From: Paenibacillus sp. DCT19
GTDB lineage: Bacteria; Bacillota; Bacilli; Paenibacillales; Paenibacillaceae
DNA length: 64,000 nt
NCBI RefSeq assembly: GCF_003268635.1
Contig: NZ_CP029639.1
Span: 4,599,501 to 4,663,500, forward strand
Direction: 5' to 3'
Translations under genes and position numbers: made by a program
Notes under the pieces: generated by a model
Databases searched by the model: none
Told to the model about the DNA's origin: nothing
The model's input: the letters and a program-made list of their open reading frames with translations, nothing else
Shown here: positions 1-64,000 of the stretch, piece after piece
How the letters are laid out: every line of letters starts with the position of its first letter
Position numbering within the stretch: the stretch's first letter is position 1

Positions 1-3000
1 ATTATGCACATGGAAATATAGCGTACCCCAGGCATCGCAGACTCGCCAAGCCATTCCTCAGCCGAACTCAACAACACTTCCAGATACGTAAGCATCTGTA
101 GTGACAGACCATAATAAACTTCGTGTAGCTTGAGATCCGTCTGGCTTGACTTATAGTCAATGACTCGTAGCAAAAGTCCATTTTCCCCTTCAGCCACATC
201 TACACGGTCAATTCGACCAACAATCTCCATCACACAACCATTTTCTAGCTCAAAACGTAGCGGCGGCAACGGCTTGCCTGGTCCAAAATCAAGCTCCAGC
301 CCAATCGGTTCATAACTGCCCCGTCTAGACTGTTCTCCCAAAATAACGGAAGCTCTGCTGACTATCTCCTTCAACTTGCGGAAAATATAACCGTACCGTT
401 TGGTGCTAAGCAAAATTTCTCCTTGAAGCTGTGGAGCGATCTGTTCTACCGTCTGCTCTGCCTCTTGTCGGCATTGCTCTGGAGATAAACTCCCCCAGCT
501 ACGATTTTCTTCACGTAAGCGCATCGCCAACTGACTGAGTGCAGCATGAAATAATTGTCCGATGTCTGGTGCTTGAAGACGGTAAAGCTGGCGATCCTTC
601 AATCGTAATCCATGAGAAGCAAAGTGAGAGAAAGGGCATGCTACAAAACGTTCCATCCGGGAGACACTTGTGCGAACTTCCGTACCATACAATCTCCGAC
701 TAGTGGATGTACGAAGTGGTAACGCCCGATTGCGATAAAAGACAGATCCCAGTAATCTCTCTAATAGCGGTTTGCTGCTTTCTTGCGAAGCATGCCAGTT
801 GTACACCGCCCACCATAATTCTGGAATGTCTTCACCCCGGCGCCATCTGCGCAATTGTCCAATTAACGTAGATAAGCTCTGTTCAGGATGACGAACATAG
901 GCCCAATGATTCTGTGAAGCTACTGATCCCTGAGGTTCCGTAAGAAGAGGCTGTTCCTGTTTGCCAAACATGTTCCGTACATGTCGTACAATTTCCGAAG
1001 GAAGCAGCGACTTCCCTTCATCATCCGCTACAGGATAACTTAACCACAGCTGGTCACTAGCTGATGTTAAGGCTGTATAGATTAGAAAACGCTCGTCCAA
1101 CATTTGTCTGGTCACACCAGGTCCCAGAGGCAAACCTCTTTCTGTTAATAAAAGCCGTTCCTGCTCAGTCAATACACCATCCTCTTGAGGTACAGCCGGA
1201 AGTTCTCCATCCACCGCCCCAAGAATAAATACATACTTGATATCCTGCAGGCGCGTCCGATCCATTGAACCAACGAGCACCTGATCCAGTGCAGGTGGAA
1301 CCAGACCCAATTTAAGTTCCGTTAGTCCAGTCTCGATCAATCCAGCAAACAAATCCAAATCCAGTCGCTCGGCTCCCATCATATCGACCATCTGATCCAG
1401 CAGATCCAGAACGGCTCCCCACATTTGCCGATGCTCGCGCGAACGTTCCGGATCACCTTGAGCGGTAGCCTCTGTAGACATCGTCTCCAGCTTCCACGGA
1501 ATCTCGGCATCTTCAAGCAACGTGTATAATGCAGCGCACTGTTCCTTGGCTGTCTTCGCCTTGCTCATTCGTTTCTCAAAAGCACCCATGGGATCTGTAA
1601 TAACCGTACGGCACTTTTCCATCAACGATAACATTTGTTCACGTCCGCGGCTCCGATTGTCCTGACCGTTGTCCTCCAGCGACAAGCTAGGCACATACTT
1701 CCAAGGCTTGCCGTCAGTCCAGCGGTATCCGTGAATACCACAAGCCAGGATGTAATTTTCGAGTTGATCCATGTCCTCACGACTCACTGAACCATCACGA
1801 GGCAGAAGCAGGTCTGTTTTGACACAACGAAATACATCTTCGTAGCGCCAGCGACGACGAACAACATCCAGTGCCGAACGAATAAACTCTGCGAGCGGAT
1901 GATGCAGCTCACTTCGTCTACGGTCCAAGAAGACAGGGATGTTATAATCTCGGAACAATGGCTCGGCAATATCTGCATAAGCATCTAACTGACGAACCAA
2001 CACAGCCATCTCGCGGTAACGAGCACCCTCATCCTGAGCCAAACGTCTCATTTCCCGCAGTGCACCTTCAAGTTCCGCACGACGATTCTCAGCTGCATAC
2101 AACTTAATGCCAGAATTGCGCCCCTCACTTCTCCAGCGAACTCTACGATCGAATCCAGCTTCCAAATGCGCTAATCCTGGACTACCTTCATATCTTGGAG
2201 CAACCTCTGGCTGAAGAATCAACGTTTCGCTCGGCACGCCTAAATCATCAGCCATACCTTTGAGGCGTGCATAAGCACTCGCTGTAGGATAGAACAGATC
2301 TAAATCATTAGGAAGTGCACCATGCTCGTATGGGCGATCTAATGTCAATGCAATCGTAACGTTAGAAGACTGTAACATCAGTCTACTAATCACACTCATT
2401 TCCTGCGGGGTAAATCCCTGAAACCCATCTATCCAAATCTGAGCGTCCTGAAGCATCGTGCCTTCAGACAACCGTTCGGTCAATTCACTAAGCGTATCTT
2501 CATCATCAATGTAAAGATCCGTTAATTCCTGTTCATAATCACGATATATAAGAAGCAGATCATGGAGCTTGTCTCCCAATATCGGTGCTGACGAAGAGGC
2601 ATTCCACATGGAAACCCCATCCCCCAGCGATGCAGGATCAAGCTCATAACGTTTAAATTCACCATATAGATTATTCAAATGACTAATAAAGCCTAATTGG
2701 CTGCTTGAAGCACCAAATAATTTCAACTCTTCCTTACGCCGTTGCAGTACTTTATAGAGCAGCATCTTCTTACCTTCAGCACCAATGGGAATACGCGCCG
2801 AACCACCAGCCTCCTGCATGACGCGGTAGGCTAGTCTTCGGAAACCAAGCACTTCAGCGCGCATCGATCCTCTGATCATGCCAGAAGAGACGAGTGCTTG
2901 CTCTGTACGGAATGAACTCTGTTCAGGTACTAGTAAAATAAGCGGATTCCCCTGTGGCTCCTGTTGAAGCAGGGTAGTAATTTCCCGAGTAACCAGGGCA

Positions 3001-3044
3001 CTCTTGCCACTGCCTGCCCGGCCAATAACGAAGCGTACGGACAT
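1..3044 (-). CDS. addB: AddAB helicase-nuclease subunit AddB, 3'-truncated by the window edge
   Basis: AddB is the second subunit of the AddAB (RexAB-type) helicase-exonuclease that processes double-strand DNA ends for RecA-dependent recombination in the cytoplasm. The frame stays open from an ATG at 3044, preceded by GGAGGATTAGAC, to the window edge, about 1014 codons. The family is roughly 1150-1200 residues, so the last 150 or so are missing. The N-terminus has a Walker A motif (GRAGSGKS, residues 8-15). Near residue 800 lies a MERFVACPFSHF stretch whose Cys is the usual first ligand of the Fe-S cluster stapling the nuclease domain; the IDYKSS motif of the RecB-type nuclease appears near the truncated end. 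The remaining cluster cysteines and addA should lie to the left of the window. Identification is from the Walker A, the Cys motif and overall size. Confidence 0.93.
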   Translation of the reverse strand, partial: MSVRFVIGRAGSGKSALVTREITTLLQQEPQGNPLILLVPEQSSFRTEQALVSSGMIRGSMRAEVLGFRRLAYRVMQEAGGSARIPIGAEGKKMLLYKVLQRRKEELKLFGASSSQLGFISHLNNLYGEFKRYELDPASLGDGVSMWNASSSAPILGDKLHDLLLIYRDYEQELTDLYIDDEDTLSELTERLSEGTMLQDAQIWIDGFQGFTPQEMSVISRLMLQSSNVTIALTLDRPYEHGALPNDLDLFYPTASAYARLKGMADDLGVPSETLILQPEVAPRYEGSPGLAHLEAGFDRRVRWRSEGRNSGIKLYAAENRRAELEGALREMRRLAQDEGARYREMAVLVRQLDAYADIAEPLFRDYNIPVFLDRRRSELHHPLAEFIRSALDVVRRRWRYEDVFRCVKTDLLLPRDGSVSREDMDQLENYILACGIHGYRWTDGKPWKYVPSLSLEDNGQDNRSRGREQMLSLMEKCRTVITDPMGAFEKRMSKAKTAKEQCAALYTLLEDAEIPWKLETMSTEATAQGDPERSREHRQMWGAVLDLLDQMVDMMGAERLDLDLFAGLIETGLTELKLGLVPPALDQVLVGSMDRTRLQDIKYVFILGAVDGELPAVPQEDGVLTEQERLLLTERGLPLGPGVTRQMLDERFLIYTALTSASDQLWLSYPVADDEGKSLLPSEIVRHVRNMFGKQEQPLLTEPQGSVASQNHWAYVRHPEQSLSTLIGQLRRWRRGEDIPELWWAVYNWHASQESSKPLLERLLGSVFYRNRALPLRTSTSRRLYGTEVRTSVSRMERFVACPFSHFASHGLRLKDRQLYRLQAPDIGQLFHAALSQLAMRLREENRSWGSLSPEQCRQEAEQTVEQIAPQLQGEILLSTKRYGYIFRKLKEIVSRASVILGEQSRRGSYEPIGLELDFGPGKPLPPLRFELENGCVMEIVGRIDRVDVAEGENGLLLRVIDYKSSQTDLKLHEVYYGLSLQMLTYLEVLLSSAEEWLGESAMPGVRYISMCI

Positions 3045-3161
3045 GTCTAATCCTCCAAATCATCACGAACAAGATTTTAATTCCCAGTATAACATACCTG
3101 ACTCGGTTCGGAACATACGTTTGCCACTATTCGGCAGCATCGGAAACATCTCCATAAGCAT

Positions 3162-3195
3162 AAAAAAGGCCTACAGCTAAATAACTGCAGACCTC
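3162..3195 (-). terminator. Intrinsic terminator after the RlmI-type methyltransferase gene
   Basis: Read on the minus strand, GGTCTGCAG pairs with CTGTAGGCC around an eight-base loop and is followed by TTTTTT. It lies 70 bases past the stop of the methyltransferase gene and before addB, so addB probably has its own promoter. Confidence 0.8.
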
Positions 3196-3264
3196 CAACT
3201 TAATGTTGATATGGTTGTTGATGTTTTTTGATTGGTCGTTTACATGCTCGTGTGACTGACTACA

Positions 3265-4644
3265 TTACTTTGTTTTACTACGAACCTCGAAGATCGCAAA
3301 TTTCAGGTAATGTCCTTCATCTACACCTAAAATCTGTGGATGATCCTTGCCTGCTGCCTTCCAATCAATAAGGCGAAGTACTTTGCCCGCATCTTCAGCC
3401 GCATCTGCGATTGTTTCAAGGAAAAGGTCTGGACGCATGTGATATGAACAGCTTGCCGTTACAAGATATCCACCCTCATTGACCAGCTTCATACCATGAA
3501 GATTAATATCCTTGTATCCACGGCATGCACCTTTGACTGCTGATTTCGTTTTGGCAAATGCCGGTGGGTCGAGGATTACGACGTCGAATGACTTACCTCC
3601 ACCAGCAGCGAGAGCTTTGGATGTATCTACTTTTTGCTCGCCTGCACGTGCACGTACATTGCGTTCTTCCAGACCTTTAACCTGTTCACGCAGGTACTGG
3701 AACGCATCTGCTACGACAAATTCAACTCGATCTGTGAATCCGTTCAACTCTACATTCGTTCTAGCACTCTCGATCGCATGCTCTGAAATGTCCAGACACG
3801 TTACTTTCTTCGCTCCATACTTGCAAGCATTCAACGTGAAGCTGCCCGTATGAGAGAAACACTCTAGTACCGTCGCACCATCCCAATAAGGGAAAGTTAC
3901 AACTTTACCACTTTTGTTAACAGGTAACCGTTGCTCACTACCATCCTGCTCCACTTGCTCAAGGCGGATACCGCTTTTGTAACCCCAGCCCTTCATTAAG
4001 GGTTCGATGGCCGCACGGTTTTCACGCTGATCGAAGAAATAACCTGTTTTCTGACCTTCCACGATATCTACTTTAATAAGCAAGCCGTTCTCTGTTACGG
4101 TCACATGACGTGGGCATTCTCCGTAAAGAGGACCTTTGGTCTGCTCCAAGCCTTCCAGCTCACGAATAGACACATCGCTCCGCTCGTAAATGCCTTCAGG
4201 CTGCATCACTTCAATCAGAGCTTGCACAATCGCCTCACGACAACGATCCATTCCCAGTGTCAATAGCTGTACCACAAGTACGCTACCGAAGCGATCAACG
4301 ATCAACCCAGGTAAAAAGTCTGCCTCACCATAAACCAAGCGATACGCTTCTCCGTCTTGGATGAAACGTTCACGATGGCGTAAGCAATCCTGGAAACGTG
4401 CTGTAAAGAACGCCGTGTCCATCTGAGCAAAATCTAACGGTTGGTAGGATACAACCCGCACGGTAATTTGTGATGCAGGATTGTAGTATCCCGTTGCCAG
4501 ATAGCGACCTTGATGATTCAATACATTGACCAGATCTCCAGGCTCTGGATTTCCGTCAACTGAGGCAATTTCATTGTTAAAGATCCATGGATGTGCATGT
4601 TCAAGCCGCTTTTTGCGACTGCGTTCTAGGGTAACCGATGGCAA
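3265..4644 (-). CDS. Class I rRNA large-subunit methyltransferase, RlmI/YwbD type
   Basis: A 459-residue SAM-dependent methyltransferase of the RlmI family (23S rRNA cytosine-C5 methylation in Escherichia coli; exact target here is inferred). It has an N-terminal PUA-like RNA-binding region (about residues 1-75), a central region, and a C-terminal Rossmann methyltransferase domain with ECFSHTGSFTLNA (SAM loop), VVILDPPAFAK (catalytic motif IV) and TASCSYHM (motif VI with the catalytic Cys). The start is TTG at 4644, with AAAGGAAG ten bases upstream; no better ATG is in register. It is about 60 residues longer than E. coli RlmI (396 aa), with extra segments near residues 220-250 and 330-355. 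It stands alone, followed by a terminator and preceded by palindromic repeats. Confidence 0.85.
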   Translation of the reverse strand: MPSVTLERSRKKRLEHAHPWIFNNEIASVDGNPEPGDLVNVLNHQGRYLATGYYNPASQITVRVVSYQPLDFAQMDTAFFTARFQDCLRHRERFIQDGEAYRLVYGEADFLPGLIVDRFGSVLVVQLLTLGMDRCREAIVQALIEVMQPEGIYERSDVSIRELEGLEQTKGPLYGECPRHVTVTENGLLIKVDIVEGQKTGYFFDQRENRAAIEPLMKGWGYKSGIRLEQVEQDGSEQRLPVNKSGKVVTFPYWDGATVLECFSHTGSFTLNACKYGAKKVTCLDISEHAIESARTNVELNGFTDRVEFVVADAFQYLREQVKGLEERNVRARAGEQKVDTSKALAAGGGKSFDVVILDPPAFAKTKSAVKGACRGYKDINLHGMKLVNEGGYLVTASCSYHMRPDLFLETIADAAEDAGKVLRLIDWKAAGKDHPQILGVDEGHYLKFAIFEVRSKTK

Positions 4645-4672
4645 GGTAAATCCACTTCCTTTTGAGTTAGTT

Positions 4673-4857
4673 GAAAAGATAGGTTTAGTGCAAAGGAGGC
4701 GCTCCGGGGACGGATCGGTCTTTCGATCGCTGTTATCCCCAGATTTTTTGGATTCCCTTTCTCGAAAGGGAAAATCCGGGGATAAAGGCGAACGCTCCGC
4801 TTCTTCAGATCCGATTACGTCCCCTCCGCTCCGTTTGCACGAATCTCCGTATCTTTT
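4673..4857. repeat. Long imperfect palindrome, repeat family B/C, copy C1
   Basis: The element is a large inverted repeat. Outer arms GAAAAGATA (4673) and TATCTTTT (4850) are nested around GTGCAAA (4688) and TTTGCAC (4834), then GGGGAC and GTCCCC, then CGGATC and GATCCG. The centre (about 4733-4810) is a hairpin in which TTATCCCC-n-GATTCCCTTT pairs with AAAGGGAAAATC-n-GGGGATAA. This core recurs nearly base for base at 39389-39473. No reading frame or transposase is associated. It lies upstream of the minus-strand methyltransferase gene. Confidence 0.85.
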
Positions 4858-4879
4858 GAATATGGCGTTACGTAGGGTA

Positions 4880-5025
4880 GACCCTTTAGGTGTGGCTGTT
4901 CCTCTTATCAGTTCCCTTTTTCTAAAAGGGAACTGATAAGAGGAAGGCGCTCGCTTCGCTTATTAAGTACCGTTTCGTCTGCTTCGCTCCGATTGTACGG
5001 ACCCCGTATCTTTGGAATAGCTGAA
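4880..5025. repeat. Divergent second palindromic copy (C3) with a perfect 20-bp hairpin
   Basis: Immediately next to copy C1 is a perfect 20-base inverted repeat with a three-base loop (arms 4901-4920 and 4924-4943, containing AGTTCCCTTTT and AAAAGGGAACT). It is followed, as in C1, by AAGGCG-n-CGCTTCGCTT and then by a tail (GCTCCG-n-TTG-n-ACG-n-CCGTATCTTT) that matches the C1 tail at 4827-4856. The two copies therefore form a tandem, diverged pair filling the gap between the methyltransferase and transporter genes. Confidence 0.75.
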
Positions 5026-5144
5026 CCGTAGGCAAACCGGTAAAAGATTACTACCAGCGACTTGATCTTTTGATTTTAACTCTCTGTAATTCCTCATGCT
5101 TGTCATGGTTGTCCTTACCGGCTCATAGGATGAAGGTAAGAGCC

Positions 5145-6170
5145 ATGCAGGAAGGAATGAGGTTACGGATGTTCAGAGAAGTTGTGTTTCCTTTATTATA
5201 TGGGCTTGTTATCTTCTTTACTGGCATGAAGGTCATGGAAATGTCGTTGCAGCGCATGGCTGGACCTATGCTCGCCGGGTGGCTTAATCGCGCCACTTCT
5301 GCCCCATGGAAAGGGATGGCTTTCAGCGCAGGCGCAACTGCACTGCTCCAGAGCAGTACCGCAGTTACCGTGCTCACCATTGGTCTTGCCAATACAAGAA
5401 TCATCACCTATGGGCGCACGCTTGGGATTATTTTAGGTACAAATATCGGCACCTGTTTAACCACTGAGCTTGTTGGATTGCAGATTGGGCGTGCTGCACT
5501 ACCTCTACTCGTTCTTACCCTGCTTGGCTGGGCTACTTTTGTTGTCCTTGCAGAACGCAATCAGGCGGCTCATGAAGAAACCAAGCGAACGCTTTTTCAG
5601 ATACAATGCAGTTTTTTGGCAGCCGCAGGATTTGCATTCGTCATGACAGGCATTCAGGTCATGCAATCCATTGCAGTTCCACTTCGAAGCATGGGTGTGT
5701 TTCAATGGTTTTTGGATCGCTCCGCGGATAGCCTATGGTGGGGATTTCTTGCAGGAGCCTGTCTGACCGCCCTCATTCACAGCAGTGCAGCCGTCATCAG
5801 CATGGCGATAACTCTTGCCGCGACAGGTGTGTTGCCCGTAGAGATTGGCATTGCCATTGTAATTGGATCCAACGTGGGCACGTGCATTACGGCCGTGCTT
5901 GCTGCCGCTGGTGGAGCATCCGCAGGCAAATTCGTCGCAGCTGCACACGTCATCTTAAACGTGGCAGGCGCACTATTGTTTATGCCGCTCATTGATCAGC
6001 TTCATACAGCTTCTGCTTGGCTCTCTGCGGATCACGGGGCACAGATCGCCCATGCACAGACGTTGTTTAACATCATCTGTTCACTGTTAGCTCTACCCTT
6101 ATGTTATTTACCAATCTGGCACAAAAAACCACCGGTCTCCGCCCCATCGGCGAAATCACCCGTGGCATAA
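5145..6170 (+). CDS. Na/Pi cotransporter family membrane protein
   Basis: A membrane transporter of the Na+/phosphate (PNaS/NptA) family, expected in the cytoplasmic membrane to couple inward Na+ to phosphate or a related anion. The two inverted family repeats are visible: ALLQSSTAVTVLTIGLA followed by GTNIGTCLT, and later ALIHSSAAVISMAITLA followed by GSNVGTCIT; the QSS/HSS cores line the substrate site in this family. About eight hydrophobic segments are present and no C-terminal PhoU-like domain, so it is a short member (341 aa from 5145). The start is uncertain: 5145 has AAGGTAAG eight bases upstream, while 5130, 5157 and 5169 are alternatives. It is monocistronic between two repeat-rich gaps. 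Substrate is inferred from family only. Confidence 0.85.
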   Translation: MQEGMRLRMFREVVFPLLYGLVIFFTGMKVMEMSLQRMAGPMLAGWLNRATSAPWKGMAFSAGATALLQSSTAVTVLTIGLANTRIITYGRTLGIILGTNIGTCLTTELVGLQIGRAALPLLVLTLLGWATFVVLAERNQAAHEETKRTLFQIQCSFLAAAGFAFVMTGIQVMQSIAVPLRSMGVFQWFLDRSADSLWWGFLAGACLTALIHSSAAVISMAITLAATGVLPVEIGIAIVIGSNVGTCITAVLAAAGGASAGKFVAAAHVILNVAGALLFMPLIDQLHTASAWLSADHGAQIAHAQTLFNIICSLLALPLCYLPIWHKKPPVSAPSAKSPVA

Positions 6171-6190
6171 TGCTTCTGAAACGATATAAG

Positions 6191-6367
6191 TGCGTGTTCA
6201 AAAAGGTCGGTTTTCAGTACCGAGAAGATGGCATGAAGATAGAAATGGAGTAGCGGAGCGTAGGCAAAACTACGTGAGCAACGAACATTTCGGCTGAATT
6301 TCATCTTCGATGCTGAGATGCCTTCAGGCATCCATCGTAATCAAAAGCAGACTTTTTGAACAACCTC
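6191..6367. mobile_element. Non-coding MITE-like repeat, family A copy 1
   Basis: A 177-bp non-coding element starting TGCGTGTTCAAAAAGG and ending CTTTTTGAACAACCTC, so its ends are inverted repeats (TGTTCAAAAAG / CTTTTTGAACA). It is flanked by the direct repeat TATAAG (6185-6190 and 6368-6373), as expected of a target-site duplication. Internal hairpins GATGCC-TTCA-GGCATC and CGTAG-n-CTACG are conserved in the copy at 55233. There is no reading frame of note. Confidence 0.8.
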
Positions 6368-6406
6368 TATAAGTTCAACTAAAGAAAGTTTAGTCGCACC
6401 TATATA
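6368..6406. repeat. Minimal family-B inverted repeat (copy B3)
   Basis: TATAAGTTCAACTAAA is followed after only five bases by TTTAGTCGCACCTATA, an inverted copy with a few mismatches. The same end sequence bounds the 88-bp element at 57901 and the long one at 39339-39526, so this looks like an end-only remnant. Its first six bases also form the right flank of the family-A element next door. Confidence 0.65.
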
Positions 6407-6448
6407 ATCTTATTGATATCCAAAACGTAAAGATCTTGCTCTCGATAA

Positions 6449-6883
6449 TTAAACGTTAATACCCAGTTTGTTCAGTGCGTCACGTAGAATGCTATCATTG
6501 TTATCATAGCCGTTACTTTCCTGTCTTGACCATGCTTCCTCAGGTGTATACCAGTCTACACCTTTAATTTCTTCAATCTGAGGCTGCATATCGCCGCTCT
6601 CTGCTTCCACTAAATAATAGTGAACTTCCTTGTCTACCGCGCCAAACTCTGCATGTTGGTACGTATAGGCGATAACATCGACAGGTTCAACAATTCGTCC
6701 AACCATGCCTGTCTCTTCCAATATCTCGCGCAGCGCTGTCTGCTCAATCGTTTCGCCTGGTTCCATTTTGCCCTTAGCCAATGTGTTTTTCCCGTAACGA
6801 TCCACAATCAATTGGATCTGCAGTTTACCGTCATCGCCTTTGCGATAAACAACGCCACCTGCTGAAATTTCTTTTTTGTTCAT
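6449..6883 (-). CDS. NUDIX hydrolase
   Basis: A 144-residue NUDIX-fold hydrolase, which cleaves nucleoside diphosphates linked to another moiety and needs a divalent metal. The NUDIX box is complete at about residues 38-60: GKMEPGET then ALREILEETGM, giving the G-x5-E-x7-RE-x2-EE-x-G pattern. GGGGGAG lies 6 bases before the ATG at 6883. The substrate cannot be read from the sequence; the AGGVVYRK start resembles the Ap4A/ADP-ribose hydrolase-like group. It lies downstream of mtaB but behind a hairpin, so it may be transcribed alone. Confidence 0.88.
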   Translation of the reverse strand: MNKKEISAGGVVYRKGDDGKLQIQLIVDRYGKNTLAKGKMEPGETIEQTALREILEETGMVGRIVEPVDVIAYTYQHAEFGAVDKEVHYYLVEAESGDMQPQIEEIKGVDWYTPEEAWSRQESNGYDNNDSILRDALNKLGINV

Positions 6884-6948
6884 TTTGTTCTCCCCCAGTC
6901 ACGAATGCTTACGGTCTGTTTACAAATCTTCTTAGCCACTTTATTGCA

Positions 6949-7005
6949 AAAGAAGGATTTCATCGCCCGGGTACGTTCCCCAAGGAAATGAAATCCTTGT
7001 TTTTG
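6949..7005. terminator. Bidirectional-looking terminator hairpin between mtaB and the NUDIX gene
   Basis: AAGGATTTCAT (6953) pairs with ATGAAATCCTT (6988). The plus-strand side is followed by GTTTTTGT and the minus-strand side by CTTTTGC. It would end mtaB transcripts before the NUDIX gene. Confidence 0.6.
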
Positions 7006-7014
7006 TCATCTCGA

Positions 7015-8361
7015 TTACATCGCCGCAGATTTCAGTTGACCGTCCAATACACGAACCAACGTAGCCTGGCTCTCGTTGACACCCGCCTCAGTGAGTTTCA
7101 CGCGGCATACTTTGCCAATCATATCCTGGGAACCATCGAATATCAATTGAATGTAATTATCGCTGTATCCTTGAAGTTTACCGCTGCCTTCGCGGCCTTT
7201 GGCTTCTCCCTCAGGAATAACATCCAATACTTGTCCCACGAATTGCTGTGCATAAGCCAGCTGCATCTGCTCAGATAGATCAATCAATTCATGTACGCGA
7301 GCATTTTTCACTTCTTCATCCACCTGATCTTCCATACGTGCTGCTGGTGTTCCGGTACGTTTGGAATAAGGAAATACGTGCATTTCGGAGAAACCAATTT
7401 TCTTCATCAGTTCATAACCGTTACGGAACATCTCGTCCGTTTCACCAGGGAATCCTACAATAACATCTGTCGTAATCGCTACATCCGGCATAGCTTCACG
7501 AATGCGGAGCATTTTATTGTAGAACTCTTCTGTAGTATATTTACGGCGCATCCGTTTCAACACTGTATCGTCGCCTGCTTGCAGCGGGATATGGAAGTGA
7601 CGAACCAATTTATCGGAACGCTTGATTACATCCAGCATACGATCATCGATCTGGCTAGCTTCAATGGAGCTAATGCGAATACGTTCCAGACCTTCGACTT
7701 TATCCAAATCCCAGAGCAGGTCGGTCAGGTCGTAGTTTTCCATGTCGTCACCATATCCACCAGTGTGGATACCTGTGAGTACGATTTCTTTGTACCCCGC
7801 ATGCACTAATTGATGCGCCTGTTGAACAATACTGTTTGATTCCCGGCTACGAGACAGACCACGCGACCACGGAATGATACAGAATGTGCAGAAGTTATTA
7901 CATCCATCCTGAATTTTCAGGAAGGCACGAGTGCGATCAGCAAAATCAGGCACATCCATTTCTTCAAACACACGTGTCTTCATAATGTTACGAACAGCGT
8001 TTACCGGCTCACGGGATTCCTGGATTTCTCTAACATACGGCAAAATTTTATCCCGATCTTGTGTTCCGATAACCAGGTCTACTCCTGGAATATCTAGAAT
8101 CTCGGCAGGAGAGGTCTGAGCGTAACAGCCAGTTACTGCCACAATGGCATCCGGATTCCGACGAATGGCACGACGAATAATTTGACGGCTTTTCTTGTCT
8201 CCTGTATTCGTCACTGTACAAGTATTAATTAAGTATACATCGGCCGTCTGTTCATCAAAGTCCACTTGATCGTATCCTTCGTTCTTAAACAGTTGCCAGA
8301 TTGCTTCTGTATCATAAAAGTTAACTTTGCAGCCTAAGGTGTAAAACGCCACGGATGGCAT
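7015..8361 (-). CDS. mtaB: tRNA ct6A/t6A37 methylthiotransferase MtaB
   Basis: A radical-SAM methylthiotransferase that adds a 2-methylthio group to N6-threonylcarbamoyladenosine at position 37 of tRNAs reading ANN codons. Domains in order: N-terminal UPF0004/MTTase domain with its Cys ligands (TLGCKVNFYDT, LINTCTVT, VTGCYAQ), radical SAM core with the CxxxCxxC cluster motif (CNNFCTFC, about residue 150), then a C-terminal TRAM domain. The start is ATG at 8361, with GGGGGGAATG just upstream; the frame extends 14 codons further without a ribosome site. It follows rsmE with a gap of two bases, matching the prmA-rsmE-mtaB order downstream of dnaJ in Bacillus. Confidence 0.94.
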   Translation of the reverse strand: MPSVAFYTLGCKVNFYDTEAIWQLFKNEGYDQVDFDEQTADVYLINTCTVTNTGDKKSRQIIRRAIRRNPDAIVAVTGCYAQTSPAEILDIPGVDLVIGTQDRDKILPYVREIQESREPVNAVRNIMKTRVFEEMDVPDFADRTRAFLKIQDGCNNFCTFCIIPWSRGLSRSRESNSIVQQAHQLVHAGYKEIVLTGIHTGGYGDDMENYDLTDLLWDLDKVEGLERIRISSIEASQIDDRMLDVIKRSDKLVRHFHIPLQAGDDTVLKRMRRKYTTEEFYNKMLRIREAMPDVAITTDVIVGFPGETDEMFRNGYELMKKIGFSEMHVFPYSKRTGTPAARMEDQVDEEVKNARVHELIDLSEQMQLAYAQQFVGQVLDVIPEGEAKGREGSGKLQGYSDNYIQLIFDGSQDMIGKVCRVKLTEAGVNESQATLVRVLDGQLKSAAM

Positions 8362-8363
8362 AA

Positions 8364-9128
8364 TTACATTCCCCCCATTTCTCCAGATTCGTATAAAACA
8401 CAAGTCAGCGCGGCCATACCAGCCGTCTCTGCACGCAAAATCCGTTTGCCCAGTCCAACCGATACAGCGCCAGCCTGATCCGCTTCCACCGTTTCCTTTT
8501 CCGAGAATCCGCCTTCTGGGCCTACAACAATCAACACATTAGCCGAATCATCAGGTGCAAGCTTTTCTACGAACGGTTTTAGCGCATCGCGCAGTTGCTT
8601 ACCATTTTCTTTTTCATAACAATAGCATACCAGATCATATCCCTCAAAAGAAGACAACAGCCCTTTCCAGGAAAGCGGCTGCTCAATGGACGGAATACGA
8701 TTGCGATGGCTCTGCTCGGCAGCTTCCTTGGCAATCTTCCCCCACCGCTCTAGTCGTTTGCTTTCCTTCTTGGCATCATATTGCACGATCGTCCGTTCCG
8801 AGAGAAAAGGAACAAACGCTACCGCTCCGATCTCAGTACATCGCTGAATGACCGTTTCCATCTTGTCACCTTTAGGCAAGCTTTGAGCTACCGTTACACG
8901 AATACGAGCCTCATGGTCCATCTCCAGAGGCTCCACAATATTCGTTGTCACTTCACCAGCTTCTATGCCTTCAATCTCCACCAGAGCTTCTCTGGTACGT
9001 CCGTCACTGACAATCAGTTTATCTCCAGGTTTGCCACGCATAACTTTACTGATATGACGCGCATCATCCCCTGTGATTACAACCGAACGCTCTTGGAATT
9101 GTTCTTCAGATACAAAATAACGCTGCAT
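8364..9128 (-). CDS. rsmE: 16S rRNA m3U1498 methyltransferase RsmE
   Basis: RsmE methylates N3 of U1498 in 16S rRNA; it is a SPOUT-class enzyme with an N-terminal PUA-like domain and a C-terminal knotted SAM-binding domain. The knot motif IVVGPEGGFSEKE is near residue 205 and the closing LGKRILRAETA near residue 225. I start it at ATG 9128 (MQRYFV, the typical family N-terminus), with GGTGG eight bases upstream; ATG 9143 is an alternative five codons earlier. Length is 254 residues, normal for the family. It is directly upstream of mtaB and probably co-transcribed with it. Confidence 0.93.
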   Translation of the reverse strand: MQRYFVSEEQFQERSVVITGDDARHISKVMRGKPGDKLIVSDGRTREALVEIEGIEAGEVTTNIVEPLEMDHEARIRVTVAQSLPKGDKMETVIQRCTEIGAVAFVPFLSERTIVQYDAKKESKRLERWGKIAKEAAEQSHRNRIPSIEQPLSWKGLLSSFEGYDLVCYCYEKENGKQLRDALKPFVEKLAPDDSANVLIVVGPEGGFSEKETVEADQAGAVSVGLGKRILRAETAGMAALTCVLYESGEMGGM

Positions 9129-9295
9129 AGGTCTGTCCACCATTCTATCCTGTTATGAATGGAATTCACCCTGCTCGCAAGCAGGCGTGAATCCATACGC
9201 CACAGATGATCATACAACTTTTATGTCCTTCTGACCAGTATTTCAGTCCAAAACGTTATCATTCGTTTACTAGAATTGCGAGTTCAAAAAGACCT

Positions 9296-9973
9296 CTAAA
9301 ATAGACCTCTAATCAAATTTCCAAAATCGTCATACATACTGTATGCCAACATGTATAACGGATTAATCGTTACATCGCGTAACGGAGGTACGATCAGAAT
9401 AAGCAAGAAAATAAGAATAGACCATTGTTCCACGCCCTGTAGCTTGCGACTAATGGAGGGCGGTAATAACTCTTCCAGAACCCGATAACCGTCCAGCGGT
9501 GGTAATGGAATCAGGTTGAATAAAAACAGGAAAAAGTTCGTGAGATTGAACATGAAGAAGAAGGTTGCAATGGCTGTATACAATCGTTCATTTTCAATAT
9601 TTTGCATAACGCCAGTACCCACAAGCGTAGCAAATACGATGGTTCCTATGATCGCAAGTAACAAATTACTCAAAGGGCCTGCCAAGGAGACAATCAAACT
9701 CATTCTGCGCGGATGATCGAAGTTGGCTCGATTCACGGGTACAGGTCGTGCCCAACCAAAACCAGCAATCAGTAGCATTAACACGCCCAACAAATCAAAA
9801 TGCACAACCGGATTAAGCGTTACTCTCCCTAACAGTTTCGCTGTTGGATCTCCAAATTTATTGGCAAAATACGCATGTGCGAACTCATGCACAGTAAAAG
9901 CAATCAAAATTGTTATTAAGAAAAACGGTAACTGATCTAGTGGGTAACGAAAGAGCGAATTTAGAAAATCCAT
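9296..9973 (-). CDS. Site-2 protease family (M50) membrane metallopeptidase
   Basis: A 225-residue integral membrane protein of peptidase family M50 (YwhC-like). The zinc motif HExxH is HEFAH in the first membrane region (about residue 29) and the third-ligand motif appears as NLIPLPPLDGYRV near residue 155. Five to six hydrophobic segments are present. These proteases cut substrates within the membrane; the substrate is unknown. The start codon is three bases after the prmA stop, with GGAAGAGG overlapping the prmA end, so translation is probably coupled. B. subtilis has no such gene between prmA and rsmE, so this is an insertion in the conserved order. Confidence 0.88.
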   Translation of the reverse strand: MDFLNSLFRYPLDQLPFFLITILIAFTVHEFAHAYFANKFGDPTAKLLGRVTLNPVVHFDLLGVLMLLIAGFGWARPVPVNRANFDHPRRMSLIVSLAGPLSNLLLAIIGTIVFATLVGTGVMQNIENERLYTAIATFFFMFNLTNFFLFLFNLIPLPPLDGYRVLEELLPPSISRKLQGVEQWSILIFLLILIVPPLRDVTINPLYMLAYSMYDDFGNLIRGLF

Positions 9974-9976
9974 CTG

Positions 9977-10942
9977 TTACCTCTTCCTAGCTACGTACGC
10001 CAGCCAGTCCTCATCACGGTGAACGGCACTAATCTCAAATCCAGCGGCAATGAGTCCATCATGAACTAACTGCTCTTTATTTTTCCAGATACCTGAAGCA
10101 ATATAAATGCCTCCTGGTTCAAGAGCATTGTACACATCATCCACAAACAGCATAATGATCTCTGCCAGAATATTCGCTACAATGACTTTGACTGGGAGTT
10201 TTACACCAAGCGTTGGGTCTTCGCTACCCAAAACAGACAATAGATCACTTTCCTTCACAGTGATGCGATCATCAAGTCCGTTCAGATGTGCATTTTCCTT
10301 TGCGCTGGATACAGCAACTGGGTCCAGATCTAAAGCTAGAACATGCTTCGCCCCAAGTTGTACCGCGCCAATGGCCAGAATACCTGAACCTGTTCCGACA
10401 TCGATGACTTCTTCTCCGCCTTGGATCACCGTTTCCAGTGTACGCAAACAGAGTGAAGTTGTGGGGTGAGTCCCCGTACCAAAGGCCATGCCTGGGTCAA
10501 GCTCGATAATTTTTTCGTCAGGGCTTTCTGGGGTGTACTCCTCCCATGTCGGTTTGATCGTCAGACGTTCTGACACACGCACAGGTTTAAAATACTTTTT
10601 CCAAGCATCTGCCCAGTCGTTCTCATCAACCGTTCTTGTCTCATAACGCACGTCACCCACATTAATATCGAATTCAGGAAGTTGCTCAATTCTCGGGCGC
10701 ACTTCTGCCTGTAATGCTTCCATGTCCGTGTCTTCGGAGAAATACCCTTTGATCTCAGCAAAACCTTCAGGGATATCATTTAATGGAAACTCATACCACT
10801 CACCATAAGGTGCATCACGCTTTTTATTTAAAGTACCGGACTCTTCAATTGAAACCCCTCCAGCACCTGCTTCATGCAAAAAATTCGAAATCATCTCCAC
10901 CGCTTCTTCGGTAGTATGTATTGTTAGTTCATGCCATAACAT
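9977..10942 (-). CDS. prmA: Ribosomal protein L11 methyltransferase PrmA
   Basis: PrmA trimethylates lysines and the N-terminus of ribosomal protein L11. The 321-residue protein has an N-terminal L11-recognition domain and a C-terminal class I methyltransferase domain: ELDPGMAFGTGTHPTT precedes the SAM loop VIDVGTGSGILAIGA (about residue 180), and VIVANILAEI is the NxL/I-type catalytic motif. AGGAGG lies 11 bases before the ATG. In Bacillus this gene directly follows dnaJ; here three small stress-type genes are interposed. Confidence 0.95.
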   Translation of the reverse strand: MLWHELTIHTTEEAVEMISNFLHEAGAGGVSIEESGTLNKKRDAPYGEWYEFPLNDIPEGFAEIKGYFSEDTDMEALQAEVRPRIEQLPEFDINVGDVRYETRTVDENDWADAWKKYFKPVRVSERLTIKPTWEEYTPESPDEKIIELDPGMAFGTGTHPTTSLCLRTLETVIQGGEEVIDVGTGSGILAIGAVQLGAKHVLALDLDPVAVSSAKENAHLNGLDDRITVKESDLLSVLGSEDPTLGVKLPVKVIVANILAEIIMLFVDDVYNALEPGGIYIASGIWKNKEQLVHDGLIAAGFEISAVHRDEDWLAYVARKR

Positions 10943-11025
10943 ACGTTATTTTTCCTCCTCATTTTTCAAACATCCCCATCATTGTACTACACAAGCGAGT
11001 CAGAATACAAAATGCAGTAATTGAG

Positions 11026-11072
11026 AACAAAAAAACAGGACCTCGTAGCGAAATGCTGGAGCATCCTGTTCT
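11026..11072 (-). terminator. Terminator of the small stress-protein operon
   Basis: On the minus strand AACAGGA pairs with TCCTGTT across a long loop and is followed by TTTTTTT. It separates the three-gene small operon from prmA. Confidence 0.7.
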
Positions 11073-11095
11073 AATGACTTGTTTTACTGCAAAAA

Positions 11096-11491
11096 TTAAT
11101 AAAAACGTCCACCGTTTCGTGTAATCATCTCGGCAGCCTGTGGAAACGAATCGTTCGTCACCGACACGGTCAATAAAATACCTTGGTGGGGTTGCCCTGT
11201 CGATATGGTCTCAGGCATATCATATACCTGACCATTGGATAGCATTTCCGGATCATCGCTAATTAGCGAAAGAACGTTAAGTTCCCCGCTAAATCCACCA
11301 ATTACCGCCGTGGGAGAGAATTCTCCCTCCTCATCCTGTTTGGCAACCGGTTCATCAGATTGCAGAGGAAGACTCTCAATACGTAATTGATTGGGGTGTA
11401 ACAGTTCTAGAGCTCTTCGAGCAGACTCTGCATCAGACCAACTCGTAAAGACTGCCTCAATCATTACTGTGGAATGAACGTCTTCACTCAT
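11096..11491 (-). CDS. Small acidic hypothetical protein, paralogue of the 12080 gene
   Basis: I do not recognise a named family with certainty. The 131-residue product starts at ATG 11491 with AAGGAAGAGAG upstream, overlapping the end of the YfhD-like gene by eight bases (coupled translation). Its plan matches its neighbour at 11712-12080: an N-terminal beta strand and a helix with an AESA/EGAA-type segment, a divergent middle, then GILLTVSV-n-ITRNGG, compared with DVLLTVVV-n-IEQAGG in the neighbour. This resembles the YflT/general-stress-protein-17M fold (alpha-beta, ferredoxin-like), which is inference. Likely cytoplasmic; a role in stress physiology is suggested only by the neighbourhood. 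Confidence 0.75.
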   Translation of the reverse strand: MSEDVHSTVMIEAVFTSWSDAESARRALELLHPNQLRIESLPLQSDEPVAKQDEEGEFSPTAVIGGFSGELNVLSLISDDPEMLSNGQVYDMPETISTGQPHQGILLTVSVTNDSFPQAAEMITRNGGRFY

Positions 11492-11663
11492 GCAGCTCTC
11501 TTCCTTGACGACGATCGGCAGCTTCACTTCGACGCAATGCCTCTACATCATCATGATCAGCTGACTCACTACTAAATTCCACATCTTCATTTTTTGCAGA
11601 TTGCAATCGTTTCATTTTCTCAGTCTTCGTCAAAATTTTGCCCGGGCGTTCATGTTCTGCCAT
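11484..11663 (-). CDS. YfhD-family small acidic protein
   Basis: A 59-residue protein starting at ATG 11663 behind a near-perfect AAGGAGG. The DVEFSSESADHDDVEALRR stretch followed by AADRR matches the pattern I associate with the Bacillus YfhD family (DVEFS-E-AD-D-EA-R-AA-R). The product is very hydrophilic, without a signal or membrane segment. The family is found in spore formers; its function is not established to my knowledge. It is the middle gene of three on the minus strand, 48 bases after the 11712 gene, and its stop overlaps the next start. Confidence in the gene is high from ribosome site and coupling; the family call is moderate. Confidence 0.78.
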   Translation of the reverse strand: MAEHERPGKILTKTEKMKRLQSAKNEDVEFSSESADHDDVEALRRSEAADRRQGRELHE

Positions 11664-11711
11664 GTCATCTTCCTCCTTTAGTATCAGTGCTCTATTATGG
11701 ATGGGGTCTAA

Positions 11712-12080
11712 CTAGATCATGCCACCAGCCTGCTCAATAATGGATAGGGCACGGTGATGTACTGATTCATCTACGACTACAGTGAGCAGAACATCCCTAC
11801 CTGTTGGGCCTTCTTGTCCACCATCACTCATGCCGCTTGCGGCAGGATCTGCAGCAGCCATAATTCCGGCGGTCACATTCATTCCCATTGCTCCAGGCAC
11901 CCACGAAGAGTAACTACCAGAAACTCCTGGTGTGTAGGAGGCTCCACTTGGACCTACCCCTGCATAACGGCTGAAACGATTGATCGACAGGTCCTCCACA
12001 CGTAACGCCTCCAATTTTTTGGCAGCGCCTTCTGCTTGCTCTGGGCTATGGAAGTACGCCAAAATGTTTTTCTCACTCAT
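11712..12080 (-). CDS. Small hypothetical protein, stress-type alpha-beta fold
   Basis: A 122-residue protein with MSEKNILAYFHSPEQAEGAA at the N-terminus, a glycine/serine/proline-rich low-complexity middle (about residues 40-90), and a C-terminal strand-helix unit DVLLTVVVDESV then IEQAGGMI. The ends resemble those of the gene at 11096, suggesting duplication. Such proteins often bind or sense through a ferredoxin-like fold, but no function can be assigned. First gene of the three-gene operon between dnaJ and prmA; a purine-rich GGGAAGCAGG sits upstream of the ATG. Confidence 0.75.
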   Translation of the reverse strand: MSEKNILAYFHSPEQAEGAAKKLEALRVEDLSINRFSRYAGVGPSGASYTPGVSGSYSSWVPGAMGMNVTAGIMAAADPAASGMSDGGQEGPTGRDVLLTVVVDESVHHRALSIIEQAGGMI

Positions 12081-12172
12081 CTGGTCACACCTGCTTCCCT
12101 AGTTTTCGTATATGGGCTATCCCTTATCGTTCTCGCTCTGCTATTCTGCCGCAATGCTCCTCCATTTATGCA

Positions 12173-12215
12173 CAAAAAAGGACACCATGACGAATAACAG
12201 CAATGATGTCCTTTC
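12173..12215 (-). terminator. Terminator after dnaJ
   Basis: On the minus strand AAAGGACATCAT pairs with ATGGTGTCCTTT and runs into TTTTTT. It ends the hrcA-grpE-dnaK-dnaJ transcript. Confidence 0.85.
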
Positions 12216-12304
12216 ATATTTACAATATTGATGGCAAACGATCTAAATAAATTTCCCCGACTTTATGACATACAAGCCGATTGGTTAATACAGCAATACG
12301 TCTA

Positions 12305-13429
12305 TTAGTCACCACGGAATGCGCGTTTTACTCGATCAAAGAAGGATTGCTCATGCTCATGAGTTTGTTCTCCATCTAGGGCAGCAATTTGGCGCAACAG
12401 ATCTTTCTGCTCGTCATTCAGCTTGCTAGGTGTAACAACAACCACTTTTACATGTTGATCCCCTTGACCCATACCGCGCAGGCGTGGAACCCCTTTGCCT
12501 TTGAGGCGGAAATAAGTTCCGGTTTGTGTACCCGCTGGAATTTTCAACTTCACTTTTTCAGTCAACGTTGGAATTTCAATCTCATCTCCCAATGCTGCCT
12601 GAGCAAACGTCAGTGGAATCTCGCAGTAAATATCGTCTCCTTCACGTTCGAAGAAATCATGTGATTTCACACGAATAACAATATACAAGTCTCCCGCTGG
12701 GCCACCACGCAGGCCACCTTCACCTTCACCTGTCATACGCAGTTGTGCACCATCATCTACGCCCGCTGGAATGCGAACATGGATTTTGCGTTGCTTGCGT
12801 ACTTTACCGCTACCACTGCACGTTGTACATTTTTCTTTAATAATTTGTCCTGTACCACTACAGTTTGAACATGCACGGCGATTCACCATACGACCAAATG
12901 GAGTGTTCTGAACAACTTCCTGTTGTCCACTACCTTTGCAGACCGTACATGTTTCTGGTTTCGTTCCTGGTTTAGCACCTGAACCGTGACAAGTGTCACA
13001 ACCTTCAGTACGCGGAATCGTAATGTCCGTTTCTTTACCAAAGACAGCCTCTTTGAACTCAATGGTCATGGTGTATTGCAGATCGTTCCCACGTTGCGGT
13101 GCATTCGGATCGCGTCGTCCGCCGCCACCACCGCCAAAGAACATATCGAAGATATCGCCAAATCCACCGCCACCAAAATCGCCGCCACCGCCGAATCCAC
13201 CTTGATTCGGATCAATATGCCCATATTGGTCATACTGCGCACGTTTCTGGCCGTCACTGACAACATCATAAGCTTCCTTCACTTCTTTGAACTTGGCTTC
13301 CGCATCATCCGCTTTGTTTACGTCAGGGTGATACTGACGTGCAAGCTTACGGTATGCCTTTTTGATCTCCTCGTCGCTTGCATTTTTGCCAACGCCGAGC
13401 ACCTCATAATAATCACGTTTTTCAGCCAC
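12305..13429 (-). CDS. dnaJ: Chaperone DnaJ (Hsp40)
   Basis: DnaJ stimulates the DnaK ATPase and delivers unfolded clients. The 374-residue protein has a J domain with the HPD tripeptide (QYHPDVNK, about residue 34), a Gly/Phe-rich region, the zinc domain with four CxxCxGxG repeats ([32 protein letters not shown]) and a C-terminal client-binding domain. The start is GTG at 13429, placed by comparison with [17 protein letters not shown] N-termini and by GGGGGTGG upstream; an upstream ATG would add an atypical extension. Last gene of the heat-shock operon, separated from dnaK by a hairpin. Confidence 0.96.
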
Positions 13430-13469
13430 TCTTCCACCCCCATAACATTCACCATATCGCACATCGTGA

Positions 13470-13513
13470 CAAAAGGAAAGTCAAAGCACGGGAGCCCCGG
13501 CTATGACTTTCCC
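13470..13513 (-). terminator. Intercistronic hairpin between dnaK and dnaJ
   Basis: On the minus strand GGAAAGTCA (13512-13504) pairs with TGACTTTCC (13483-13475) around a GC-rich loop and is followed by TTTTG. It could act as a partial terminator or an mRNA-stability element setting the DnaK:DnaJ ratio. Confidence 0.6.
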
Positions 13514-13558
13514 CTCAATCCGAACGTCACCGATGTTTCATTCGCCTACATGCGCGAA

Positions 13559-15403
13559 TTAGTTTTGTTTTTTATCTTCGTCTACTACTTCGTAATCCGC
13601 GTCAACAACGTTATCACGTTTAGCAGAACCTTGTTGCTCTTCAGCACCTTGAGCCGCTTGCTCTTGTGCTTGTGCTTGCTCATACAGTTTTACGGACAGT
13701 TGTTGAACGATCTCTGTCAGTTCTTCTGTAGCTGCTTTGATGTCTTCCAAGTTGTCTGTAGCTACTACACCTTGCAATTTTTCTTTTGCAGCGTTAGCTT
13801 TTTCAACTTCACCAGCGTCAGCTTTTTCACCAAGATCTTTAATCGTTTTGTCCACAGAGTAGATCAGTTGGTCTGCACTGTTTTTAGCTTCAACGAGTTC
13901 TTTGCGTTTTTTATCTTCCTCAGCATGCAGCTCAGCATCTTTCATCATTTGCTCAACTTCAGCATCGCTCAAACCGCTGGAAGAAGTGATTGTGATTTTT
14001 TGTGTTTTGTTTGTACCTTTATCTGTTGCAGATACGTTAACAATACCGTTGGCATCAATATCGAAGCTAACTTCGATTTGTGGAACTCCACGTGGAGCTG
14101 GTGGGATATCTCCCAGCATGAAGCGTCCAAGTGATTTGTTACCCGCTGCCATCTCACGCTCACCTTGCAGGACGTGGATCTCAACGCTTGGTTGATTGTC
14201 CGCATAAGTGGAGAACACTTGAGATTTACTTGTAGGAATCGTTGTGTTGCGTTCGATCATTTTGGTAAACACGCCACCTGCAGTTTCGATACCCAGGGAC
14301 AATGGAGTTACGTCAAGCAATACAACGTCTTTCACATCACCTGTCAGTACGCCCGCTTGTACAGCAGCACCCAAAGCTACAACTTCATCCGGGTTAACGC
14401 CTTTGTGAGGCTCTTTACCTGTCAGTTTTTTGATTGCTTCTTGTACTGCTGGAATACGTGTGGATCCACCAACCAATACGATTTTGTCGATATCGTTAGC
14501 AGTCATACCCGCATCGCTCAATGCGCGACGAGTTGGTTCAAGCGTACGCTCAACCAGACCAGCAGAAATTTCTTCGAATTTCGCACGGCTCAGGTTCAAT
14601 TCCAAGTGTTGAGGAACGCCGTCAGCCACAGTAATAAACGGCAGGGAGATCGTTGTAGTCAATACGCCGGAAAGTTCTTTTTTCGCTTTTTCCGCTGCAT
14701 CTTTCAAACGTTGAACCGCTGCTTTATCTTTGCTCAGATCAATACCTTGATCTTTCTTAAATTCACTTACGAGGTAATCAATGATTACTTGGTCGAAGTC
14801 ATCTCCACCCAATTGGTTGTCACCACTAGTTGCTTTAACTTCGAAGAATCCATCGCCAAGTTCAAGGATAGATACGTCGAACGTACCGCCACCAAGGTCA
14901 TACACGAGGATCGTTTGATCTTCGGATTTCTCCATACCATATGCCAGAGCCGCTGCTGTTGGTTCGTTGACGATACGCAGAACTTCCAAACCAGCGATTT
15001 TACCAGCATCTTTCGTTGCTTGACGCTGACTGTCATTGAAGTAAGCTGGAACTGTGATAACCGCTTGAGTTACCGTTTGACCCAGGTAAGCTTCAGCATC
15101 AGCTTTCAGCTTTTGCAGGATGATTGCAGAGATCTCTTGTGGAGAATAATCTTTGCTGTCGATTGTTTCTTTATGGGAAGTACCCATGTGACGTTTGATC
15201 GAAATGATCGTACGATCTGGATTCGTAATTGCTTGGCGTTTCGCAGTCTCACCTACAACACGCTCACCGTCTTTTTTGAAACCTACTACGGATGGAGTTG
15301 TACGTGCGCCTTCTGGGTTTGGAATTACGACAGCCTCGCCGCCTTCCATAACCGCTACGCATGAGTTAGTTGTTCCTAAGTCAATACCGATTACTTTGCT
15401 CAT
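13559..15403 (-). CDS. dnaK: Chaperone DnaK (Hsp70)
   Basis: The ATP-dependent Hsp70 chaperone. The 614-residue protein has the nucleotide-binding domain with [13 protein letters not shown] at the start, [12 protein letters not shown] and [13 protein letters not shown], the interdomain linker [14 protein letters not shown], the substrate-binding beta domain and the helical lid with a Gln/Ala-rich tail ending in the EEVD-like [16 protein letters not shown] lies ahead of the ATG at 15403. It follows grpE by about 130 bases in the CIRCE-controlled operon. Confidence 0.98.
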
Positions 15404-15534
15404 CGGAAAATTTCCTCCTTCGACAATTGAGAAGAATCCTTCGATTCTTCATTCTATTATGGTTTATTTTCTTGCTCTATGTGTGCAAACCTCTATATGA
15501 AGCTTCGCTGGCATTATACCCTCATGGAGAGGAA

Positions 15535-16113
15535 TTATGAGCTTACCTTAACCATAGCCGGACGAAGCACTTTATCTTTAAGCATATAACCTTTTTGGAC
15601 TTCCTCAACAACGGTACCTTCTTCATACTCGTCGCTTTCCACTTGCATGATCGCTTGGTGGAATTCAGGATTGAACGGTTGTCCTACCGTCTCCATTGCA
15701 GTCAGACCTTCGTTGTTTAACACGGACTCCAACTGGCGGAAGATCATTTGAATGCCTTTGGAAAAAGATTCACTCTCTGTACCTTCAGGTACAGTTGCCA
15801 TAGCACGCTCGAAATTGTCGATAACCGGCACGAGTTCGGTGATCAGCTTCATCGAAGCATATTTCGCTAGTTCTTCTTTTTCCTTTTGAGTGCGGCGACG
15901 GAAGTTGTCAAAATCAGCTTGTGCACGGACAAAGCGTTGCTGATGTTCCTCAGCTTCTGCCATCAAACGTGCGATCTCACCTTGCTCTTGACCTACCATC
16001 TCCTCAGCCTGTACTTCTGCAGCACCTGCTTCGTTAACAGGCTCCTGGCTTTCAGCCGCTGTTGTGTCCTGTTGTTCCTGCTCTTCTGCTGCGAATGATT
16101 GCTCCTCTTTCAA
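15535..16113 (-). CDS. grpE: Nucleotide exchange factor GrpE
   Basis: GrpE releases ADP from DnaK. The 192-residue product has a long acidic, Gln/Glu-rich N-terminal coiled coil (about residues 1-60), the helix containing RAQADFDNFRRRTQKEKEE and the C-terminal beta domain with NPEFHQAIMQVE and VLRPAMVKVS. The start is TTG at 16113, eight bases after AAGGAGG; the upstream GTG in register overlaps the ribosome site itself and is unlikely. Second gene of the hrcA operon. Confidence 0.95.
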   Translation of the reverse strand: MKEEQSFAAEEQEQQDTTAAESQEPVNEAGAAEVQAEEMVGQEQGEIARLMAEAEEHQQRFVRAQADFDNFRRRTQKEKEELAKYASMKLITELVPVIDNFERAMATVPEGTESESFSKGIQMIFRQLESVLNNEGLTAMETVGQPFNPEFHQAIMQVESDEYEEGTVVEEVQKGYMLKDKVLRPAMVKVSS

Positions 16114-16192
16114 GATGTTCACCTCCTTATAAGAATGAAATGGTTCATTTCCCGTTCGTGATAAGCATCATGCAGGATAACCCACACAATGC

Positions 16193-17224
16193 TTATTTGA
16201 AACGATGCGTTAACATCGAAGTCAAGTCACGAGAGAGTGTATTTAAAATATGAATGACACGCGCGTAATCCATTCGTGTAGGCCCCAGTATACCAATGGA
16301 ACCTAAGGCCTCGCCATCCAATGAGTAAGATGCTGTAATTAAGCTGCAATTGGCAAAGGCTTCATGATCATTCTCGGTACCAATCCGTACCTGAATGCCA
16401 GATCCACCCGGCACGGGCATCATTAACTTCATCAGTGTTGGCGTTTCATCTAACAGGTCAAGAATATCTTTAACCTTTTCAACATCTTTAAACTCAGGTT
16501 GAGTTAACATATTGGTAGCACCGCTAAGGAACAGACGATTGTCGTGCTCATTGTCAAAAGCGCTATTCAGCACCTGCATTACTTCTTCATAGCGATTAAT
16601 ATGTCGTTCCATCTCTTGCCCAAGCTCTGTATAAAGGCGTGATTTGAGTTTATAAATAGGTACACCAACCAATTTGGTATTTAACAGACGTACCACATTC
16701 TCCATCTCGGCAACCGAGATTTCCGGTGGAATCTGTACCGTTTTGTTCTCAACTTGGCCTGTATTCGTTACAATAATCGCCACAGCTTCCCGTTCATTGA
16801 GCGGTAACAGTTGAAAGTGGCGAAGTGAGGTATGGAACACTTCCGGTCCAAGCAAGATCGAAGTATAGTTGGTCATATGTGACAATATGACTGATGCATG
16901 CTGTATGACCTGTTCCATGACATTTAACTTCTCAGCAAAAAATGATTTCAGATCGTCCAATTCTTGAGGCTCCACTTGATTCCACGGAACCAGATGATCG
17001 ACATAATATCGGTAGCCCTTGTGGGAAGGAATTCGTCCAGCAGATGTATGCGGCTGTTCCAGAAATCCCATATCCTCAAGATCCGCCATCTCATTACGGA
17101 TCGTCGCTGGACTGTATCCAACATCTCCTCGTTTGGAGATGCTTCGGGACCCTACGGGCTCAGCTGAACGGATATAGTCATCCACTATAGCGTTCAGAAT
17201 CATACGTTGACGCTCAGTTAACAT
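16193..17224 (-). CDS. hrcA: Heat-inducible transcription repressor HrcA
   Basis: HrcA binds CIRCE operators and represses class I heat-shock genes. The 343-residue protein has an N-terminal winged helix (MLTERQRMILNAIVDDYI, SISKRGDVGYSPATIRNEMA), a GAF-like middle and a C-terminal region with IGILGPTRMDYARVI. The start is ATG 17224, with AAGGAGGG ten bases before it; nine extra codons upstream have no ribosome site. Its own promoter carries a CIRCE element, so it is autoregulated. Confidence 0.97.
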   Translation of the reverse strand: MLTERQRMILNAIVDDYIRSAEPVGSRSISKRGDVGYSPATIRNEMADLEDMGFLEQPHTSAGRIPSHKGYRYYVDHLVPWNQVEPQELDDLKSFFAEKLNVMEQVIQHASVILSHMTNYTSILLGPEVFHTSLRHFQLLPLNEREAVAIIVTNTGQVENKTVQIPPEISVAEMENVVRLLNTKLVGVPIYKLKSRLYTELGQEMERHINRYEEVMQVLNSAFDNEHDNRLFLSGATNMLTQPEFKDVEKVKDILDLLDETPTLMKLMMPVPGGSGIQVRIGTENDHEAFANCSLITASYSLDGEALGSIGILGPTRMDYARVIHILNTLSRDLTSMLTHRFK

Positions 17225-17263
17225 GGTGAGTATCCCTCCTTCTGACTGCAATGTCCCATGTCG

Positions 17264-17290
17264 TTAGCACTCAGGTTAGATGAGTGCTAA
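17264..17290 (-). promoter_or_regulatory. CIRCE operator
   Basis: A perfect match to the CIRCE inverted repeat, TTAGCACTC (17264-17272), nine-base spacer, GAGTGCTAA (17282-17290). It lies between the promoter and the hrcA start, the classic HrcA-repression position. Confidence 0.97.
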
Positions 17291-17301
17291 GCGGTAATAC
17301 A

Positions 17302-17331
17302 AAAATACCAAACTGACACGAACATTGTCAA
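17302..17331 (-). promoter_or_regulatory. Sigma-A promoter of hrcA-grpE-dnaK-dnaJ
   Basis: On the minus strand TTGACA (17331-17326), an 18-base spacer and TATTTT (17307-17302). Transcription would begin just before or within CIRCE. The remaining part of this 320-base gap, up to the terminator at 17486, shows no convincing gene. Confidence 0.75.
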
Positions 17332-17485
17332 GTCAGTTTCATGACGATGCTCATCAATTTATTACGTATGTTTAAGCTGACATGTTTTTTAGAACGAAGA
17401 AGATGGAAATTACGCGATCTCTCTAATAGTATAGACCATTCTCCTCCTGTCATAACACTCAACACTCATTATACATAATATGCAT

Positions 17486-17541
17486 GAAAAAGGATCGCAT
17501 GAGAGAGAGCTGTTCACTCAAGACTCTGTTCATGCGATCCA
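17486..17541 (-). terminator. Terminator after the acetyltransferase gene
   Basis: On the minus strand GGATCGCATGA pairs with TCATGCGATCC and is followed by TTTTTC. Confidence 0.8.
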
Positions 17542-17548
17542 TTATGCA

Positions 17549-18019
17549 TCAGGCGGAAATTTCTAGTTCTTTCAGCACTGCAATTTCGTCGCAGCAATTT
17601 TGTTTGCTGCAATGCACGCAGTCTGTCCATACTTTTTCAGGGAAAATCTCTTTATCTACAATGGCAAAGCCATTTTTCTCAAAGAAAGAAACTTCATAAG
17701 TGAGTGCCATCACTTTAGGAATTTTCTGATTCTGAGCTTCTTCCACCAGTCGATCCAGCAACCGGGAACCTATGCCGAGTCCTTTGTGTCCTTCTGAGAT
17801 ACCAAGGGATCTAACCTCAACCAGATCGTTGCCCAAACGGCAAAGCGACCCACATCCCACGACCTCACCATCCACTTCTGCAACGACAAAGTGTTCCAGC
17901 TGCCTATGCAGTACTTCCCTTGATCGCGGAAGCATGATCCCACGCTCTGCGTATCCCTTAATCATTTCATATAGCGGTTCAACATCTTCCGGCACGGCTT
18001 TTCTGCATATTACCGACAT
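17549..18019 (-). CDS. GNAT-family N-acetyltransferase with a C-terminal cysteine cluster
   Basis: A 156-residue GNAT acetyltransferase. The acetyl-CoA motif reads VRSLGISEGHKGLGIGSRLL (about residues 69-88, the R/Q-x2-G-x-G/A pattern), and FFEKNGF is the C-terminal family motif. The tail holds CVHCSKQNCCDE, an unusual cysteine-rich segment seen in the Bacillus ArgA-like acetyltransferase group and possibly metal-binding; this is inference. The substrate is not readable; arginine-pathway acetyl-glutamate synthesis is possible but not shown. Single gene with its own terminator. Confidence 0.85.
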   Translation of the reverse strand: MSVICRKAVPEDVEPLYEMIKGYAERGIMLPRSREVLHRQLEHFVVAEVDGEVVGCGSLCRLGNDLVEVRSLGISEGHKGLGIGSRLLDRLVEEAQNQKIPKVMALTYEVSFFEKNGFAIVDKEIFPEKVWTDCVHCSKQNCCDEIAVLKELEISA

Positions 18020-18136
18020 TCTGCTCTCCTCCTATTACCAAGCTTTCCGAAGGAAAGCCAACTTCGTAGTTGTTAAATTACACGCTCTGTCAAATCAATA
18101 TGAATAAATATACAACAGAGCGTATAGAATTTCAAG

Positions 18137-19321
18137 CTACGAATTCAGCGATATTGAGCCGATAAACTCAGCAAAAACGTCGTTGCCGAACAGGATACCC
18201 TGCTCGCTCAGCCGGAAGCCGTCTGGCGTCCGCTCAAGTAGTCCTGCGTTTAACATTTTGCCCAAAGGCTTCGCGAACACCTCTTCAATGGATTCTCCGA
18301 ATTGCTCACTGAAACGTGAGGCCGAAGCACCCTCCAGCATTCGGAGTCCAACCATGAGATAATCCTCCATGGCTTCTGGACGACTGATCTCAAAGTGATC
18401 TAAACGCGGCAGTCCAGTTTTGGCAGCTTCAACATACGGATTTATGCCTTTGATATTCATATGCCGTTCGCGGCCTACGTATCCATGTGCCCCTGCTCCA
18501 AGTCCATAATAATCCTCGTTGCGCCAGTAGGTGATATTGTGACGACTCTCGAAGCCAGGTTTAGCAAAGTTACTGATCTCATACTGCTCGTATCCCGCTT
18601 CTTTCATTCGACTCATTAATAGAAGATACATCTGCAATTCATCATCTTCATGCGGCAGCGGCAATTGATTTTTCTGATACAGCGTATGGAACAGGGTGTT
18701 CTCTTCCACTTTCAAGCTATAGATTGAATAATGCGGCAGATCTAGCTCCAGCGCTCTGTCGATACTCTCATTCAACATCTCTACTGTCTGGTTCGGCAAA
18801 CCAAACATTAGATCGATGGACAAGTTGCTAAGTCCTGCCTTACGTGCATTCTCCAAGCTACGATATACATCATCCGTGTTATGAATGCGACCAATGCCAG
18901 TAAGTAGGTCATTTTGGAAAGCCTGCACGCCAAAGCTGACACGGTTAACGCCGCCTTCTTTCATCGCAGCGAGCTTCTCCGCATCTGTTGTTCCCGGGTT
19001 AGCTTCCATTGAGAATTCAATATTGTCTGCCCAATTCGGGAAGTACGTTTTGACGGAACGAAGGAAGTACGCCATTTCGTCAGGTTTCAAGGCTGTGGGT
19101 GTGCCCCCACCTACAAATATCGTTTTAATTTCGCCCGGCGGATTCGCCTTAACGGTATGCTCCATTTCCCGTTCCAGCGCCTCTAGATACTGCATGACAG
19201 GCTGATCCTTCAGAACATAAGAGTTAAAATCACAGTAAAAACATTTATTCGTGCAAAAGGGAATGTGAAGATACACTGCTTGGGGTGAACCTGTTTTCCG
19301 GCTTTGTGATGTCAATGTCAT
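18137..19321 (-). CDS. hemW: Radical SAM heme chaperone HemW
   Basis: HemW (formerly HemN-like) binds heme and a 4Fe-4S cluster and is thought to insert heme into respiratory enzymes; it lacks coproporphyrinogen dehydrogenase activity in studied members. The 394-residue protein has the radical SAM motif CTNKCFYCDF (CxxxCxxC, about residue 25), GGGTPTAL and the HemN C-terminal domain. The start is ATG 19321 with GAGGGGG eight bases upstream; the longer open frame has no ribosome site. It follows lepA, as in Bacillus (lepA-hemN-hrcA order), after a terminator. Confidence 0.93.
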   Translation of the reverse strand: MTLTSQSRKTGSPQAVYLHIPFCTNKCFYCDFNSYVLKDQPVMQYLEALEREMEHTVKANPPGEIKTIFVGGGTPTALKPDEMAYFLRSVKTYFPNWADNIEFSMEANPGTTDAEKLAAMKEGGVNRVSFGVQAFQNDLLTGIGRIHNTDDVYRSLENARKAGLSNLSIDLMFGLPNQTVEMLNESIDRALELDLPHYSIYSLKVEENTLFHTLYQKNQLPLPHEDDELQMYLLLMSRMKEAGYEQYEISNFAKPGFESRHNITYWRNEDYYGLGAGAHGYVGRERHMNIKGINPYVEAAKTGLPRLDHFEISRPEAMEDYLMVGLRMLEGASASRFSEQFGESIEEVFAKPLGKMLNAGLLERTPDGFRLSEQGILFGNDVFAEFIGSISLNS

Positions 19322-19341
19322 GGGTAAGTCCCCCTCTATTT

Positions 19342-19369
19342 GAAAAAAGGAAAGCCATCCGGCTTCCCC
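19342..19369 (-). terminator. Terminator between lepA and hemW
   Basis: On the minus strand GGAAGCC-GGAT-GGCTTTCC followed by TTTTTTC, only 20 bases ahead of the hemW start, with the hemW ribosome site just downstream. It may be an attenuator rather than a full stop. Confidence 0.7.
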
Positions 19370-19507
19370 TCTCAGCTTCATTATATAAATTGAATTTACT
19401 CGTAAGTGTCCGTTCAATCTATACCATATTATTATTTGCAAGCAAGCGTCTTATCTTATAATTCAATTTCGATACACACATTCTGTGTTGTACCCGAAAT
19501 TGAATTA

Positions 19508-21322
19508 TTAATCATCAATTTTCAATACAGCCATGAACGCTTCTTGTGGTACCTCAACGTTACCAACCTGCTTCATCCGCTTCTTACCTTCCTTCTGCTT
19601 CTCCAGCAGTTTCCGTTTCCGCGAGATGTCACCACCATAACATTTAGCAAGTACGTTTTTACGCATTGCTTTTACCGTTTCACGCGCCACTACCTTCGTT
19701 CCAACGGATGCCTGAATTGGCACCTCGAACATTTGCCGTGGGATCAGCTCACGCAGTTTCTCACAGATAATGCGGCCACGGTTATATGCACGGTCACGGT
19801 GAACGATGAAGGACAGCGCATCGACCTGTTCGCCATTGAGCAAAATGTCCATTTTCGCCAGATTAGACTGACGATAGCCAGACAACTCATAGTCGAAGGA
19901 TGCATAACCTTTGGTACTCGATTTCAATTGATCGAAGAAGTCATATACAATCTCGGACAACGGGATCTCATACGTAATCGTAACCCGCGTAGTGTCCAAA
20001 TACTCCATATTAACGTATTCGCCACGTTTGTTTTGGCACAATTCCATAATGGTACCTACATAATCATTCGGTACGATAATGGCTGCCTTAACATAAGGTT
20101 CCTCTACATAATCGATCCGTCCTACCTCGGGGTAGTTAGATGGATTGTCAATCTGAATCATCTCACCGTTAGTCAGAGTGACATGATAGATTACGCTTGG
20201 TGCAGTAGTGATCAACGGAATGTTGAATTCACGCTCAATCCGCTCCTGAATAACGTCCATGTGCAGCAATCCGAGGAATCCGCAACGGAATCCGAATCCA
20301 AGCGCACTGGATGTTTCTGGCTCAAAGCTCAGTGAAGCATCATTTAACTGCAATTTCTCCAATGCCTCACGCAGATCCACGTAATCCGATGTTTCAATCG
20401 GATACAGACCGCAGTATACCATTGGATTAATTTTGCGATAACCTGGCAACGGCTCTGCCGTCGGCTTTTTGGCATCGGTTACTGTATCCCCGACCCGCGT
20501 ATCTCCTACATTACGGATACCCGCTACGATAAATCCAACGTCACCCACGTTTAGCTCGTCCACAATGGTCATGCGTGGTTTGAAGGCACCCACTTCAATA
20601 ACCTCAAATGACTTGTCTGTTGCCATCATTTTGATCTTCGAACCCGATTTGATCTTACCATCGATGACACGTACGTATACAATTACGCCTTTGTACGGAT
20701 CATAGTGCGAGTCAAAAATCAGCGCTTTCAGTGGTTGATCTGGGTCACCTGCAGGAGCAGGTACGCTTTGTACCACTTGCTCAAGAATCTCCTTGATCCC
20801 AATTCCAGCCTTGGCGGAAGCCAGCACTGCATTACTTGTATCAAGCCCTATCACATCTTCTACTTCCTGCTTCACACGATCAGGATCAGCGCTTGGCAGG
20901 TCGATTTTGTTGATGACTGGTAGAATTTCGAGATCGTTATCAAGCGCAAGATATACGTTAGCTAGTGTTTGGGCTTCAATCCCCTGAGCCGCATCCACTA
21001 CCAACAGCGCGCCTTCACATGCAGCCAAACTCCGTGATACTTCATACGTGAAGTCTACGTGTCCTGGTGTGTCAATCAAGTTCAATAAATACTCTTCACC
21101 ATCGTCTGCTTTGTAAGTCAGAGCTACAGCTTGCAGTTTAATTGTAATTCCACGTTCGCGTTCAAGATCCATCTGATCCAGCACTTGCTCCTGCATCTCA
21201 CGCGATGTAAGCGCACCTGTGTACTCCAAGATCCGGTCCGCAAGTGTTGATTTGCCGTGATCTATATGTGCAATAATTGAAAAGTTACGAATTTTACGTT
21301 GTCTTGCCCGAATGTCAGTCAT
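19508..21322 (-). CDS. lepA: Elongation factor 4 (LepA)
   Basis: A ribosome-associated translational GTPase that acts on stalled or misassembled ribosomes. The 604-residue protein has G1 [10 protein letters not shown] (residues 18-27), G3 DTPGH, G4 NKID, EF-G-like domains II, III and V, and the LepA-specific C-terminal domain ending with basic [26 protein letters not shown] precedes the ATG. Just past the stop lies a 12-bp inverted repeat (AATTCAATTTCG / CGAAATTGAATT, about 19461-19506). Confidence 0.97.
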
Positions 21323-21468
21323 TCCTTACCCCCAGAAACAGCCTAGTGTCAATCACTTCATTATAACAGTTGATGCAGGGTGCATCAATCCCATGATGTT
21401 TCAACTTTATCATAATCATCACTACCAAGAACTGCCGAGGGTATATTTTGCCTTGAATGTATTGCTTT

Positions 21469-21831
21469 TTATTCAGCAACGCCACTAAACAGGGAGACCA
21501 CCCATTTGATACCGTTATGAGAAAGGTTCTGCAGAAGTCCTGCTGTTTTATCAGCAAGAACATCAACCGGTGCCTGGCTCTGCTCTGCTCCTAATACCTG
21601 ACTTGGCGATTGGACAGGCACAACCGGAGGTTCCTTTTTTTCGACCTGCTCCACAGGCTGCTCTGGCTCAGATTCGACTGCAACGGATGCTGGCTCTGAC
21701 TTCACAAGTGTAGGACTCTCCTGCTGATCATTCCCAAGCTGAAAGTTACTACCTGCCAGTTGCATACCAAACAGGATTCCCAGCAACATCAGAACAGCTA
21801 CCGATAGCAGCTTTTCCCCGAATCTGGACAC
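21469..21831 (-). CDS. YqxA-like DUF3679 family protein
   Basis: A 120-residue protein with one N-terminal membrane segment (VAVLMLLGILFGMQLAG, about residues 11-27) and a Pro/Glu/Val-rich extracytoplasmic linker followed by a short amphipathic C-terminus (GLLQNLSHNGIKWVVSLFSG). Position between spoIIP and lepA matches yqxA of Bacillus, the main reason for the call. The start is GTG at 21831 with GAGGGGG upstream. Function is unknown; a sporulation-linked role is suggested by neighbours only. Confidence 0.75.
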   Translation of the reverse strand: MSRFGEKLLSVAVLMLLGILFGMQLAGSNFQLGNDQQESPTLVKSEPASVAVESEPEQPVEQVEKKEPPVVPVQSPSQVLGAEQSQAPVDVLADKTAGLLQNLSHNGIKWVVSLFSGVAE

Positions 21832-21883
21832 ACCTTCGCCCCCTCTATAAATATTTTAGAATGTTCTCCATCTGACTCAATTG

Positions 21884-23190
21884 CTAACCACCTTGTGTTT
21901 CCTTTTTCGCACTTGCCTTATCTACCTTCTGGTCTTGCCAATACACTTCGGCAATCATGTCTGCCAGTATTTTAGAGGTTCGCTCTAATTCTGCTGCGGT
22001 ATTGTCGATACCCCGATTTCAATGAGGATACTGTTTGGAGAAAGTGTCTGATTATATTCGCCATTGTTAGCTCCTCCCCCATTTTTCCCCCAGACTCCGC
22101 GGGAAACACCGGGATACTTGGCTTCAAGCTTTTTGTGAATCTTGGCCGCAAAGGCTTCATTTTGCTGCCAGTTAGGGTTTTCATGCCCAATGATAAAGTA
22201 AACCTTCGCATATCCAAGACCTTCAATCGTTGTCGTTGTTTTATTATGACGCTGTGAATCTCTATGGATATCAATGAGATAGGTAAGATCATCATTTTGG
22301 GCGAGTGCAGCTTTTACCGTCTGGCGTGAATATTTATAGGAATAATTCCAGTTATAATCCTTCACTTTAGTAGGGTAATCATCTTTGGCATGTTCCACCC
22401 CTATCCCTAGCTTTTCCAAACTATCTGTTAAATAGCTCCCCACTTGAAATACATTGCCTGTGGACTTACCGGAAGAAGGATTATCACTCTTGGTACCTAA
22501 TAGTGGGTTGTATCCTTCCCGTGGATGCGAGTGATAGATGAGTACCGTCTTTTTATCTAATGTAGGTTTGGAATCATCGTCTGGGTTCTTCGAAGGCGGA
22601 TCTTCCTGAGCTTCTGGATCTTTAGAATCCCCAGAATTTTCAGGCTCGTCCGTGTCTGGTGAGGTCGTGTCATCCTGCCCTGGTGGCGTATGTAACTCTC
22701 CCTCGCTTTTCCCTCCACTGTTTGAAGCTGTGTCCGTTAATCCGGGTCCGGGTTGATAATCCTCTGGCGCTTCTGCCTTTTCATTTCCCGAGCCTGGCCG
22801 AAGCAACACAGGTTGATTCGAACCCATTCCTGGCATTTCTCTAGCAATTAAGCTTTTGGGATCCTGAGGATTAACATTCGTAAGCAGTTGAAAAACAAAC
22901 GTAGTTAAATTCTCACCTGAGAACGCAGACGTCTGTTCCTTTTGAGTTAAATGCGGCACTTCCATGCCCAGCATGTCTACAAAAAAACGACTAGACACGG
23001 TACTGGCGAAACCTTTCATTGAAGAAACTGGCGAATTATTCAATCGCTTCTCTGCCATTCCTCCTAGGCCTAGTACTACAAAAAATAGGACAGATATAAT
23101 CATAAGCAACAGCAACGTACGGCCCATGGCCAGTACATGCAGCAATCTTTTTCTCCACTTACCAATATTCCAAGCCAATATTTTGTTCAT
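21884..23190 (-). pseudogene. spoIIP: SpoIIP, stage II sporulation amidase, with a one-base frameshift near the 3' end
   Basis: SpoIIP is the amidase/endopeptidase of the SpoIID-SpoIIM-SpoIIP complex that degrades septal peptidoglycan during engulfment. Visible: an N-terminal membrane anchor (about residues 22-45), a long acidic Pro/Ser/Asp-rich linker, then the catalytic domain with LIYHSHPREGY, LIDIHRDSQ and ILIEIG. The frame from ATG 23190 (AAGGAG upstream) runs into a stop after GVSTIPQQN at 21985. One extra G in the GGGG run (22011-22014, C on the plus strand) would give EIGGIDNTAAELERTSKILA and a normal end at 21884, 435 residues in all. Either a sequencing error or a real mutation removing the C-terminal helix. 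Confidence 0.9.
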
Positions 23191-23278
23191 TGCCTCTGTC
23201 TCCTTCCCTGCTGGACAACTCTTATACTCCAACTCTATGAGCTAGTTAGAATTGATAGAACTAGAAGAGGACAATCTC

Positions 23279-23314
23279 CAAAAAAAAGAAAGTCCGATAG
23301 ATTCGGACTTTCTT
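23279..23314 (-). terminator. Terminator between gpr and spoIIP
   Basis: On the minus strand AGAAAGTCCGA-ATCTA-TCGGACTTTCT followed by TTTTTTT, a very strong intrinsic terminator. gpr and spoIIP are therefore mostly separate transcripts. Confidence 0.92.
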
Positions 23315-23405
23315 CTATAGGCTTGGCCAGTTGCAATTTCCAATTTAATATAGGAGGAAGCTAGAAGTGGTTAACTTCATCAAGCCAGTTTCATCAGTTT
23401 TCAAT

Positions 23406-24407
23406 TTAATGTGTATAGGCGGCTACATTGTCAGGATTTACAGCATCATGTAGTGCTGCATTTAGCCCTGTCGCAATAACGTTAGCGATATCTTCAATAA
23501 ATTCGTCGATCTCTTTAGGGGTTACGATCAGATCATGCCCCAACGGTTCAAGCACTTCTTTCACTAAACTAAGGCGATCATTTTCACTAATGTCGTCAAG
23601 CATGCCCATAATCTGTTTTGTTTGATCCGTCTCCTGGCGGAAATGATGCCGCATCATCTCGATTGCGTTATTCACAATCGTCGATGCATAACAAACCGTA
23701 GGAACACCAATCGCAATACAAGGCACACCCAGAATATCCTTAGTTAAGCCACGTCGCTTATTCCCAATGCCAGAACCCGGGTGAATACCTATATCTGCCA
23801 CTTGTATCGTCGTATTGACACGTTCTAATGAACGGGAGGCAAGAGCATCAATCGCAATGATTGCATCTGGCTTGGTTCGATCAACAATGCCTTGTACGAT
23901 ATCACTCGATTCGATCCCCGTAGTTCCGAGTACCCCAGGAGCAATAGCACTTACTTCTCGATAACCCGGCGCTACCTGATCAGGAACTAATTCAAAATAC
24001 TGACGGGTAACCATGAGATTCTCCACAACTAACGGGCCCAGTGAATCAGGTGTCACATTCAAATTTCCCAACCCTACAATTAAAACTTTAGAGTCTTTGT
24101 TGATGCCTGCTTTGGTCATAAAGTCTTCCATTTCTCGGGTGAATTCCGCAGCAACACGCTCCTGTAGTTCCGTATCTCCATTGCGAAGTGTTGGAACCTC
24201 CAACGTCACATAATGCCCCTTCACACGACCAATTGCTTGTGCCGCTGCATCGTTCAGAACATCAATCCGCGTAATCTTAATTCCTTCTTTCTCCTCTACA
24301 TCTTCCTTTAAACCTGGAATGGTCTGTTTCTGTTCACCCTGAACCATTTCTTTTGAATCAATAGCCAAATCAGTGCGTACTGTATAGTTCTGTAAATCAA
24401 GTGTCAT
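23406..24407 (-). CDS. gpr: Germination protease GPR
   Basis: GPR is the aspartic-type endoprotease (family A25) that degrades small acid-soluble spore proteins at germination; it is made in the forespore as a zymogen. The 333-residue product starts with the propeptide region (NYTVRTDLAIDSKEM, about residues 7-21) and contains LIVGLGNLNVTPDSLGP, IAIDALASRS and DIGIHPGSGIGNKRRGL. AGGGAGG lies nine bases before the ATG. The upstream region carries a good forespore sigma-G-type promoter. Confidence 0.95.
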   Translation of the reverse strand: MTLDLQNYTVRTDLAIDSKEMVQGEQKQTIPGLKEDVEEKEGIKITRIDVLNDAAAQAIGRVKGHYVTLEVPTLRNGDTELQERVAAEFTREMEDFMTKAGINKDSKVLIVGLGNLNVTPDSLGPLVVENLMVTRQYFELVPDQVAPGYREVSAIAPGVLGTTGIESSDIVQGIVDRTKPDAIIAIDALASRSLERVNTTIQVADIGIHPGSGIGNKRRGLTKDILGVPCIAIGVPTVCYASTIVNNAIEMMRHHFRQETDQTKQIMGMLDDISENDRLSLVKEVLEPLGHDLIVTPKEIDEFIEDIANVIATGLNAALHDAVNPDNVAAYTH

Positions 24408-24438
24408 CCGTTCTTGCCTCCCTTACCGCATTTGAGCA

Positions 24439-24468
24439 TATTGTGTGGGAAAAAGGGCTACTTTATGC
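24439..24468 (-). promoter_or_regulatory. Probable sigma-F/sigma-G promoter of gpr
   Basis: On the minus strand GCATA (24468-24464), 18 bases, then CACAATA (24445-24439), compared with the forespore consensus GYATR and CATAMTA. It places the transcript start about 25 bases ahead of the gpr ATG. The match and the gene's known forespore control agree. Confidence 0.55.
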
Positions 24469-24497
24469 AGCATACCCGAATATGATAGGAATTTCTG

Positions 24498-24526
24498 TTG
24501 CAATTTACATGCCATCATGCTAGAAT
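24498..24526 (+). promoter_or_regulatory. Sigma-A promoter of rpsT
   Basis: TTGCAA (24498-24503), a 17-base spacer and TAGAAT (24521-24526), 57 bases ahead of the rpsT start. Confidence 0.75.
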
Positions 24527-24582
24527 ATTTTAAGTTGTGAAACGTTTGTATTCATGCGAATGCCTTACAGGAGGTGAATGTA

Positions 24583-24855
24583 ATGCCAAACATCAAATCC
24601 GCTGTTAAACGCGTAAAAACGAGCGACAAGCGCCGCGCACTCAATGCTTCCCAGAAATCCGCACTCCGTACAGCTGTTAAAGCTGCTGATGCTGCACTGG
24701 TAAGCAACGAAGTTGATACTGCTAAAGCTGCGATTCAAGCTGCTTCCAAAAAGCTGGACAAGGCTGTAACTAAAGGTCTGGTTCATAAAAATGCTGCAGC
24801 TCGCAAAAAGTCTCGCTTGGCGAAAAAACTGAACGCTCTTTCCGCACAAGCGTAA
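24583..24855 (+). CDS. rpsT: 30S ribosomal protein S20
   Basis: S20 is a primary 16S rRNA-binding protein of the small subunit. The 90-residue basic, Ala/Lys-rich product starts [14 protein letters not shown] and ends with [18 protein letters not shown], the family pattern. The start is ATG 24583 behind AGGAGGTG. Monocistronic, plus strand, with its own promoter and terminator, divergent from gpr and convergent with holA. Confidence 0.97.
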
Positions 24856-24881
24856 GAAGCGTTACTTATACGATCCAATGG

Positions 24882-24918
24882 AAAAATCCTGAACAGCACG
24901 TGCTTTCAGGATTTTTTA
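24882..24918 (+). terminator. Terminator of rpsT
   Basis: AAATCCTGA pairs with TTCAGGATTT and continues into TTTT. Confidence 0.88.
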
Positions 24919-24949
24919 GCTATGTGGTCTGTTAGGTACAGTTCAGAAC

Positions 24950-25004
24950 AAAAAGCGGCTCTCACTCGGTTGATCAACGATCAACGGAGTGAGAGCCGCT
25001 TTTG
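24950..25004. terminator. Bidirectional terminator between rpsT and holA
   Basis: AAAAGCGGCTCTCACTC-n-GTTGAT pairs with ATCAAC-n-GAGTGAGAGCCGCTTTT. The A/T ends serve both strands; it is the main terminator for holA and a back-up for rpsT. Confidence 0.88.
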
Positions 25005-25071
25005 TTATCTTTGATTGGTAATCAAGATTCACGATGATAATTGGCAATCATTTAATTATCGCTCAACATTA

Positions 25072-26088
25072 TTATGCTCCAAGTCTTAGCAAAAACAGTT
25101 CCAGACCAAGCACTTTATCTACAGCGCCTGTTTTCATTTGATAATCCAGCTCACTCAAATGGCTTAAGATCAGGCGTAAACGTTCAGGCTGAAATTTTCG
25201 AGCCTGCTCCCCAGCAATTTTGACTGCATACGGATGAAGTCCAAGCTGGCTTGCAATTTGCTGCTGTGAATAGCTTTGCTGCCCAAGCTCCTTCACCTGA
25301 ATCATGATTCGGAACTGCCTCGCGATCAATGCTGCAATTTTGATAGGCTCTTCGCGCTGTTTTAACAACTCGTAGAATAGAGCTAACGCTTTCTCAAGCC
25401 TTAAATTCGCTAATTCCTCCACTAGGGCAAACACATTCTGCTCCGTGCTACGTGCAACGAGCGATTCAATATCCTCACGCTTAATCACGCCACCATTTCC
25501 AGCAAATAGACACAGCTTGTCTACCTCAGCAGATAACGTCTGCAGACCTGTTCCCGCATAACTAACAAGCATATCTGGAGCTCCAGGCTCAAAGGTAACC
25601 TCGCGTTGTTTAGCCAGCTTCACAATCCAATTCAACAACTCTTCTCCACTCAGCGGGGCAAACGAAAGCACAATGGCTTGCTTCTTCGCAGCCTTCACCA
25701 GCTTCTTACGCTCGTCCAATTTATCCCCTTGAGCCAAAAATACAATTGTACTGTAATCTGCAGGGTTATCCATGTACGTTAATAAGCGATCGACCTGATG
25801 TTCAATTTTAGAGTCCTTACCGGCCGTAAATAGATTTGCATCTCTAACAATAATTAGTTTACGTGGCACGAGAAAAGGAACCGTCTCTGCTTCTTCAATA
25901 ACAACTTCTACAGGCGTCTCCGAGAGATCATAAGGTACAATCGCAAAATCACGATGCTCCTCCTCAATAACCTGTTCCTTTAACATATCCGTAAATTGCT
26001 GTATCTGGTATTTCTCCGTTCCGTACAGCACATATATCGGAGCCGTATCTCCATTTCGTATTGCTTTTGTTGCACTCTTCACATCCAT
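25072..26088 (-). CDS. holA: DNA polymerase III subunit delta HolA
   Basis: The delta subunit of the clamp loader, which opens the sliding clamp. The 338-residue protein has the N-terminal AAA-like domain (APIYVLYGTEKYQIQQ), the middle helical domain and a C-terminal collar domain (REEPIKIAALIARQFR, GLELFLLRLG). The start is ATG 26088 with AAGGAGG eight bases upstream; GTG 26091 is a less well spaced alternative. It sits opposite rpsT, as in Bacillus. Confidence 0.93.
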   Translation of the reverse strand: MDVKSATKAIRNGDTAPIYVLYGTEKYQIQQFTDMLKEQVIEEEHRDFAIVPYDLSETPVEVVIEEAETVPFLVPRKLIIVRDANLFTAGKDSKIEHQVDRLLTYMDNPADYSTIVFLAQGDKLDERKKLVKAAKKQAIVLSFAPLSGEELLNWIVKLAKQREVTFEPGAPDMLVSYAGTGLQTLSAEVDKLCLFAGNGGVIKREDIESLVARSTEQNVFALVEELANLRLEKALALFYELLKQREEPIKIAALIARQFRIMIQVKELGQQSYSQQQIASQLGLHPYAVKIAGEQARKFQPERLRLILSHLSELDYQMKTGAVDKVLGLELFLLRLGA

Positions 26089-26136
26089 CACGGTGCCTCC
26101 TTATCCCTCTTATCCTACCAGAAAACGTGACAGACA

Positions 26137-26177
26137 ACAAAGGGACCTTCCATCCACAGTGTGGATAAAGGCCCCTC
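26137..26177 (-). terminator. Hairpin after the sigma/anti-sigma operon
   Basis: On the minus strand AGGGGCCTTTATCCACA pairs with TGTGGATGGAAGGTCCCT, then TTTGTTG. The poor T tract makes it a weak terminator. Apart from a small GCATCA/TGATGC hairpin near 26207-26229, the remaining 26178-26344 gap shows nothing clear. Confidence 0.55.
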
Positions 26178-26344
26178 AGTCCTACATCTATATAAACGCA
26201 GCATCAACCACTCTAGAAGAGGCTGATGCGCGGTCATACGACGTCAGTTGTTATAACTGATATAGGACGTGGTTTACTTCCATTATATTCGGATGAAGCT
26301 AGAATGTGCTTCCATCGACAGTTAATAATCGAAACGTTCTACAA

Positions 26345-27631
26345 TTATTTGCCGGAATTCCCGCTGTCTGCAGCTGGAGCTACATTAAATGACTTTTTCA
26401 CCGCTGTTCCGTCTTTCTCTGTCTCGTAATTAAATACAGTGCTATCCTTGGACCAGCTAGCCGATTTTAATGTTCCTTCCAGATCACGCTGTTCTACTAG
26501 ATTCAGAACGTCAGAATCACTGGCAGATTTAGAATAGATACTGAGCTGGTTCCCGATCTGTAAGACCAGATAAGATCCATTCGGAGACTTCCACTCGGTT
26601 GCAGGAGGAGCCACCGCAGCAAACCCACGGTCTGAACCTGCTAATCCATTGTTGCTTTCTGTCGCCTGCTCTGGGTTCTGATCTGCGTTAGGAGCGACCA
26701 TCCCCGTTGCTGGTTCATCATTATTTACATGCGGCACCACATCTTGCGTTGTAAAGGATTCCGCTTCTCCATTTTCAGGTTCAGTTGCAGCACCGTCATC
26801 CGAACCTGCTTGAGGAGCATCGGTACTTCCCGGATCTACACTCTTTTGTTGATCAGGTTGTACTTGATTAGCATTCCCCTGATTTTCCGAAGGTGTTGAC
26901 GCAGAAGGCGTTTCTTTTGGTGCATCGACTTTGGCTCCAGCATCAGCCGAAGGCTGTTTCGGTGCTACATCTTCCTGAGGTTGCGTTTCCAGCTTCTCCG
27001 TCTCATTCTCCTCAGGGGTTACTTCTGAAGTAGATTCTTGTGTATCAGGCTGTGTATCATTCTGTTCATTAGACAGCCCTGACATTGCACGGTTATCTCC
27101 TTCTGTTGGAGCAGATGAATCGTCGTTGCTAATTTCCATTCTGAGTGCGTTCTGATCTTCATTACTGCTTTCTTGAGCACTACCTGCACCCATCATCGAC
27201 TCTGCATTTTCAATTTTCTCAGGCTTAGGACCCCATATAGCTACGCCCAATACCAAGACTGCTGCCGCAGCCCCCATAGACATTCGGCCAACCATAGAAT
27301 TAAACCATGAGGGTTTAACTTTCCGCTCACTTGATCGTTGTAAATTTTCAAATGCAGCAGGGACAGGACTCATTTCTTGCATGGCACTACTCTGTTCCCT
27401 CCGCGCTTCGTCGATCGCATCTAATTGAGGCATGATTGCATCCACTAAACTAAACTTCGGGGTTACTTGCGGTAAATCTTCCAGTTCTCTGGACAAAGCT
27501 CTGAGCAAACTAAAATTCTCGGCGCACTCCGGGCACTTGGCCACATGCTGTAGCAACTGCTCGGTTTCCACCTCACCCAGATCATGATCCAGATACCGGT
27601 GCATCCATTCCACCACCTCTTCACATTTCAT
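26345..27631 (-). CDS. Anti-sigma factor with zinc-finger (ZAS) domain and long acidic linker
   Basis: A 428-residue membrane anti-sigma factor. The N-terminal ZAS-type motif (about residues 29-36) is HVAKCPEC, with upstream His giving the usual zinc site that holds the ECF sigma factor. One membrane segment (MGAAAAVLVLGVAIW) follows near residue 120. Outside the membrane there is a roughly 200-residue linker dominated by Glu, Gln, Ser, Thr, Asn and Pro, then a small C-terminal domain (SYLVLQIGNQLSIYSKSA). Start overlaps the sigma-factor stop by four bases (ATGA), the typical coupled pair. The signal sensed is unknown. Confidence 0.87.
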   Translation of the reverse strand: MKCEEVVEWMHRYLDHDLGEVETEQLLQHVAKCPECAENFSLLRALSRELEDLPQVTPKFSLVDAIMPQLDAIDEARREQSSAMQEMSPVPAAFENLQRSSERKVKPSWFNSMVGRMSMGAAAAVLVLGVAIWGPKPEKIENAESMMGAGSAQESSNEDQNALRMEISNDDSSAPTEGDNRAMSGLSNEQNDTQPDTQESTSEVTPEENETEKLETQPQEDVAPKQPSADAGAKVDAPKETPSASTPSENQGNANQVQPDQQKSVDPGSTDAPQAGSDDGAATEPENGEAESFTTQDVVPHVNNDEPATGMVAPNADQNPEQATESNNGLAGSDRGFAAVAPPATEWKSPNGSYLVLQIGNQLSIYSKSASDSDVLNLVEQRDLEGTLKSASWSKDSTVFNYETEKDGTAVKKSFNVAPAADSGNSGK

Positions 27632-28176
27632 CCTGTCACACCACCTTTCTGATACTCCTGTAGTAGATTTTGCAATTGTTGCCTAGCTCGGAATAAATAA
27701 GATTTCACCGTATTTAACGGAAGATCAAGACAATCCGCAATTTCGTTATACGATAAATCCTGTAAGTATCTTAGAACAATCACGGTTCGATGATGCTCTG
27801 GAAGCTTGTTGATCGCCTCCTGAATATCTTTTGCCACATACGTGGACATGACTTCAAATTCTACATTTTGATTATCTTGAAAAACCATCTCATGCTCGTC
27901 AATTGAAACAGAAGGCTTGGTTCTTCTAAATTTATCAATACAGATATTCGTTACAATGCGTTGAACCCAGGTTTTGAATTGTGCTTTTTCTTCATAAGAA
28001 TTAATCTTGGTGTAAATTCGGATCAACGCTTCCTGAGCAGCATCCAAAGCGTCTTGTTCATTATTTAAAATGTAAAATGCGGATCGATAAACATGCTGTT
28101 CAATGTTCCGCAATAGGGTAATTAGAGCGTCGCGATCGCCCGATTGAGCGGCTCTGATGAGTTCCGGCTCTACCAC
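27628..28176 (-). CDS. ECF-family RNA polymerase sigma factor
   Basis: A 182-residue extracytoplasmic-function sigma factor with sigma region 2 (NNEQDALDAAQEALIRIY, FKTWVQRIVTNICIDKFRR, about residues 38-85) and region 4 (LPEHHRTVIVLRYLQDLSY, DCLDLPLNTVKSYLFRAR, about residues 123-165). It resembles the SigW/SigV group. The start is GTG 28176, seven bases after GAGGGGG. It is co-transcribed with its anti-sigma factor and probably autoregulated. Confidence 0.93.
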   Translation of the reverse strand: MVEPELIRAAQSGDRDALITLLRNIEQHVYRSAFYILNNEQDALDAAQEALIRIYTKINSYEEKAQFKTWVQRIVTNICIDKFRRTKPSVSIDEHEMVFQDNQNVEFEVMSTYVAKDIQEAINKLPEHHRTVIVLRYLQDLSYNEIADCLDLPLNTVKSYLFRARQQLQNLLQEYQKGGVTG

Positions 28177-28206
28177 AAAGGATCCCCCTCTCCCTGCAAC
28201 CTTACA

Positions 28207-28233
28207 GACGTGACCATCAATAAAATTGTTGCA
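28207..28233 (-). promoter_or_regulatory. Candidate ECF-type autoregulated promoter
   Basis: On the minus strand TGCAAC (28233-28228), 17 bases, CGTC (28210-28207), close to the ECF pattern TGAAAC-N16-CGTA/C. It lies about 30 bases ahead of the sigma gene. Between here and 28472 the gap holds A/T-rich sequence with no gene I can support. Confidence 0.45.
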
Positions 28234-28472
28234 AAGTTAAGTATTTTTTTTATCGGCATCATAAAATAACGGCTTATGTATTAAGGGCCGCCCAAAATCT
28301 TCTCTTAGAATAACAGAAATTGCATAAAGCGTCACCACAGCAGTAAAAAGCGATTCCAGTACTTACACGATTCAATTGCTGAGCAATAGCATATATTATA
28401 GCAAACAGCCCTCAGAAGCAAAAAAATAAAAAAAAGTCGAATTTTGTACAAATTTAAGCTCTTTTTAATGCA

Positions 28473-28505
28473 ATTTTCATGAAAATAGTGTATTGTAAAT
28501 TTACA
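28473..28505. promoter_or_regulatory. Two adjacent palindromes upstream of the 28528 gene
   Basis: ATTTTCATGAAAAT (28473-28486) and TGTAAATTTACA (28494-28505) are two perfect palindromes immediately upstream of the ribosome site. They resemble operator half-site arrangements, but I cannot name a regulator. Confidence 0.4.
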
Positions 28506-28527
28506 TTCATAATACGAGGTGATGAGC

Positions 28528-28830
28528 ATGCCAGCTCTAGCGAAAATTCAGTTGTTAAAAGAACAAATGCCTAAGGAATATCAAAGCATTTCTCATTTTG
28601 TAGAACATGCACTGGAATCCATTGATACCCTGGTAGAGGAACATCGGAAATATACTGCTGCACAAGCGTTATACGGCGATAAAATTGTCGGATCGGAAGA
28701 ACGCTTGTACAGAGAAACTGTACTTGATGTTCGTGAGCAGCTTCTGCTTACGCTTGAGAAAACAGTAGAAGACCTTCTGCATAAAGGTGACAAACACTGG
28801 AATAAACATTTCAAAGATGGCGTTGAATAG
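28528..28830 (+). CDS. Hypothetical helical protein
   Basis: A 100-residue protein I do not recognise. It is predicted entirely alpha-helical and highly charged (HFVEHALESIDTLVEEHRK, VREQLLLTLEKTVEDLLHK), with no signal peptide, membrane segment or cysteine. The start is ATG 28528, eight bases after GAGG; nearby GTG 28519 and ATG 28522 are too close to the ribosome site. Monocistronic with a strong terminator. Plus strand, between the sigma-factor operon and the comE locus; context gives no function. Confidence 0.75.
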   Translation: MPALAKIQLLKEQMPKEYQSISHFVEHALESIDTLVEEHRKYTAAQALYGDKIVGSEERLYRETVLDVREQLLLTLEKTVEDLLHKGDKHWNKHFKDGVE

Positions 28831-28850
28831 TTTCAACTAGCAGTTAAAAA

Positions 28851-28904
28851 TAGCCCGTTTCCGTTCCCTCTCAGTTGGAGGGTACGGAAAGCGGGCTTTT
28901 TTTT
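28851..28904 (+). terminator. Strong terminator of the 28528 gene
   Basis: AGCCCGTTTCCGTTCCCTC pairs with GAGGGTACGGAAAGCGGGCT, followed by TTTTTTT. Confidence 0.92.
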
Positions 28905-28955
28905 GATGAAGTCCAGTAACTTGTAATTAAAAGAAATGAATAATTCGTGTAATGT

Positions 28956-29234
28956 TCAGTAAATCACAATCAGTTTGCCATTGGCAAACCCTAAGGCTCT
29001 TACACCTGCAGAGCTAGCATATACCCAAGCTTCGATCTTGCCTTTAGAACTTGTTTCATACGAAATGCTCGTTGGATCCCCCCACGCCAAGCGCGCCTGC
29101 GTCATGTTCATTCCTAGAGCTACTTCTCTAGCAATAATTTTATTCCATGTGGACTGCGACCAATTGTATTTCTTATAAGGATCAGAAGAGAAGAACCAAT
29201 GTCCTGCAATATCCGAAAATTCATCATTCCCCAC
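28956..29234 (-). CDS. Small protein overlapping the comEC end, BamE/OmlA-like C-terminal motif
   Basis: A 92-residue product with no certain family. The C-terminal half (GMNMTQARLAWGDPTS, then EAWVY and FANGKLIVIY) resembles the G-M-T-n-WGxP-n-WVY pattern of small BamE/SmpA-like domains; this is inference. The likely start is GTG 29234, which overlaps the comEC stop by 11 bases, but the GGAGG lies directly against it, so the true start may differ or the N-terminus may be damaged. It probably belongs to the comEC transcript. Confidence 0.6.
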   Translation of the reverse strand: MGNDEFSDIAGHWFFSSDPYKKYNWSQSTWNKIIAREVALGMNMTQARLAWGDPTSISYETSSKGKIEAWVYASSAGVRALGFANGKLIVIY

Positions 29235-32148
29235 CCTCCAATTTATATCGAATATCTATTTCCCCATCTTTGACCCTCATCTGGATCTCTCCCATCTGAT
29301 CTGTTCGATAGATCTCGGATCCCGTTTCCCCCAGACGTTCCATTACTCCCGGATTGGGATGACCATAGGTATTGTTGAGTCCAGCAGAGATTACAGCGGT
29401 TTTGGCATTCCAGTATTGAAGCCATGCTTCGGTTGACGACGTTTTGCTACCGTGATGCGCCACCTTCAGGACGTCAATGGAGATCGACTCCTCCTTCGCC
29501 GCCGTCTCTTCTGCATCACCAGTGACTTTCCGAGCCGTTTTGTTGCCCGAAATCATTTTCATTAGCTCCAGAGGAACATGCTTATCAACATTTCCACCTC
29601 TTACATTCTGTCTTTCAAACTGGGTAGCAAGCGATCCATCCTGAATCATGTAGAGTAAATTTTGCTCGGCTGCTGCATCCATATCTCCCGTGAACAAAAA
29701 TGAAGCGCCAGCCATATCCAGCAAAAAGACAACCGAATCATGATTTTGATGTTCAGATACAGGAATACCATCCTCATCCTCAAGATGCAACGTATCTAGA
29801 TCTGGATTAATAAAATGTAACGTAGTCTCCTCATCCGCGACGTAAGACAGTCCTTGCCGAATTGCATATAGCGGTATATTACGCTCAATAGCTGTATCTA
29901 TTAGTTTATCAAAATTACTCTTACCACTTGTTGTGCCATTAAACATAAAACGCTCCACTGGAATCTGTTCCAGTACAGCTTGTAATCCCCCAGCATGATC
30001 CTGATCGGCATGGGTCACGATAACGGCATCCAGCCGATGTATGCCTCGTTTTTTCAGCAAGGGTACAACCACCTTCGCTCCAACTTCATAGGGATCACGC
30101 CGAGTTTTCCACGATTGATCAGGCTTGCCGAAGCTAACCGTACCCCCGCCATCAACCAAAATATGCTTTCCCTCAGGCGTCGTAATTAACGTGCTATCCC
30201 CCTGACCAATATCGAGAAACTGCACTACACCCGTCCGCGAAGGCTGTGGAGTCTGATAGGCCCACCATAGCCCTGCAATCAAAGTAATCACAAGTAACCC
30301 GCATATCCAGCGTTGAGAAACAGGTCGTTGTCTCCCCGAGTCATCTCCCGCTCCTCTAGCCCGAAATGCACTTGTGTACTCTGGCCAGGCAATACTTGCA
30401 CTGAGTGTGGTCATCGAACCCTTGTGCTTTGCTTGCGCGCTATTATTCTGATTCGGTGGGTAAAGAGAGGACTTGAAGGCAAGTTTGCCATTCATCCTAG
30501 AGGTCGCCCATGCTGCATCTTCCCGTTTCAACGGTTTGGTCTCTTCATCAACATGATTGCTCCACTGTGATTCTTGACCATTCCCTTGAAACCATATACG
30601 TAATAGTGCATACAACACTCCGTAATAGACTCCAACCCACAGCCAGGTAGGCGTAGCCCAGATGAGTACAAAACCAGGCAAACTATTCAACCATTCAATG
30701 CCAGCAAAGGTTAGTTTATTTAGGAGGATGACCAGCCAAGCGAACGGTTTGGCCAGAGGTAGCCATATCATAGATAACAGCAATGCAACCGCTCCAAGGG
30801 GCAGTACTACAGCGCTTATGAGTGAGACAAAGAGGAAATTTGCTACAAACGATAATATTGAAAACTGATTGAAATACAATATGGTCACCGGAAATGAAAT
30901 GAGCTGCGCTGTAACAGTCACCGAGGCTGTCGCAGCCAGTGCTTTCGGCAATTTTCTAAACAGACGATTAATAAAAGGCATGTAGATCATTAAACCGGCG
31001 GTGACGAGAAAAGAAAGCTGGAAGCTGACGCTCAGCAAAAAATACGGATTCCACCACATCATTAACAATGCTGCCGCACTGATCATCTGCAATCCATCCC
31101 TTGCTAACCCTCGTCTAGCCATATACAAGCCAAGCATGGACATAATGCCTGCACGAATGACCGAGGGAGAACCGCCAGATAACATGACATAAGCAGGGAT
31201 AAGTAATAATACAATCGTGAGTGACGTTTCTCTAGTTAACCTCAGCCAAGACAACAAAAACAACAACGAAGCAACATAAACGGCAACATGTGTGCCAGAT
31301 ATCGCCAGGATATGGGTAAGTCCAAGCTGTGAGAAGTGACCATACGTATCCGGATCAATGTCCTTCGCCATACCTATGATCAGCCCCTTCATGTATCCAG
31401 CATGAGGTTCGGGAAATAAAACTTCTAAAGCGCTACCCAATTGGTGTCTGATCCTGTCATTCCAACGAAAAATATCAACACGGCCCCAGCCTTCAGGCTG
31501 CATGTTTTTAATGGAGTTGGCACCTTTGACCTTAAATAACCAATGTATCTCCTGTGTCCGCAAATAATTCCGATAATCAAAGCCACCATAATTCCGGGCT
31601 TCTCCCGGCCTTGTGAACGAGCCAGTCAATATTATGGAATCTCCCCGGCTCCACGCCATCGCTATGTCCTGCTCTTCTTCTTCGGCTAGTTTGACTTGTA
31701 CCATTAAACGCTCGCCCACATCATGTATGGGCTGCAGCTTCGTATCTACTCTTTCTTCAGTGCCAGATAACGGGTCTGCTTCCGGATATATTGTAGAAAG
31801 TAATAGCTCAAAATCCGCCCGATCTCCATCCACACGAACAGCTGACGCGATCGTACCTTCTAGCTTCGCTACATAACCGTCCAGCTCCCGATGACTCATT
31901 CCAGTGATCTCAGGCAAGATGCTGACATTACGCAGATCATTCCATTCCCAGTGGGCAAGACCACCTAGAAGCGATGCAACAAGTAGTATACGAGTCCAGC
32001 CGCGGATATCCATCCAACGAAAAAAGAGAGGCATACATGCAATCACTCCGATTAATCCCCACATAAGTGTCCATCCTGATAATGCACATCCCACTACACT
32101 CCCGCATAACCAACACACTGTAAAAAGCAATAGCGGCCTACCTTTCAT
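29224..32148 (-). CDS. comEC: DNA internalization competence protein ComEC/Rec2
   Basis: ComEC forms the membrane channel through which transforming single-stranded DNA enters. At 974 residues it is longer than the B. subtilis protein (776). Order: N-terminal membrane segments and the OB-like DUF4131 domain (residues 1-240), the Competence membrane domain (about 250-520, beginning GLIIGMAKDIDPDTYGHFSQ), an extra hydrophilic insert (about 540-640), then a metallo-beta-lactamase-like domain with FLDIGQGDSTL, THADQDHAGGL and VAHHGSKTSS, the metal-binding motifs linked to nuclease function. AAGGAGGGG precedes the ATG. A terminator separates it from comEB. Confidence 0.93.
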   Translation of the reverse strand: MKGRPLLLFTVCWLCGSVVGCALSGWTLMWGLIGVIACMPLFFRWMDIRGWTRILLVASLLGGLAHWEWNDLRNVSILPEITGMSHRELDGYVAKLEGTIASAVRVDGDRADFELLLSTIYPEADPLSGTEERVDTKLQPIHDVGERLMVQVKLAEEEEQDIAMAWSRGDSIILTGSFTRPGEARNYGGFDYRNYLRTQEIHWLFKVKGANSIKNMQPEGWGRVDIFRWNDRIRHQLGSALEVLFPEPHAGYMKGLIIGMAKDIDPDTYGHFSQLGLTHILAISGTHVAVYVASLLFLLSWLRLTRETSLTIVLLLIPAYVMLSGGSPSVIRAGIMSMLGLYMARRGLARDGLQMISAAALLMMWWNPYFLLSVSFQLSFLVTAGLMIYMPFINRLFRKLPKALAATASVTVTAQLISFPVTILYFNQFSILSFVANFLFVSLISAVVLPLGAVALLLSMIWLPLAKPFAWLVILLNKLTFAGIEWLNSLPGFVLIWATPTWLWVGVYYGVLYALLRIWFQGNGQESQWSNHVDEETKPLKREDAAWATSRMNGKLAFKSSLYPPNQNNSAQAKHKGSMTTLSASIAWPEYTSAFRARGAGDDSGRQRPVSQRWICGLLVITLIAGLWWAYQTPQPSRTGVVQFLDIGQGDSTLITTPEGKHILVDGGGTVSFGKPDQSWKTRRDPYEVGAKVVVPLLKKRGIHRLDAVIVTHADQDHAGGLQAVLEQIPVERFMFNGTTSGKSNFDKLIDTAIERNIPLYAIRQGLSYVADEETTLHFINPDLDTLHLEDEDGIPVSEHQNHDSVVFLLDMAGASFLFTGDMDAAAEQNLLYMIQDGSLATQFERQNVRGGNVDKHVPLELMKMISGNKTARKVTGDAEETAAKEESISIDVLKVAHHGSKTSSTEAWLQYWNAKTAVISAGLNNTYGHPNPGVMERLGETGSEIYRTDQMGEIQMRVKDGEIDIRYKLEGGE

Positions 32149-32194
32149 CCTAATCCCCTCCTTATCATTTTTTTACAGAAGCTTATTTATAATC

Positions 32195-32244
32195 AAAAAA
32201 AACGAAGAAAAACCCCCGGTAGCTGACGTAGCTAACCGGAGGTT
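32195..32244 (-). terminator. Terminator between comEB and comEC
   Basis: On the minus strand ACCTCCGGTTAGCT-n-AGCTACCGGGGGT followed by TTTTTCTTCGTTTTTTTT. It implies comEC has some independent transcription, unlike the simple comEABC operon of Bacillus. The rest of the 32149-32355 gap holds nothing else clear. Confidence 0.85.
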
Positions 32245-32355
32245 CTTCCCCAATTTAAAGCGTAATTAAGTTAAGTAATATCACATTACAATACACATAC
32301 CTGACAACAAAGACGACGCATACGTAGCCTCCATAGCCTTCCCGTGCCTAACCGT

Positions 32356-32877
32356 TTAGTCGCTAATTGTCATCATCGTCTCACGTGGTGGCTGATATTG
32401 CTCCAGCTTGCGGAATGTGATTCCTTTTTGCGCCATCATACGTGTTACTTTTCCCGTATCCTTAGGATATGGGCGATGGAAAACAATTTCCGTAATACCA
32501 CTGTTTGCAAGCATATTAGAGCAGGTCCAGCAAGGTTCATCCGTCACATAAACAGAAGAGCCCTCCCGGTCGATTCGATCCGTGAACAGAAGCAAATTTT
32601 GCTCCGCATGAATCGTGCGAATACACCGCTGCTTCTTGACCATTTCCTCTTTACCATCCGTGACAACCAGCTCATACTCTTCGGATATCATGCATCCTGC
32701 TTCTGAACAATCCGGCACTCCCATAGGTGCACCGTTGTATGCTGTTCCGAGCAATTTTTTCCCTTGCACAAGCACTGCACCTACATGCCGACGCGAACAG
32801 CGGGAGCGGGTAGAGACCATATAAGCAATATCCATGAAGTAAGTATCCCAGTCTTTGCGTACATCTGTTGTACTCAT
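32356..32877 (-). CDS. comEB: ComE operon protein 2, dCMP deaminase family
   Basis: A 173-residue zinc-dependent deoxycytidylate deaminase-family protein; comEB is dispensable for transformation in B. subtilis, and deaminase activity is inferred from the motifs. The catalytic zinc motif is TIHAEQN (His and Glu, about residue 90) with PCWTCSNML (two Cys, about 116), and an extra cysteine/histidine group near the N-terminus (CSRRHVGAV, CSEAGC) typical of dCMP deaminases. GAGAGG lies ahead of the ATG. Follows comEA by about 30 bases. Confidence 0.93.
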   Translation of the reverse strand: MSTTDVRKDWDTYFMDIAYMVSTRSRCSRRHVGAVLVQGKKLLGTAYNGAPMGVPDCSEAGCMISEEYELVVTDGKEEMVKKQRCIRTIHAEQNLLLFTDRIDREGSSVYVTDEPCWTCSNMLANSGITEIVFHRPYPKDTGKVTRMMAQKGITFRKLEQYQPPRETMMTISD

Positions 32878-32910
32878 ATTTGCATCCTCTCCCGATTGAA
32901 ATAATCTAAA

Positions 32911-33522
32911 TTACCGAATTTGCACATACGGAGCCATCTTCTCCAGCATTTTCATACCTATTCCTTTTACTTTGGTCAAATCACTGACTCTTGTAAACGA
33001 CCCATGTGCATTTCGATAATCTACGATGGCCTGCGCCTTCTTCTCTCCAATGCCTGGAAGCTCAGTAAGTTTAGAGACAGGTGCTGAATTGATATCAATT
33101 TTACCATTGTCGACAACCTCTTGCTCGGGCGGGCTTGAAACTTGCTGCTCGGGCTTCACTTCTGCTTCGGTTGTAATATTCGTGATAGCTACAGACGTAG
33201 CGGATTCCGTACTAGCAACGTCTGGAATTTTCCCATCTGATGTCTTCTCCTGAACCGTAGAGGAAGCCTCACTGCTTCCAGCAGGATTCACCCCCGCAGC
33301 GACCGGTGTTGCTTGTTCTACTACAGCATTCGTTGACAACTCACTATTTTGACCCAAAACAGCCGACTCTACAATAGCAGCTTCCTGCTTGAGCGTCGGC
33401 GTTTGGGTGGCGAGCTGCATCGGTTCCCAGCCAGAAGGCGGCTGTTCACTTTTGCCCGACCATAATATAAGTATCGTTCCAATTACCGCAGCACCAATCG
33501 TCCATCCTTGTTTCCATCTCAT
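32911..33522 (-). CDS. comEA: Competence DNA receptor ComEA
   Basis: ComEA binds double-stranded DNA at the cell surface for uptake. The 203-residue protein has an N-terminal membrane anchor (IGAAVIGTILILW, about residues 8-20), a Thr/Ser/Glu/Val-rich low-complexity spacer, and a C-terminal helix-hairpin-helix pair (DINSAPVSKLTELPGIGEKK, then LTKVKGIGMKMLEKM). The start is ATG 33522 with GAGAGGTG upstream. First gene of the comE group, divergent from comER. Confidence 0.93.
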   Translation of the reverse strand: MRWKQGWTIGAAVIGTILILWSGKSEQPPSGWEPMQLATQTPTLKQEAAIVESAVLGQNSELSTNAVVEQATPVAAGVNPAGSSEASSTVQEKTSDGKIPDVASTESATSVAITNITTEAEVKPEQQVSSPPEQEVVDNGKIDINSAPVSKLTELPGIGEKKAQAIVDYRNAHGSFTRVSDLTKVKGIGMKMLEKMAPYVQIR

Positions 33523-33710
33523 TCGTCTACACCTCTCCCTGTTATCAAAATAGATCAATTTTGAACACGGGCGGTGCTTCCGAACCGTCTATAAATGAAC
33601 TACACACTCCACATTCCTTTTTTTCATGTCATGTCAAACAAGTCATGCTGCATAGACTAGAAGGAACGAACTACGCCAGTACCGTAAAGCATGAAAGGAG
33701 GCCTGAAACA

Positions 33711-34556
33711 ATGAAGGTTGGATTTATCGGAACCGGCAGCATGGGAAGCCTGCTGATCTATGCCCTGATCCAATCCGGAGCATTGGAGCCGCGGCAGATC
33801 GCCGCAAGCAATCGAACCCCTTCCAAAGTGCGTCAGTTATCCCTCCGTTATCCCGGTCTGCATGAATCACAGAGTAATCGGGAAACCGTTATCCGAAGCA
33901 ACATCATCTTTCTCTGTGTGAAGCCGCTGGAATTCAAACATGTTATTGACGAGATCCTGCCTGTCGTGAATCCCAATCATATGATTGTCTCGATCACTAG
34001 TCCCGTGCAGCTGCGTCATCTGGAATCTTCACTTCCTTGCAAAGTCTCCAAAGTTATCCCCAGCGTCACACATCAGGTCGGCAGCGGAGCGTCATTATGT
34101 ATACACGGTGAACGAATGACAACTGAAGATCGCACTGTATTGGAAGGCTTGCTGAGTCATTTCAGCAAACCTTACCAAGTGGATGAAGCGTGTACCCGCA
34201 TAACATCCGACTTTTCCAGTTGCGGACCTGCATTCATATCGTTCTTTTTGGAACAATGGATTGAGAGTGCCGTCAAGCTTACAGGGATTAAACGAGCAGA
34301 TGCCTGTGCTCTTGCAGGTGAGATGCTCCTCGGAACAGGTAAACTGCTCACTGAAGGAGGCTATACGCCTCAAGAACTTCAAGCACGTGTTGCTGTTCCC
34401 GGTGGCATTACTGCCCAGGCTTTGGCACTACTCAAGATTAGTCTGGATGGTGTATTTGATAGTCTCATTCACACCACCCACGACAAATATGATGAAGATC
34501 TGGTAAAGCTTAATGAACTATTTCAAACCAGTGAGATTAACCGGCAACAATATTAA
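33711..34556 (+). CDS. comER: Late competence protein ComER, pyrroline-5-carboxylate reductase-like
   Basis: A 281-residue member of the ProC family in the position and orientation of comER (divergent from comEA). The N-terminal Rossmann motif is [14 protein letters not shown] (residues 3-16), and the ProC C-terminal dimerisation domain is visible ([37 protein letters not shown]). The start is ATG 33711 behind AAAGGAGG. Its physiological role is not settled. The 3' end overlaps the convergent leuS end by 20 bases. Confidence 0.92.
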
Positions 34557-36981
34557 CCAGTTTGCCTGGAACGGCAATGACCTTACGAATGGTCTTGCCT
34601 TCCAGAGCCTGCTTCACAGGTGCAAGCTCCATTGTGAAGTCTTGCATGCCTTGTGCATCCAGATCCTTCGCAACAGTTGCCCGTGTTACAATTTTGCCAT
34701 TCACTTGAACGACAATCTCCACTTCAGCGTCTACCGTCATAGCTTCGTCGTATTCAGGCCAAGCTACATAAGTAATTCCACCTTCATGACCTAAGCGACT
34801 CCACAGCTCTTCGGCCATATGCGGTGCCAATGGTGAGAGCAATTGTACGAAGTTCTCCATTGATTCACGCGGCAGTGTATCTGCTTTGTAAGCGTCGTTG
34901 ATGAAGATCATCAGCTGACTGATCGCTGTGTTGAAGCGCAGATGCTCCAGATCATCAGTTACTTTCTTAATCGTTTTGTGAGCAGTACGCTTGAATTCCT
35001 CTGTGCCGCCATCTGCTGTGATTTTATCATTAATCGCGCCTGTATCCTCGTTGATGAAGAGACGCCATACGCGTGACAAGAAGCGGTACATACCTTCAAC
35101 CCCGTTAGCATTCCACGGTTTTGTTGCTTCCAGTGGTCCCATGAACATCTCATACAAACGCAGAGTATCTGCACCGAATTCATTTACAATTTCATCTGGG
35201 TTAATAACATTACCACGAGATTTACTCATTTTCTCATTATTGGTTCCCAGAATCATACCTTGGTTCACGAGTTTATGGAATGGCTCTTTGGTCTGAACTA
35301 CGCCCAGATCGTACAATACTTTATGCCAGAAACGTGCATACAGCAAGTGAAGCACAGCGTGCTCTGCTCCCCCGATATACAGATCGACAGGCAGCCATTG
35401 TTGTTGTTTCTCCTGAGAGATCAGTTCCTTGTCGTTATGTGGATCGATAAAGCGCAGGTAATACCAGCAGCTTCCCGCCCATTGTGGCATCGTGTTTGTC
35501 TCACGGCGTGCTTTCATTCCCGTTTCAGGATCAACCGTATTCACCCACTCGGTTACATTCGCCAGTGGTGATTCCCCTGTACCCGAAGGCTTGATCTGAT
35601 CGATATCTGGCAGCAACAATGGAAGCTGATCCTCTGGTACGGTCTTCATCGTTCCATCTTCCAGGTGCAGAATTGGAATCGGCTCTCCCCAGTAGCGTTG
35701 GCGGCTGAACAACCAGTCACGCAGACGATATGTCGTTTTGCCTTCACCTTTACCGTTGTCTTCCAGCCAAGTAATCATCTTCGCAATCGCTTCTTCGTTG
35801 TTCAGACCATTCAAGAAATCAGAGTTAACGTGTGGTCCGTCTCCGGAATACGCTTCTTTGGTCACATCGCCACCAGCAACAACCTCAATGATGTCCAGTC
35901 CGAATTGCTTCGCAAATTCCCAGTCACGTGCATCATGCCCAGGAACCGCCATAATTGCACCTGTACCATAACCAGCCAGAACATAATCAGCGATCCAGAT
36001 AGGCACCTTCGCTCCATTTACTGGATTGATGGCATAAGCCCCTGTAAATACACCTGTTTTGTCTTTGGCCAAATCGGTACGTTCCAGGTCACTCTTACGT
36101 CCAGCTTGCTCCTGATAAGCTTTGATCGCTTCACGTTGCTCTGCAGTCACAATGGCTTCTACCAGCTCATGTTCCGGTGCCAGTACAGCATAACTAGCTC
36201 CAAACAAAGTATCCGCACGAGTCGTGAATACCTTGATTACTTCCTCACGTCCCTCGATGGCAAACACCACTTCTGCCCCTGTAGATTTACCAATCCAGTT
36301 ACGTTGCATATCCTTAATGCTCTCGGACCAATCCAGCTCTTCCAGATCCTCCAAGAGGCGCTCAGCATATTCAGTAATTTTCAATACCCATTGACGCATC
36401 GGTTTACGGACAACTGGGTGATTACCGCGCTCACTTTTACCGTCAATGACCTCTTCATTAGCCAATACTGTACCCAATGCTTCGCACCAGTTTACAGGCA
36501 CTTCGTCAACGTAAGCGAGGCCTTTGTTGTACAACTGGATGAAGATCCATTGCGTCCATTTGTAATAATCCGGATCCGTTGTGCTGATCTCCCGATCCCA
36601 GTCATAGGAGAACCCAAGGGATTTAATTTGACGACGGAAGTTGTCAATGTTACGGAATGTGATCTCACGTGGGTGTTCACCCGTATCAAGTGCATGCTGC
36701 TCAGCAGGCAAACCAAAAGCATCCCAGCCCATCGGATGCAAAACATTGTATCCGCGCATACGTTTGTAACGAGAAACGATATCCGTTGCAGTGTATCCTT
36801 CCGGGTGACCTACGTGCAGTCCCGCGCCAGATGGATATGGGAACATATCCAATGCATAGAACTTCGGTTTAGCCGGGTCCTCGCCTGTTTTGAACGTTTT
36901 ATTCTCATCCCAAAATTGCTGCCAACTTTTCTCCATCACTTGTGGCTGATAGCCGTGCTTCGGCTGGTGATTCTCACTCAT
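34537..36981 (-). CDS. leuS: Leucyl-tRNA synthetase
   Basis: Class I aminoacyl-tRNA synthetase charging tRNA-Leu. The 814-residue protein carries the HIGH-type motif in [17 protein letters not shown] (about residues 48-64), the CP1 editing domain ([19 protein letters not shown]), the KMSKS motif (about residue 585) and the C-terminal anticodon-binding and ribose-fold regions. GAGGAGG precedes the ATG. Expression is controlled by the upstream leucine T-box. Confidence 0.98.
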
Positions 36982-37019
36982 CTATTGTTCCTCCTCTGGT
37001 TGATTCACATAAATTACAA

Positions 37020-37318
37020 CAAAAAAACCTCAGCATCCCATAGCGTTTGCAGCGCTAGGGACGAGAGGTTGAATTCCCGTGGTACCACCCTAGTTAGCGG
37101 ACGAACGTGCTTCGTCATCCACTCCCTTTGAACCTGTAACGGCGGTTAACCGATGCGGATTTCCATTCCTGCAACCACCGAATAGACATCGGTTAAGTAT
37201 CGGATGGTGTAATCACCGCATTTCTCCAAGGCGAGTTCATGAAATACTGTCAATCGGCTTGCACCAACCGCCGACTCTCTGTCATGTACAGAATTCACTA
37301 CTGATCCTTATCATCGAA
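37020..37318 (-). promoter_or_regulatory. T-box leader riboswitch of leuS, Leu (CUC) specifier
   Basis: On the minus strand the T-box sequence AGGGTGGTACCACGGGAATT (37091-37072) sits between the antiterminator region and a long terminator stem (CCTCTCGTCCCTAGCGC / GCGTATGGGATGCTGAGG-like, 37020-37070, then TTTTTTT). In Stem I the specifier loop reads GAA-CTC-GCC, with CTC at 37235-37233, a leucine codon. Uncharged tRNA-Leu would pair and allow leuS readthrough. Confidence 0.95.
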
Positions 37319-37340
37319 ATATGTATACAATATCGGAAAC

Positions 37341-37369
37341 ATTATATAAAAAAGTACCGCCAAAGTCAA
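37341..37369 (-). promoter_or_regulatory. Sigma-A promoter of the leuS T-box transcript
   Basis: On the minus strand TTGACT (37369-37364), a 17-base spacer, TATAAT (37346-37341). The element lies just past the 3' end of the phosphotransferase gene, partly in front of its stop. Confidence 0.85.
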
Positions 37370-37378
37370 TGACAGACC

Positions 37379-38335
37379 TCAGCCTAACCGAAAGCGTTCA
37401 ATGCTTTCTTCCAGATTATGAATCGTCCACTGAATATGTTTATGATCATCAAACTGCCGGTATGCACATTCGATCCGAAGCAATAGATCAAAGTACAGAT
37501 CATATAACCCTCTTCTGCTTCGTTCACTTGGTGTTGTAATGGATCTACCATATCCCTTCAAAAACCCAGGTGTGTAATTAAAGTGACTAAAATAATGCTC
37601 CATCAATGGATCTGCCCAGAGTGAACGCTCGAAGTCAATAATGGCGGTAATACGGCCTTTCTCCACCAGTACATTGCCATCCCATAGATCCCAGCTAATA
37701 AATGCAGGTTCTAGAACATCATTGAGGACATCTGCTCTTGCCAGAATCAAATGCTCCAACTCCTCATAAGGCATCGAAAACTTAATACCCGCCTTTTGCC
37801 CATCGATTAATACATCTTCCATTAGCTGCAAGAAAGCTTCTTTCCATGTGGAATAACGTTGTCGTCCCGATGAGAAATAACCAAATTGTTCTCCTGTGAT
37901 TTCATTTATCCTTCGATTGTAACGCCCTAGCTCTTCCTCAATCGCTTCCTGTTCGTCAATGCTATAGTGCTCTTTCACTTGGTTATACGGCTTGCCTGTC
38001 ATATGCTCCATAATAAAATATTCTGAAGGCGCAAGGGTTAGTGAATCATCATAGGCAAGCACACGAGGAACAGGCAGATCCGTTAGCTCAGACACAAGAC
38101 GCAGTGCCTCAACTTCAGTATTCATCAACTCTTGTTCACAACGCATCAGATTGGATTTATCCGTAGGAGCAATTTTGAGTACCACCGTCTGTCCATCTTT
38201 TAAACCGATCCGGTAAGCCTGGTTCGCCCAGCCTTCATTCATTTCCTGATATTCAGATAGCTCACGATTTAAAATCTGAGTTGCTATTCGCTCTAGCTGT
38301 TCCGAAGTTAGCTTTGTTTTGTATTTACTTTCCAC
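37379..38335 (-). CDS. APH-type phosphotransferase family protein
   Basis: A 318-residue protein of the aminoglycoside/choline kinase-like phosphotransferase fold. Visible: an ATP-site lysine in GQTVVLKIAPTD, the hinge EYFIMEHMTGKPY, the catalytic loop SWDLWDGNVLV (about residue 225) and the metal-binding IIDFERS. The usual HxD of this family reads SWD here, so the His is replaced by Ser while the Asp and Asn stay. The substrate is unknown and resistance should not be assumed. The start is taken as GTG 38335, eight bases after AGGTG; GTG 38377 lacks a ribosome site. Single gene before the leuS promoter. Confidence 0.82.
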   Translation of the reverse strand: MESKYKTKLTSEQLERIATQILNRELSEYQEMNEGWANQAYRIGLKDGQTVVLKIAPTDKSNLMRCEQELMNTEVEALRLVSELTDLPVPRVLAYDDSLTLAPSEYFIMEHMTGKPYNQVKEHYSIDEQEAIEEELGRYNRRINEITGEQFGYFSSGRQRYSTWKEAFLQLMEDVLIDGQKAGIKFSMPYEELEHLILARADVLNDVLEPAFISWDLWDGNVLVEKGRITAIIDFERSLWADPLMEHYFSHFNYTPGFLKGYGRSITTPSERSRRGLYDLYFDLLLRIECAYRQFDDHKHIQWTIHNLEESIERFRLG

Positions 38336-38485
38336 CCCATAATCACCTGACCTTCTATAGTTCGTCACATTAACCACTCAAAAGAAAACGCTTTCCATCA
38401 GTGTTATTATGGCTCCCCCACACTTAACTGGCAATAGCTTAGATCACAATCCAGACTATCCTACTCATCTGATATTGAACAAAAT

Positions 38486-38516
38486 AAAAAAAATGCCCTT
38501 ACACTAATGCAAGGGC
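38486..38516 (-). terminator. Terminator after yqeM
   Basis: On the minus strand GCCCTT-n-AAGGGC then ATTTTTTTT. Confidence 0.85.
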
Positions 38517-38537
38517 GATAAGCGATAAACAAGATCA

Positions 38538-39308
38538 TTATTTAATAGCTACATAGAACAGACGCTGCGCGCCTTCTCCTGCTTCTTGCCATTCAAAATC
38601 TGCGTACACGCTGACATCGCGGAATCCCGCCTTCCGTAACTCTAGCTTCATCCACTCCGGATCGTATGCACGCTGCACATGCACCTCTTCGAATCTCTGA
38701 TACAGATCCTTACCACCTTCATCAACACGCGAGAAAATGCTGAGATGATGTTCGATCTCACAACGTTCCGAGTCTAACGCACTTGTCCAGATATAAGATA
38801 TCGAGCGTTCATCCAGTACAAACGGCTGCTCTTCCTCATATCGGATAAATGTATTGGGATGATGCACATCGAACAGGAATGTTCCTCCGGGCTTCATCAT
38901 TTCGTAGGTTCGTTGGAAGGTGCGAATGACATCCTCTTGCTCTAGCAAATAGTTAATACAGTCACAAAATGATATAACCGAGTCTACAGGCTCAGGCACT
39001 CTCCATTCGCACATATCCTGCTGTACCCACCGTACACTGCCTTCACGGTACAAGCGATGACCTTGGGGTGTAGCTTCCATCTTGCTACGAGCCACGGATA
39101 ACATATCAGCCGACAGATCAATACCCGTCACCTCGAACCCTGAGTTAACCAAAGGAATCGTAATCGAACCTGTACCACAACCAAGTTCAGCTACACTTTT
39201 GGGCATACCGTGGCGCTCCCAAGCTGTTCTCGCGAACCTTATCCAGTCCGGATAAGGCATATCTTCCATTAATTCATCGTAAACATAGGCAAATTTACGG
39301 TAAGACAT
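38538..39308 (-). CDS. yqeM: Class I SAM-dependent methyltransferase, YqeM type
   Basis: A 256-residue methyltransferase with SAM-binding motif VAELGCGTGSITIP (about residues 40-53), acidic VTGIDLSADML and VISFCDCINYL. The N-terminus (YRKFAYVYDELMEDMPYPDW) and its place downstream of cvfB/rsfS and near comER match yqeM of B. subtilis. The substrate is unknown. The start is uncertain between ATG 39308 and GTG 39317; neither has a strong ribosome site. A long palindromic repeat fills its leader. Confidence 0.85.
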   Translation of the reverse strand: MSYRKFAYVYDELMEDMPYPDWIRFARTAWERHGMPKSVAELGCGTGSITIPLVNSGFEVTGIDLSADMLSVARSKMEATPQGHRLYREGSVRWVQQDMCEWRVPEPVDSVISFCDCINYLLEQEDVIRTFQRTYEMMKPGGTFLFDVHHPNTFIRYEEEQPFVLDERSISYIWTSALDSERCEIEHHLSIFSRVDEGGKDLYQRFEEVHVQRAYDPEWMKLELRKAGFRDVSVYADFEWQEAGEGAQRLFYVAIK

Positions 39309-39338
39309 GTCAGGCACCGCACTTTCAATTCATTTTAT

Positions 39339-39526
39339 TATATAACTCAAAAATATTTACACTTGCCACTCCGATGACAGAACAACCTTCCGATCGCTGT
39401 TATCCCCAGATTTTTTTGATTCCCTTTTCCAAAGGGAAAATCCGGGGATAAAGGCGAACGCTTCGCTTCTTCACGTTATTTCTGTCTTCTCCGTTCTCGT
39501 GTAAAGAATTAGTTGAACTTATATAA
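39339..39526. repeat. Long palindromic repeat (family B/C copy B2) in the yqeM leader
   Basis: The element has a left arm beginning TATATAA-CTCAA (39339) with TTTACAC, TCCG and GACAGAA further in, and a right arm that is its inverted counterpart, GACAGAA-CGGAG-GTGTAAA ending AGTTGAACTTATATA. Between them is the TTATCCCC / GGGGATAA core hairpin (39389-39473), almost identical to the one at 4733-4810. The right half also matches the element at 57901. No coding capacity. Confidence 0.8.
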
Positions 39527-39539
39527 ATTTGTTATAAAC

Positions 39540-39586
39540 GAAAAAGCAGGGGCGTCCGGAGTTCACCCAGCCTTGCCCTGCTTTTA
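39540..39586 (-). terminator. Terminator after cvfB
   Basis: AAAAGCAGGG pairs with CCCTGCTTTT across a long partly structured loop; on the minus strand TTTTTCG follows. It ends the yqeG-to-cvfB run, leaving yqeM to a promoter inside or near the repeat. Confidence 0.75.
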
Positions 39587-39630
39587 CATTGGACTCACAA
39601 GAGTCCTCATTTAGCTTAAGTTCAACGTTA

Positions 39631-40545
39631 CTAGTTCTTGTCCGGATCTTGAGCAGCAGCTTGCGAAGCAGCATCTGTGAGATAGGTCCAGTTTTCTTTC
39701 TGGGTCACCAGTCCATCCTTCATCAGTTTACCTAACGCACGTTTGAAGGCGGATTTGCTGATGCCAAAACGCTGTTTGATAATATCCGGTGGCGTTGCAT
39801 CTGAATACGGCATACCACCTGTTGGACGCTCCTTCATGAACGCGAGCAGCTTATCAGCATCCTCGTTCCGGCCTACCTCTTTGCGAAGAGACGTCGCCAG
39901 GTTCACACGTCCGTCCTCACGAACAAGCGTTACCCGGCATTTCACCTTCTCACCAAGACGCAGCAAGTGGGTACGCTCGGAGGAATGGATCATACCAATG
40001 GCTCCGAACCCAAGTACGCCACCTTCTACAAGTACAAAAGTACCCATTTGCAATGGCTTGTACACCGTCGCTTCAACCCATTCATTAAGCCATGATGTCG
40101 GTGCATGGAAGGCTAAGGGTGCAAGTTCACGCTCTCCAGCCAATTTTGCACGAAGACGACCTTGTTTATCATGCTCCATGATAACAAAAACCTCGTCCCC
40201 AACATGTGGACGCAGCTCTTCTAATTCAGGCAATTCACGGATTGGAAGCAGCAGTTGCCGACCCAAGCCCATTTCTAGAAAACAACCGAGCCGTGGATGT
40301 ACGTCAGCCACAACAAGTCGTGCCATTTCACCAAGGGTGAGGTAAGGCTTCTTCATTGTCGCAGCAAGGCGATCTTCCGTATCGAAAAAGATAAAGACTT
40401 CCAGCGTCTCATCGATTTTGATATCACGTGTCAACTCCGTATAGTGAAGCAGTACATCTTCCGATCCAGTCGTCAAAAAGTAGCCAAACGGAGATACTTC
40501 ACGTTCAACCCGCAAAGAGACAACAGTTCCTGCAATCAAACTCAT
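39631..40545 (-). CDS. cvfB: S1-domain RNA-binding protein, CvfB/YitL type
   Basis: A 304-residue cytoplasmic RNA-binding protein with two to three S1-like OB domains (SPFGYFLTTGSEDVLLHYTE; HPRLGCFLEMGLGRQLLLP; FGAIGMIHSSERTHLL) and a C-terminal winged helix (IKQRFGISKSAFKRALGKLM). CvfB is a virulence/gene-expression regulator in Staphylococcus; here the role is unassigned. It overlaps the rsfS stop by four bases, so it is coupled to the ribosome-assembly run. Confidence 0.88.
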   Translation of the reverse strand: MSLIAGTVVSLRVEREVSPFGYFLTTGSEDVLLHYTELTRDIKIDETLEVFIFFDTEDRLAATMKKPYLTLGEMARLVVADVHPRLGCFLEMGLGRQLLLPIRELPELEELRPHVGDEVFVIMEHDKQGRLRAKLAGERELAPLAFHAPTSWLNEWVEATVYKPLQMGTFVLVEGGVLGFGAIGMIHSSERTHLLRLGEKVKCRVTLVREDGRVNLATSLRKEVGRNEDADKLLAFMKERPTGGMPYSDATPPDIIKQRFGISKSAFKRALGKLMKDGLVTQKENWTYLTDAASQAAAQDPDKN

Positions 40546-40889
40546 ACCGTCTCCACCACTTTAGCATCCGACCACAAACGTTCGATGTTGTAATATTCGC
40601 GCTCGTCGCGGTGGAAGATATGAACAACCACGTCTCCCAGATCCATCAGAACCCAGCGTGCAGAATCCATACCCTCAATCCCTTTAATCGTTACACCTGC
40701 AGCATGCGCCTGTTTACGAATCTCTGTAGCAATAGACTGTACCTGTGTATCCGAGTTACCGTGACAGATTACAAAATAGTCCGCTACCAGTGAAATTCCC
40801 ACCAGATCCAGTGCTACAATGTTGGATGCCTTTTTATCGTCTGCGGCTGTAACCGCCATATTCATAAGTTCTTTCGATGATAATGTCAT
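40542..40889 (-). CDS. rsfS: Ribosomal silencing factor RsfS
   Basis: RsfS binds L14 of the large subunit and blocks 30S joining during starvation. The 115-residue DUF143/Iojap protein shows DKKASNIVALDLVGIS, DYFVICHGNSDTQVQSIA and DSARWVLMDLGDVVVHIFH. GGAGG is eight bases before the ATG. Position between yqeK and cvfB/yqeM matches the Bacillus yqeL order. Confidence 0.95.
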   Translation of the reverse strand: MTLSSKELMNMAVTAADDKKASNIVALDLVGISLVADYFVICHGNSDTQVQSIATEIRKQAHAAGVTIKGIEGMDSARWVLMDLGDVVVHIFHRDEREYYNIERLWSDAKVVETV

Positions 40890-40906
40890 GAACCAACCTC
40901 CATAAT

Positions 40907-41473
40907 TTATAATTGTGTAATCAGATCATTCCGAGCAAACATGGTTAACGGGTAGATCACTCGTCGTTGTGACAACAACAAGCTAATGGTTGAGTCAAAA
41001 CCAGCAATTAACCCTTCTTCCAAACTGTGCTCAGCCTGTTCGCGAATCCGATCCACACCCGGGAAGTCTCTTCCCGGTTCGATATAATCCGCAAGACATA
41101 CCACCTTATCCAGTAGGCTCATGCCCACTTTCCCAGAAGTATGCCAGCGAATAGCATTAATGATCTCCAGATCATCGATTCCGTAATCTCGCTGTGCCAC
41201 AAATGCACCGACCTCTGAGTGCCAGAGCTGTTTGTCATGCTGCAACAATTCTTTGTTCAGTTCATTGTCACGGATGACTGCTTCCATCTCTGATACTGGC
41301 CAGTACTTGGCAACATCGTGCAATATAGCAGCCAGATCCGCCTTCATAGGATCTGCACCGTATTTTTCAGCCAAATATACGGCAGATTGCATCACGCCAA
41401 GTGTATGCTTCCAGCGTTTCTCCGGCATTTGACCCGAAACGGCTTGAATGAGTTCCTCACGGCTTAGTGCCAT
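40907..41473 (-). CDS. yqeK: HD-domain bis(5'-nucleosyl)-tetraphosphatase YqeK
   Basis: YqeK-type enzymes hydrolyse Ap4A symmetrically to ADP. The 188-residue HD-superfamily protein has the metal ligands in KHTLGVMQSAVYLA (His), AAILHDVAKYW (HD), a further His in WHSEVGAFVA and WHTSGKVGMS, and the C-terminal Asp in VCLADYIEPGRDF. AAGGAG is upstream of the ATG; its start overlaps the nadD end by 17 bases. Confidence 0.93.
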   Translation of the reverse strand: MALSREELIQAVSGQMPEKRWKHTLGVMQSAVYLAEKYGADPMKADLAAILHDVAKYWPVSEMEAVIRDNELNKELLQHDKQLWHSEVGAFVAQRDYGIDDLEIINAIRWHTSGKVGMSLLDKVVCLADYIEPGRDFPGVDRIREQAEHSLEEGLIAGFDSTISLLLSQRRVIYPLTMFARNDLITQL

Positions 41474-42047
41474 ATAAACCGCTCCTTACAATATATTCAT
41501 GAACTGCAGCAGGAATCATGAAGCGTACCGATTGTCCCTTGGCAAGACGTTTACGTACGGCCGTGGATGATATATCTACGAGCGGCATCTCTGCCATCAA
41601 GACTTTGTCTTGCAGCTCATCGGGTAAGTCGTCCAGATGTAGCTGAAAACCGGGTCTGCCTACTCCGATAAAGGTCAAGCGTGCTGCAAGCTCCTCGATC
41701 TGCTCCCATTTGGGTAGATAGTTCACCATATCTGCACCAATGATAAAATAAAAATCATGCTCTGGATAACGATTCCATAGCTCCTTCATCGTGTCGATCG
41801 TATACGATACGCCACCAAGCTCCATCTCAATATCCAGCACCTCATATTGCTGTACATCTTGGATCGCCGCTTCCGTCATATCGAGACGTTGCTGCCCAGA
41901 AGCCCCGGCTCCACGCTTGTGTGGTGGAACATGGGAGGGCATGAACCAGATTTCATCCAGTGCATGGGAATCCCTCGCAGCTTCGGCGGCCAACAGATGT
42001 CCCATATGGATTGGATCGAACGTCCCACCCATGATACCAATCTTCAT
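41457..42047 (-). CDS. nadD: Nicotinate-nucleotide adenylyltransferase NadD
   Basis: NadD makes deamido-NAD from nicotinate mononucleotide and ATP. The 196-residue nucleotidyltransferase has the T/HxGH-type motif in MGGTFDPIHMGHLLAA (residues 6-21) and the second motif SSTAVRKRLAKG (about residue 160). Substrate-loop residues in WFMPSHVPPHK fit the family. AGGACGGTG precedes the ATG. Part of the yqeG-rsfS run. Confidence 0.96.
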   Translation of the reverse strand: MKIGIMGGTFDPIHMGHLLAAEAARDSHALDEIWFMPSHVPPHKRGAGASGQQRLDMTEAAIQDVQQYEVLDIEMELGGVSYTIDTMKELWNRYPEHDFYFIIGADMVNYLPKWEQIEELAARLTFIGVGRPGFQLHLDDLPDELQDKVLMAEMPLVDISSTAVRKRLAKGQSVRFMIPAAVHEYIVRSGLYGTKP

Positions 42048-42059
42048 GATGTCACCGTC

Positions 42060-42350
42060 CTAAGGAAGTTCGATTTGTTTGTTGTCGCGTGATTCCTTAT
42101 ACAGGACAATTGTACTGCCAATCACTTGAACGAGCTCGCTGCCTGTCTCACGAGCAAGCTCTGTCGCGATTTCGTTTTTATCATCAAGATTGTTGTTCAG
42201 AATTTGAACCTTCATCAACTCGCGTTTCTCAATTGCATCTTCAATGTGACGGTACAAATGCTCGTTCGTGCCACCTTTACCGATCTGAAACACTGGGGTT
42301 AAATGATGTGCTTGTGAACGCAAAAAGCGTTTTTGTTTACCTGTTAACAT
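42060..42350 (-). CDS. yhbY: YhbY-family CRM-domain RNA-binding protein
   Basis: A 96-residue CRM-domain protein that associates with pre-50S ribosomes. Family motifs: LTGKQKRFLRSQAHHLTP at the start, FQIGKGG (the GxxG loop) and LVQVIGSTIVLYKES at the end. AAGGAG lies upstream of the ATG. Corresponds to yqeI in Bacillus and lies between aroE and nadD. Confidence 0.94.
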   Translation of the reverse strand: MLTGKQKRFLRSQAHHLTPVFQIGKGGTNEHLYRHIEDAIEKRELMKVQILNNNLDDKNEIATELARETGSELVQVIGSTIVLYKESRDNKQIELP

Positions 42351-42464
42351 GAATACTCCATACTCCTTATGCTCAGCACGCCCGTAACAGAAGGATCTCT
42401 GTCAGGCTTGGCTGTTCCATTATATTTTAATGTTATAACTTTATGATTCCCTTAACCTTGCTTG

Positions 42465-43334
42465 TTACTTATCGAAGCTGTCTAGTACCGCTTGTCTCAT
42501 GGTGTCCACAGGAGCCTGAATACCGAACCAATGCTCAAAAGCCACCGCGCCCTGATATACAAACATCCCCAGACCACCATGCACTGTACAACCACGTAAG
42601 CGTGATTCACGCAGCAGACGTGTCTCCAATGGATTATAGATGAGATCACTTACGACTGCATCTGCACGAATCAGTGCAGGATCAACCGGAACATCATCCA
42701 CATGGGGATTCATACCAGCAGCCGTTGTATTGATGACAATATCAGCAGAAGCAAGTACAACCGCCGCTTCTTCCATTCCACTGCCTGTAATCTCACCTAA
42801 CCCATGTGCTCGCAGATCCGAAGCGAGTTCAATCGCTCGCTCGGCTGTACGGTTCAATATGTGAATACGGTCAGGCTTTTCTAGAGCCAGCGCATATATG
42901 ACGCCTCTAGCAGCTCCACCTGCCCCCAGTACAGCAATCCGTTTGCCTGCTAGGTCAGGCACAGCTTCTTCCTTAAGTGACCGCACATAACCAATGCCAT
43001 CCGTATTATAGCCTATCAGCTTTCCGTCCTTATTGACAATGGTATTGACTGCACCAATCAACCTTGCACTCTCATCGATCTCATCCAGATAAGACATAAC
43101 TTGTTCCTTATGAGGTATGGTGACATTCACGCCACGATACCCCAAAGCAACGATGCCTCTAATCGCAGCTTGCAATTGTTCTGGATGAACATGAAGAGGC
43201 ATATAGATCCCATTCACTCCTGCCGCCTTTAGTGCCGCATTATGCATAGCTGGAGATTTGGAATGAGCAATAGGATCACCCATAACGCCCAGCAACACTG
43301 GAAGTGAAGAAGTCGTTTTCTTTTGTTCAGACAA
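42465..43334 (-). CDS. aroE: Shikimate dehydrogenase AroE
   Basis: NADP-dependent reduction of 3-dehydroshikimate to shikimate in aromatic amino acid synthesis. The 289-residue protein has the shikimate-binding motif GDPIAHSKSPAMHN (residues 19-32), the catalytic Lys in VNVTIPHKE, the N-x-D in GYNTDGIGYV and the nucleotide motif VLGAGGAARGVIYAL. The start is TTG 43334, six bases after GGAGGCGG. Conserved in this position among ribosome-assembly genes. Confidence 0.97.
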   Translation of the reverse strand: MSEQKKTTSSLPVLLGVMGDPIAHSKSPAMHNAALKAAGVNGIYMPLHVHPEQLQAAIRGIVALGYRGVNVTIPHKEQVMSYLDEIDESARLIGAVNTIVNKDGKLIGYNTDGIGYVRSLKEEAVPDLAGKRIAVLGAGGAARGVIYALALEKPDRIHILNRTAERAIELASDLRAHGLGEITGSGMEEAAVVLASADIVINTTAAGMNPHVDDVPVDPALIRADAVVSDLIYNPLETRLLRESRLRGCTVHGGLGMFVYQGAVAFEHWFGIQAPVDTMRQAVLDSFDK

Positions 43335-43388
43335 TGTGTCCGCCTCCGATCTGATGAAAATGTTACTGATCTGGTTAGACTGACTTAA

Positions 43389-44516
43389 TTAGATCAGAGA
43401 AGGACGAACTAGCACCCGAATACCTTTAGGGACATGAACAGCCACGAGAGCCCCATTGTCTCCGTTCACTTTAACCCAGCCGAGACCGGAGATAAAGATA
43501 TCGGACTGACTTCCACGTTTGATGCGGAATTCATGACGCGTCCATTCTGGCATCTCCGATGCACCTTCACGTGTTGGCGGGGAGAGCAATTCGCCTAAAT
43601 GATCACGATACAGGTCATCCGCACGCTCTAACTTCGTGCGGTGGATACTCAGCGCTGTGCTGATAAAACATGTGAAGGACTGGCGATCCCCTTCAACAAA
43701 GTCGAATCGAGCCATGCCGCCAAAGAACAGTGCTTGACCTGCATTTAATTGATATACAGCAGGTTTAAGCGGCTTGTCCGGCATAATCGCAGCCAAGTCT
43801 TTGCGAGATACGATCTCACTGAAACGCCATGGATATACGATCCCTGGGGTATCAATAATGAATTTCCCATCTTCCAATGGAATGTTCACCATATCCAGCG
43901 TTGTTCCCGGATAACGGGAGGTTGTCAGTTCCTGCTCCAGATCGCTGTAGTCACGAATCAATCGGTTAATCAACGTAGATTTGCCCACATTGGTTCCCCC
44001 GACCACATAAACGTCACGATCTTCACGGTAGGTGCTTACCAGTTCAAGGAGACGGTCGAAGCCCTGGTTTTGCTTAGCGCTAACGAGTAACACGTCTACA
44101 GTGCGCAATCCCTGCTCCTTAGCCTGCTTCTGTACCCAGTTGCGAACCTTGTTCCAGTTTGTTACTTTAGGTAACAAGTCCGTTTTATTTACTACAAGTA
44201 ATACCGGATTGTTACCGACAAAACGTTGTAGGCCAGAGATCACACTACCATCAAAGTCAAACAGATCAACGATATGGATGACAAGTGCATCCTTATCCCC
44301 GATTTGGCTCAGTAGTGCTAGGAACTCGTCCTGGTCAACGGTTACAGACGATGATTCATTATAATTTTTGATACGGAAACAACGCTGGCATATTACCGGT
44401 TCACGATCCAATGCTTTCTCAGGAATAAAACCCGGTCTATCCTGGTCTTCTGTTTGCAGATGCACGCCGCATCCACTGCATCTTACGGCAAGATTGCCGT
44501 TATGCGTGTCTGTCAT
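43389..44516 (-). CDS. yqeH: Ribosome biogenesis GTPase YqeH
   Basis: A circularly permuted GTPase needed for 30S assembly. The 375-residue protein has a treble-clef zinc finger (CSGCGVHLQT, CQRCFRI, residues 13-48), then G4 NKTD, G5 SAK, G1 GGTNVGKSTLI and G3 DTPG in the permuted order, followed by the C-terminal RNA-binding domain. Start overlaps the yqeG stop by four bases, with GAGGAGG upstream. Confidence 0.97.
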   Translation of the reverse strand: MTDTHNGNLAVRCSGCGVHLQTEDQDRPGFIPEKALDREPVICQRCFRIKNYNESSSVTVDQDEFLALLSQIGDKDALVIHIVDLFDFDGSVISGLQRFVGNNPVLLVVNKTDLLPKVTNWNKVRNWVQKQAKEQGLRTVDVLLVSAKQNQGFDRLLELVSTYREDRDVYVVGGTNVGKSTLINRLIRDYSDLEQELTTSRYPGTTLDMVNIPLEDGKFIIDTPGIVYPWRFSEIVSRKDLAAIMPDKPLKPAVYQLNAGQALFFGGMARFDFVEGDRQSFTCFISTALSIHRTKLERADDLYRDHLGELLSPPTREGASEMPEWTRHEFRIKRGSQSDIFISGLGWVKVNGDNGALVAVHVPKGIRVLVRPSLI

Positions 44517-45040
44517 TTCTTATTTTCCTCCTCGAGCCATAAGCCTTTCTTGCGCAAACTTGTTAGAGCAATCCGTTCCACTCGTCGATTGAAGCGCGTC
44601 ATGAATCCTTCATCGCCGATGGAGATGGGCAATACCAGCACGGTATGAAGCCCTAGCCGGTTCCCTCCATATACATCGGTCAACATCTGATCGCCTACCA
44701 CAATCGTTTTGTCTGGCGTTAGCTCCATCATTTTCATTGCTTTACGAAACGGTGTATTCGATGGTTTGCGTGCACTGTGCACAAACTGGATATCCAGTGG
44801 CGTAGCAAACAAGGATACACGATTCAAATTATTATTGGACACAATCATCAGTTTGAAGCCTGCCTCTTTCACACGCGCAAACCATTCGATCAGTTCAGGC
44901 GTTGCATCAGGCGCTTTGGCTCCAACAAGCGTATTGTCGAGATCAGTTATTATTCCGCGATAGCCTTGAGCGTACAGCTCTTCCAGATTAATGTCAAAAA
45001 CCGTGTCTACTCGCAGCTTGGGCATTAACATTTTAAACAA
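44513..45040 (-). CDS. yqeG: YqeG-family HAD IIIA-type phosphatase
   Basis: A 175-residue HAD-superfamily phosphatase. Motif I is ITDLDNTLVG (about residues 34-43), motif II MIVSNNN, and motif III with VVGDQMLTDVYGG. The substrate is unknown; the mitochondrial relative acts on phosphatidylglycerophosphate. The start is TTG 45040, six bases after GAGGTG. First gene of the long minus-strand run down to cvfB. Confidence 0.93.
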   Translation of the reverse strand: MFKMLMPKLRVDTVFDINLEELYAQGYRGIITDLDNTLVGAKAPDATPELIEWFARVKEAGFKLMIVSNNNLNRVSLFATPLDIQFVHSARKPSNTPFRKAMKMMELTPDKTIVVGDQMLTDVYGGNRLGLHTVLVLPISIGDEGFMTRFNRRVERIALTSLRKKGLWLEEENKK

Positions 45041-45121
45041 TCAAGTCACCTCAGTTTCATACGACACACTATATCACAAATCTGTCTTTCCTGAAAATGC
45101 ATACAACGCTTGATGCGCTAG

Positions 45122-45161
45122 AAAAAAGGAAAAACGGGACGGGCAATAATTATGCCCGTTC
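45122..45161 (-). terminator. Terminator of the MoxR-DUF58-transglutaminase operon
   Basis: On the minus strand ACGGGCA-n-TGCCCGT followed by CCCGTTTTTCCTTTTTT; the stop codon of the transglutaminase gene lies inside the hairpin loop. Confidence 0.75.
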
Positions 45162-47363
45162 CGCTTTGAGTTCCTTCCGTAGCTTCAAGGCCGTCTCATA
45201 CACTGCCTTCCAATCATCCGCCGTTACAGATGCTGGACTATAACGCGTGCGCTCAAACCATGCTAACAATTCTTGAAGCGTGGCCGCAGATGCGGGCACA
45301 GTTTGGCTCCAGCGGTTTACTGATTCACGCAATGTTTCATCCCCACTGCGGGTTAAACCTTTGCGTTTCACATAACGAATCCAGCGCTCTGTTTCAGCTA
45401 CAACCTTCTGCTCCGGAGTAAGTGGCTCGCCTGTTCGCAAACGAAGCAACAGGAAGCGAAGAGAGAAGCGGTTCCGCCAGAACATGTAGGCAACCCATGC
45501 AACAAGAATCGCTACAGCAACCCAGATGACGAATGTTGGAATGCCGGATGCTGCCTGCTCGGATACAGGTGTCTGTTCTTCTTCTTGCACTGGTTCTTCT
45601 TCCGGCTGTTCTTCAGGTTCGTCAACTGGTTGAACATCAGGTGCCTCTGTTAACAAAGGCATATCAAATCCTGGTGTAGCTTCAACTGGAATCCATCCAT
45701 ACTCACCAAAGTAAACCTCAGCCCAAGAGTGAGCATCTGCATTGGTTACTGTATAGGTAGTCTCGATCTCAGAACCAGGCTGACGAGGTGCCTGCATGTC
45801 TGAGTTGAGAGACAGTTGACCTGGTGCGTAACCTTTAACCCAGCGAGCTGGAATACCTTCAGAACGCGCCATCATTACTAGAGCTGTGGAGAAGTAGTCA
45901 CAGTAACCTTCCATAACATCGAATAGAAACCCTTCGACAAAGTCACTGCTCACTTTCCGGGATAAATCCGGATTATTGGTGTATTCAAAATTGGTTTGTA
46001 AATAGTTTTGCAGTAATGCTACTTTTTCATACGGAGTATTTGCAGAAGCCGTAATTTCGTTCGCCAGCTCCGTGACTCGATCCGGGAAACGGGACGGCAT
46101 CTGTAAGTACATATCGTCAGCTGGATTACTTCCGTACAGATCGTCAAAAGATTTGGTACGAAGCTCATCCTCTACAACCACTGGCGCTTCCGATACAACC
46201 GTATATGTCTTAGGATACTGAGGTTGTTGACGATTTGTCGTCAGCAGCAATTCAGCTTGCTCTGGATTCCAGAGCATTCGATTAGACTCCGTCTGTCCAT
46301 CAATGGAAGTGACTTCTGCAATGGAGTACGCTCCAAACATAATCGGATAAACCGTATCATTCAGCATCGTTACTTTTTGCGTCACTTGTTTCGTATTCCC
46401 ACTACCTGCATCATCATTCTGCAATGTTTCGCCAGGCTGCACCTCTTCCGTCGAGGCTCTTCTGCTATCATCCCAGCCTGTTCCGGTGTACTCTTCACGA
46501 GTCTCACCACGCCAGTAGCTGCGTTCATTAGTCTGTACAGACATCACAGGTGTGTAGTCAAAGTTAAAGCCACCACCGAGCTGATTATCTTCACGACTAT
46601 ATCCAGACTCGGTTGAATTCGGAATATCAAGTGTTCCATTGCCAGCCTGACTTGCTGACGTTCCAGTATAGTTACGCCATGCTGTATACGGATCTGTCAA
46701 CGTCGGCGGTACTTCCGGCATGTTCACACTTGCTACAATAATAAGTGAAAAAATGATGGCGATATTGGCGATGATTTTGTAAGGATACCGGATGAGTCGC
46801 TTCCAGCCTTGTGGATAGTAAACCTGAAAGTTGCGGAAGTGCTGACATACTAACCAGCCCATACCTGCAAACATCACCCAAGCAACCTCAGTCCATAAAG
46901 AAATCTGGGTGAAGGAATCCAAAATGCCCATGGATATTATATTAATACCCAAGAAAACCAGTATTCGCCGGGTTGTGTTCACCAAGCGTAACGCAGCTTC
47001 CAGCATGACCCATGCACATAGGGAAAACCAGATATATGGATTAGAGTGAAAGATAAATTGCTCCACCCGATCCGTAAACGTACCATAAGGAATATACACG
47101 GAGTAATCAATTAAGGTTTTATGCAAAATATAAATAAGAACAATGGCTTTAATAAGCGTGCGATAGATAAGCTTAAAAGGCAAAATCACTTCAAGTACGC
47201 TCATAGCTGCCAGCGTCCACAGTACCAAAGAGGTCGTCTCGTTGTACCAAGATTCCTCGGTGAACGACAACCACTGCATTGCAATCAGGAAGATCCACAG
47301 CAGTGATGCAGCCTGATACCACGATCTCTTGCCAGGTGCTAGTTGTTTGCCTGTTGTATTCAT
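45150..47363 (-). CDS. Transglutaminase-domain membrane protein (TgpA-like)
   Basis: A 737-residue membrane protein. The first 240 residues contain about six to seven membrane segments, then an extracytoplasmic region with a transglutaminase-like core: EGYCDYFSTALVMMAR (catalytic Cys), DAHSWAEVYFGEYGWIPVEATPG (His and Asp), about residues 510-600. A Pro/Glu-rich linker, one more membrane segment and a DUF4129 C-terminal domain (ERTRYSPASVTADDW) follow. The start is ATG 47363 with GGGGGAGG upstream. It forms the common MoxR-DUF58-transglutaminase operon; the cellular role is thought to involve envelope or protein-complex maturation. Confidence 0.9.
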   Translation of the reverse strand: MNTTGKQLAPGKRSWYQAASLLWIFLIAMQWLSFTEESWYNETTSLVLWTLAAMSVLEVILPFKLIYRTLIKAIVLIYILHKTLIDYSVYIPYGTFTDRVEQFIFHSNPYIWFSLCAWVMLEAALRLVNTTRRILVFLGINIISMGILDSFTQISLWTEVAWVMFAGMGWLVCQHFRNFQVYYPQGWKRLIRYPYKIIANIAIIFSLIIVASVNMPEVPPTLTDPYTAWRNYTGTSASQAGNGTLDIPNSTESGYSREDNQLGGGFNFDYTPVMSVQTNERSYWRGETREEYTGTGWDDSRRASTEEVQPGETLQNDDAGSGNTKQVTQKVTMLNDTVYPIMFGAYSIAEVTSIDGQTESNRMLWNPEQAELLLTTNRQQPQYPKTYTVVSEAPVVVEDELRTKSFDDLYGSNPADDMYLQMPSRFPDRVTELANEITASANTPYEKVALLQNYLQTNFEYTNNPDLSRKVSSDFVEGFLFDVMEGYCDYFSTALVMMARSEGIPARWVKGYAPGQLSLNSDMQAPRQPGSEIETTYTVTNADAHSWAEVYFGEYGWIPVEATPGFDMPLLTEAPDVQPVDEPEEQPEEEPVQEEEQTPVSEQAASGIPTFVIWVAVAILVAWVAYMFWRNRFSLRFLLLRLRTGEPLTPEQKVVAETERWIRYVKRKGLTRSGDETLRESVNRWSQTVPASAATLQELLAWFERTRYSPASVTADDWKAVYETALKLRKELKAERA

Positions 47364-48606
47364 GCGGAACCTCCCCCATAACCGTTGGAAGCTCCTGAAG
47401 ATGGGCAACCGTGAAGGATCTTGTGCCTCTACCACGCAGCATGGCAGACCACTCTGCGCTCTGACGAGAGCTTTGAGGATCAATCAGGACATGGCAAGGT
47501 GTCATCCCCCGGGTATCTGCCCATCTCAACAATTCTAATACCTTCTCATCCTTCTGAGGTGAAATCAAAACGAAATAAGCTCCTTGCGGCAACTGACGCC
47601 CAAGCTTCTCTACACCCGGAAGCAAGCGACGATCCTGCCCGTTGGATTGCACGTCCACCAAGTGATGCATCATCTTCTGACGGTCAATGAGACTTTCGCT
47701 AGGTGCGAGGAATGTATGCTTATCAGACAAGGTCATCAATCCCATCCCCATCCGCTCTCTAGAACCATATTCCAATAAAGATGCTGCAGTGGACACCGCT
47801 AATTCAAATGTTTCACTCTGTTCATAGCTGGCTGCGAGTGCATCGATAACCAGAACGGTTTTGGGCACAGATTCGTGCTCAAACTCCTTCGATTTCCATG
47901 AACCGGTCTTCGCTGTGGCATTCCAATGAATTCGAGAGAGGCGATCCCCGTAGACATAGTCGCGGACACCATTAATCTGGGTTGTTTCTCGGCGTGAACG
48001 TGTCTGTGCTGTCTGCGGTCCAGATAATCGTGACTTTCGATCATATAACTGCCAGTACGGGATAAACACAGTTCGTGGTAACACTCGAAATTCGCCTTTG
48101 GCCTTAAACGTTCCGCGATGCTCAATCAGTCCGAAGATATCTTCACTCGAACATTCCGTTTCGGAAAAAACATATTTTCCACGTTCTAGCGGCGGTGTCT
48201 GAAACGATAGCTCACCAACACCCCTCATATTGGGAATTAGGCTCTCACGGAATGACCATGATTCACCGTTATGGCGATGCAACATCTCACGCACGACCAC
48301 ATATGGAAGTGGTAAAAATCCTGGAATGTTCACTCGAAGCTGAACTTGAACCTGATCACCTGCATGCAGCAATTCTTCATGATCCTGCCCTGATGACAGT
48401 GCCCTAGCCCCCCTAGCTCGTCTTACACCACTAAAACCAGCAATAGCAAGGTACAGACAGAGCAGGGTTACCATTGATAATAACATGATGGATGTCTTGC
48501 CACCTTGAAACAGAACATACGCAAGGCAGCACATCCACACCGCCGCGATGCTCCAAACGCGGGGGTGTCGTATCCCTCTTTTGACAGTATTCAAAAGCGG
48601 CTTCAT
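47360..48606 (-). pseudogene. DUF58 (YeaD-like) protein gene, frameshifted near the 3' end
   Basis: A membrane-anchored DUF58 protein (two N-terminal membrane segments, then beta region ERGKYVFSETECSSEDIFGL and the DUF58 core GVRDYVYGDRLSRIHWNATA, and a von Willebrand-like VLVIDALAAS). As read, the frame from ATG 48606 runs 173 bases into the next gene and stops at 47191. One extra G in the GGGGG run (47373-47377) would end it as VMGGGSA with TGA at 47360, overlapping the next ATG by the usual four bases and giving 415 residues. The ribosome site is weak; the start is coupled to moxR. Confidence 0.85.
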
Positions 48607-48609
48607 AAA

Positions 48610-49566
48610 CTATTGCCCCATAGAGACAGGCACACGCACCTGCTGGAGTACAGAGCTCAGAACAGCTTCAGAACTCATGCTGTCCAGTCTCGCCTCAGGA
48701 CGAAGTACAATCCGATGAGAAATAACATATGGTGCCATTGTCTTCACGTCATCAGGCAGTACATAGTCCCGTTCCTGTAGGAAGGCGAAGGCTTTTACCG
48801 CAGACATAAACGAAATAGCCGCCCGCGGGCTGGCACCGAGCAACACGGATGGATGGGAGCGTGTGGTACGAACAACATCCAGCAAATAATCCATCACTGG
48901 ATCGCCAATGAATACTTCCTTGATCTCCTGCTGGATAGCAGAGATCTGATCCATATGAGTCACCGACTCGAGCCGGTCAACCGGTTGACCCGACTGATGC
49001 TGCTTCAGCAGTATTTTCTCGATATCCTTATCTGGATAACCCAGGCTTATTTTCAACATAAACCGGTCGAGTTGTGCCTCCGGCAATGTATATGTTCCTT
49101 CAAAATCAATCGGGTTCTGCGTAGCACAGAGCATAAACGGATGTGGCAGATCGTACGTATCCCCGTCGACCGTTACACTGCGTTCTTCCATAACTTCCAG
49201 CAATGCCGATTGAGTCTTCGTTGTAGCTCGGTTAATCTCGTCTGCCAGCAAAATGTTGGTCATGACTGGACCTGGACGGAAGTAGAAGCGCTCATCACGT
49301 GGATGGAACACGGATACACCCGTAATATCACTCGGTAAGATATCTGGATTACATTGAATACGTCGGTATTCGCCGCGCATGGATTTGGATAAGGCCTTGA
49401 TCAATTGTGTCTTGCCTGTTCCCGGTACGTCTTCAATTAAAACGTGGCCGCCTGCAAGCAAAGCTGTGAGCAAAAGTTGAATTTCAAAGGATTTCCCCAT
49501 TATGCAAGATTCTAGATTAGAACGGACTGCTGAAATGATTTGGATCGACTCTTTGCGCACAGGCAT
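48610..49566 (-). CDS. MoxR-family AAA+ ATPase
   Basis: A 318-residue MoxR AAA+ ATPase that partners VWA/DUF58 proteins in metal insertion or complex assembly. Walker A is EDVPGTGKTQLIKAL (about residues 44-58), Walker B LLADEINRATTK, sensor 1 ATQNPIDFEGTY, and the C-terminal lid starts at GASPRAAISFM. AGGAGG is eight bases before the ATG. First gene of the operon with DUF58 and transglutaminase proteins. Confidence 0.95.
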   Translation of the reverse strand: MPVRKESIQIISAVRSNLESCIMGKSFEIQLLLTALLAGGHVLIEDVPGTGKTQLIKALSKSMRGEYRRIQCNPDILPSDITGVSVFHPRDERFYFRPGPVMTNILLADEINRATTKTQSALLEVMEERSVTVDGDTYDLPHPFMLCATQNPIDFEGTYTLPEAQLDRFMLKISLGYPDKDIEKILLKQHQSGQPVDRLESVTHMDQISAIQQEIKEVFIGDPVMDYLLDVVRTTRSHPSVLLGASPRAAISFMSAVKAFAFLQERDYVLPDDVKTMAPYVISHRIVLRPEARLDSMSSEAVLSSVLQQVRVPVSMGQ

Positions 49567-49695
49567 ATGTCTAACCTCCTAAAAAAGCATACAGATTTCC
49601 TTTTATTGTACATGATCCATGGGCGCGAGTACACTCGAAGAGAATCATAATTTGTTTCCAGCCGTCTTATTCACCGCTATTCACGCATGAATACG

Positions 49696-49738
49696 ACAAA
49701 AAGAGACCCGGATAAGAGTTATCCGAAGCCTCTTTTGT
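49696..49738 (-). terminator. Terminator of the spoVA operon
   Basis: On the minus strand AAAGAGGCTTCGGATAA-CTC-TTATCCGGGTCTCTTT, then TT. Strong hairpin 45 bases past the spoVAE stop. Confidence 0.88.
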
Positions 49739-49784
49739 AATTTTTTAACTATCTGCCCAAATTTTGCCAACGGCACTTCAACGA

Positions 49785-50135
49785 TTACCCTTTTGGACGA
49801 ACAACAAGTGCCGCAAGAAATGAGAAGATAATCGCTGCGGAAATCCCCGCTGCAGTTAGATCGAAGATACCCGTGATTACACCAAGCCAGCCCTCTTTCT
49901 CCAGTTCGGTTAATGCTCCATGGACTAGAGAATTACCAAAACTCGTAATCGGTATGGACGCACCCGCACCCGCAAATTTCACCAGTGGATCATAGAGACC
50001 AAAGGCATCAGCCACAGCACCTGCAACCACCAACGTACTCATCGTATGTGCAGGTGTTAACTTGACCCCATCCATAAGAAGCTGTCCAATGACACAGATT
50101 AAGCCGCCAACGATAAATGCCCACAGAAATTGCAT
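49785..50135 (-). CDS. spoVAE: Stage V sporulation protein AE
   Basis: A 116-residue integral membrane protein of the SpoVA channel, which moves dipicolinic acid into the forespore and out at germination. Three to four hydrophobic segments are seen, with FAGAGASIPITSFGNSLVHG (about residues 55-74), the repeat motif shared with SpoVAC. The start is ATG 50135 behind AAGGAGGG; it follows spoVAD by two bases. Confidence 0.93.
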   Translation of the reverse strand: MQFLWAFIVGGLICVIGQLLMDGVKLTPAHTMSTLVVAGAVADAFGLYDPLVKFAGAGASIPITSFGNSLVHGALTELEKEGWLGVITGIFDLTAAGISAAIIFSFLAALVVRPKG

Positions 50136-50137
50136 TT

Positions 50138-51154
50138 TTATCCCTCCTTCTCGATGGAAACGGCATGTGCAATACAAGGAATACTCTCGCCCTGCTGGTA
50201 AGACAGCGGTGACAATAAAGCTCCCGTAGCTACTACGAGAACACGCTGCAAGTCACCCTTTTGCATTCGGTTTAGAATGTGCCCGTAGGTCACTGATGCG
50301 GAACAGCCACACCCACTTCCCCCTGCCACAACCTGAGGCTGTTTCTCACGGTTGTAGATCATTAACCCGCAGTCGTTAAACACCGTTTGTTCCATTGGAA
50401 TGCCTTCTTTTTGCAAAAGCTCTTTGGTAATCGGTAGTCCTACCGAAGCAAGGTCTCCCGTAACAATGAGATCGTAATAGCCCGGCTCAAGCCCTGTATC
50501 ACGGAAATGGGAAACCAACGTATCCGCAGCCGCTGGTGCCATAGCTGCTCCCATGTTAAACGGATCTTTAATCCCCAGATCCATAACGCGACCAATCGTT
50601 GCATGTGTAATGACAGGCCCTTCGCCTGTTCGCGATACAACTCCGCAGCCTGCACCTGTGACGGTATACTGTGCATAAGGCGGCTTCTGTGACCCGTATT
50701 CAGTCGGATAACGGAATTGCTTCTCTACGGTACAGTTGTGACTGACCGTTCCTGCAAGCACATAGTCACCGCCACCTGAATCCACGATAAGAGAAGCCAG
50801 CGCCAAACTTTCCATCGAGGTGGAACATGCACCAAATACACCGAGGAAGGGCGCTCCTAGCTTACGAGCCGAGAACGAACTGCTGATAATCTGGTTCATG
50901 AGATCACCACCAACGAAGAACTGAAGCTCTTCTTTGGTAATATTCGCATTGATCAATGCCAGTTGAGTCGCTTGCTCTAATAGCTTGCGTTCACCCTTCT
51001 CCCATGTCTTCTCGCCGATCTCCAGATTGTCGTATACATAGTCAAAGTCAGATGCGAGTGGCCCTTGTCCTTCGTCAGGCCCAACAACAGCAGCCCTGCC
51101 GACAATCCGTGGACGATTTTCAAATTTCCAGGTTTGACGTCCCAGTCGTTTCAT
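50138..51154 (-). CDS. spoVAD: Stage V sporulation protein AD
   Basis: A 338-residue soluble, thiolase-fold protein of the SpoVA complex that binds dipicolinic acid at the forespore membrane. Visible thiolase-like features: GVFGACSTSMESLALAS (Cys loop, about residue 110), VAGGSGCGCSASVTYG and VVATGALLSPLSYQQGE. Its ATG overlaps the spoVAC stop by four bases and has GGGGGAC upstream. Confidence 0.95.
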   Translation of the reverse strand: MKRLGRQTWKFENRPRIVGRAAVVGPDEGQGPLASDFDYVYDNLEIGEKTWEKGERKLLEQATQLALINANITKEELQFFVGGDLMNQIISSSFSARKLGAPFLGVFGACSTSMESLALASLIVDSGGGDYVLAGTVSHNCTVEKQFRYPTEYGSQKPPYAQYTVTGAGCGVVSRTGEGPVITHATIGRVMDLGIKDPFNMGAAMAPAAADTLVSHFRDTGLEPGYYDLIVTGDLASVGLPITKELLQKEGIPMEQTVFNDCGLMIYNREKQPQVVAGGSGCGCSASVTYGHILNRMQKGDLQRVLVVATGALLSPLSYQQGESIPCIAHAVSIEKEG

Positions 51155-51654
51155 AGATGTCCCCCAAATCCGAGGAAGGCATATACGATCCCGATAATAA
51201 ATGCTGCAACTACACCAAACACGATAACAGAGCCAGCCAGCTTAAACATGTTTGCACCTACACCAAGTACCAAGCCTTCTGCTCTATGCTCCAGTGCCGC
51301 AGAACACATCGAGTTGGCAAAGCCTGTAACGGGAACGGCTGTACCTGCCCCTGCCCATTGTGCGATCTTATCGTATACACCAAGACAAGTCAGCACAACC
51401 GAAATGAAGATCATCACCGCTACGGTGGGACTTGCCGCTTCCTTTGATGTCATATCAAACCCTGCCATAAAGGCTTCCTGGATAGCCTGTCCAATCAGGC
51501 AGACAAATCCGCCGACAAAAAACGCTTTGATACAATTGGTCCAAAGAGGACGCGCAGGCTCATGCTTTTTAGCTACTTTTTTATATTCCTGTTCACTAAT
51601 GGACAGTGAGGGTGATTTTTTGCTGCTGCCGGTTCCTTTCGTCTGAGCTGGCAT
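51151..51654 (-). CDS. spoVAC: Stage V sporulation protein AC
   Basis: A 167-residue membrane protein of the SpoVA channel, a mechanosensitive pore in B. subtilis. It has a charged N-terminus (about 45 residues), then four to five membrane segments with WAGAGTAVPVTGFANSMCSA near residue 100, the same motif as in SpoVAE. The start is ATG 51654 with AAGGAGG ten bases upstream. The upstream frame lacks a ribosome site. The spoVA operon here holds only AC, AD and AE. Confidence 0.94.
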   Translation of the reverse strand: MPAQTKGTGSSKKSPSLSISEQEYKKVAKKHEPARPLWTNCIKAFFVGGFVCLIGQAIQEAFMAGFDMTSKEAASPTVAVMIFISVVLTCLGVYDKIAQWAGAGTAVPVTGFANSMCSAALEHRAEGLVLGVGANMFKLAGSVIVFGVVAAFIIGIVYAFLGFGGHL

Positions 51655-51917
51655 TGTACAGAACCTCCTTCGAATGGAATGAGATCGCAAATTCATTCCT
51701 GTATGCAATGGTTGGACGTGTGTAATCCTAGATACATTGTTTGTCAATGTTCAAAAGGTTATGTATCCGGCGAAATGCAGCATATGTTTCCAGTGTGTCG
51801 AGAATATGAATGACTGTTCTATGCGCCGGATCATGTTCTGTTCATAAGCTACAAACTACACCTACGTTCCATGAAGCTTTTTCATGATTCATTGCTTGAA
51901 TGTATACAATCATGCTC

Positions 51918-52001
51918 TTACAAATAAAGCAGGATGATAACGAGAAGAATAAACAAGACGATGAAAAGAACTGCTTCATTACCTTCATCAGGTGGCTTCA
52001 T
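51918..52001 (-). CDS. Tiny membrane protein, YjcZ-like
   Basis: A 27-residue frame from ATG 52001 to TAA 51918, too short for most gene callers. It has a short polar N-terminus (MKPPDEGNEA) and a hydrophobic tail (VLFIVLFILLVIILLYL), the plan of the YjcZ sporulation-linked micro-proteins of Bacilli. The AAGGAG lies 14 bases from the ATG, longer than usual, which lowers confidence. Upstream of the spoVA operon; a sporulation role is inference. Confidence 0.5.
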   Translation of the reverse strand: MKPPDEGNEAVLFIVLFILLVIILLYL

Positions 52002-52051
52002 CTAGTTGTACGCAACTCCTTCCTATTGCTCAGACGAAAAGAATAAGGCGT

Positions 52052-52296
52052 GTGGTTCCCACGAGAGGTAAACCATTCCTATCTATGTATTCCTATTCAA
52101 ACAGCCAATTGGTGGAACAGGGCTTGTGCGGATTTCACACGAACAAGAAGCGAAAATCAACCTCGTTATGCCTGATATACGTGACGTAACCATGGACAAT
52201 TACGTGCGCAAGGTTCATACTGGTTATGACCGGTGGTTAATAATTGATCCTGACATTGAATTGAACGGATCTCATGTCCAGCAGCCGTTCTGCTGA
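52052..52296 (+). other. Possible broken small reading frame in the 51655-52333 gap
   Basis: A frame open from about 52070 to TGA 52294 encodes a protein-like stretch (FKQPIGGTGLVRISHEQEAK, VRKVHTGYDRWLIIDPDI) but has no start codon with a ribosome site. One extra base near 52071-52075 would join it to a GTG at 52052. I do not recognise the product. The rest of this 680-base gap, apart from the 51918 micro-gene, shows no feature I can support. Confidence 0.25.
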
Positions 52297-52333
52297 GACT
52301 CGAACTACATAAGAACAGAGGAGTTGTCCACAT

Positions 52334-53407
52334 ATGAATGAAAAAACAATGGATATGTTTCGCACACTGACTGAATTCCCTTCTGCTTCGGGCTTTGAAC
52401 GTGAGCTTCGTGGCTGGATGAAAGAACAGCTATCCGCCTACACGGATGAATTTGTACAGGATCGCTTGGGTAGTCTTTTTGGTGTATTACGCGGGGATGA
52501 AACGGGACCTAAAGTCATGGTCGCTGGACATTTTGATGAAGTCGGCTTTATGACGACTGGCATTACAGAAACAGGGATGATTAAATTCCGTCCACTGGGT
52601 GGATGGTGGAGTCAAGCAGTATTGTCACAACGACTTCAGATCATCACTCCTGAGCGCCGAATCACTGGGGTTGTTGGCTCGACACCTACACATCTACTGG
52701 ATGAGTCCCAGCGCAGCAAGCCGGTAGATCTCAATACGATGTATCTGGATATTGGTGCAGATAACCGAGCTGAAGCGGAGTCATGGGGCATCCACCCGGG
52801 TATGCAAATTGTACCTATTTGTGAATTCACGCCGATGGCGAATCCGAAAAAAATCATGGCAAAAGCGTGGGATAACCGTTATGGGGTTGGACTCGCACTG
52901 GAACTCGTTGAGGCACTTCATAAAGAAAAATTGCCTAATATCTTATATTCGGGAGCAACGGTTCAAGAGGAATTGGGGCTACGCGGTGCACGTACCGCTG
53001 CCAATCTCATTGAGCCTGATATCTTCTTCGCACTCGACTGTAGCGCAGCGAATGATATGACAGGCGACAAGCAATCCTTTGGACATATTGGACAAGGAGC
53101 ATTGCTGCGTATTTTCGACCCAGGCATGTTTACCCATCGCGGCATGGTTGAATATGTGCAGGATACAGCATCCTCCAACCAGATTAAGATGCAATACTTC
53201 ATCTCACCGGGCGGAACAGATGCAGGACAGGTTCATCTGAGCGGTATTGGTGTGCCTTCCACTGTTATTGGCATCTGCGCTCGTTACATTCATACCTCTT
53301 CCTCCATCATCCATACAGATGACTATGATGCAGCGAAAGAATTGATTGTGAAGCTGGTTAAAGGGCTGGATCGCTCTACGATGAATACAATTATTAATAA
53401 TGCGTAA
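52334..53407 (+). CDS. M42-family metallopeptidase
   Basis: A 357-residue glutamyl-aminopeptidase/deblocking aminopeptidase-type enzyme of family M42 (YsdC-like), a large cytoplasmic assembly with two zinc ions. Metal and catalytic motifs: AGHFDEVGFM (His, Asp), KAWDNRYGVGLALE (bridging Asp), TVQEELGLRGA (catalytic Glu and Glu ligand), and ALDCSAAND and CARYIHTSSS (C-terminal His). GAGGAG precedes the ATG at 52334. Single gene with a terminator. Confidence 0.92.
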   Translation: MNEKTMDMFRTLTEFPSASGFERELRGWMKEQLSAYTDEFVQDRLGSLFGVLRGDETGPKVMVAGHFDEVGFMTTGITETGMIKFRPLGGWWSQAVLSQRLQIITPERRITGVVGSTPTHLLDESQRSKPVDLNTMYLDIGADNRAEAESWGIHPGMQIVPICEFTPMANPKKIMAKAWDNRYGVGLALELVEALHKEKLPNILYSGATVQEELGLRGARTAANLIEPDIFFALDCSAANDMTGDKQSFGHIGQGALLRIFDPGMFTHRGMVEYVQDTASSNQIKMQYFISPGGTDAGQVHLSGIGVPSTVIGICARYIHTSSSIIHTDDYDAAKELIVKLVKGLDRSTMNTIINNA

Positions 53408-53430
53408 CATCTAAACATACACTCTGTTCC

Positions 53431-53467
53431 AAGAGATATCCTGACTATGTCGGGATATCTCTTTTTT
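53431..53467 (+). terminator. Terminator of the M42 peptidase gene
   Basis: AGAGATATCC pairs with GGATATCTCT, followed by TTTTT. Confidence 0.9.
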
Positions 53468-53482
53468 CGTTATCACGAAACA

Positions 53483-53580
53483 TACGTGTTCAAAAGGGTG
53501 GTTTCTAGTATCGAAAAGATGGGATGAAGCTAAAAATGGAGTACTGGATCGTAGGCCAAACTACGTGAGAGACTATTGGT
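53483..53580. mobile_element. Truncated MITE-like repeat, family A copy 2
   Basis: The first about 100 bases match the full copies at 6191 and 55233 (TACGTGTTCAAAAGGG, then ATGGGATGAAGCTA-AAATGGAGTA and CGTAGG-n-CTACGTGAG). The right half with the closing inverted end is missing and replaced by unrelated sequence, so no flanking duplication can be defined. Confidence 0.75.
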
Positions 53581-53678
53581 TTCCCTCTAATAGATTAGTA
53601 GGTCGAACATTATAGAAAATTACACATAAGATACAAGAACGGAAGATGAATCAAACACCAAGCAGCGGGGGAGCTTCT

Positions 53679-53999
53679 ATGGCAGTAAGGAAGAATGGAA
53701 AGTCGAATAAGGGCTCCAAAAAAGAGAATGCTGCCAACTCCCTTCTTGGCGGTAATCTTAAAGGAAGAAATCTGGAGCTTATTGTGGCAGCATTATTGGT
53801 CAGCGGAAAGCTCAGAGTGGATGCAGTCACGCTGTTTCGTGAAGCTACACTTGTCGTTGAATTGGTCGGGCAATATAAAACGCTGCAACAGATCACTCCA
53901 TCGAATCAAGACAAACTCGTACAGTTTCTGGATGAGATCGGTGGCGATATGACGTTGAATGATGTGATTCGGGCATTTCAACAAAGAATCAATTCCTAA
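53679..53999 (+). CDS. Hypothetical basic-to-amphipathic protein
   Basis: I do not recognise this 106-residue protein. The first 30 residues are very basic and low in complexity (VRKNGKSNKGSKKENAA); the rest is predicted helical with a moderately hydrophobic segment (LELIVAALLVSGKLRVDAV) and a C-terminal LNDVIRAFQQRINS. The start is ATG 53679, six bases after GGGGGAG, preferred over ATG 53646, which has its GGAAG directly against it. It lies 22 bases before the next tiny gene, so the two are probably co-transcribed. Confidence 0.7.
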   Translation: MAVRKNGKSNKGSKKENAANSLLGGNLKGRNLELIVAALLVSGKLRVDAVTLFREATLVVELVGQYKTLQQITPSNQDKLVQFLDEIGGDMTLNDVIRAFQQRINS

Positions 54000-54021
54000 T
54001 GGATAAAGTGAGGTTAGCGTG

Positions 54022-54147
54022 ATGTCGGATTCAGAATTTGATGGTGTAGGCTTTGCCGAGCTGCTCATTGTGGTCATTCTTATTGTGTTGTTTGTGTATG
54101 GTTCCAATGATATTGATAAACTGTCAAGCACACCCACTACAAGTTAA
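54022..54147 (+). CDS. 41-residue single-span membrane protein
   Basis: A short gene from ATG 54022 (GAGG about eight bases upstream) to TAA 54145. The product has an acidic N-terminus (MSDSEFDGVGFA), one hydrophobic span (ELLIVVILIVLFVYG) and a polar tail rich in Ser and Thr. The GFAELLIVVILIVLFV core is reminiscent of the YjcZ micro-protein pattern. Function unknown; likely membrane-embedded. It follows the 53679 gene closely. Confidence 0.6.
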   Translation: MSDSEFDGVGFAELLIVVILIVLFVYGSNDIDKLSSTPTTS

Positions 54148-54225
54148 GACCTGATTGACAAATTGCTCAGAACTCCATCTAGAGCATGAAATGGTATATG
54201 TGATCTGACCGCCTGTAGAAGTTAC

Positions 54226-54270
54226 AAAACGAAACGCCAGTCCTGGTGTAGGCTGGCGTTTCGTTCTGTA
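54226..54270. terminator. Bidirectional terminator between convergent genes
   Basis: GAAACGCCAG pairs with CTGGCGTTTC; T-rich tracts follow on both strands. It separates the plus-strand tiny gene from the minus-strand YdjM-like gene. Confidence 0.75.
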
Positions 54271-54278
54271 AACAATAA

Positions 54279-54986
54279 TTATAAAAACAATGGAGAGAAC
54301 GCAATCCAAGCTAGGATTAGAGTAAGTACAATACAGACATTCTCTACAACGGCTCCATGCTTTGTTCCGGTACTCATTAGATTGGCTCGAATGCGCCACT
54401 TCAATGGTGGTAGTGGACGAATTCCCCGATTCGTTAGTGAATCCGCAAGAAGATGTATGCCGTAGGCTGTAGCTCCAGCAATCCAAATCTCCGGTTGTTG
54501 CTGAGCAGTCGTAGTATACAGCAGTCCCGCCCACACCGCAGTCCCATAGGCTGTGTGCGTGAGTCCCCTGTGTGTCAGCGTTGTACATAACATCAGCAAA
54601 CTCCCTGCAATCCAGTTCCAAGGCGCAAATGCATGACCGTAGAAGACCAGTCCCAAGCCAATCGCAAACATTAACACTTTACGGAGTGATCGTGAAGGTA
54701 AAAAAGATACCATACCAATCAAAATAGCAAGTAACAGGTTCCAAGGTTGACTGTGAACATAGAAGTACACAAACACCGCCGTCGGTAACAAAATGGTCTG
54801 TAACAGCCTGATGAGGCTGTTTGGTAGCGCCTTTGAAACCAATAACGAGTTGGGTTCATCGATGTCTGGCAGAAGTGAACCAATCAGCGCCACCGTTAGT
54901 GCTGGAGCTGTTACAGGCAAGCCTGTAAATTGAAGAACAGACAGCGATACCCCTGTTCCAATAATAAGGTGGGATCTTCCCATCAT
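54279..54986 (-). CDS. Membrane-bound metal-dependent hydrolase, YdjM/YfhP type
   Basis: A 235-residue polytopic membrane protein of the YdjM (LexA-controlled inner-membrane hydrolase) family. The N-terminal MGRSHLIIGTGVSLS carries the first conserved His, GSLLPDIDEPNS the acidic motif, TTLTHRGLTHTAYGTA the His-rich motif and YGIHLLADSLTNRGIRPLPP the last motif. Seven or so hydrophobic segments. Catalysis is inferred from the family; the substrate is unknown. The start region has only a weak ribosome site. Confidence 0.85.
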   Translation of the reverse strand: MMGRSHLIIGTGVSLSVLQFTGLPVTAPALTVALIGSLLPDIDEPNSLLVSKALPNSLIRLLQTILLPTAVFVYFYVHSQPWNLLLAILIGMVSFLPSRSLRKVLMFAIGLGLVFYGHAFAPWNWIAGSLLMLCTTLTHRGLTHTAYGTAVWAGLLYTTTAQQQPEIWIAGATAYGIHLLADSLTNRGIRPLPPLKWRIRANLMSTGTKHGAVVENVCIVLTLILAWIAFSPLFL

Positions 54987-55158
54987 GATGCCAAAACTTC
55001 CTTTCTAAGAAATAGGGAACATAGCTGACCCATTTCGATATTACACCGAATTCAAAATGAGAACAATAGTTCGTATTACCTTATTTCTTTTCTGAAAAAA
55101 TTTTTCAATTCTGTGACCGGGACCACACTTTTTATTTTGTGAGGAGTTTATCGTTATT

Positions 55159-55174
55159 TGTGAAATTTATCACA
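55159..55174 (+). promoter_or_regulatory. FNR/CRP-type binding site
   Basis: TGTGAAATTTATCACA is a perfect TGTGA-N6-TCACA palindrome, the consensus of Bacillus Fnr. Its centre is 41.5 bases ahead of the expected transcript start of nirB, the class II activator position. Between the YdjM-like gene and here (54987-55158) I see nothing else certain. Confidence 0.8.
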
Positions 55175-55195
55175 TTAGATGATGTCAATCGTCTG

Positions 55196-55201
55196 TATGA
55201 T
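55196..55201 (+). promoter_or_regulatory. Minus-10 element of the nirB promoter
   Basis: TATGAT with no good minus-35 hexamer, consistent with an activator-dependent promoter. The leader to the nirB start is about 240 bases, mostly a family-A repeat. Confidence 0.6.
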
Positions 55202-55232
55202 TAAAATATAAACCAATAAAAATATTAGTAAA

Positions 55233-55411
55233 TGCGTGTTCAAAAGGGGCGGTTTTCAGTACCAAGAAGATGGGATGAAGCTAGAAATGGAGTAGCGGAG
55301 CGTAGGCAAAACTACGTGAGCAACGGACATTTCGGCTGAGTCCCATATTCGACGCTGAGATGCCTACAGGCATCCTACGTAATCAAAAGCGCGAACTTTT
55401 TGAACAACCAC
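55233..55411. mobile_element. Full MITE-like repeat, family A copy 3, inside the nirB leader
   Basis: A 179-bp element starting TGCGTGTTCAAAAGGG and ending CTTTTTGAACAACCAC, about 85 percent alike to the copy at 6191 by eye. It is flanked by the direct repeat TAGTAA (55227-55232 and 55412-55417). The hairpin GATGCC-TACA-GGCATC keeps its stem while the loop differs. It lies between promoter and nirB, so it is transcribed. Confidence 0.82.
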
Positions 55412-55447
55412 TAGTAATGTACAGTCTATCCAAGGAGGCTTATACAC

Positions 55448-57877
55448 ATGAACGGAAATAAAGAAAAACTGGTCGTCATCGGTAACGGCATGGCAGGAAT
55501 TAGTACGGTTGAGCAGATCTTAAAATTAAGCTCCCGCTTCGATATCACAGTTATCGGCACAGAACCCTACCCTAACTATAACCGCATTATGTTGTCCTAT
55601 GTGCTGGAGGGCAGCAAAACGTTGGATGATATTGTATTGAACGACCTGCATTGGTATGAAGAATATGGTATCACGCTGCATATGGGCACAACGGTATCCA
55701 AAATCGATTCCGATACACGCGAAGTGGTGACTACAGACGGTTCGCGCGTCCCTTATGACAAGGTCATCATTGCCACAGGCTCCAATTCCTTTATCCTCCC
55801 TGTACCTGGACACGATAAACAGGGCGTTGTTGGATTCCGGGATATCGCCGACTGTAATACGATGCTGGATGCGGCGAAGAATTACAAAAAAGCAGCTGTC
55901 ATTGGTGGCGGATTGCTCGGTCTAGAAGCGGCAAAAGGACTCGTTCAGCTTGGTATGGAAGTTACCGTAGTTCACTTAATGCAGGATCTCATGGAACGCC
56001 AGCTGGATTCCCAAGCTTCTGCGATGTTAAAAGCTGAACTTGAGCGTCAAGGTATTCAATTCAAAATGGGCGCACAGACATCCGAATTGCTTGGCGGCGA
56101 TCGTGTTGAAGGCATTCGTTTTGCAGATGAATCGGTACTGGATGTTGATTTTGTTGTCATGGCTGTCGGAATCAAACCGAATATTGCTGTTGCTCGCGAG
56201 AGTGGCATGGAAATCAACCGAGGCATCATTGTTGACGACTACATGCAAACTTCTCTCGAAAATGTGTATTCCGTCGGAGAATGTACAGAGCATCGCGGTG
56301 TGTGTTACGGCCTCGTCGCTCCATTATTCGAACAAGGTATGATTCTGGCTAAACATATATGCGGTGTTGAAACTGCACCTTATGAAGGTTCTGTCGTATC
56401 CACAAAATTGAAAATTTCGGGCGTAGATGTATTTTCGACAGGTGAGTTTATTGATGGCCCTGAGCACACCGTTATCTCTCACAAAGATGAATGGAAACGC
56501 ACGTACAAAAAAATCCTGCTTCGCGATAATGTGATGGTCGGCGCTGTGTTGTTTGGTGACATCACGGATTCAGCGGAGCTACAAAAACTGATCAAGCAAC
56601 AGACTGAAATGACCGATGACCTGTACGCTTCACTCATGGGCACAGGCTGCGACGGACACAAAAAGGCGACATCGGTAGAAACGATGGCTGAGGACGAAAT
56701 CGTATGTGGTTGTAACGGTGTTACTAAAGGTCATATTATGGACGCCATTACGAATCAAGGATTAACCAGCATCGACGAGATCAAAGCCAGCACGGGTGCA
56801 ACACGCTCATGCGGTGGCTGTAAGCCAGTCGTTGAACAGATCTTGCAATATGTACTTGGTGATAACTTCACAACCGGTGCCAAACAGGGCATTTGCGGAT
56901 GTACTTCCCTTAGCCGTGATGAGATCGTAGCGGAGATCAGACAAAAAGGTCTGCAAACGACAAAAGAAGTGATGAACGTATTGGGATGGACTCAGCCTGA
57001 GGGTTGCTCGAAATGCCGTCCTGCAATCAACTACTACCTGGGTATGATTGCACCGGATACGCATGAGGATGAGAAGGAATCCCGCTTCGTCAACGAACGG
57101 ATGAACGCCAATATTCAGAAAGACGGAACCTATACCGTTGTGCCGCGGATGTATGGCGGGGTTACGACACCTGAAGACTTGAAACGTATCGCGGATGTGT
57201 CAGTCAAATACGATGTAAAAGCGGTTAAAGTGACTGGCGGACAGCGTCTAGACTTGATCGGCGTCAAAAAAGAAGATTTGCAAAACGTATGGGCTGAGCT
57301 CGATATGCCTTCAGGTTATGCTTATGCCAAATCACTTCGTACCGTCAAAACTTGTGTCGGTTCACAGTTCTGCCGCTTCGGTACACAGGATTCAATGGCT
57401 ATGGGTGCCAGAATTGAACGTAAATTCGAACGTTTGGATTTACCTGCTAAATTCAAATACGCCGTGAACGGCTGTCCGCGTAACTGTGCAGAAGCATGTA
57501 CAAAAGATATCGGTATCGTTGGTAACGACGGCGGTTGGGAAATATTCATCGGTGGTAACGGCGGGATCAAAGCTAGACTTGCGGACTCCCTCTGCAAAGT
57601 GAAAACGGACGAAGAACTGATCGAGCTGTGCGGTGCCATCATGCAACATTATCGGGAAACTGCCAACTACCTCGAACGGACTTCGGAATGGGTAGAACGT
57701 GTGGGTCTGGAATCGATACGCGCAGTTGTGGTTGACGATATCCAAGAGCGCAAAGCGCTAATGGAACGAATTGAGTTTGCACTTGGACATGTGGAAGAAC
57801 CTTGGCAAAAGGCTATTCGAAATGAACAAGGTGAGAACAAACTATTTCACGGTATTGAAGTAACGGCTCGTCCGTAA
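55448..57877 (+). CDS. nirB: Assimilatory/NADH-dependent nitrite reductase large subunit NirB
   Basis: NirB reduces nitrite to ammonium in the cytoplasm with NAD(P)H, FAD, 4Fe-4S and siroheme. The 809-residue protein has an N-terminal FAD/NAD reductase domain (VVIGNGMAGISTVEQI, VVMAVGIKPN, NVYSVGECTEH), two BFD-like 2Fe-2S segments (CGCNGVTKGHI with CGGCKP; CGCTSLSRDEIV with CSKCRP), and the sulfite/nitrite reductase domain with siroheme/4Fe-4S ligands in TCVGSQFCRFG (about 635) and NGCPRNCAEAC (about 675). AAGGAGG precedes the ATG. FNR-type promoter upstream suggests anaerobic control. Confidence 0.97.
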   Translation: MNGNKEKLVVIGNGMAGISTVEQILKLSSRFDITVIGTEPYPNYNRIMLSYVLEGSKTLDDIVLNDLHWYEEYGITLHMGTTVSKIDSDTREVVTTDGSRVPYDKVIIATGSNSFILPVPGHDKQGVVGFRDIADCNTMLDAAKNYKKAAVIGGGLLGLEAAKGLVQLGMEVTVVHLMQDLMERQLDSQASAMLKAELERQGIQFKMGAQTSELLGGDRVEGIRFADESVLDVDFVVMAVGIKPNIAVARESGMEINRGIIVDDYMQTSLENVYSVGECTEHRGVCYGLVAPLFEQGMILAKHICGVETAPYEGSVVSTKLKISGVDVFSTGEFIDGPEHTVISHKDEWKRTYKKILLRDNVMVGAVLFGDITDSAELQKLIKQQTEMTDDLYASLMGTGCDGHKKATSVETMAEDEIVCGCNGVTKGHIMDAITNQGLTSIDEIKASTGATRSCGGCKPVVEQILQYVLGDNFTTGAKQGICGCTSLSRDEIVAEIRQKGLQTTKEVMNVLGWTQPEGCSKCRPAINYYLGMIAPDTHEDEKESRFVNERMNANIQKDGTYTVVPRMYGGVTTPEDLKRIADVSVKYDVKAVKVTGGQRLDLIGVKKEDLQNVWAELDMPSGYAYAKSLRTVKTCVGSQFCRFGTQDSMAMGARIERKFERLDLPAKFKYAVNGCPRNCAEACTKDIGIVGNDGGWEIFIGGNGGIKARLADSLCKVKTDEELIELCGAIMQHYRETANYLERTSEWVERVGLESIRAVVVDDIQERKALMERIEFALGHVEEPWQKAIRNEQGENKLFHGIEVTARP

Positions 57878-57900
57878 AATCGGATGTGAGCTTTACTCTA

Positions 57901-57988
57901 TATAAGTTCAACTAAACTTTTTACACGAGAACGGAGAGGACAGAAATAACGTGTAGAAGCGAAGCGTTCGGCTTTAGTTGAACCTATA
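57901..57988. repeat. 88-bp inverted repeat (family B copy B1) between nirB and nirD
   Basis: Ends TATAAGTTCAACTAAA (57901-57916) and TTTAGTTGAACCTATA (57973-57988) are inverted with one mismatch. The inner part (TTTACACGAGAACGGAGAGG, then AGAAGCGAAGCGTTCG) matches the right half of the 39339-39526 element with the central hairpin deleted. It would form a stem in the nirBD mRNA. Confidence 0.8.
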
Positions 57989-58012
57989 AAATACAGATAA
58001 GGAGAGTTCAAT

Positions 58013-58339
58013 ATGACAACTAAACCAGCTGGTACCTACTACCCTGCCGGAACGATTGATGAATTTCTACCTCGCATTGGTAGAGTCGTTGAGATTCAAG
58101 GCAAACAGCTTGCTGTATTTCTTGCCTCGGATGGTACGATCTTTGCTGCCGATAATCGAAATCCTCATCCAAAAGGCGGGCCACTTGCTGAAGGAATCGT
58201 CTCAGGTCATTATCTCTATGATCCGCTGTACGATTGGAAAATCGATCTTAGCACAGGTCTAGTGCAAGCTCCCGACCAAGGACAGGTTGAGATGTTCTCG
58301 GTTAAAGTGGAAAATGGAACGGTCTGGATTGCAGTATAG
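58013..58339 (+). CDS. nirD: Nitrite reductase small subunit NirD
   Basis: A 108-residue Rieske-fold subunit of nitrite reductase. The fold pattern is visible (IGRVVEIQGKQLAVFLASDG, then NRNPHPKGGPLAEGIVSGHY, YDPLYDWKIDLSTG), but the canonical Rieske Cys/His cluster ligands are absent, as in the NirD family, so it carries no 2Fe-2S cluster. AAGGAGAG lies ahead of the ATG. It follows nirB by 135 bases because of an interposed repeat. Confidence 0.93.
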   Translation: MTTKPAGTYYPAGTIDEFLPRIGRVVEIQGKQLAVFLASDGTIFAADNRNPHPKGGPLAEGIVSGHYLYDPLYDWKIDLSTGLVQAPDQGQVEMFSVKVENGTVWIAV

Positions 58340-58391
58340 CTGCAGTCCAGGTAACACATGTGATTGATGCTTAAGTATGGGGGAAACCGAC

Positions 58392-59180
58392 ATGTACACA
58401 CCTAATGTTGAAGGAATTATTGAAGCCGCGGTCAAAAAAAGAGATCAAATGAATTCAGGTCTAGCACGTTATATGGTATCCGCCTTGATGGCTGGTGCGT
58501 ATGTAGGCCTTGGCATTATTCTAATCTTCAGTATCGGCGCTCCGCTTCTGGCTGCGCAATCACCTTTTCAAATGATCCTGATGGGCATGTCCTTCGGGCT
58601 CGCTCTCACCCTTGTTATTTTTGCAGGATCGGAACTGTTTACTGGCAACAATATGTTTTTTACCATGAGTACGTTAGCAGGTCGCACGACCGTTAAAGAC
58701 ACCATGAAGAACTGGGGACTTGTCTTCCTCGGCAATCTGATCGGTGCGGTCATTCTGAGTCTACTCATTGTAGGCAGTGGTTTATTTAAGACAGCTGCAC
58801 CGGAGCATCTGCTCTTTGCCGTTTCTGCCAAGAAGATGGCAGCCCCCGTTACTGAGCTATTCTTCCGCGGCATTCTCTGTAACTGGCTCGTCTGTCTAGC
58901 CATCTGGATGTCTTCACGCACAAAAGAGGACATTGCCAAGCTTGTATTGATCTGGTGGTGTCTGTACGCATTTATCGCCAGTGGATATGAGCACAGCGTT
59001 GCCAATATGACATTGCTCTCCTTGTCTTGGTTACTGCCAAACCATCCGGATACCATCACGCTAGCAGGCTGGTTCCATAATATGATTCCTGTTACACTTG
59101 GCAACATTGTCGGAGGCGCTTTGTTTGTAGGTATGGCCTATTGGTTCGTATCACCTGTGAGAAAGAAAACCCGTCAATGA
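58392..59180 (+). CDS. nirC: Formate/nitrite transporter family protein (NirC-like)
   Basis: A 262-residue FNT-family channel, expected to import nitrite for NirBD across the cytoplasmic membrane. It has six hydrophobic segments and family motifs ALMAGAYVGLGIILI, FAGSELFTGNNMF, LGNLIGAVIL, RGILCNWLVCLAIWM and YEHSVANMTLL. The start is ATG 58392, eight bases after GGGGG; ATG 58377 would add five codons but has no ribosome site. Last gene of the nitrite operon. Confidence 0.92.
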   Translation: MYTPNVEGIIEAAVKKRDQMNSGLARYMVSALMAGAYVGLGIILIFSIGAPLLAAQSPFQMILMGMSFGLALTLVIFAGSELFTGNNMFFTMSTLAGRTTVKDTMKNWGLVFLGNLIGAVILSLLIVGSGLFKTAAPEHLLFAVSAKKMAAPVTELFFRGILCNWLVCLAIWMSSRTKEDIAKLVLIWWCLYAFIASGYEHSVANMTLLSLSWLLPNHPDTITLAGWFHNMIPVTLGNIVGGALFVGMAYWFVSPVRKKTRQ

Positions 59181-59199
59181 CTCATGCTCTCATGCTATA

Positions 59200-59240
59200 C
59201 ACCATGCATTCTCTGGACTCTCAGAGGGCATGGTTTTTTT
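59200..59240 (+). terminator. Terminator of the nirB-nirD-nirC operon
   Basis: ACCATGC-n-GGCATGGT followed by TTTTTT. Confidence 0.82.
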
Positions 59241-59419
59241 ACGTTATGGTGTTCTTACATTATGTTTTTTCATCCTGTTTTCACGTCAATTACGTTATGA
59301 CTTTATTTCCCTTGTGACCTTTTACCTTTCACAACCTCAGCGTTAATCCCCGTTTACATAGAAGTCGTATAGTCGAACCATGCCTTAACATATCTAACGA
59401 CCAAAGGATGATCGCTTAT

Positions 59420-60049
59420 ATGGGAATACACACGTACTTCAGATCTCTGAATGATCTAGAACGCATTATCCGAACGCCAGGCAAATTCAAGTTTGAGGAA
59501 CACAGCGTGTCCGCACATTCATGGAAAGTCGTGCAATACGCCAAAACGCTCGCGGATATTGAAGAGCAGAACGGCGTAGCGATTGATTGGAAAAAGCTTT
59601 ACGAGATCACCAGCAGCCATGATTACGGCGAGATTTTCATCGGAGATATCAAAACTCCGGTCAAGCATTATTCACTTGAGCTTCGTGCGATGTTACAGCA
59701 AGTCGAGGAAGGTATGGTTGAGCATTTTATCAACGAGAACATTCCCGAAGAGTTCCAAGCCATATTCCGCCGTCAACTGCGTGAAGGTAAAGATCAATCT
59801 GTGGAAGGCCTTATTCTTGAAGTTGCCGACAAGATGGATCAGGTGTATGAAGCCTTTGCAGAATTACAACGGGGAAATACGGAGAAAGAATTCATTGTAA
59901 TGTATCGTTATGCCCTGATCAAAATCAAGAACATTGACCTTCATTGTGTTCACTATTTCCTCCATCACATCCTCCCCGACATTATTCAGGAAGGCATCCG
60001 TTCCCCGATTGATATTCGCAAAATAACTGAAGAGGCACTCGCCGAATAA
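59420..60049 (+). CDS. HD-domain 5'-deoxynucleotidase, YfbR-like
   Basis: A 209-residue HD-superfamily protein resembling E. coli YfbR, which removes phosphate from deoxynucleoside monophosphates. Metal ligands are seen as HSVSAHSWKVVQYA (His, about residues 28-41), TSSHDYGEIFIGD (HD, about 63-75) and EVADKMDQVYEA (Asp). The start is ATG 59420 with AAAGGATG about nine bases upstream; ATG 59408 overlaps the ribosome site. Its stop abuts the convergent regulator gene at 60050. Confidence 0.85.
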   Translation: MGIHTYFRSLNDLERIIRTPGKFKFEEHSVSAHSWKVVQYAKTLADIEEQNGVAIDWKKLYEITSSHDYGEIFIGDIKTPVKHYSLELRAMLQQVEEGMVEHFINENIPEEFQAIFRRQLREGKDQSVEGLILEVADKMDQVYEAFAELQRGNTEKEFIVMYRYALIKIKNIDLHCVHYFLHHILPDIIQEGIRSPIDIRKITEEALAE

Positions 60050-60859
60050 TCAGCTCAAGTCGCCATGGCTCTCATGATCCAGGGACAGAGCTTTTTTTCG
60101 TTCTGCACACTGTTGCCGATATTCACTCGGATATACCCCTGTTTTATTTTTGAAAATTCGGCTGAAATAATGAGAGTCCGCGTAGCCAACGGCTTTGCCT
60201 ATCGATTGAATGTCCAGGTTCTGATGCGCAACCAGCATACGCTTCGCTTCGTTAATTCGTAGCCCTGTCATATATTTGAGCGGAGTTTCGCCCGTTACTT
60301 TTTTGAAACACTTACCTAGATAATCCACGCTAAAGTGCATCTGTCCCGCCATATCCTGAAGGCTGATCTCATGCATATAATGCTGCTTCACGTACAGTTT
60401 GACCGCCTCTGCGATATCCTCTGGCTTCCTCTGCTCCTCCACTGCCGCACTCACATGCGTGAGAGAATCAACCACATTCCCAAGCTTCAGCTCCATCGCG
60501 TCCAGCAGTCCACGAATCTGGTCTTCCGAGATCGGCTTGAGCAAATAATCCTCCACTTTATAGCTAATCGCCTGACGCGCATACTCAAACTCATGATGGC
60601 CGCTCAGGATTACAATTTTCACTTGTGGATAGGCAAAATACAGATGCTTCGCCAGTTCTAATCCATTCATCACGGGCATCTGAATATCGGTGACGACAAG
60701 ATCAGGAACCGTCTGTTCGATCAGTTGCAGTGCCTCCTGCCCGTTCCTCGCTTCGCCAATCACCTCGAATCGTGTACCCAGCTCACTGAACTTCCGCGAC
60801 ACGTTACGGCGGATCAGTGCCTCATCCTCCACAATAATGGTTCGGTAGTTAACCGTCAT
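60050..60859 (-). CDS. YesN-type response regulator with AraC DNA-binding domain
   Basis: A 269-residue regulator: receiver domain with the acidic pair in TIIVEDEALIRR, phospho-acceptor Asp58 in VVTDIQMPVMNG and Lys in DYLLKPIS, then a C-terminal AraC/XylS helix-turn-helix pair (EISLQDMAGQMHFSVDYLGK; QSIGKAVGYADSHYFSRIF). ATG 60859 has AAGGAG 11 bases upstream, so it is a normal separate gene, although in the sequence as given its frame is continuous with the kinase upstream because of a one-base shift. Likely controls the adjacent sugar-uptake genes. Confidence 0.9.
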   Translation of the reverse strand: MTVNYRTIIVEDEALIRRNVSRKFSELGTRFEVIGEARNGQEALQLIEQTVPDLVVTDIQMPVMNGLELAKHLYFAYPQVKIVILSGHHEFEYARQAISYKVEDYLLKPISEDQIRGLLDAMELKLGNVVDSLTHVSAAVEEQRKPEDIAEAVKLYVKQHYMHEISLQDMAGQMHFSVDYLGKCFKKVTGETPLKYMTGLRINEAKRMLVAHQNLDIQSIGKAVGYADSHYFSRIFKNKTGVYPSEYRQQCAERKKALSLDHESHGDLS

Positions 60860-60860
60860 T

Positions 60861-62749
60861 TCAGCCACGCTCCTTTCGAATAGAACCACCCACGGTAATT
60901 CTGACCCGCCGTTAAGCCTATTTTCGATGTGCATCTGTGCCTTAGAGCCGTACCACAATTTCAGTCGTATCCAAATATTTCTCAGCCCCATGCCGTTAAT
61001 CGCAAGATCAGGAATACGCTCCCATTCCTCTGAAGATGCAATATACGCTTGTATGGATGTTAATACCTCTGGCTCCATGCCCGGTCCGTTGTCTTCAACG
61101 ATGATCCGCCAGGTTTCTTCCGCTTCGTTCAACTCTCCTCCAACATACAGCTTCCACGGAGGTGAATCGCCTAGTCCATATTTGATGGTGTTCTCCAGTA
61201 AGGGCTGGATCAGCAGCATAGGAATACGTATATGGTACATGGCCTCTTGAATATGGAACGTATAATGCAGATCCTCTTCAAACCGAATTTTCATACACTC
61301 CAAATATCGCTCGCAATAATTCATCTCCTCTGATAAAGTCACCCCTTCAGGGTTAGGTGCTGAGATGTAACGAAGCATCGCTGTAATATGTCCACAAAAA
61401 GCAACAATCTGTTCATTCATGCCCTCTTCGGCCATGATGCTGATATTCGTGATGTTATTGTACAAGAAGTGAGGATTCATCTGGGATTGCAATGCGAATA
61501 GACGTGTATCCGTCTCCTGTGATTTGAGAGCAAGCATGTCCTGGAAGGACTGCATAAGCTGTTGATTCAAACGCACAAATGTATCATTCAGTTCATCCAT
61601 CTCGCGGATGGAGCTTGGATGATCCAACTTGAACAAATGACCCGAGTCCTGGCCTGTGGCGAGGTCTTGTACACCGATCTTCTGAATGATCCGCTGTAGC
61701 CGATGCAGGGGTAACGTCACCCTTTTGGAGATCAGATACGATAACACTAGAATGAGCAATAACATGCCTAACGTAGCGCCTATAAATAGCGTAGCCATCC
61801 GGTTCAGGCTCACGAACAACGATTGCTTCGATTGTGTCACAATCACTGTCCAGCCCGTTTCGGCTGAGGTCATGTATGTCATCATCTGAGGAGAGTTGCC
61901 TGTGTGAACGACCTCTTGCATTTCCCCTGGCGGGTACTGTCCCTTGCGAATCATAGCCAGATCCTCTGAACTAATCATCATTGTTGCCTCAGCATCCTCC
62001 GAAGAAGAGCGGGAGAAGGGGTACAGTAATGATCCTCGCTCATCAATTACATCAATATGCAGCTCTTCATTGCCAGCCTGTATTTCATGTAAATAGTTGA
62101 ACATCGTCTGAGCATCCTGCAAAATTTCGACGACGCCTTGGCTAACGTAATTCCCGTTCTTGTATACACGTGTAAGTGAGACATATCGGCTATCCGACTC
62201 TCCTTCACCTGTAGGCATGGGCAGACTGCCTCCATCTAACATCGTGATAACTCGCCAGCCATTGCGATTCCAGGTTTCGTTGTACCAAGGTCTCTGCGTT
62301 AAGTCGACATTCATCTGTCCGTTAAAAGCCCCCGCCCCTAGCATTTTGCCATTCACATCATAGATGTTAGCCTGCTTGGCTGTATTCGAGCTGCTAATGA
62401 TGGCTAATATGACGTCGATTAGCGTGGTTGTATCTTTGTAGAATGCCGGATCTGCCGCAAGCCCCTGCTCGCTTCCTTCCGCGGGAGACAAGTAGTGACT
62501 AAAGTGCTCCTTAACGAGATTGGAATAGACGATATTCATCGAGAAATTGTTCATCTTGACTACTTCCTGATCTAGATTACTCACAAGGGATGCACCGAGC
62601 TGCTTCTGCTGTTCTTCGCTGCGACTGCGAATATCATTGGCCAGAAAGACGTACAACAGCCCTGCCACAATGAGCGCAAACACAATAAAGACCGCCGAGT
62701 AATACATAAACAAGCTTTGCTGCAGCGTTCGAAAACGGTATCGAATCAT
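60861..62749 (-). pseudogene. YesM-type sensor histidine kinase, frameshifted at the 3' end
   Basis: A membrane sensor kinase with two membrane segments (about residues 16-38 and 300-325), an extracytoplasmic dCache-like sensor domain between them, a HAMP linker, the His_kinase core with phospho-His in LQSQMNPHFLYN, and an ATPase domain with PLLENTIKYG, VEDNGPGMEP and GMGLRNIWIRL. As given, the frame shifts after NRLNGG (60905-60907) and continues into the regulator. One extra G there gives NGGVRITVGGSIRKERG and a stop at 60861, 629 residues, next to the regulator start. ATG 62749 has GAGGTG upstream. Confidence 0.88.
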
Positions 62750-62844
62750 CTTACACCTCAATCTACGGGTTCGAAAATGTCCACCCAACAGACCGCTTTT
62801 GTCTATTGAGCCCATTCCTCAATCAGCGTAATGTTGAACACATA

Positions 62845-62858
62845 AGAATACGCTTACA
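62845..62858 (+). promoter_or_regulatory. Candidate cre (CcpA) site
   Basis: AGAATACGCTTACA matches the cre pattern TGWAANCGNTNWCA at 12 of 14 positions, about 50 bases ahead of the solute-binding protein gene. It suggests carbon catabolite control of the sugar system; the evidence is one site only. Confidence 0.4.
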
Positions 62859-62908
62859 TTACGTTGTACTGCAAGACATCATATCTTATTCTTCCAGGAG
62901 GTTCAATG

Positions 62909-64000
62909 ATGAAAAAAAGATTATTGGTATCACTAGCCAGCTTGTTACTCGTATCTGGATTGCTGCTAGCTGGCTGTAACTCAGCTAAAACATCGGAAGG
63001 TTCAGGTAAGGTAACCCTTACGTTTGGAACCAGCCAAAGTGGTATTCCACGCACCGGGATTATGCAAACGATGGCGAAGGAATATGAACAAGAAACGGGT
63101 GTGAAAATTGACTTTCAGGTGGTGCCTGACGCCCAGTGGCGTGATCTGATCAAAGTTAAGCTCGCTTCTGGTGAAGCACCGGATATCTTCAATGTGGATG
63201 TAGACCCACTTAGCATGCCGGCTAATGTACGACCTGAAGAGAATGCGATTGACCTGACCAATGAGGAATTTGCCGGACGAATGTCCGAAGAAATTCTCCC
63301 AACCGTCAGCTATAACGATAAAGTATACGGCGTTTCATTCGCTCCATCAAAAATCTGGTATGTGTACTATAACAAACGGATATTTAATGAGCTGGGCATC
63401 GAGCCCCCAACCACATACGCCGAGTTTAAGGCCATTAGCGAGAAAATTAAGGCTCAAGATATCATCCCATTCTATCAAGCACCAGCAAGCGGATGGTATC
63501 AGGTACTCCCCCTGTTCGAGACAGGGCCTAACTATGAACATACGACACCCGGAACTTATGAGAAACTGAACAACAATGAGATGAAGGTGGCAGATCTGAC
63601 GCAGTTAAAGACCGTTATTGAGCAATTAAAAGAATTCGCAGATCTCGGATATTTCGGAAAGGACTTCTTGTCCAACACAGTCGAAGCTGGTATCGAAGCC
63701 TTCGGTCAGGAAAAAGCAGCAATGCTGCTGCGTGTGCCTGGTACTGAAAAAGAAGTTTCCGAAGCTTACCCTGAGATGGAAGACAATATGGGATTCTTCG
63801 TCATGCCTTGGGGTGATAACCAAACGATTGGTGTCAATCCAGGTGGTTCCGCAGCGATGTTTGGCAACAAAAACAGCAAGCATCCTGAAGAAGTGCTGAA
63901 ATTCTTCCGCTGGATTACAGAGCATGACAATCTACAACGTGTATTTGACGGAGGCGAGGGTAATCTGACCATCTGCTGGCCCGAGATCGAGCCTAAGCTG
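62909..64000 (+). CDS. ABC transporter sugar-binding lipoprotein, cut by the window edge
   Basis: An extracellular solute-binding protein of the carbohydrate-uptake (CUT1/family 1) ABC type. The signal peptide MKKRLLVSLASLLLVSG runs into a lipobox LLAGC, giving lipid attachment at Cys. The mature part has the family pattern GVKIDFQVVPDAQWRDLIKV, SGEAPDIFNVD and KIWYVYYNKRIFNELGIEPP, and the frame is open to the window edge after 364 codons. ATG 62909 is seven bases after AGGAGG; ATG 62906 is four. It is divergent from the YesM/YesN pair, which probably controls it. Confidence 0.92.
   Translation, partial: MKKRLLVSLASLLLVSGLLLAGCNSAKTSEGSGKVTLTFGTSQSGIPRTGIMQTMAKEYEQETGVKIDFQVVPDAQWRDLIKVKLASGEAPDIFNVDVDPLSMPANVRPEENAIDLTNEEFAGRMSEEILPTVSYNDKVYGVSFAPSKIWYVYYNKRIFNELGIEPPTTYAEFKAISEKIKAQDIIPFYQAPASGWYQVLPLFETGPNYEHTTPGTYEKLNNNEMKVADLTQLKTVIEQLKEFADLGYFGKDFLSNTVEAGIEAFGQEKAAMLLRVPGTEKEVSEAYPEMEDNMGFFVMPWGDNQTIGVNPGGSAAMFGNKNSKHPEEVLKFFRWITEHDNLQRVFDGGEGNLTICWPEIEPKL

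Follow-up and report, generated by a model that had tools for sequence, protein, structure and literature searches.

A short dispersed repeat of Paenibacillus with inverted ends, target duplications and a covarying interior

What moves orphan bacterial repeats such as bcr1, and why do they have a structure? A family of repeats in Paenibacillus makes a sharp case of this question: its sites vary from one close species to another, its target is defined, its forms can shrink in place, and its base-pair covariation suggests a task for the folded strand. We analyzed it starting from a stretch of 64,000 nucleotides of Paenibacillus sp. DCT19 (contig NZ_CP029639.1, hereafter the window), which holds two full copies, at 6191 and 55233, and one remnant at 53485. 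The first copy, G TGCGTGTTCAAAAAG ... CTTTTTGAACAACCTC T, spans 6190-6368 on the + strand; the element proper is 177-178 bp long (6191-6367 here). Its left end of about 38 bp (6190-6227, +) and its right end of about 37 bp (6331-6367, +) are conserved across genera, and the inner part of the left end pairs with the right end. Between them, the central helices (6250-6283, +) have covarying pairs, and in their internal loops the letters, GGA facing GA and A facing A, hardly vary. The second full copy lies at 55232-55411 (+), and the remnant is a truncated and decayed copy (53485-53575, +).

A first-pass annotation had described a gene-free, transposable-looking element whose two copies (6191-6367 and 55233-55411) share their ends, have inverted termini and are flanked by the repeats TATAAG (6185-6190 and 6368-6373) and TAGTAA (55226-55231 and 55412-55417, unstranded). 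The sequence bears out these ends and repeats, and the general description stands, with two fixed inverted ends and independent target duplications. Open reading frames overlapping 6186-6373 encode at most 75 amino acids, and none is a transposase by eye. Mobilization in trans, as proposed, is the natural reading of an element with no transposase alongside. Covariance models from Rfam gave no match between 5900 and 6700 of the window, with E values up to 1 or at gathering scores; the only match at gathering scores in the whole window is a T-box leader (37054-37323, - strand). The window also contains a second repeat family, with direct copies at 4702-4780 and 39369-39447 that are 78% alike and an inverted pair at 39449-39510 and 57915-57976 whose 62-nt arms are 92% complementary. 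This family may be another dispersed element.

How widespread is the element? The first-pass annotation proposed to search for the 177-bp sequence in this genome and in related ones, and this reveals that it belongs to a large family dispersed over the genome. With up to three mismatches allowed, a 22-mer taken from the left part of the element has 116 sites in the 6,667,063 bases of the genome, and the reversed pattern has none. A look-up with blastn gave at least 46 matches (the best 40 of 200 candidates were scored), and we collected a total of 123 distinct complete or partial copies. The 65 distinct full-length copies have a pairwise identity of 90% on average and of up to 99.4%. Head-to-tail arrays, with 7-11 bp between the matched parts, occur at loci L027, L081, L072, L085, and L097; the other pairs of the list are separated by 5-6 bp and each represent a longer copy in two halves, not array units. 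At one array site, more units are present in the close relative G077 than in our genome.

The family extends well outside this strain. Matches were found in 26 of the 59 genomes searched. Besides our own genome, these are 21 of the 35 other genomes of the genus and all 4 genomes of a second genus, which belongs to another family of the same order; the remaining 19 genomes had no match. Copies in another genus have conserved ends and a variable interior. Among the matches listed, the named carriers are Paenibacillus species, Cohnella sp. SGD-V74, and Fontibacillus panacisegetis. The search in named genomes gave at least 120 stretches, from which 80 loci were obtained. They include 83 left ends, with a right end at most 700 bp away in 65 cases, absent in 17, and too close to the edge to be seen in one; among the 65, one has a run of N and one corresponds to two adjacent elements, and both were kept in the counts. 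The element is also carried on replicons of P. urinalis and P. cellulosilyticus and on viral-classed contigs, and the named phage records that we searched gave no match. In IMG/VR, a first search returned three stretches, one of which is an element with both ends, and a second search returned nine, all with the left end and one of them already known from the first. Seven of the eight new stretches have the right end and six share one flank. In these six viral-classed contigs (L448-L452 and L454), the copy measures about 215 bp and its left flank is the same throughout, probably one shared insertion. This family accounts for many unannotated intergenic repeats of Paenibacillus and its relatives.

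The length of copies with two ends lies between about 40 and about 330 bp, and the longer ones have extra hairpin modules. In one 307-bp copy of a distant relative, an inserted module (L219, 1669-1739, - strand) resembles the Bacillaceae-1 RNA with 32.9 bits, for a cut-off of 35, and the copies of L209 and L216 have hairpins with UCCU-type loops by eye. The element may thus pick up other structured RNAs. At L334, a 292-bp copy (1936-2227) lies four bases from an epsC RNA (2232-2343) on the opposite strand. In six loci (L161, L162, L164, L175, L176, and L179), a right-end remnant lies directly upstream of the start of a gene that is DUF72-like by eye, beside AGGAGGT; the gene looks the same in all six, and ORFs were listed for L175.

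Evidence of movement comes from the comparison with 800 kb of G077, in which 33 copies or pieces of our genome had both flanks placed. One of them, L029, has an exact empty allele: TTAAA flanks the element on either side, and the empty allele of G077 has it once. The empty alleles of L067 and L024 agree with our flanks except for one or two substitutions, and those of L021, L010, and L014 also agree, with further changes. The reverse case is found in the window, where the empty target site CTTCTAG (26205-26229, - strand) is filled in G077, with one or two substitutions between the two. In other words, the element inserts, as seen from filled and empty alleles in two close species. The two genomes have six full-length copies in common. 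The 55233 copy corresponds in G077 to a form of about 40 bp with the same flanks, which shows that short forms arise in place. We had regarded short forms as proof that the ends suffice for movement, and dropped this argument since shrinkage occurs in place. The copy at 6191 was compared with orthologous NUDIX loci, of which 30 were fetched (one of them our own) out of 75 genomes having the gene. The pattern of the end core is absent in all 29 other loci read, and one of the orthologous loci (L254) has by eye a decayed-looking relative of the element at the site. This relative and an immediate flank that cannot be aligned mean that site 6191 yields no clean empty allele.

What does the element duplicate when it inserts? 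Both of its ends have the inverted core TGTTCAAAAAG, with a weaker inverted similarity out to about 38 bp. The first-pass annotation had claimed 6-bp duplications, and proposed to test whether every copy has them. At the best offset, a perfect 6-mer is found in 27 of 85 full-length copies of the genome; random re-pairing of the flanks, repeated 1000 times, gives one in 3.1 copies on average and in 8 at most. The duplications are thus beyond chance, but analysis of 180 de-duplicated copies (84 of our genome, 65 of named genomes, and 31 from other relatives, plasmid or viral records) gives a length of 4 bp, NNNA, instead of 6. The excess agreement between left and right flanks is concentrated at four positions, with kappa values of 0.54, 0.57, 0.46, and 0.32 in the 85 copies of our genome (at most 0.10 elsewhere) and of 0.33, 0.51, 0.51, and 0.25 in the 65 copies of named genomes (at most 0.03 elsewhere). 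Identical flanks were found at NNN in 90 of the 180 copies, at NNNA in only 84, and at TNNNA in only 75, so that a duplication does not surround every copy; these counts are approximate, because some anchors are possibly misplaced and the units of an array share flanks. Copies that have no perfect duplication look decayed. In the 90 copies with identical NNN, the right neighbor is always T and the left neighbor is another letter in 11, which assigns the neighboring T to the element. The length of the duplication is hence 4 bp by statistics, or 5 if the invariant T is counted. In the copy at 6191, comparison of the flanks places the duplicated ATAA at 6186-6189, inside TATAA, and at 6369-6372 (both unstranded). 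The favored target is CT-NNNA-G, and this preference adds matching letters to the flanks, which makes the repeats appear longer than 4 bp. Given all this, we are very confident that the repeat is a mobile element with target duplication.

The interior of the element is its unexpected feature. The copy at 6191 folds end to end, with -59.6 kcal/mol for the + strand (z of -4.6) and -47.6 for the - strand (z of -2.9). The + strand is the better folder in all 85 copies of our genome and in 31 of 33 relatives, although the means of the shuffles for the two strands, -41.5 and -37.3, indicate that composition explains part of this difference. We derived a consensus structure of 48 pairs from 26 divergent copies, and found changes on both sides in 19 of these pairs. 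Across the alignment, 97.1% of the cells are paired, versus 86.7% in shuffles and 32-44% in slid controls. The number of double-change cells is 134, against 42.8 in shuffles, and the covariation score is 0.320, against 0.134; neither value was reached by any of 500 shuffles. The count of further pair types, 44 against 39.8, was reached by 18 of 500 shuffles and is a weak measure. The structure was derived from the same alignment and the sequences are related, which both favor the structure, but the double changes still lie well beyond the controls. In the central loops, each unpaired letter is the same in 25 or 26 of the 26 divergent copies. When only Watson-Crick pairs are used to choose the structure, which removes the strand bias from this choice, there are 47 G-U cells versus 26 A-C cells, i.e., a moderate preference for the + strand in a strand-neutral test. 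Among 65 copies of our genome, paired positions of the interior diverge by 0.027 and unpaired ones by 0.099, and the variation is concentrated in the apical loops. It is highly likely that the folding of the element is under selection.

In six orthologous resident copies, 32 of 1047 positions differ, versus 45 of 1071 in the nearest flanks, which is no significant constraint (p of 0.17). With flanks of 490 bp, five of the six elements are more alike than their flanks, so that a weak constraint in place may exist. We dropped constraint in place as an argument, since the wider flanks suggested it and the nearest ones did not. No bias of orientation relative to the neighboring genes was found (39 to 47 and 38 to 48), and the argument for a host RNA function from orientation was dropped as well. 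With a simple ORF caller, none of 86 copies lies inside a large ORF. Since pairing is kept and the residents (n=6) have no significant constraint, selection seems to act on the moving lineage.

We searched for the partner that would provide the enzyme, since the first-pass annotation had suggested looking for an insertion sequence with the same termini. None turned up in searches of three Pfam families (PF01609, PF00665, and PF01526) and in filtered pattern scans, whose context filters pass only part of the possible partners. Our genome has one match to PF01609 (L127, IS1182-like by eye), three to PF00665 (one below the cut-off, one IS3-like and one IS30-like by eye), and none to PF01526. Four fetched loci of PF01609 and PF00665 have no end core within one mismatch. 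Outside the context of the family, the core has 17 sites in our genome, against 2 for the reversed pattern, and 71 against 13 when one mismatch is accepted. The 17 loci were read for ends and one of them for ORFs, and the 71 sites were scanned by position for facing pairs. The same type of scan gave matches in 25 of 75 genomes of the genus; 30 of these loci were read for ends and five for ORFs, and they contained short forms, remnants, and host genes, with no transposase by eye. The left 38 bp with a different interior were found in one of the 75 genomes, as a short form. Among the loci fetched for PF01526, L224 has one exact core match, with no second end there. At the border of L127, a stretch resembles the element ends in 13 of 18 letters by eye, which is a lead. 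Two copies of a palindromic hairpin (660-715 and 2255-2290) bracket the IS1182-like sequence of this locus, whose ORF is split in two frames, as if the hairpin had been duplicated upon insertion of this sequence.

Overall, the repeat is probably a non-autonomous, MITE-like DNA element that is moved in trans and whose interior pairing is kept between moving lineages. A putative enzyme supplied in trans would recognize the inverted ends (the core and the similarity out to about 38 bp), and insertion at CT-NNNA-G would duplicate NNNA. As the element starts with G and ends with CT, insertion would rebuild the preferred target at both junctions, which could seed the tandem arrays. We prefer, as a tentative inference, that the hairpin acts in mobility and not in the host: the pairing persists across lineages of the element and the residents show no significant constraint, so that the folded strand in + orientation, as single-stranded DNA or RNA, may be required for mobility. 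A more specific version, in which a MITE requires for transposition, besides its two ends, a folded RNA or single-stranded DNA (with covarying helices, invariant internal loops, and hairpin modules in some copies) and inserts with a stagger at CT-NNNA-G, is rather doubtful as formulated. If the hairpin is needed for movement, this would add a layer to the mobilization of short elements.

Several other explanations deserve consideration. The copies might be maintained by the host as cis-acting RNA elements, scattered over untranslated regions and operons, with mobility having only spread them. The RNA-like covariation, the constant loops, the lack of copies in large ORFs, and the wider flanks, which favor the element in five of six loci, all fit this idea, as does the reported transcription of about half of the bcr repeats in B. 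cereus. We still find it unlikely, given no gene-orientation bias, a comparison with the nearest flanks that is not significant, and sites that differ among close species. The covariation itself could be mutational. Template switching is known to correct imperfect inverted repeats, so that arms may change together without selection, and could mimic part of the signal. Such correction should however remove the mismatched internal loops, which stay unpaired and near-constant in the 26 divergent copies, and the excess of G-U over A-C also speaks against this improbable origin.

The mechanism of movement could also differ from the MITE-like one that we favor. A site-specific recombinase acting through a circular form, with the T-NNN-A block as crossover region, would explain the inverted repeat that adjacent units make, with the right end of one and the left end of the next around a short spacer, and would suit the existence of arrays. 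A mechanism resembling site-specific recombination has been suggested for bcr1. Yet the duplicated letters vary from site to site while agreeing on both sides, as expected for staggered insertion, making a recombinase quite unlikely. The better folding of the + strand (85 of 85 and 31 of 33 copies), the G-U excess, and helices added as modules would be compatible with an RNA intermediate, in which a folded RNA of the + strand would be copied for insertion at a staggered cut. This is very improbable in our opinion, since the strand difference is partly compositional and single-stranded DNA explains much the same. Finally, a miniature element of Tn3 type, with 38-bp ends and a 5-bp duplication, is suggested by the extent of the inverted similarity and by the short AT-rich duplications. 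The recognized Tn3 ends in the loci that we fetched read GGGG...TAAG, and PF01526, present in 19 of the 75 genomes of the genus, occurs among 12 copy-rich genomes (our own included) only in G027. Different ends and this distribution largely refute a Tn3 origin, which is extremely unlikely.

How does the element, which we read as MITE-like, compare with known systems? It resembles MITEs in being short, with inverted ends, a target duplication, and no transposase gene. It differs from typical ones in that no autonomous partner was found in the three families and the pattern scans and in its long covarying interior with constant internal loops, which is not a mere transposon remnant. Tn3-derived miniature elements (TIMEs) share the short duplications and the reach of the inverted similarity, about 38 bp, but the ends differ from those of the Paenibacillus Tn3 loci. 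ERIC-like elements are intergenic imperfect palindromes of more than 100 bp, with no known transposase, and ERIC inserts at TA; our element is alike in being an intergenic imperfect palindrome of this size and differs, by description, in its target and hosts. The mobility of REP/RAYT and IS200/IS605 is tied to a folded single strand, and these systems are not known to produce a target duplication, unlike the Paenibacillus element. In a literature search that covered sources outside most subscription journals and the insertion-sequence databases, we found no description of such a repeat in Paenibacillus, and the single paper containing one or more of six sequence strings is unrelated. A close likeness is with bcr1-bcr3 of the Bacillus cereus group, which are also short, dispersed, MITE-like repeats in many copies. 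They are described there as interspersed repeats of 100-400 bp, often transcribed, with up to 130 copies of bcr1 per genome and an unclear mechanism of mobility. Their mobility is associated with a TTTAT motif, and the repeats are tied to this group. The Paenibacillus element, by contrast, targets CT-NNNA-G and resides in Paenibacillaceae, a distinction from bcr1 at the level of published descriptions. We show here the covariation of a MITE-like repeat of Paenibacillus whose target and hosts differ from those of bcr.
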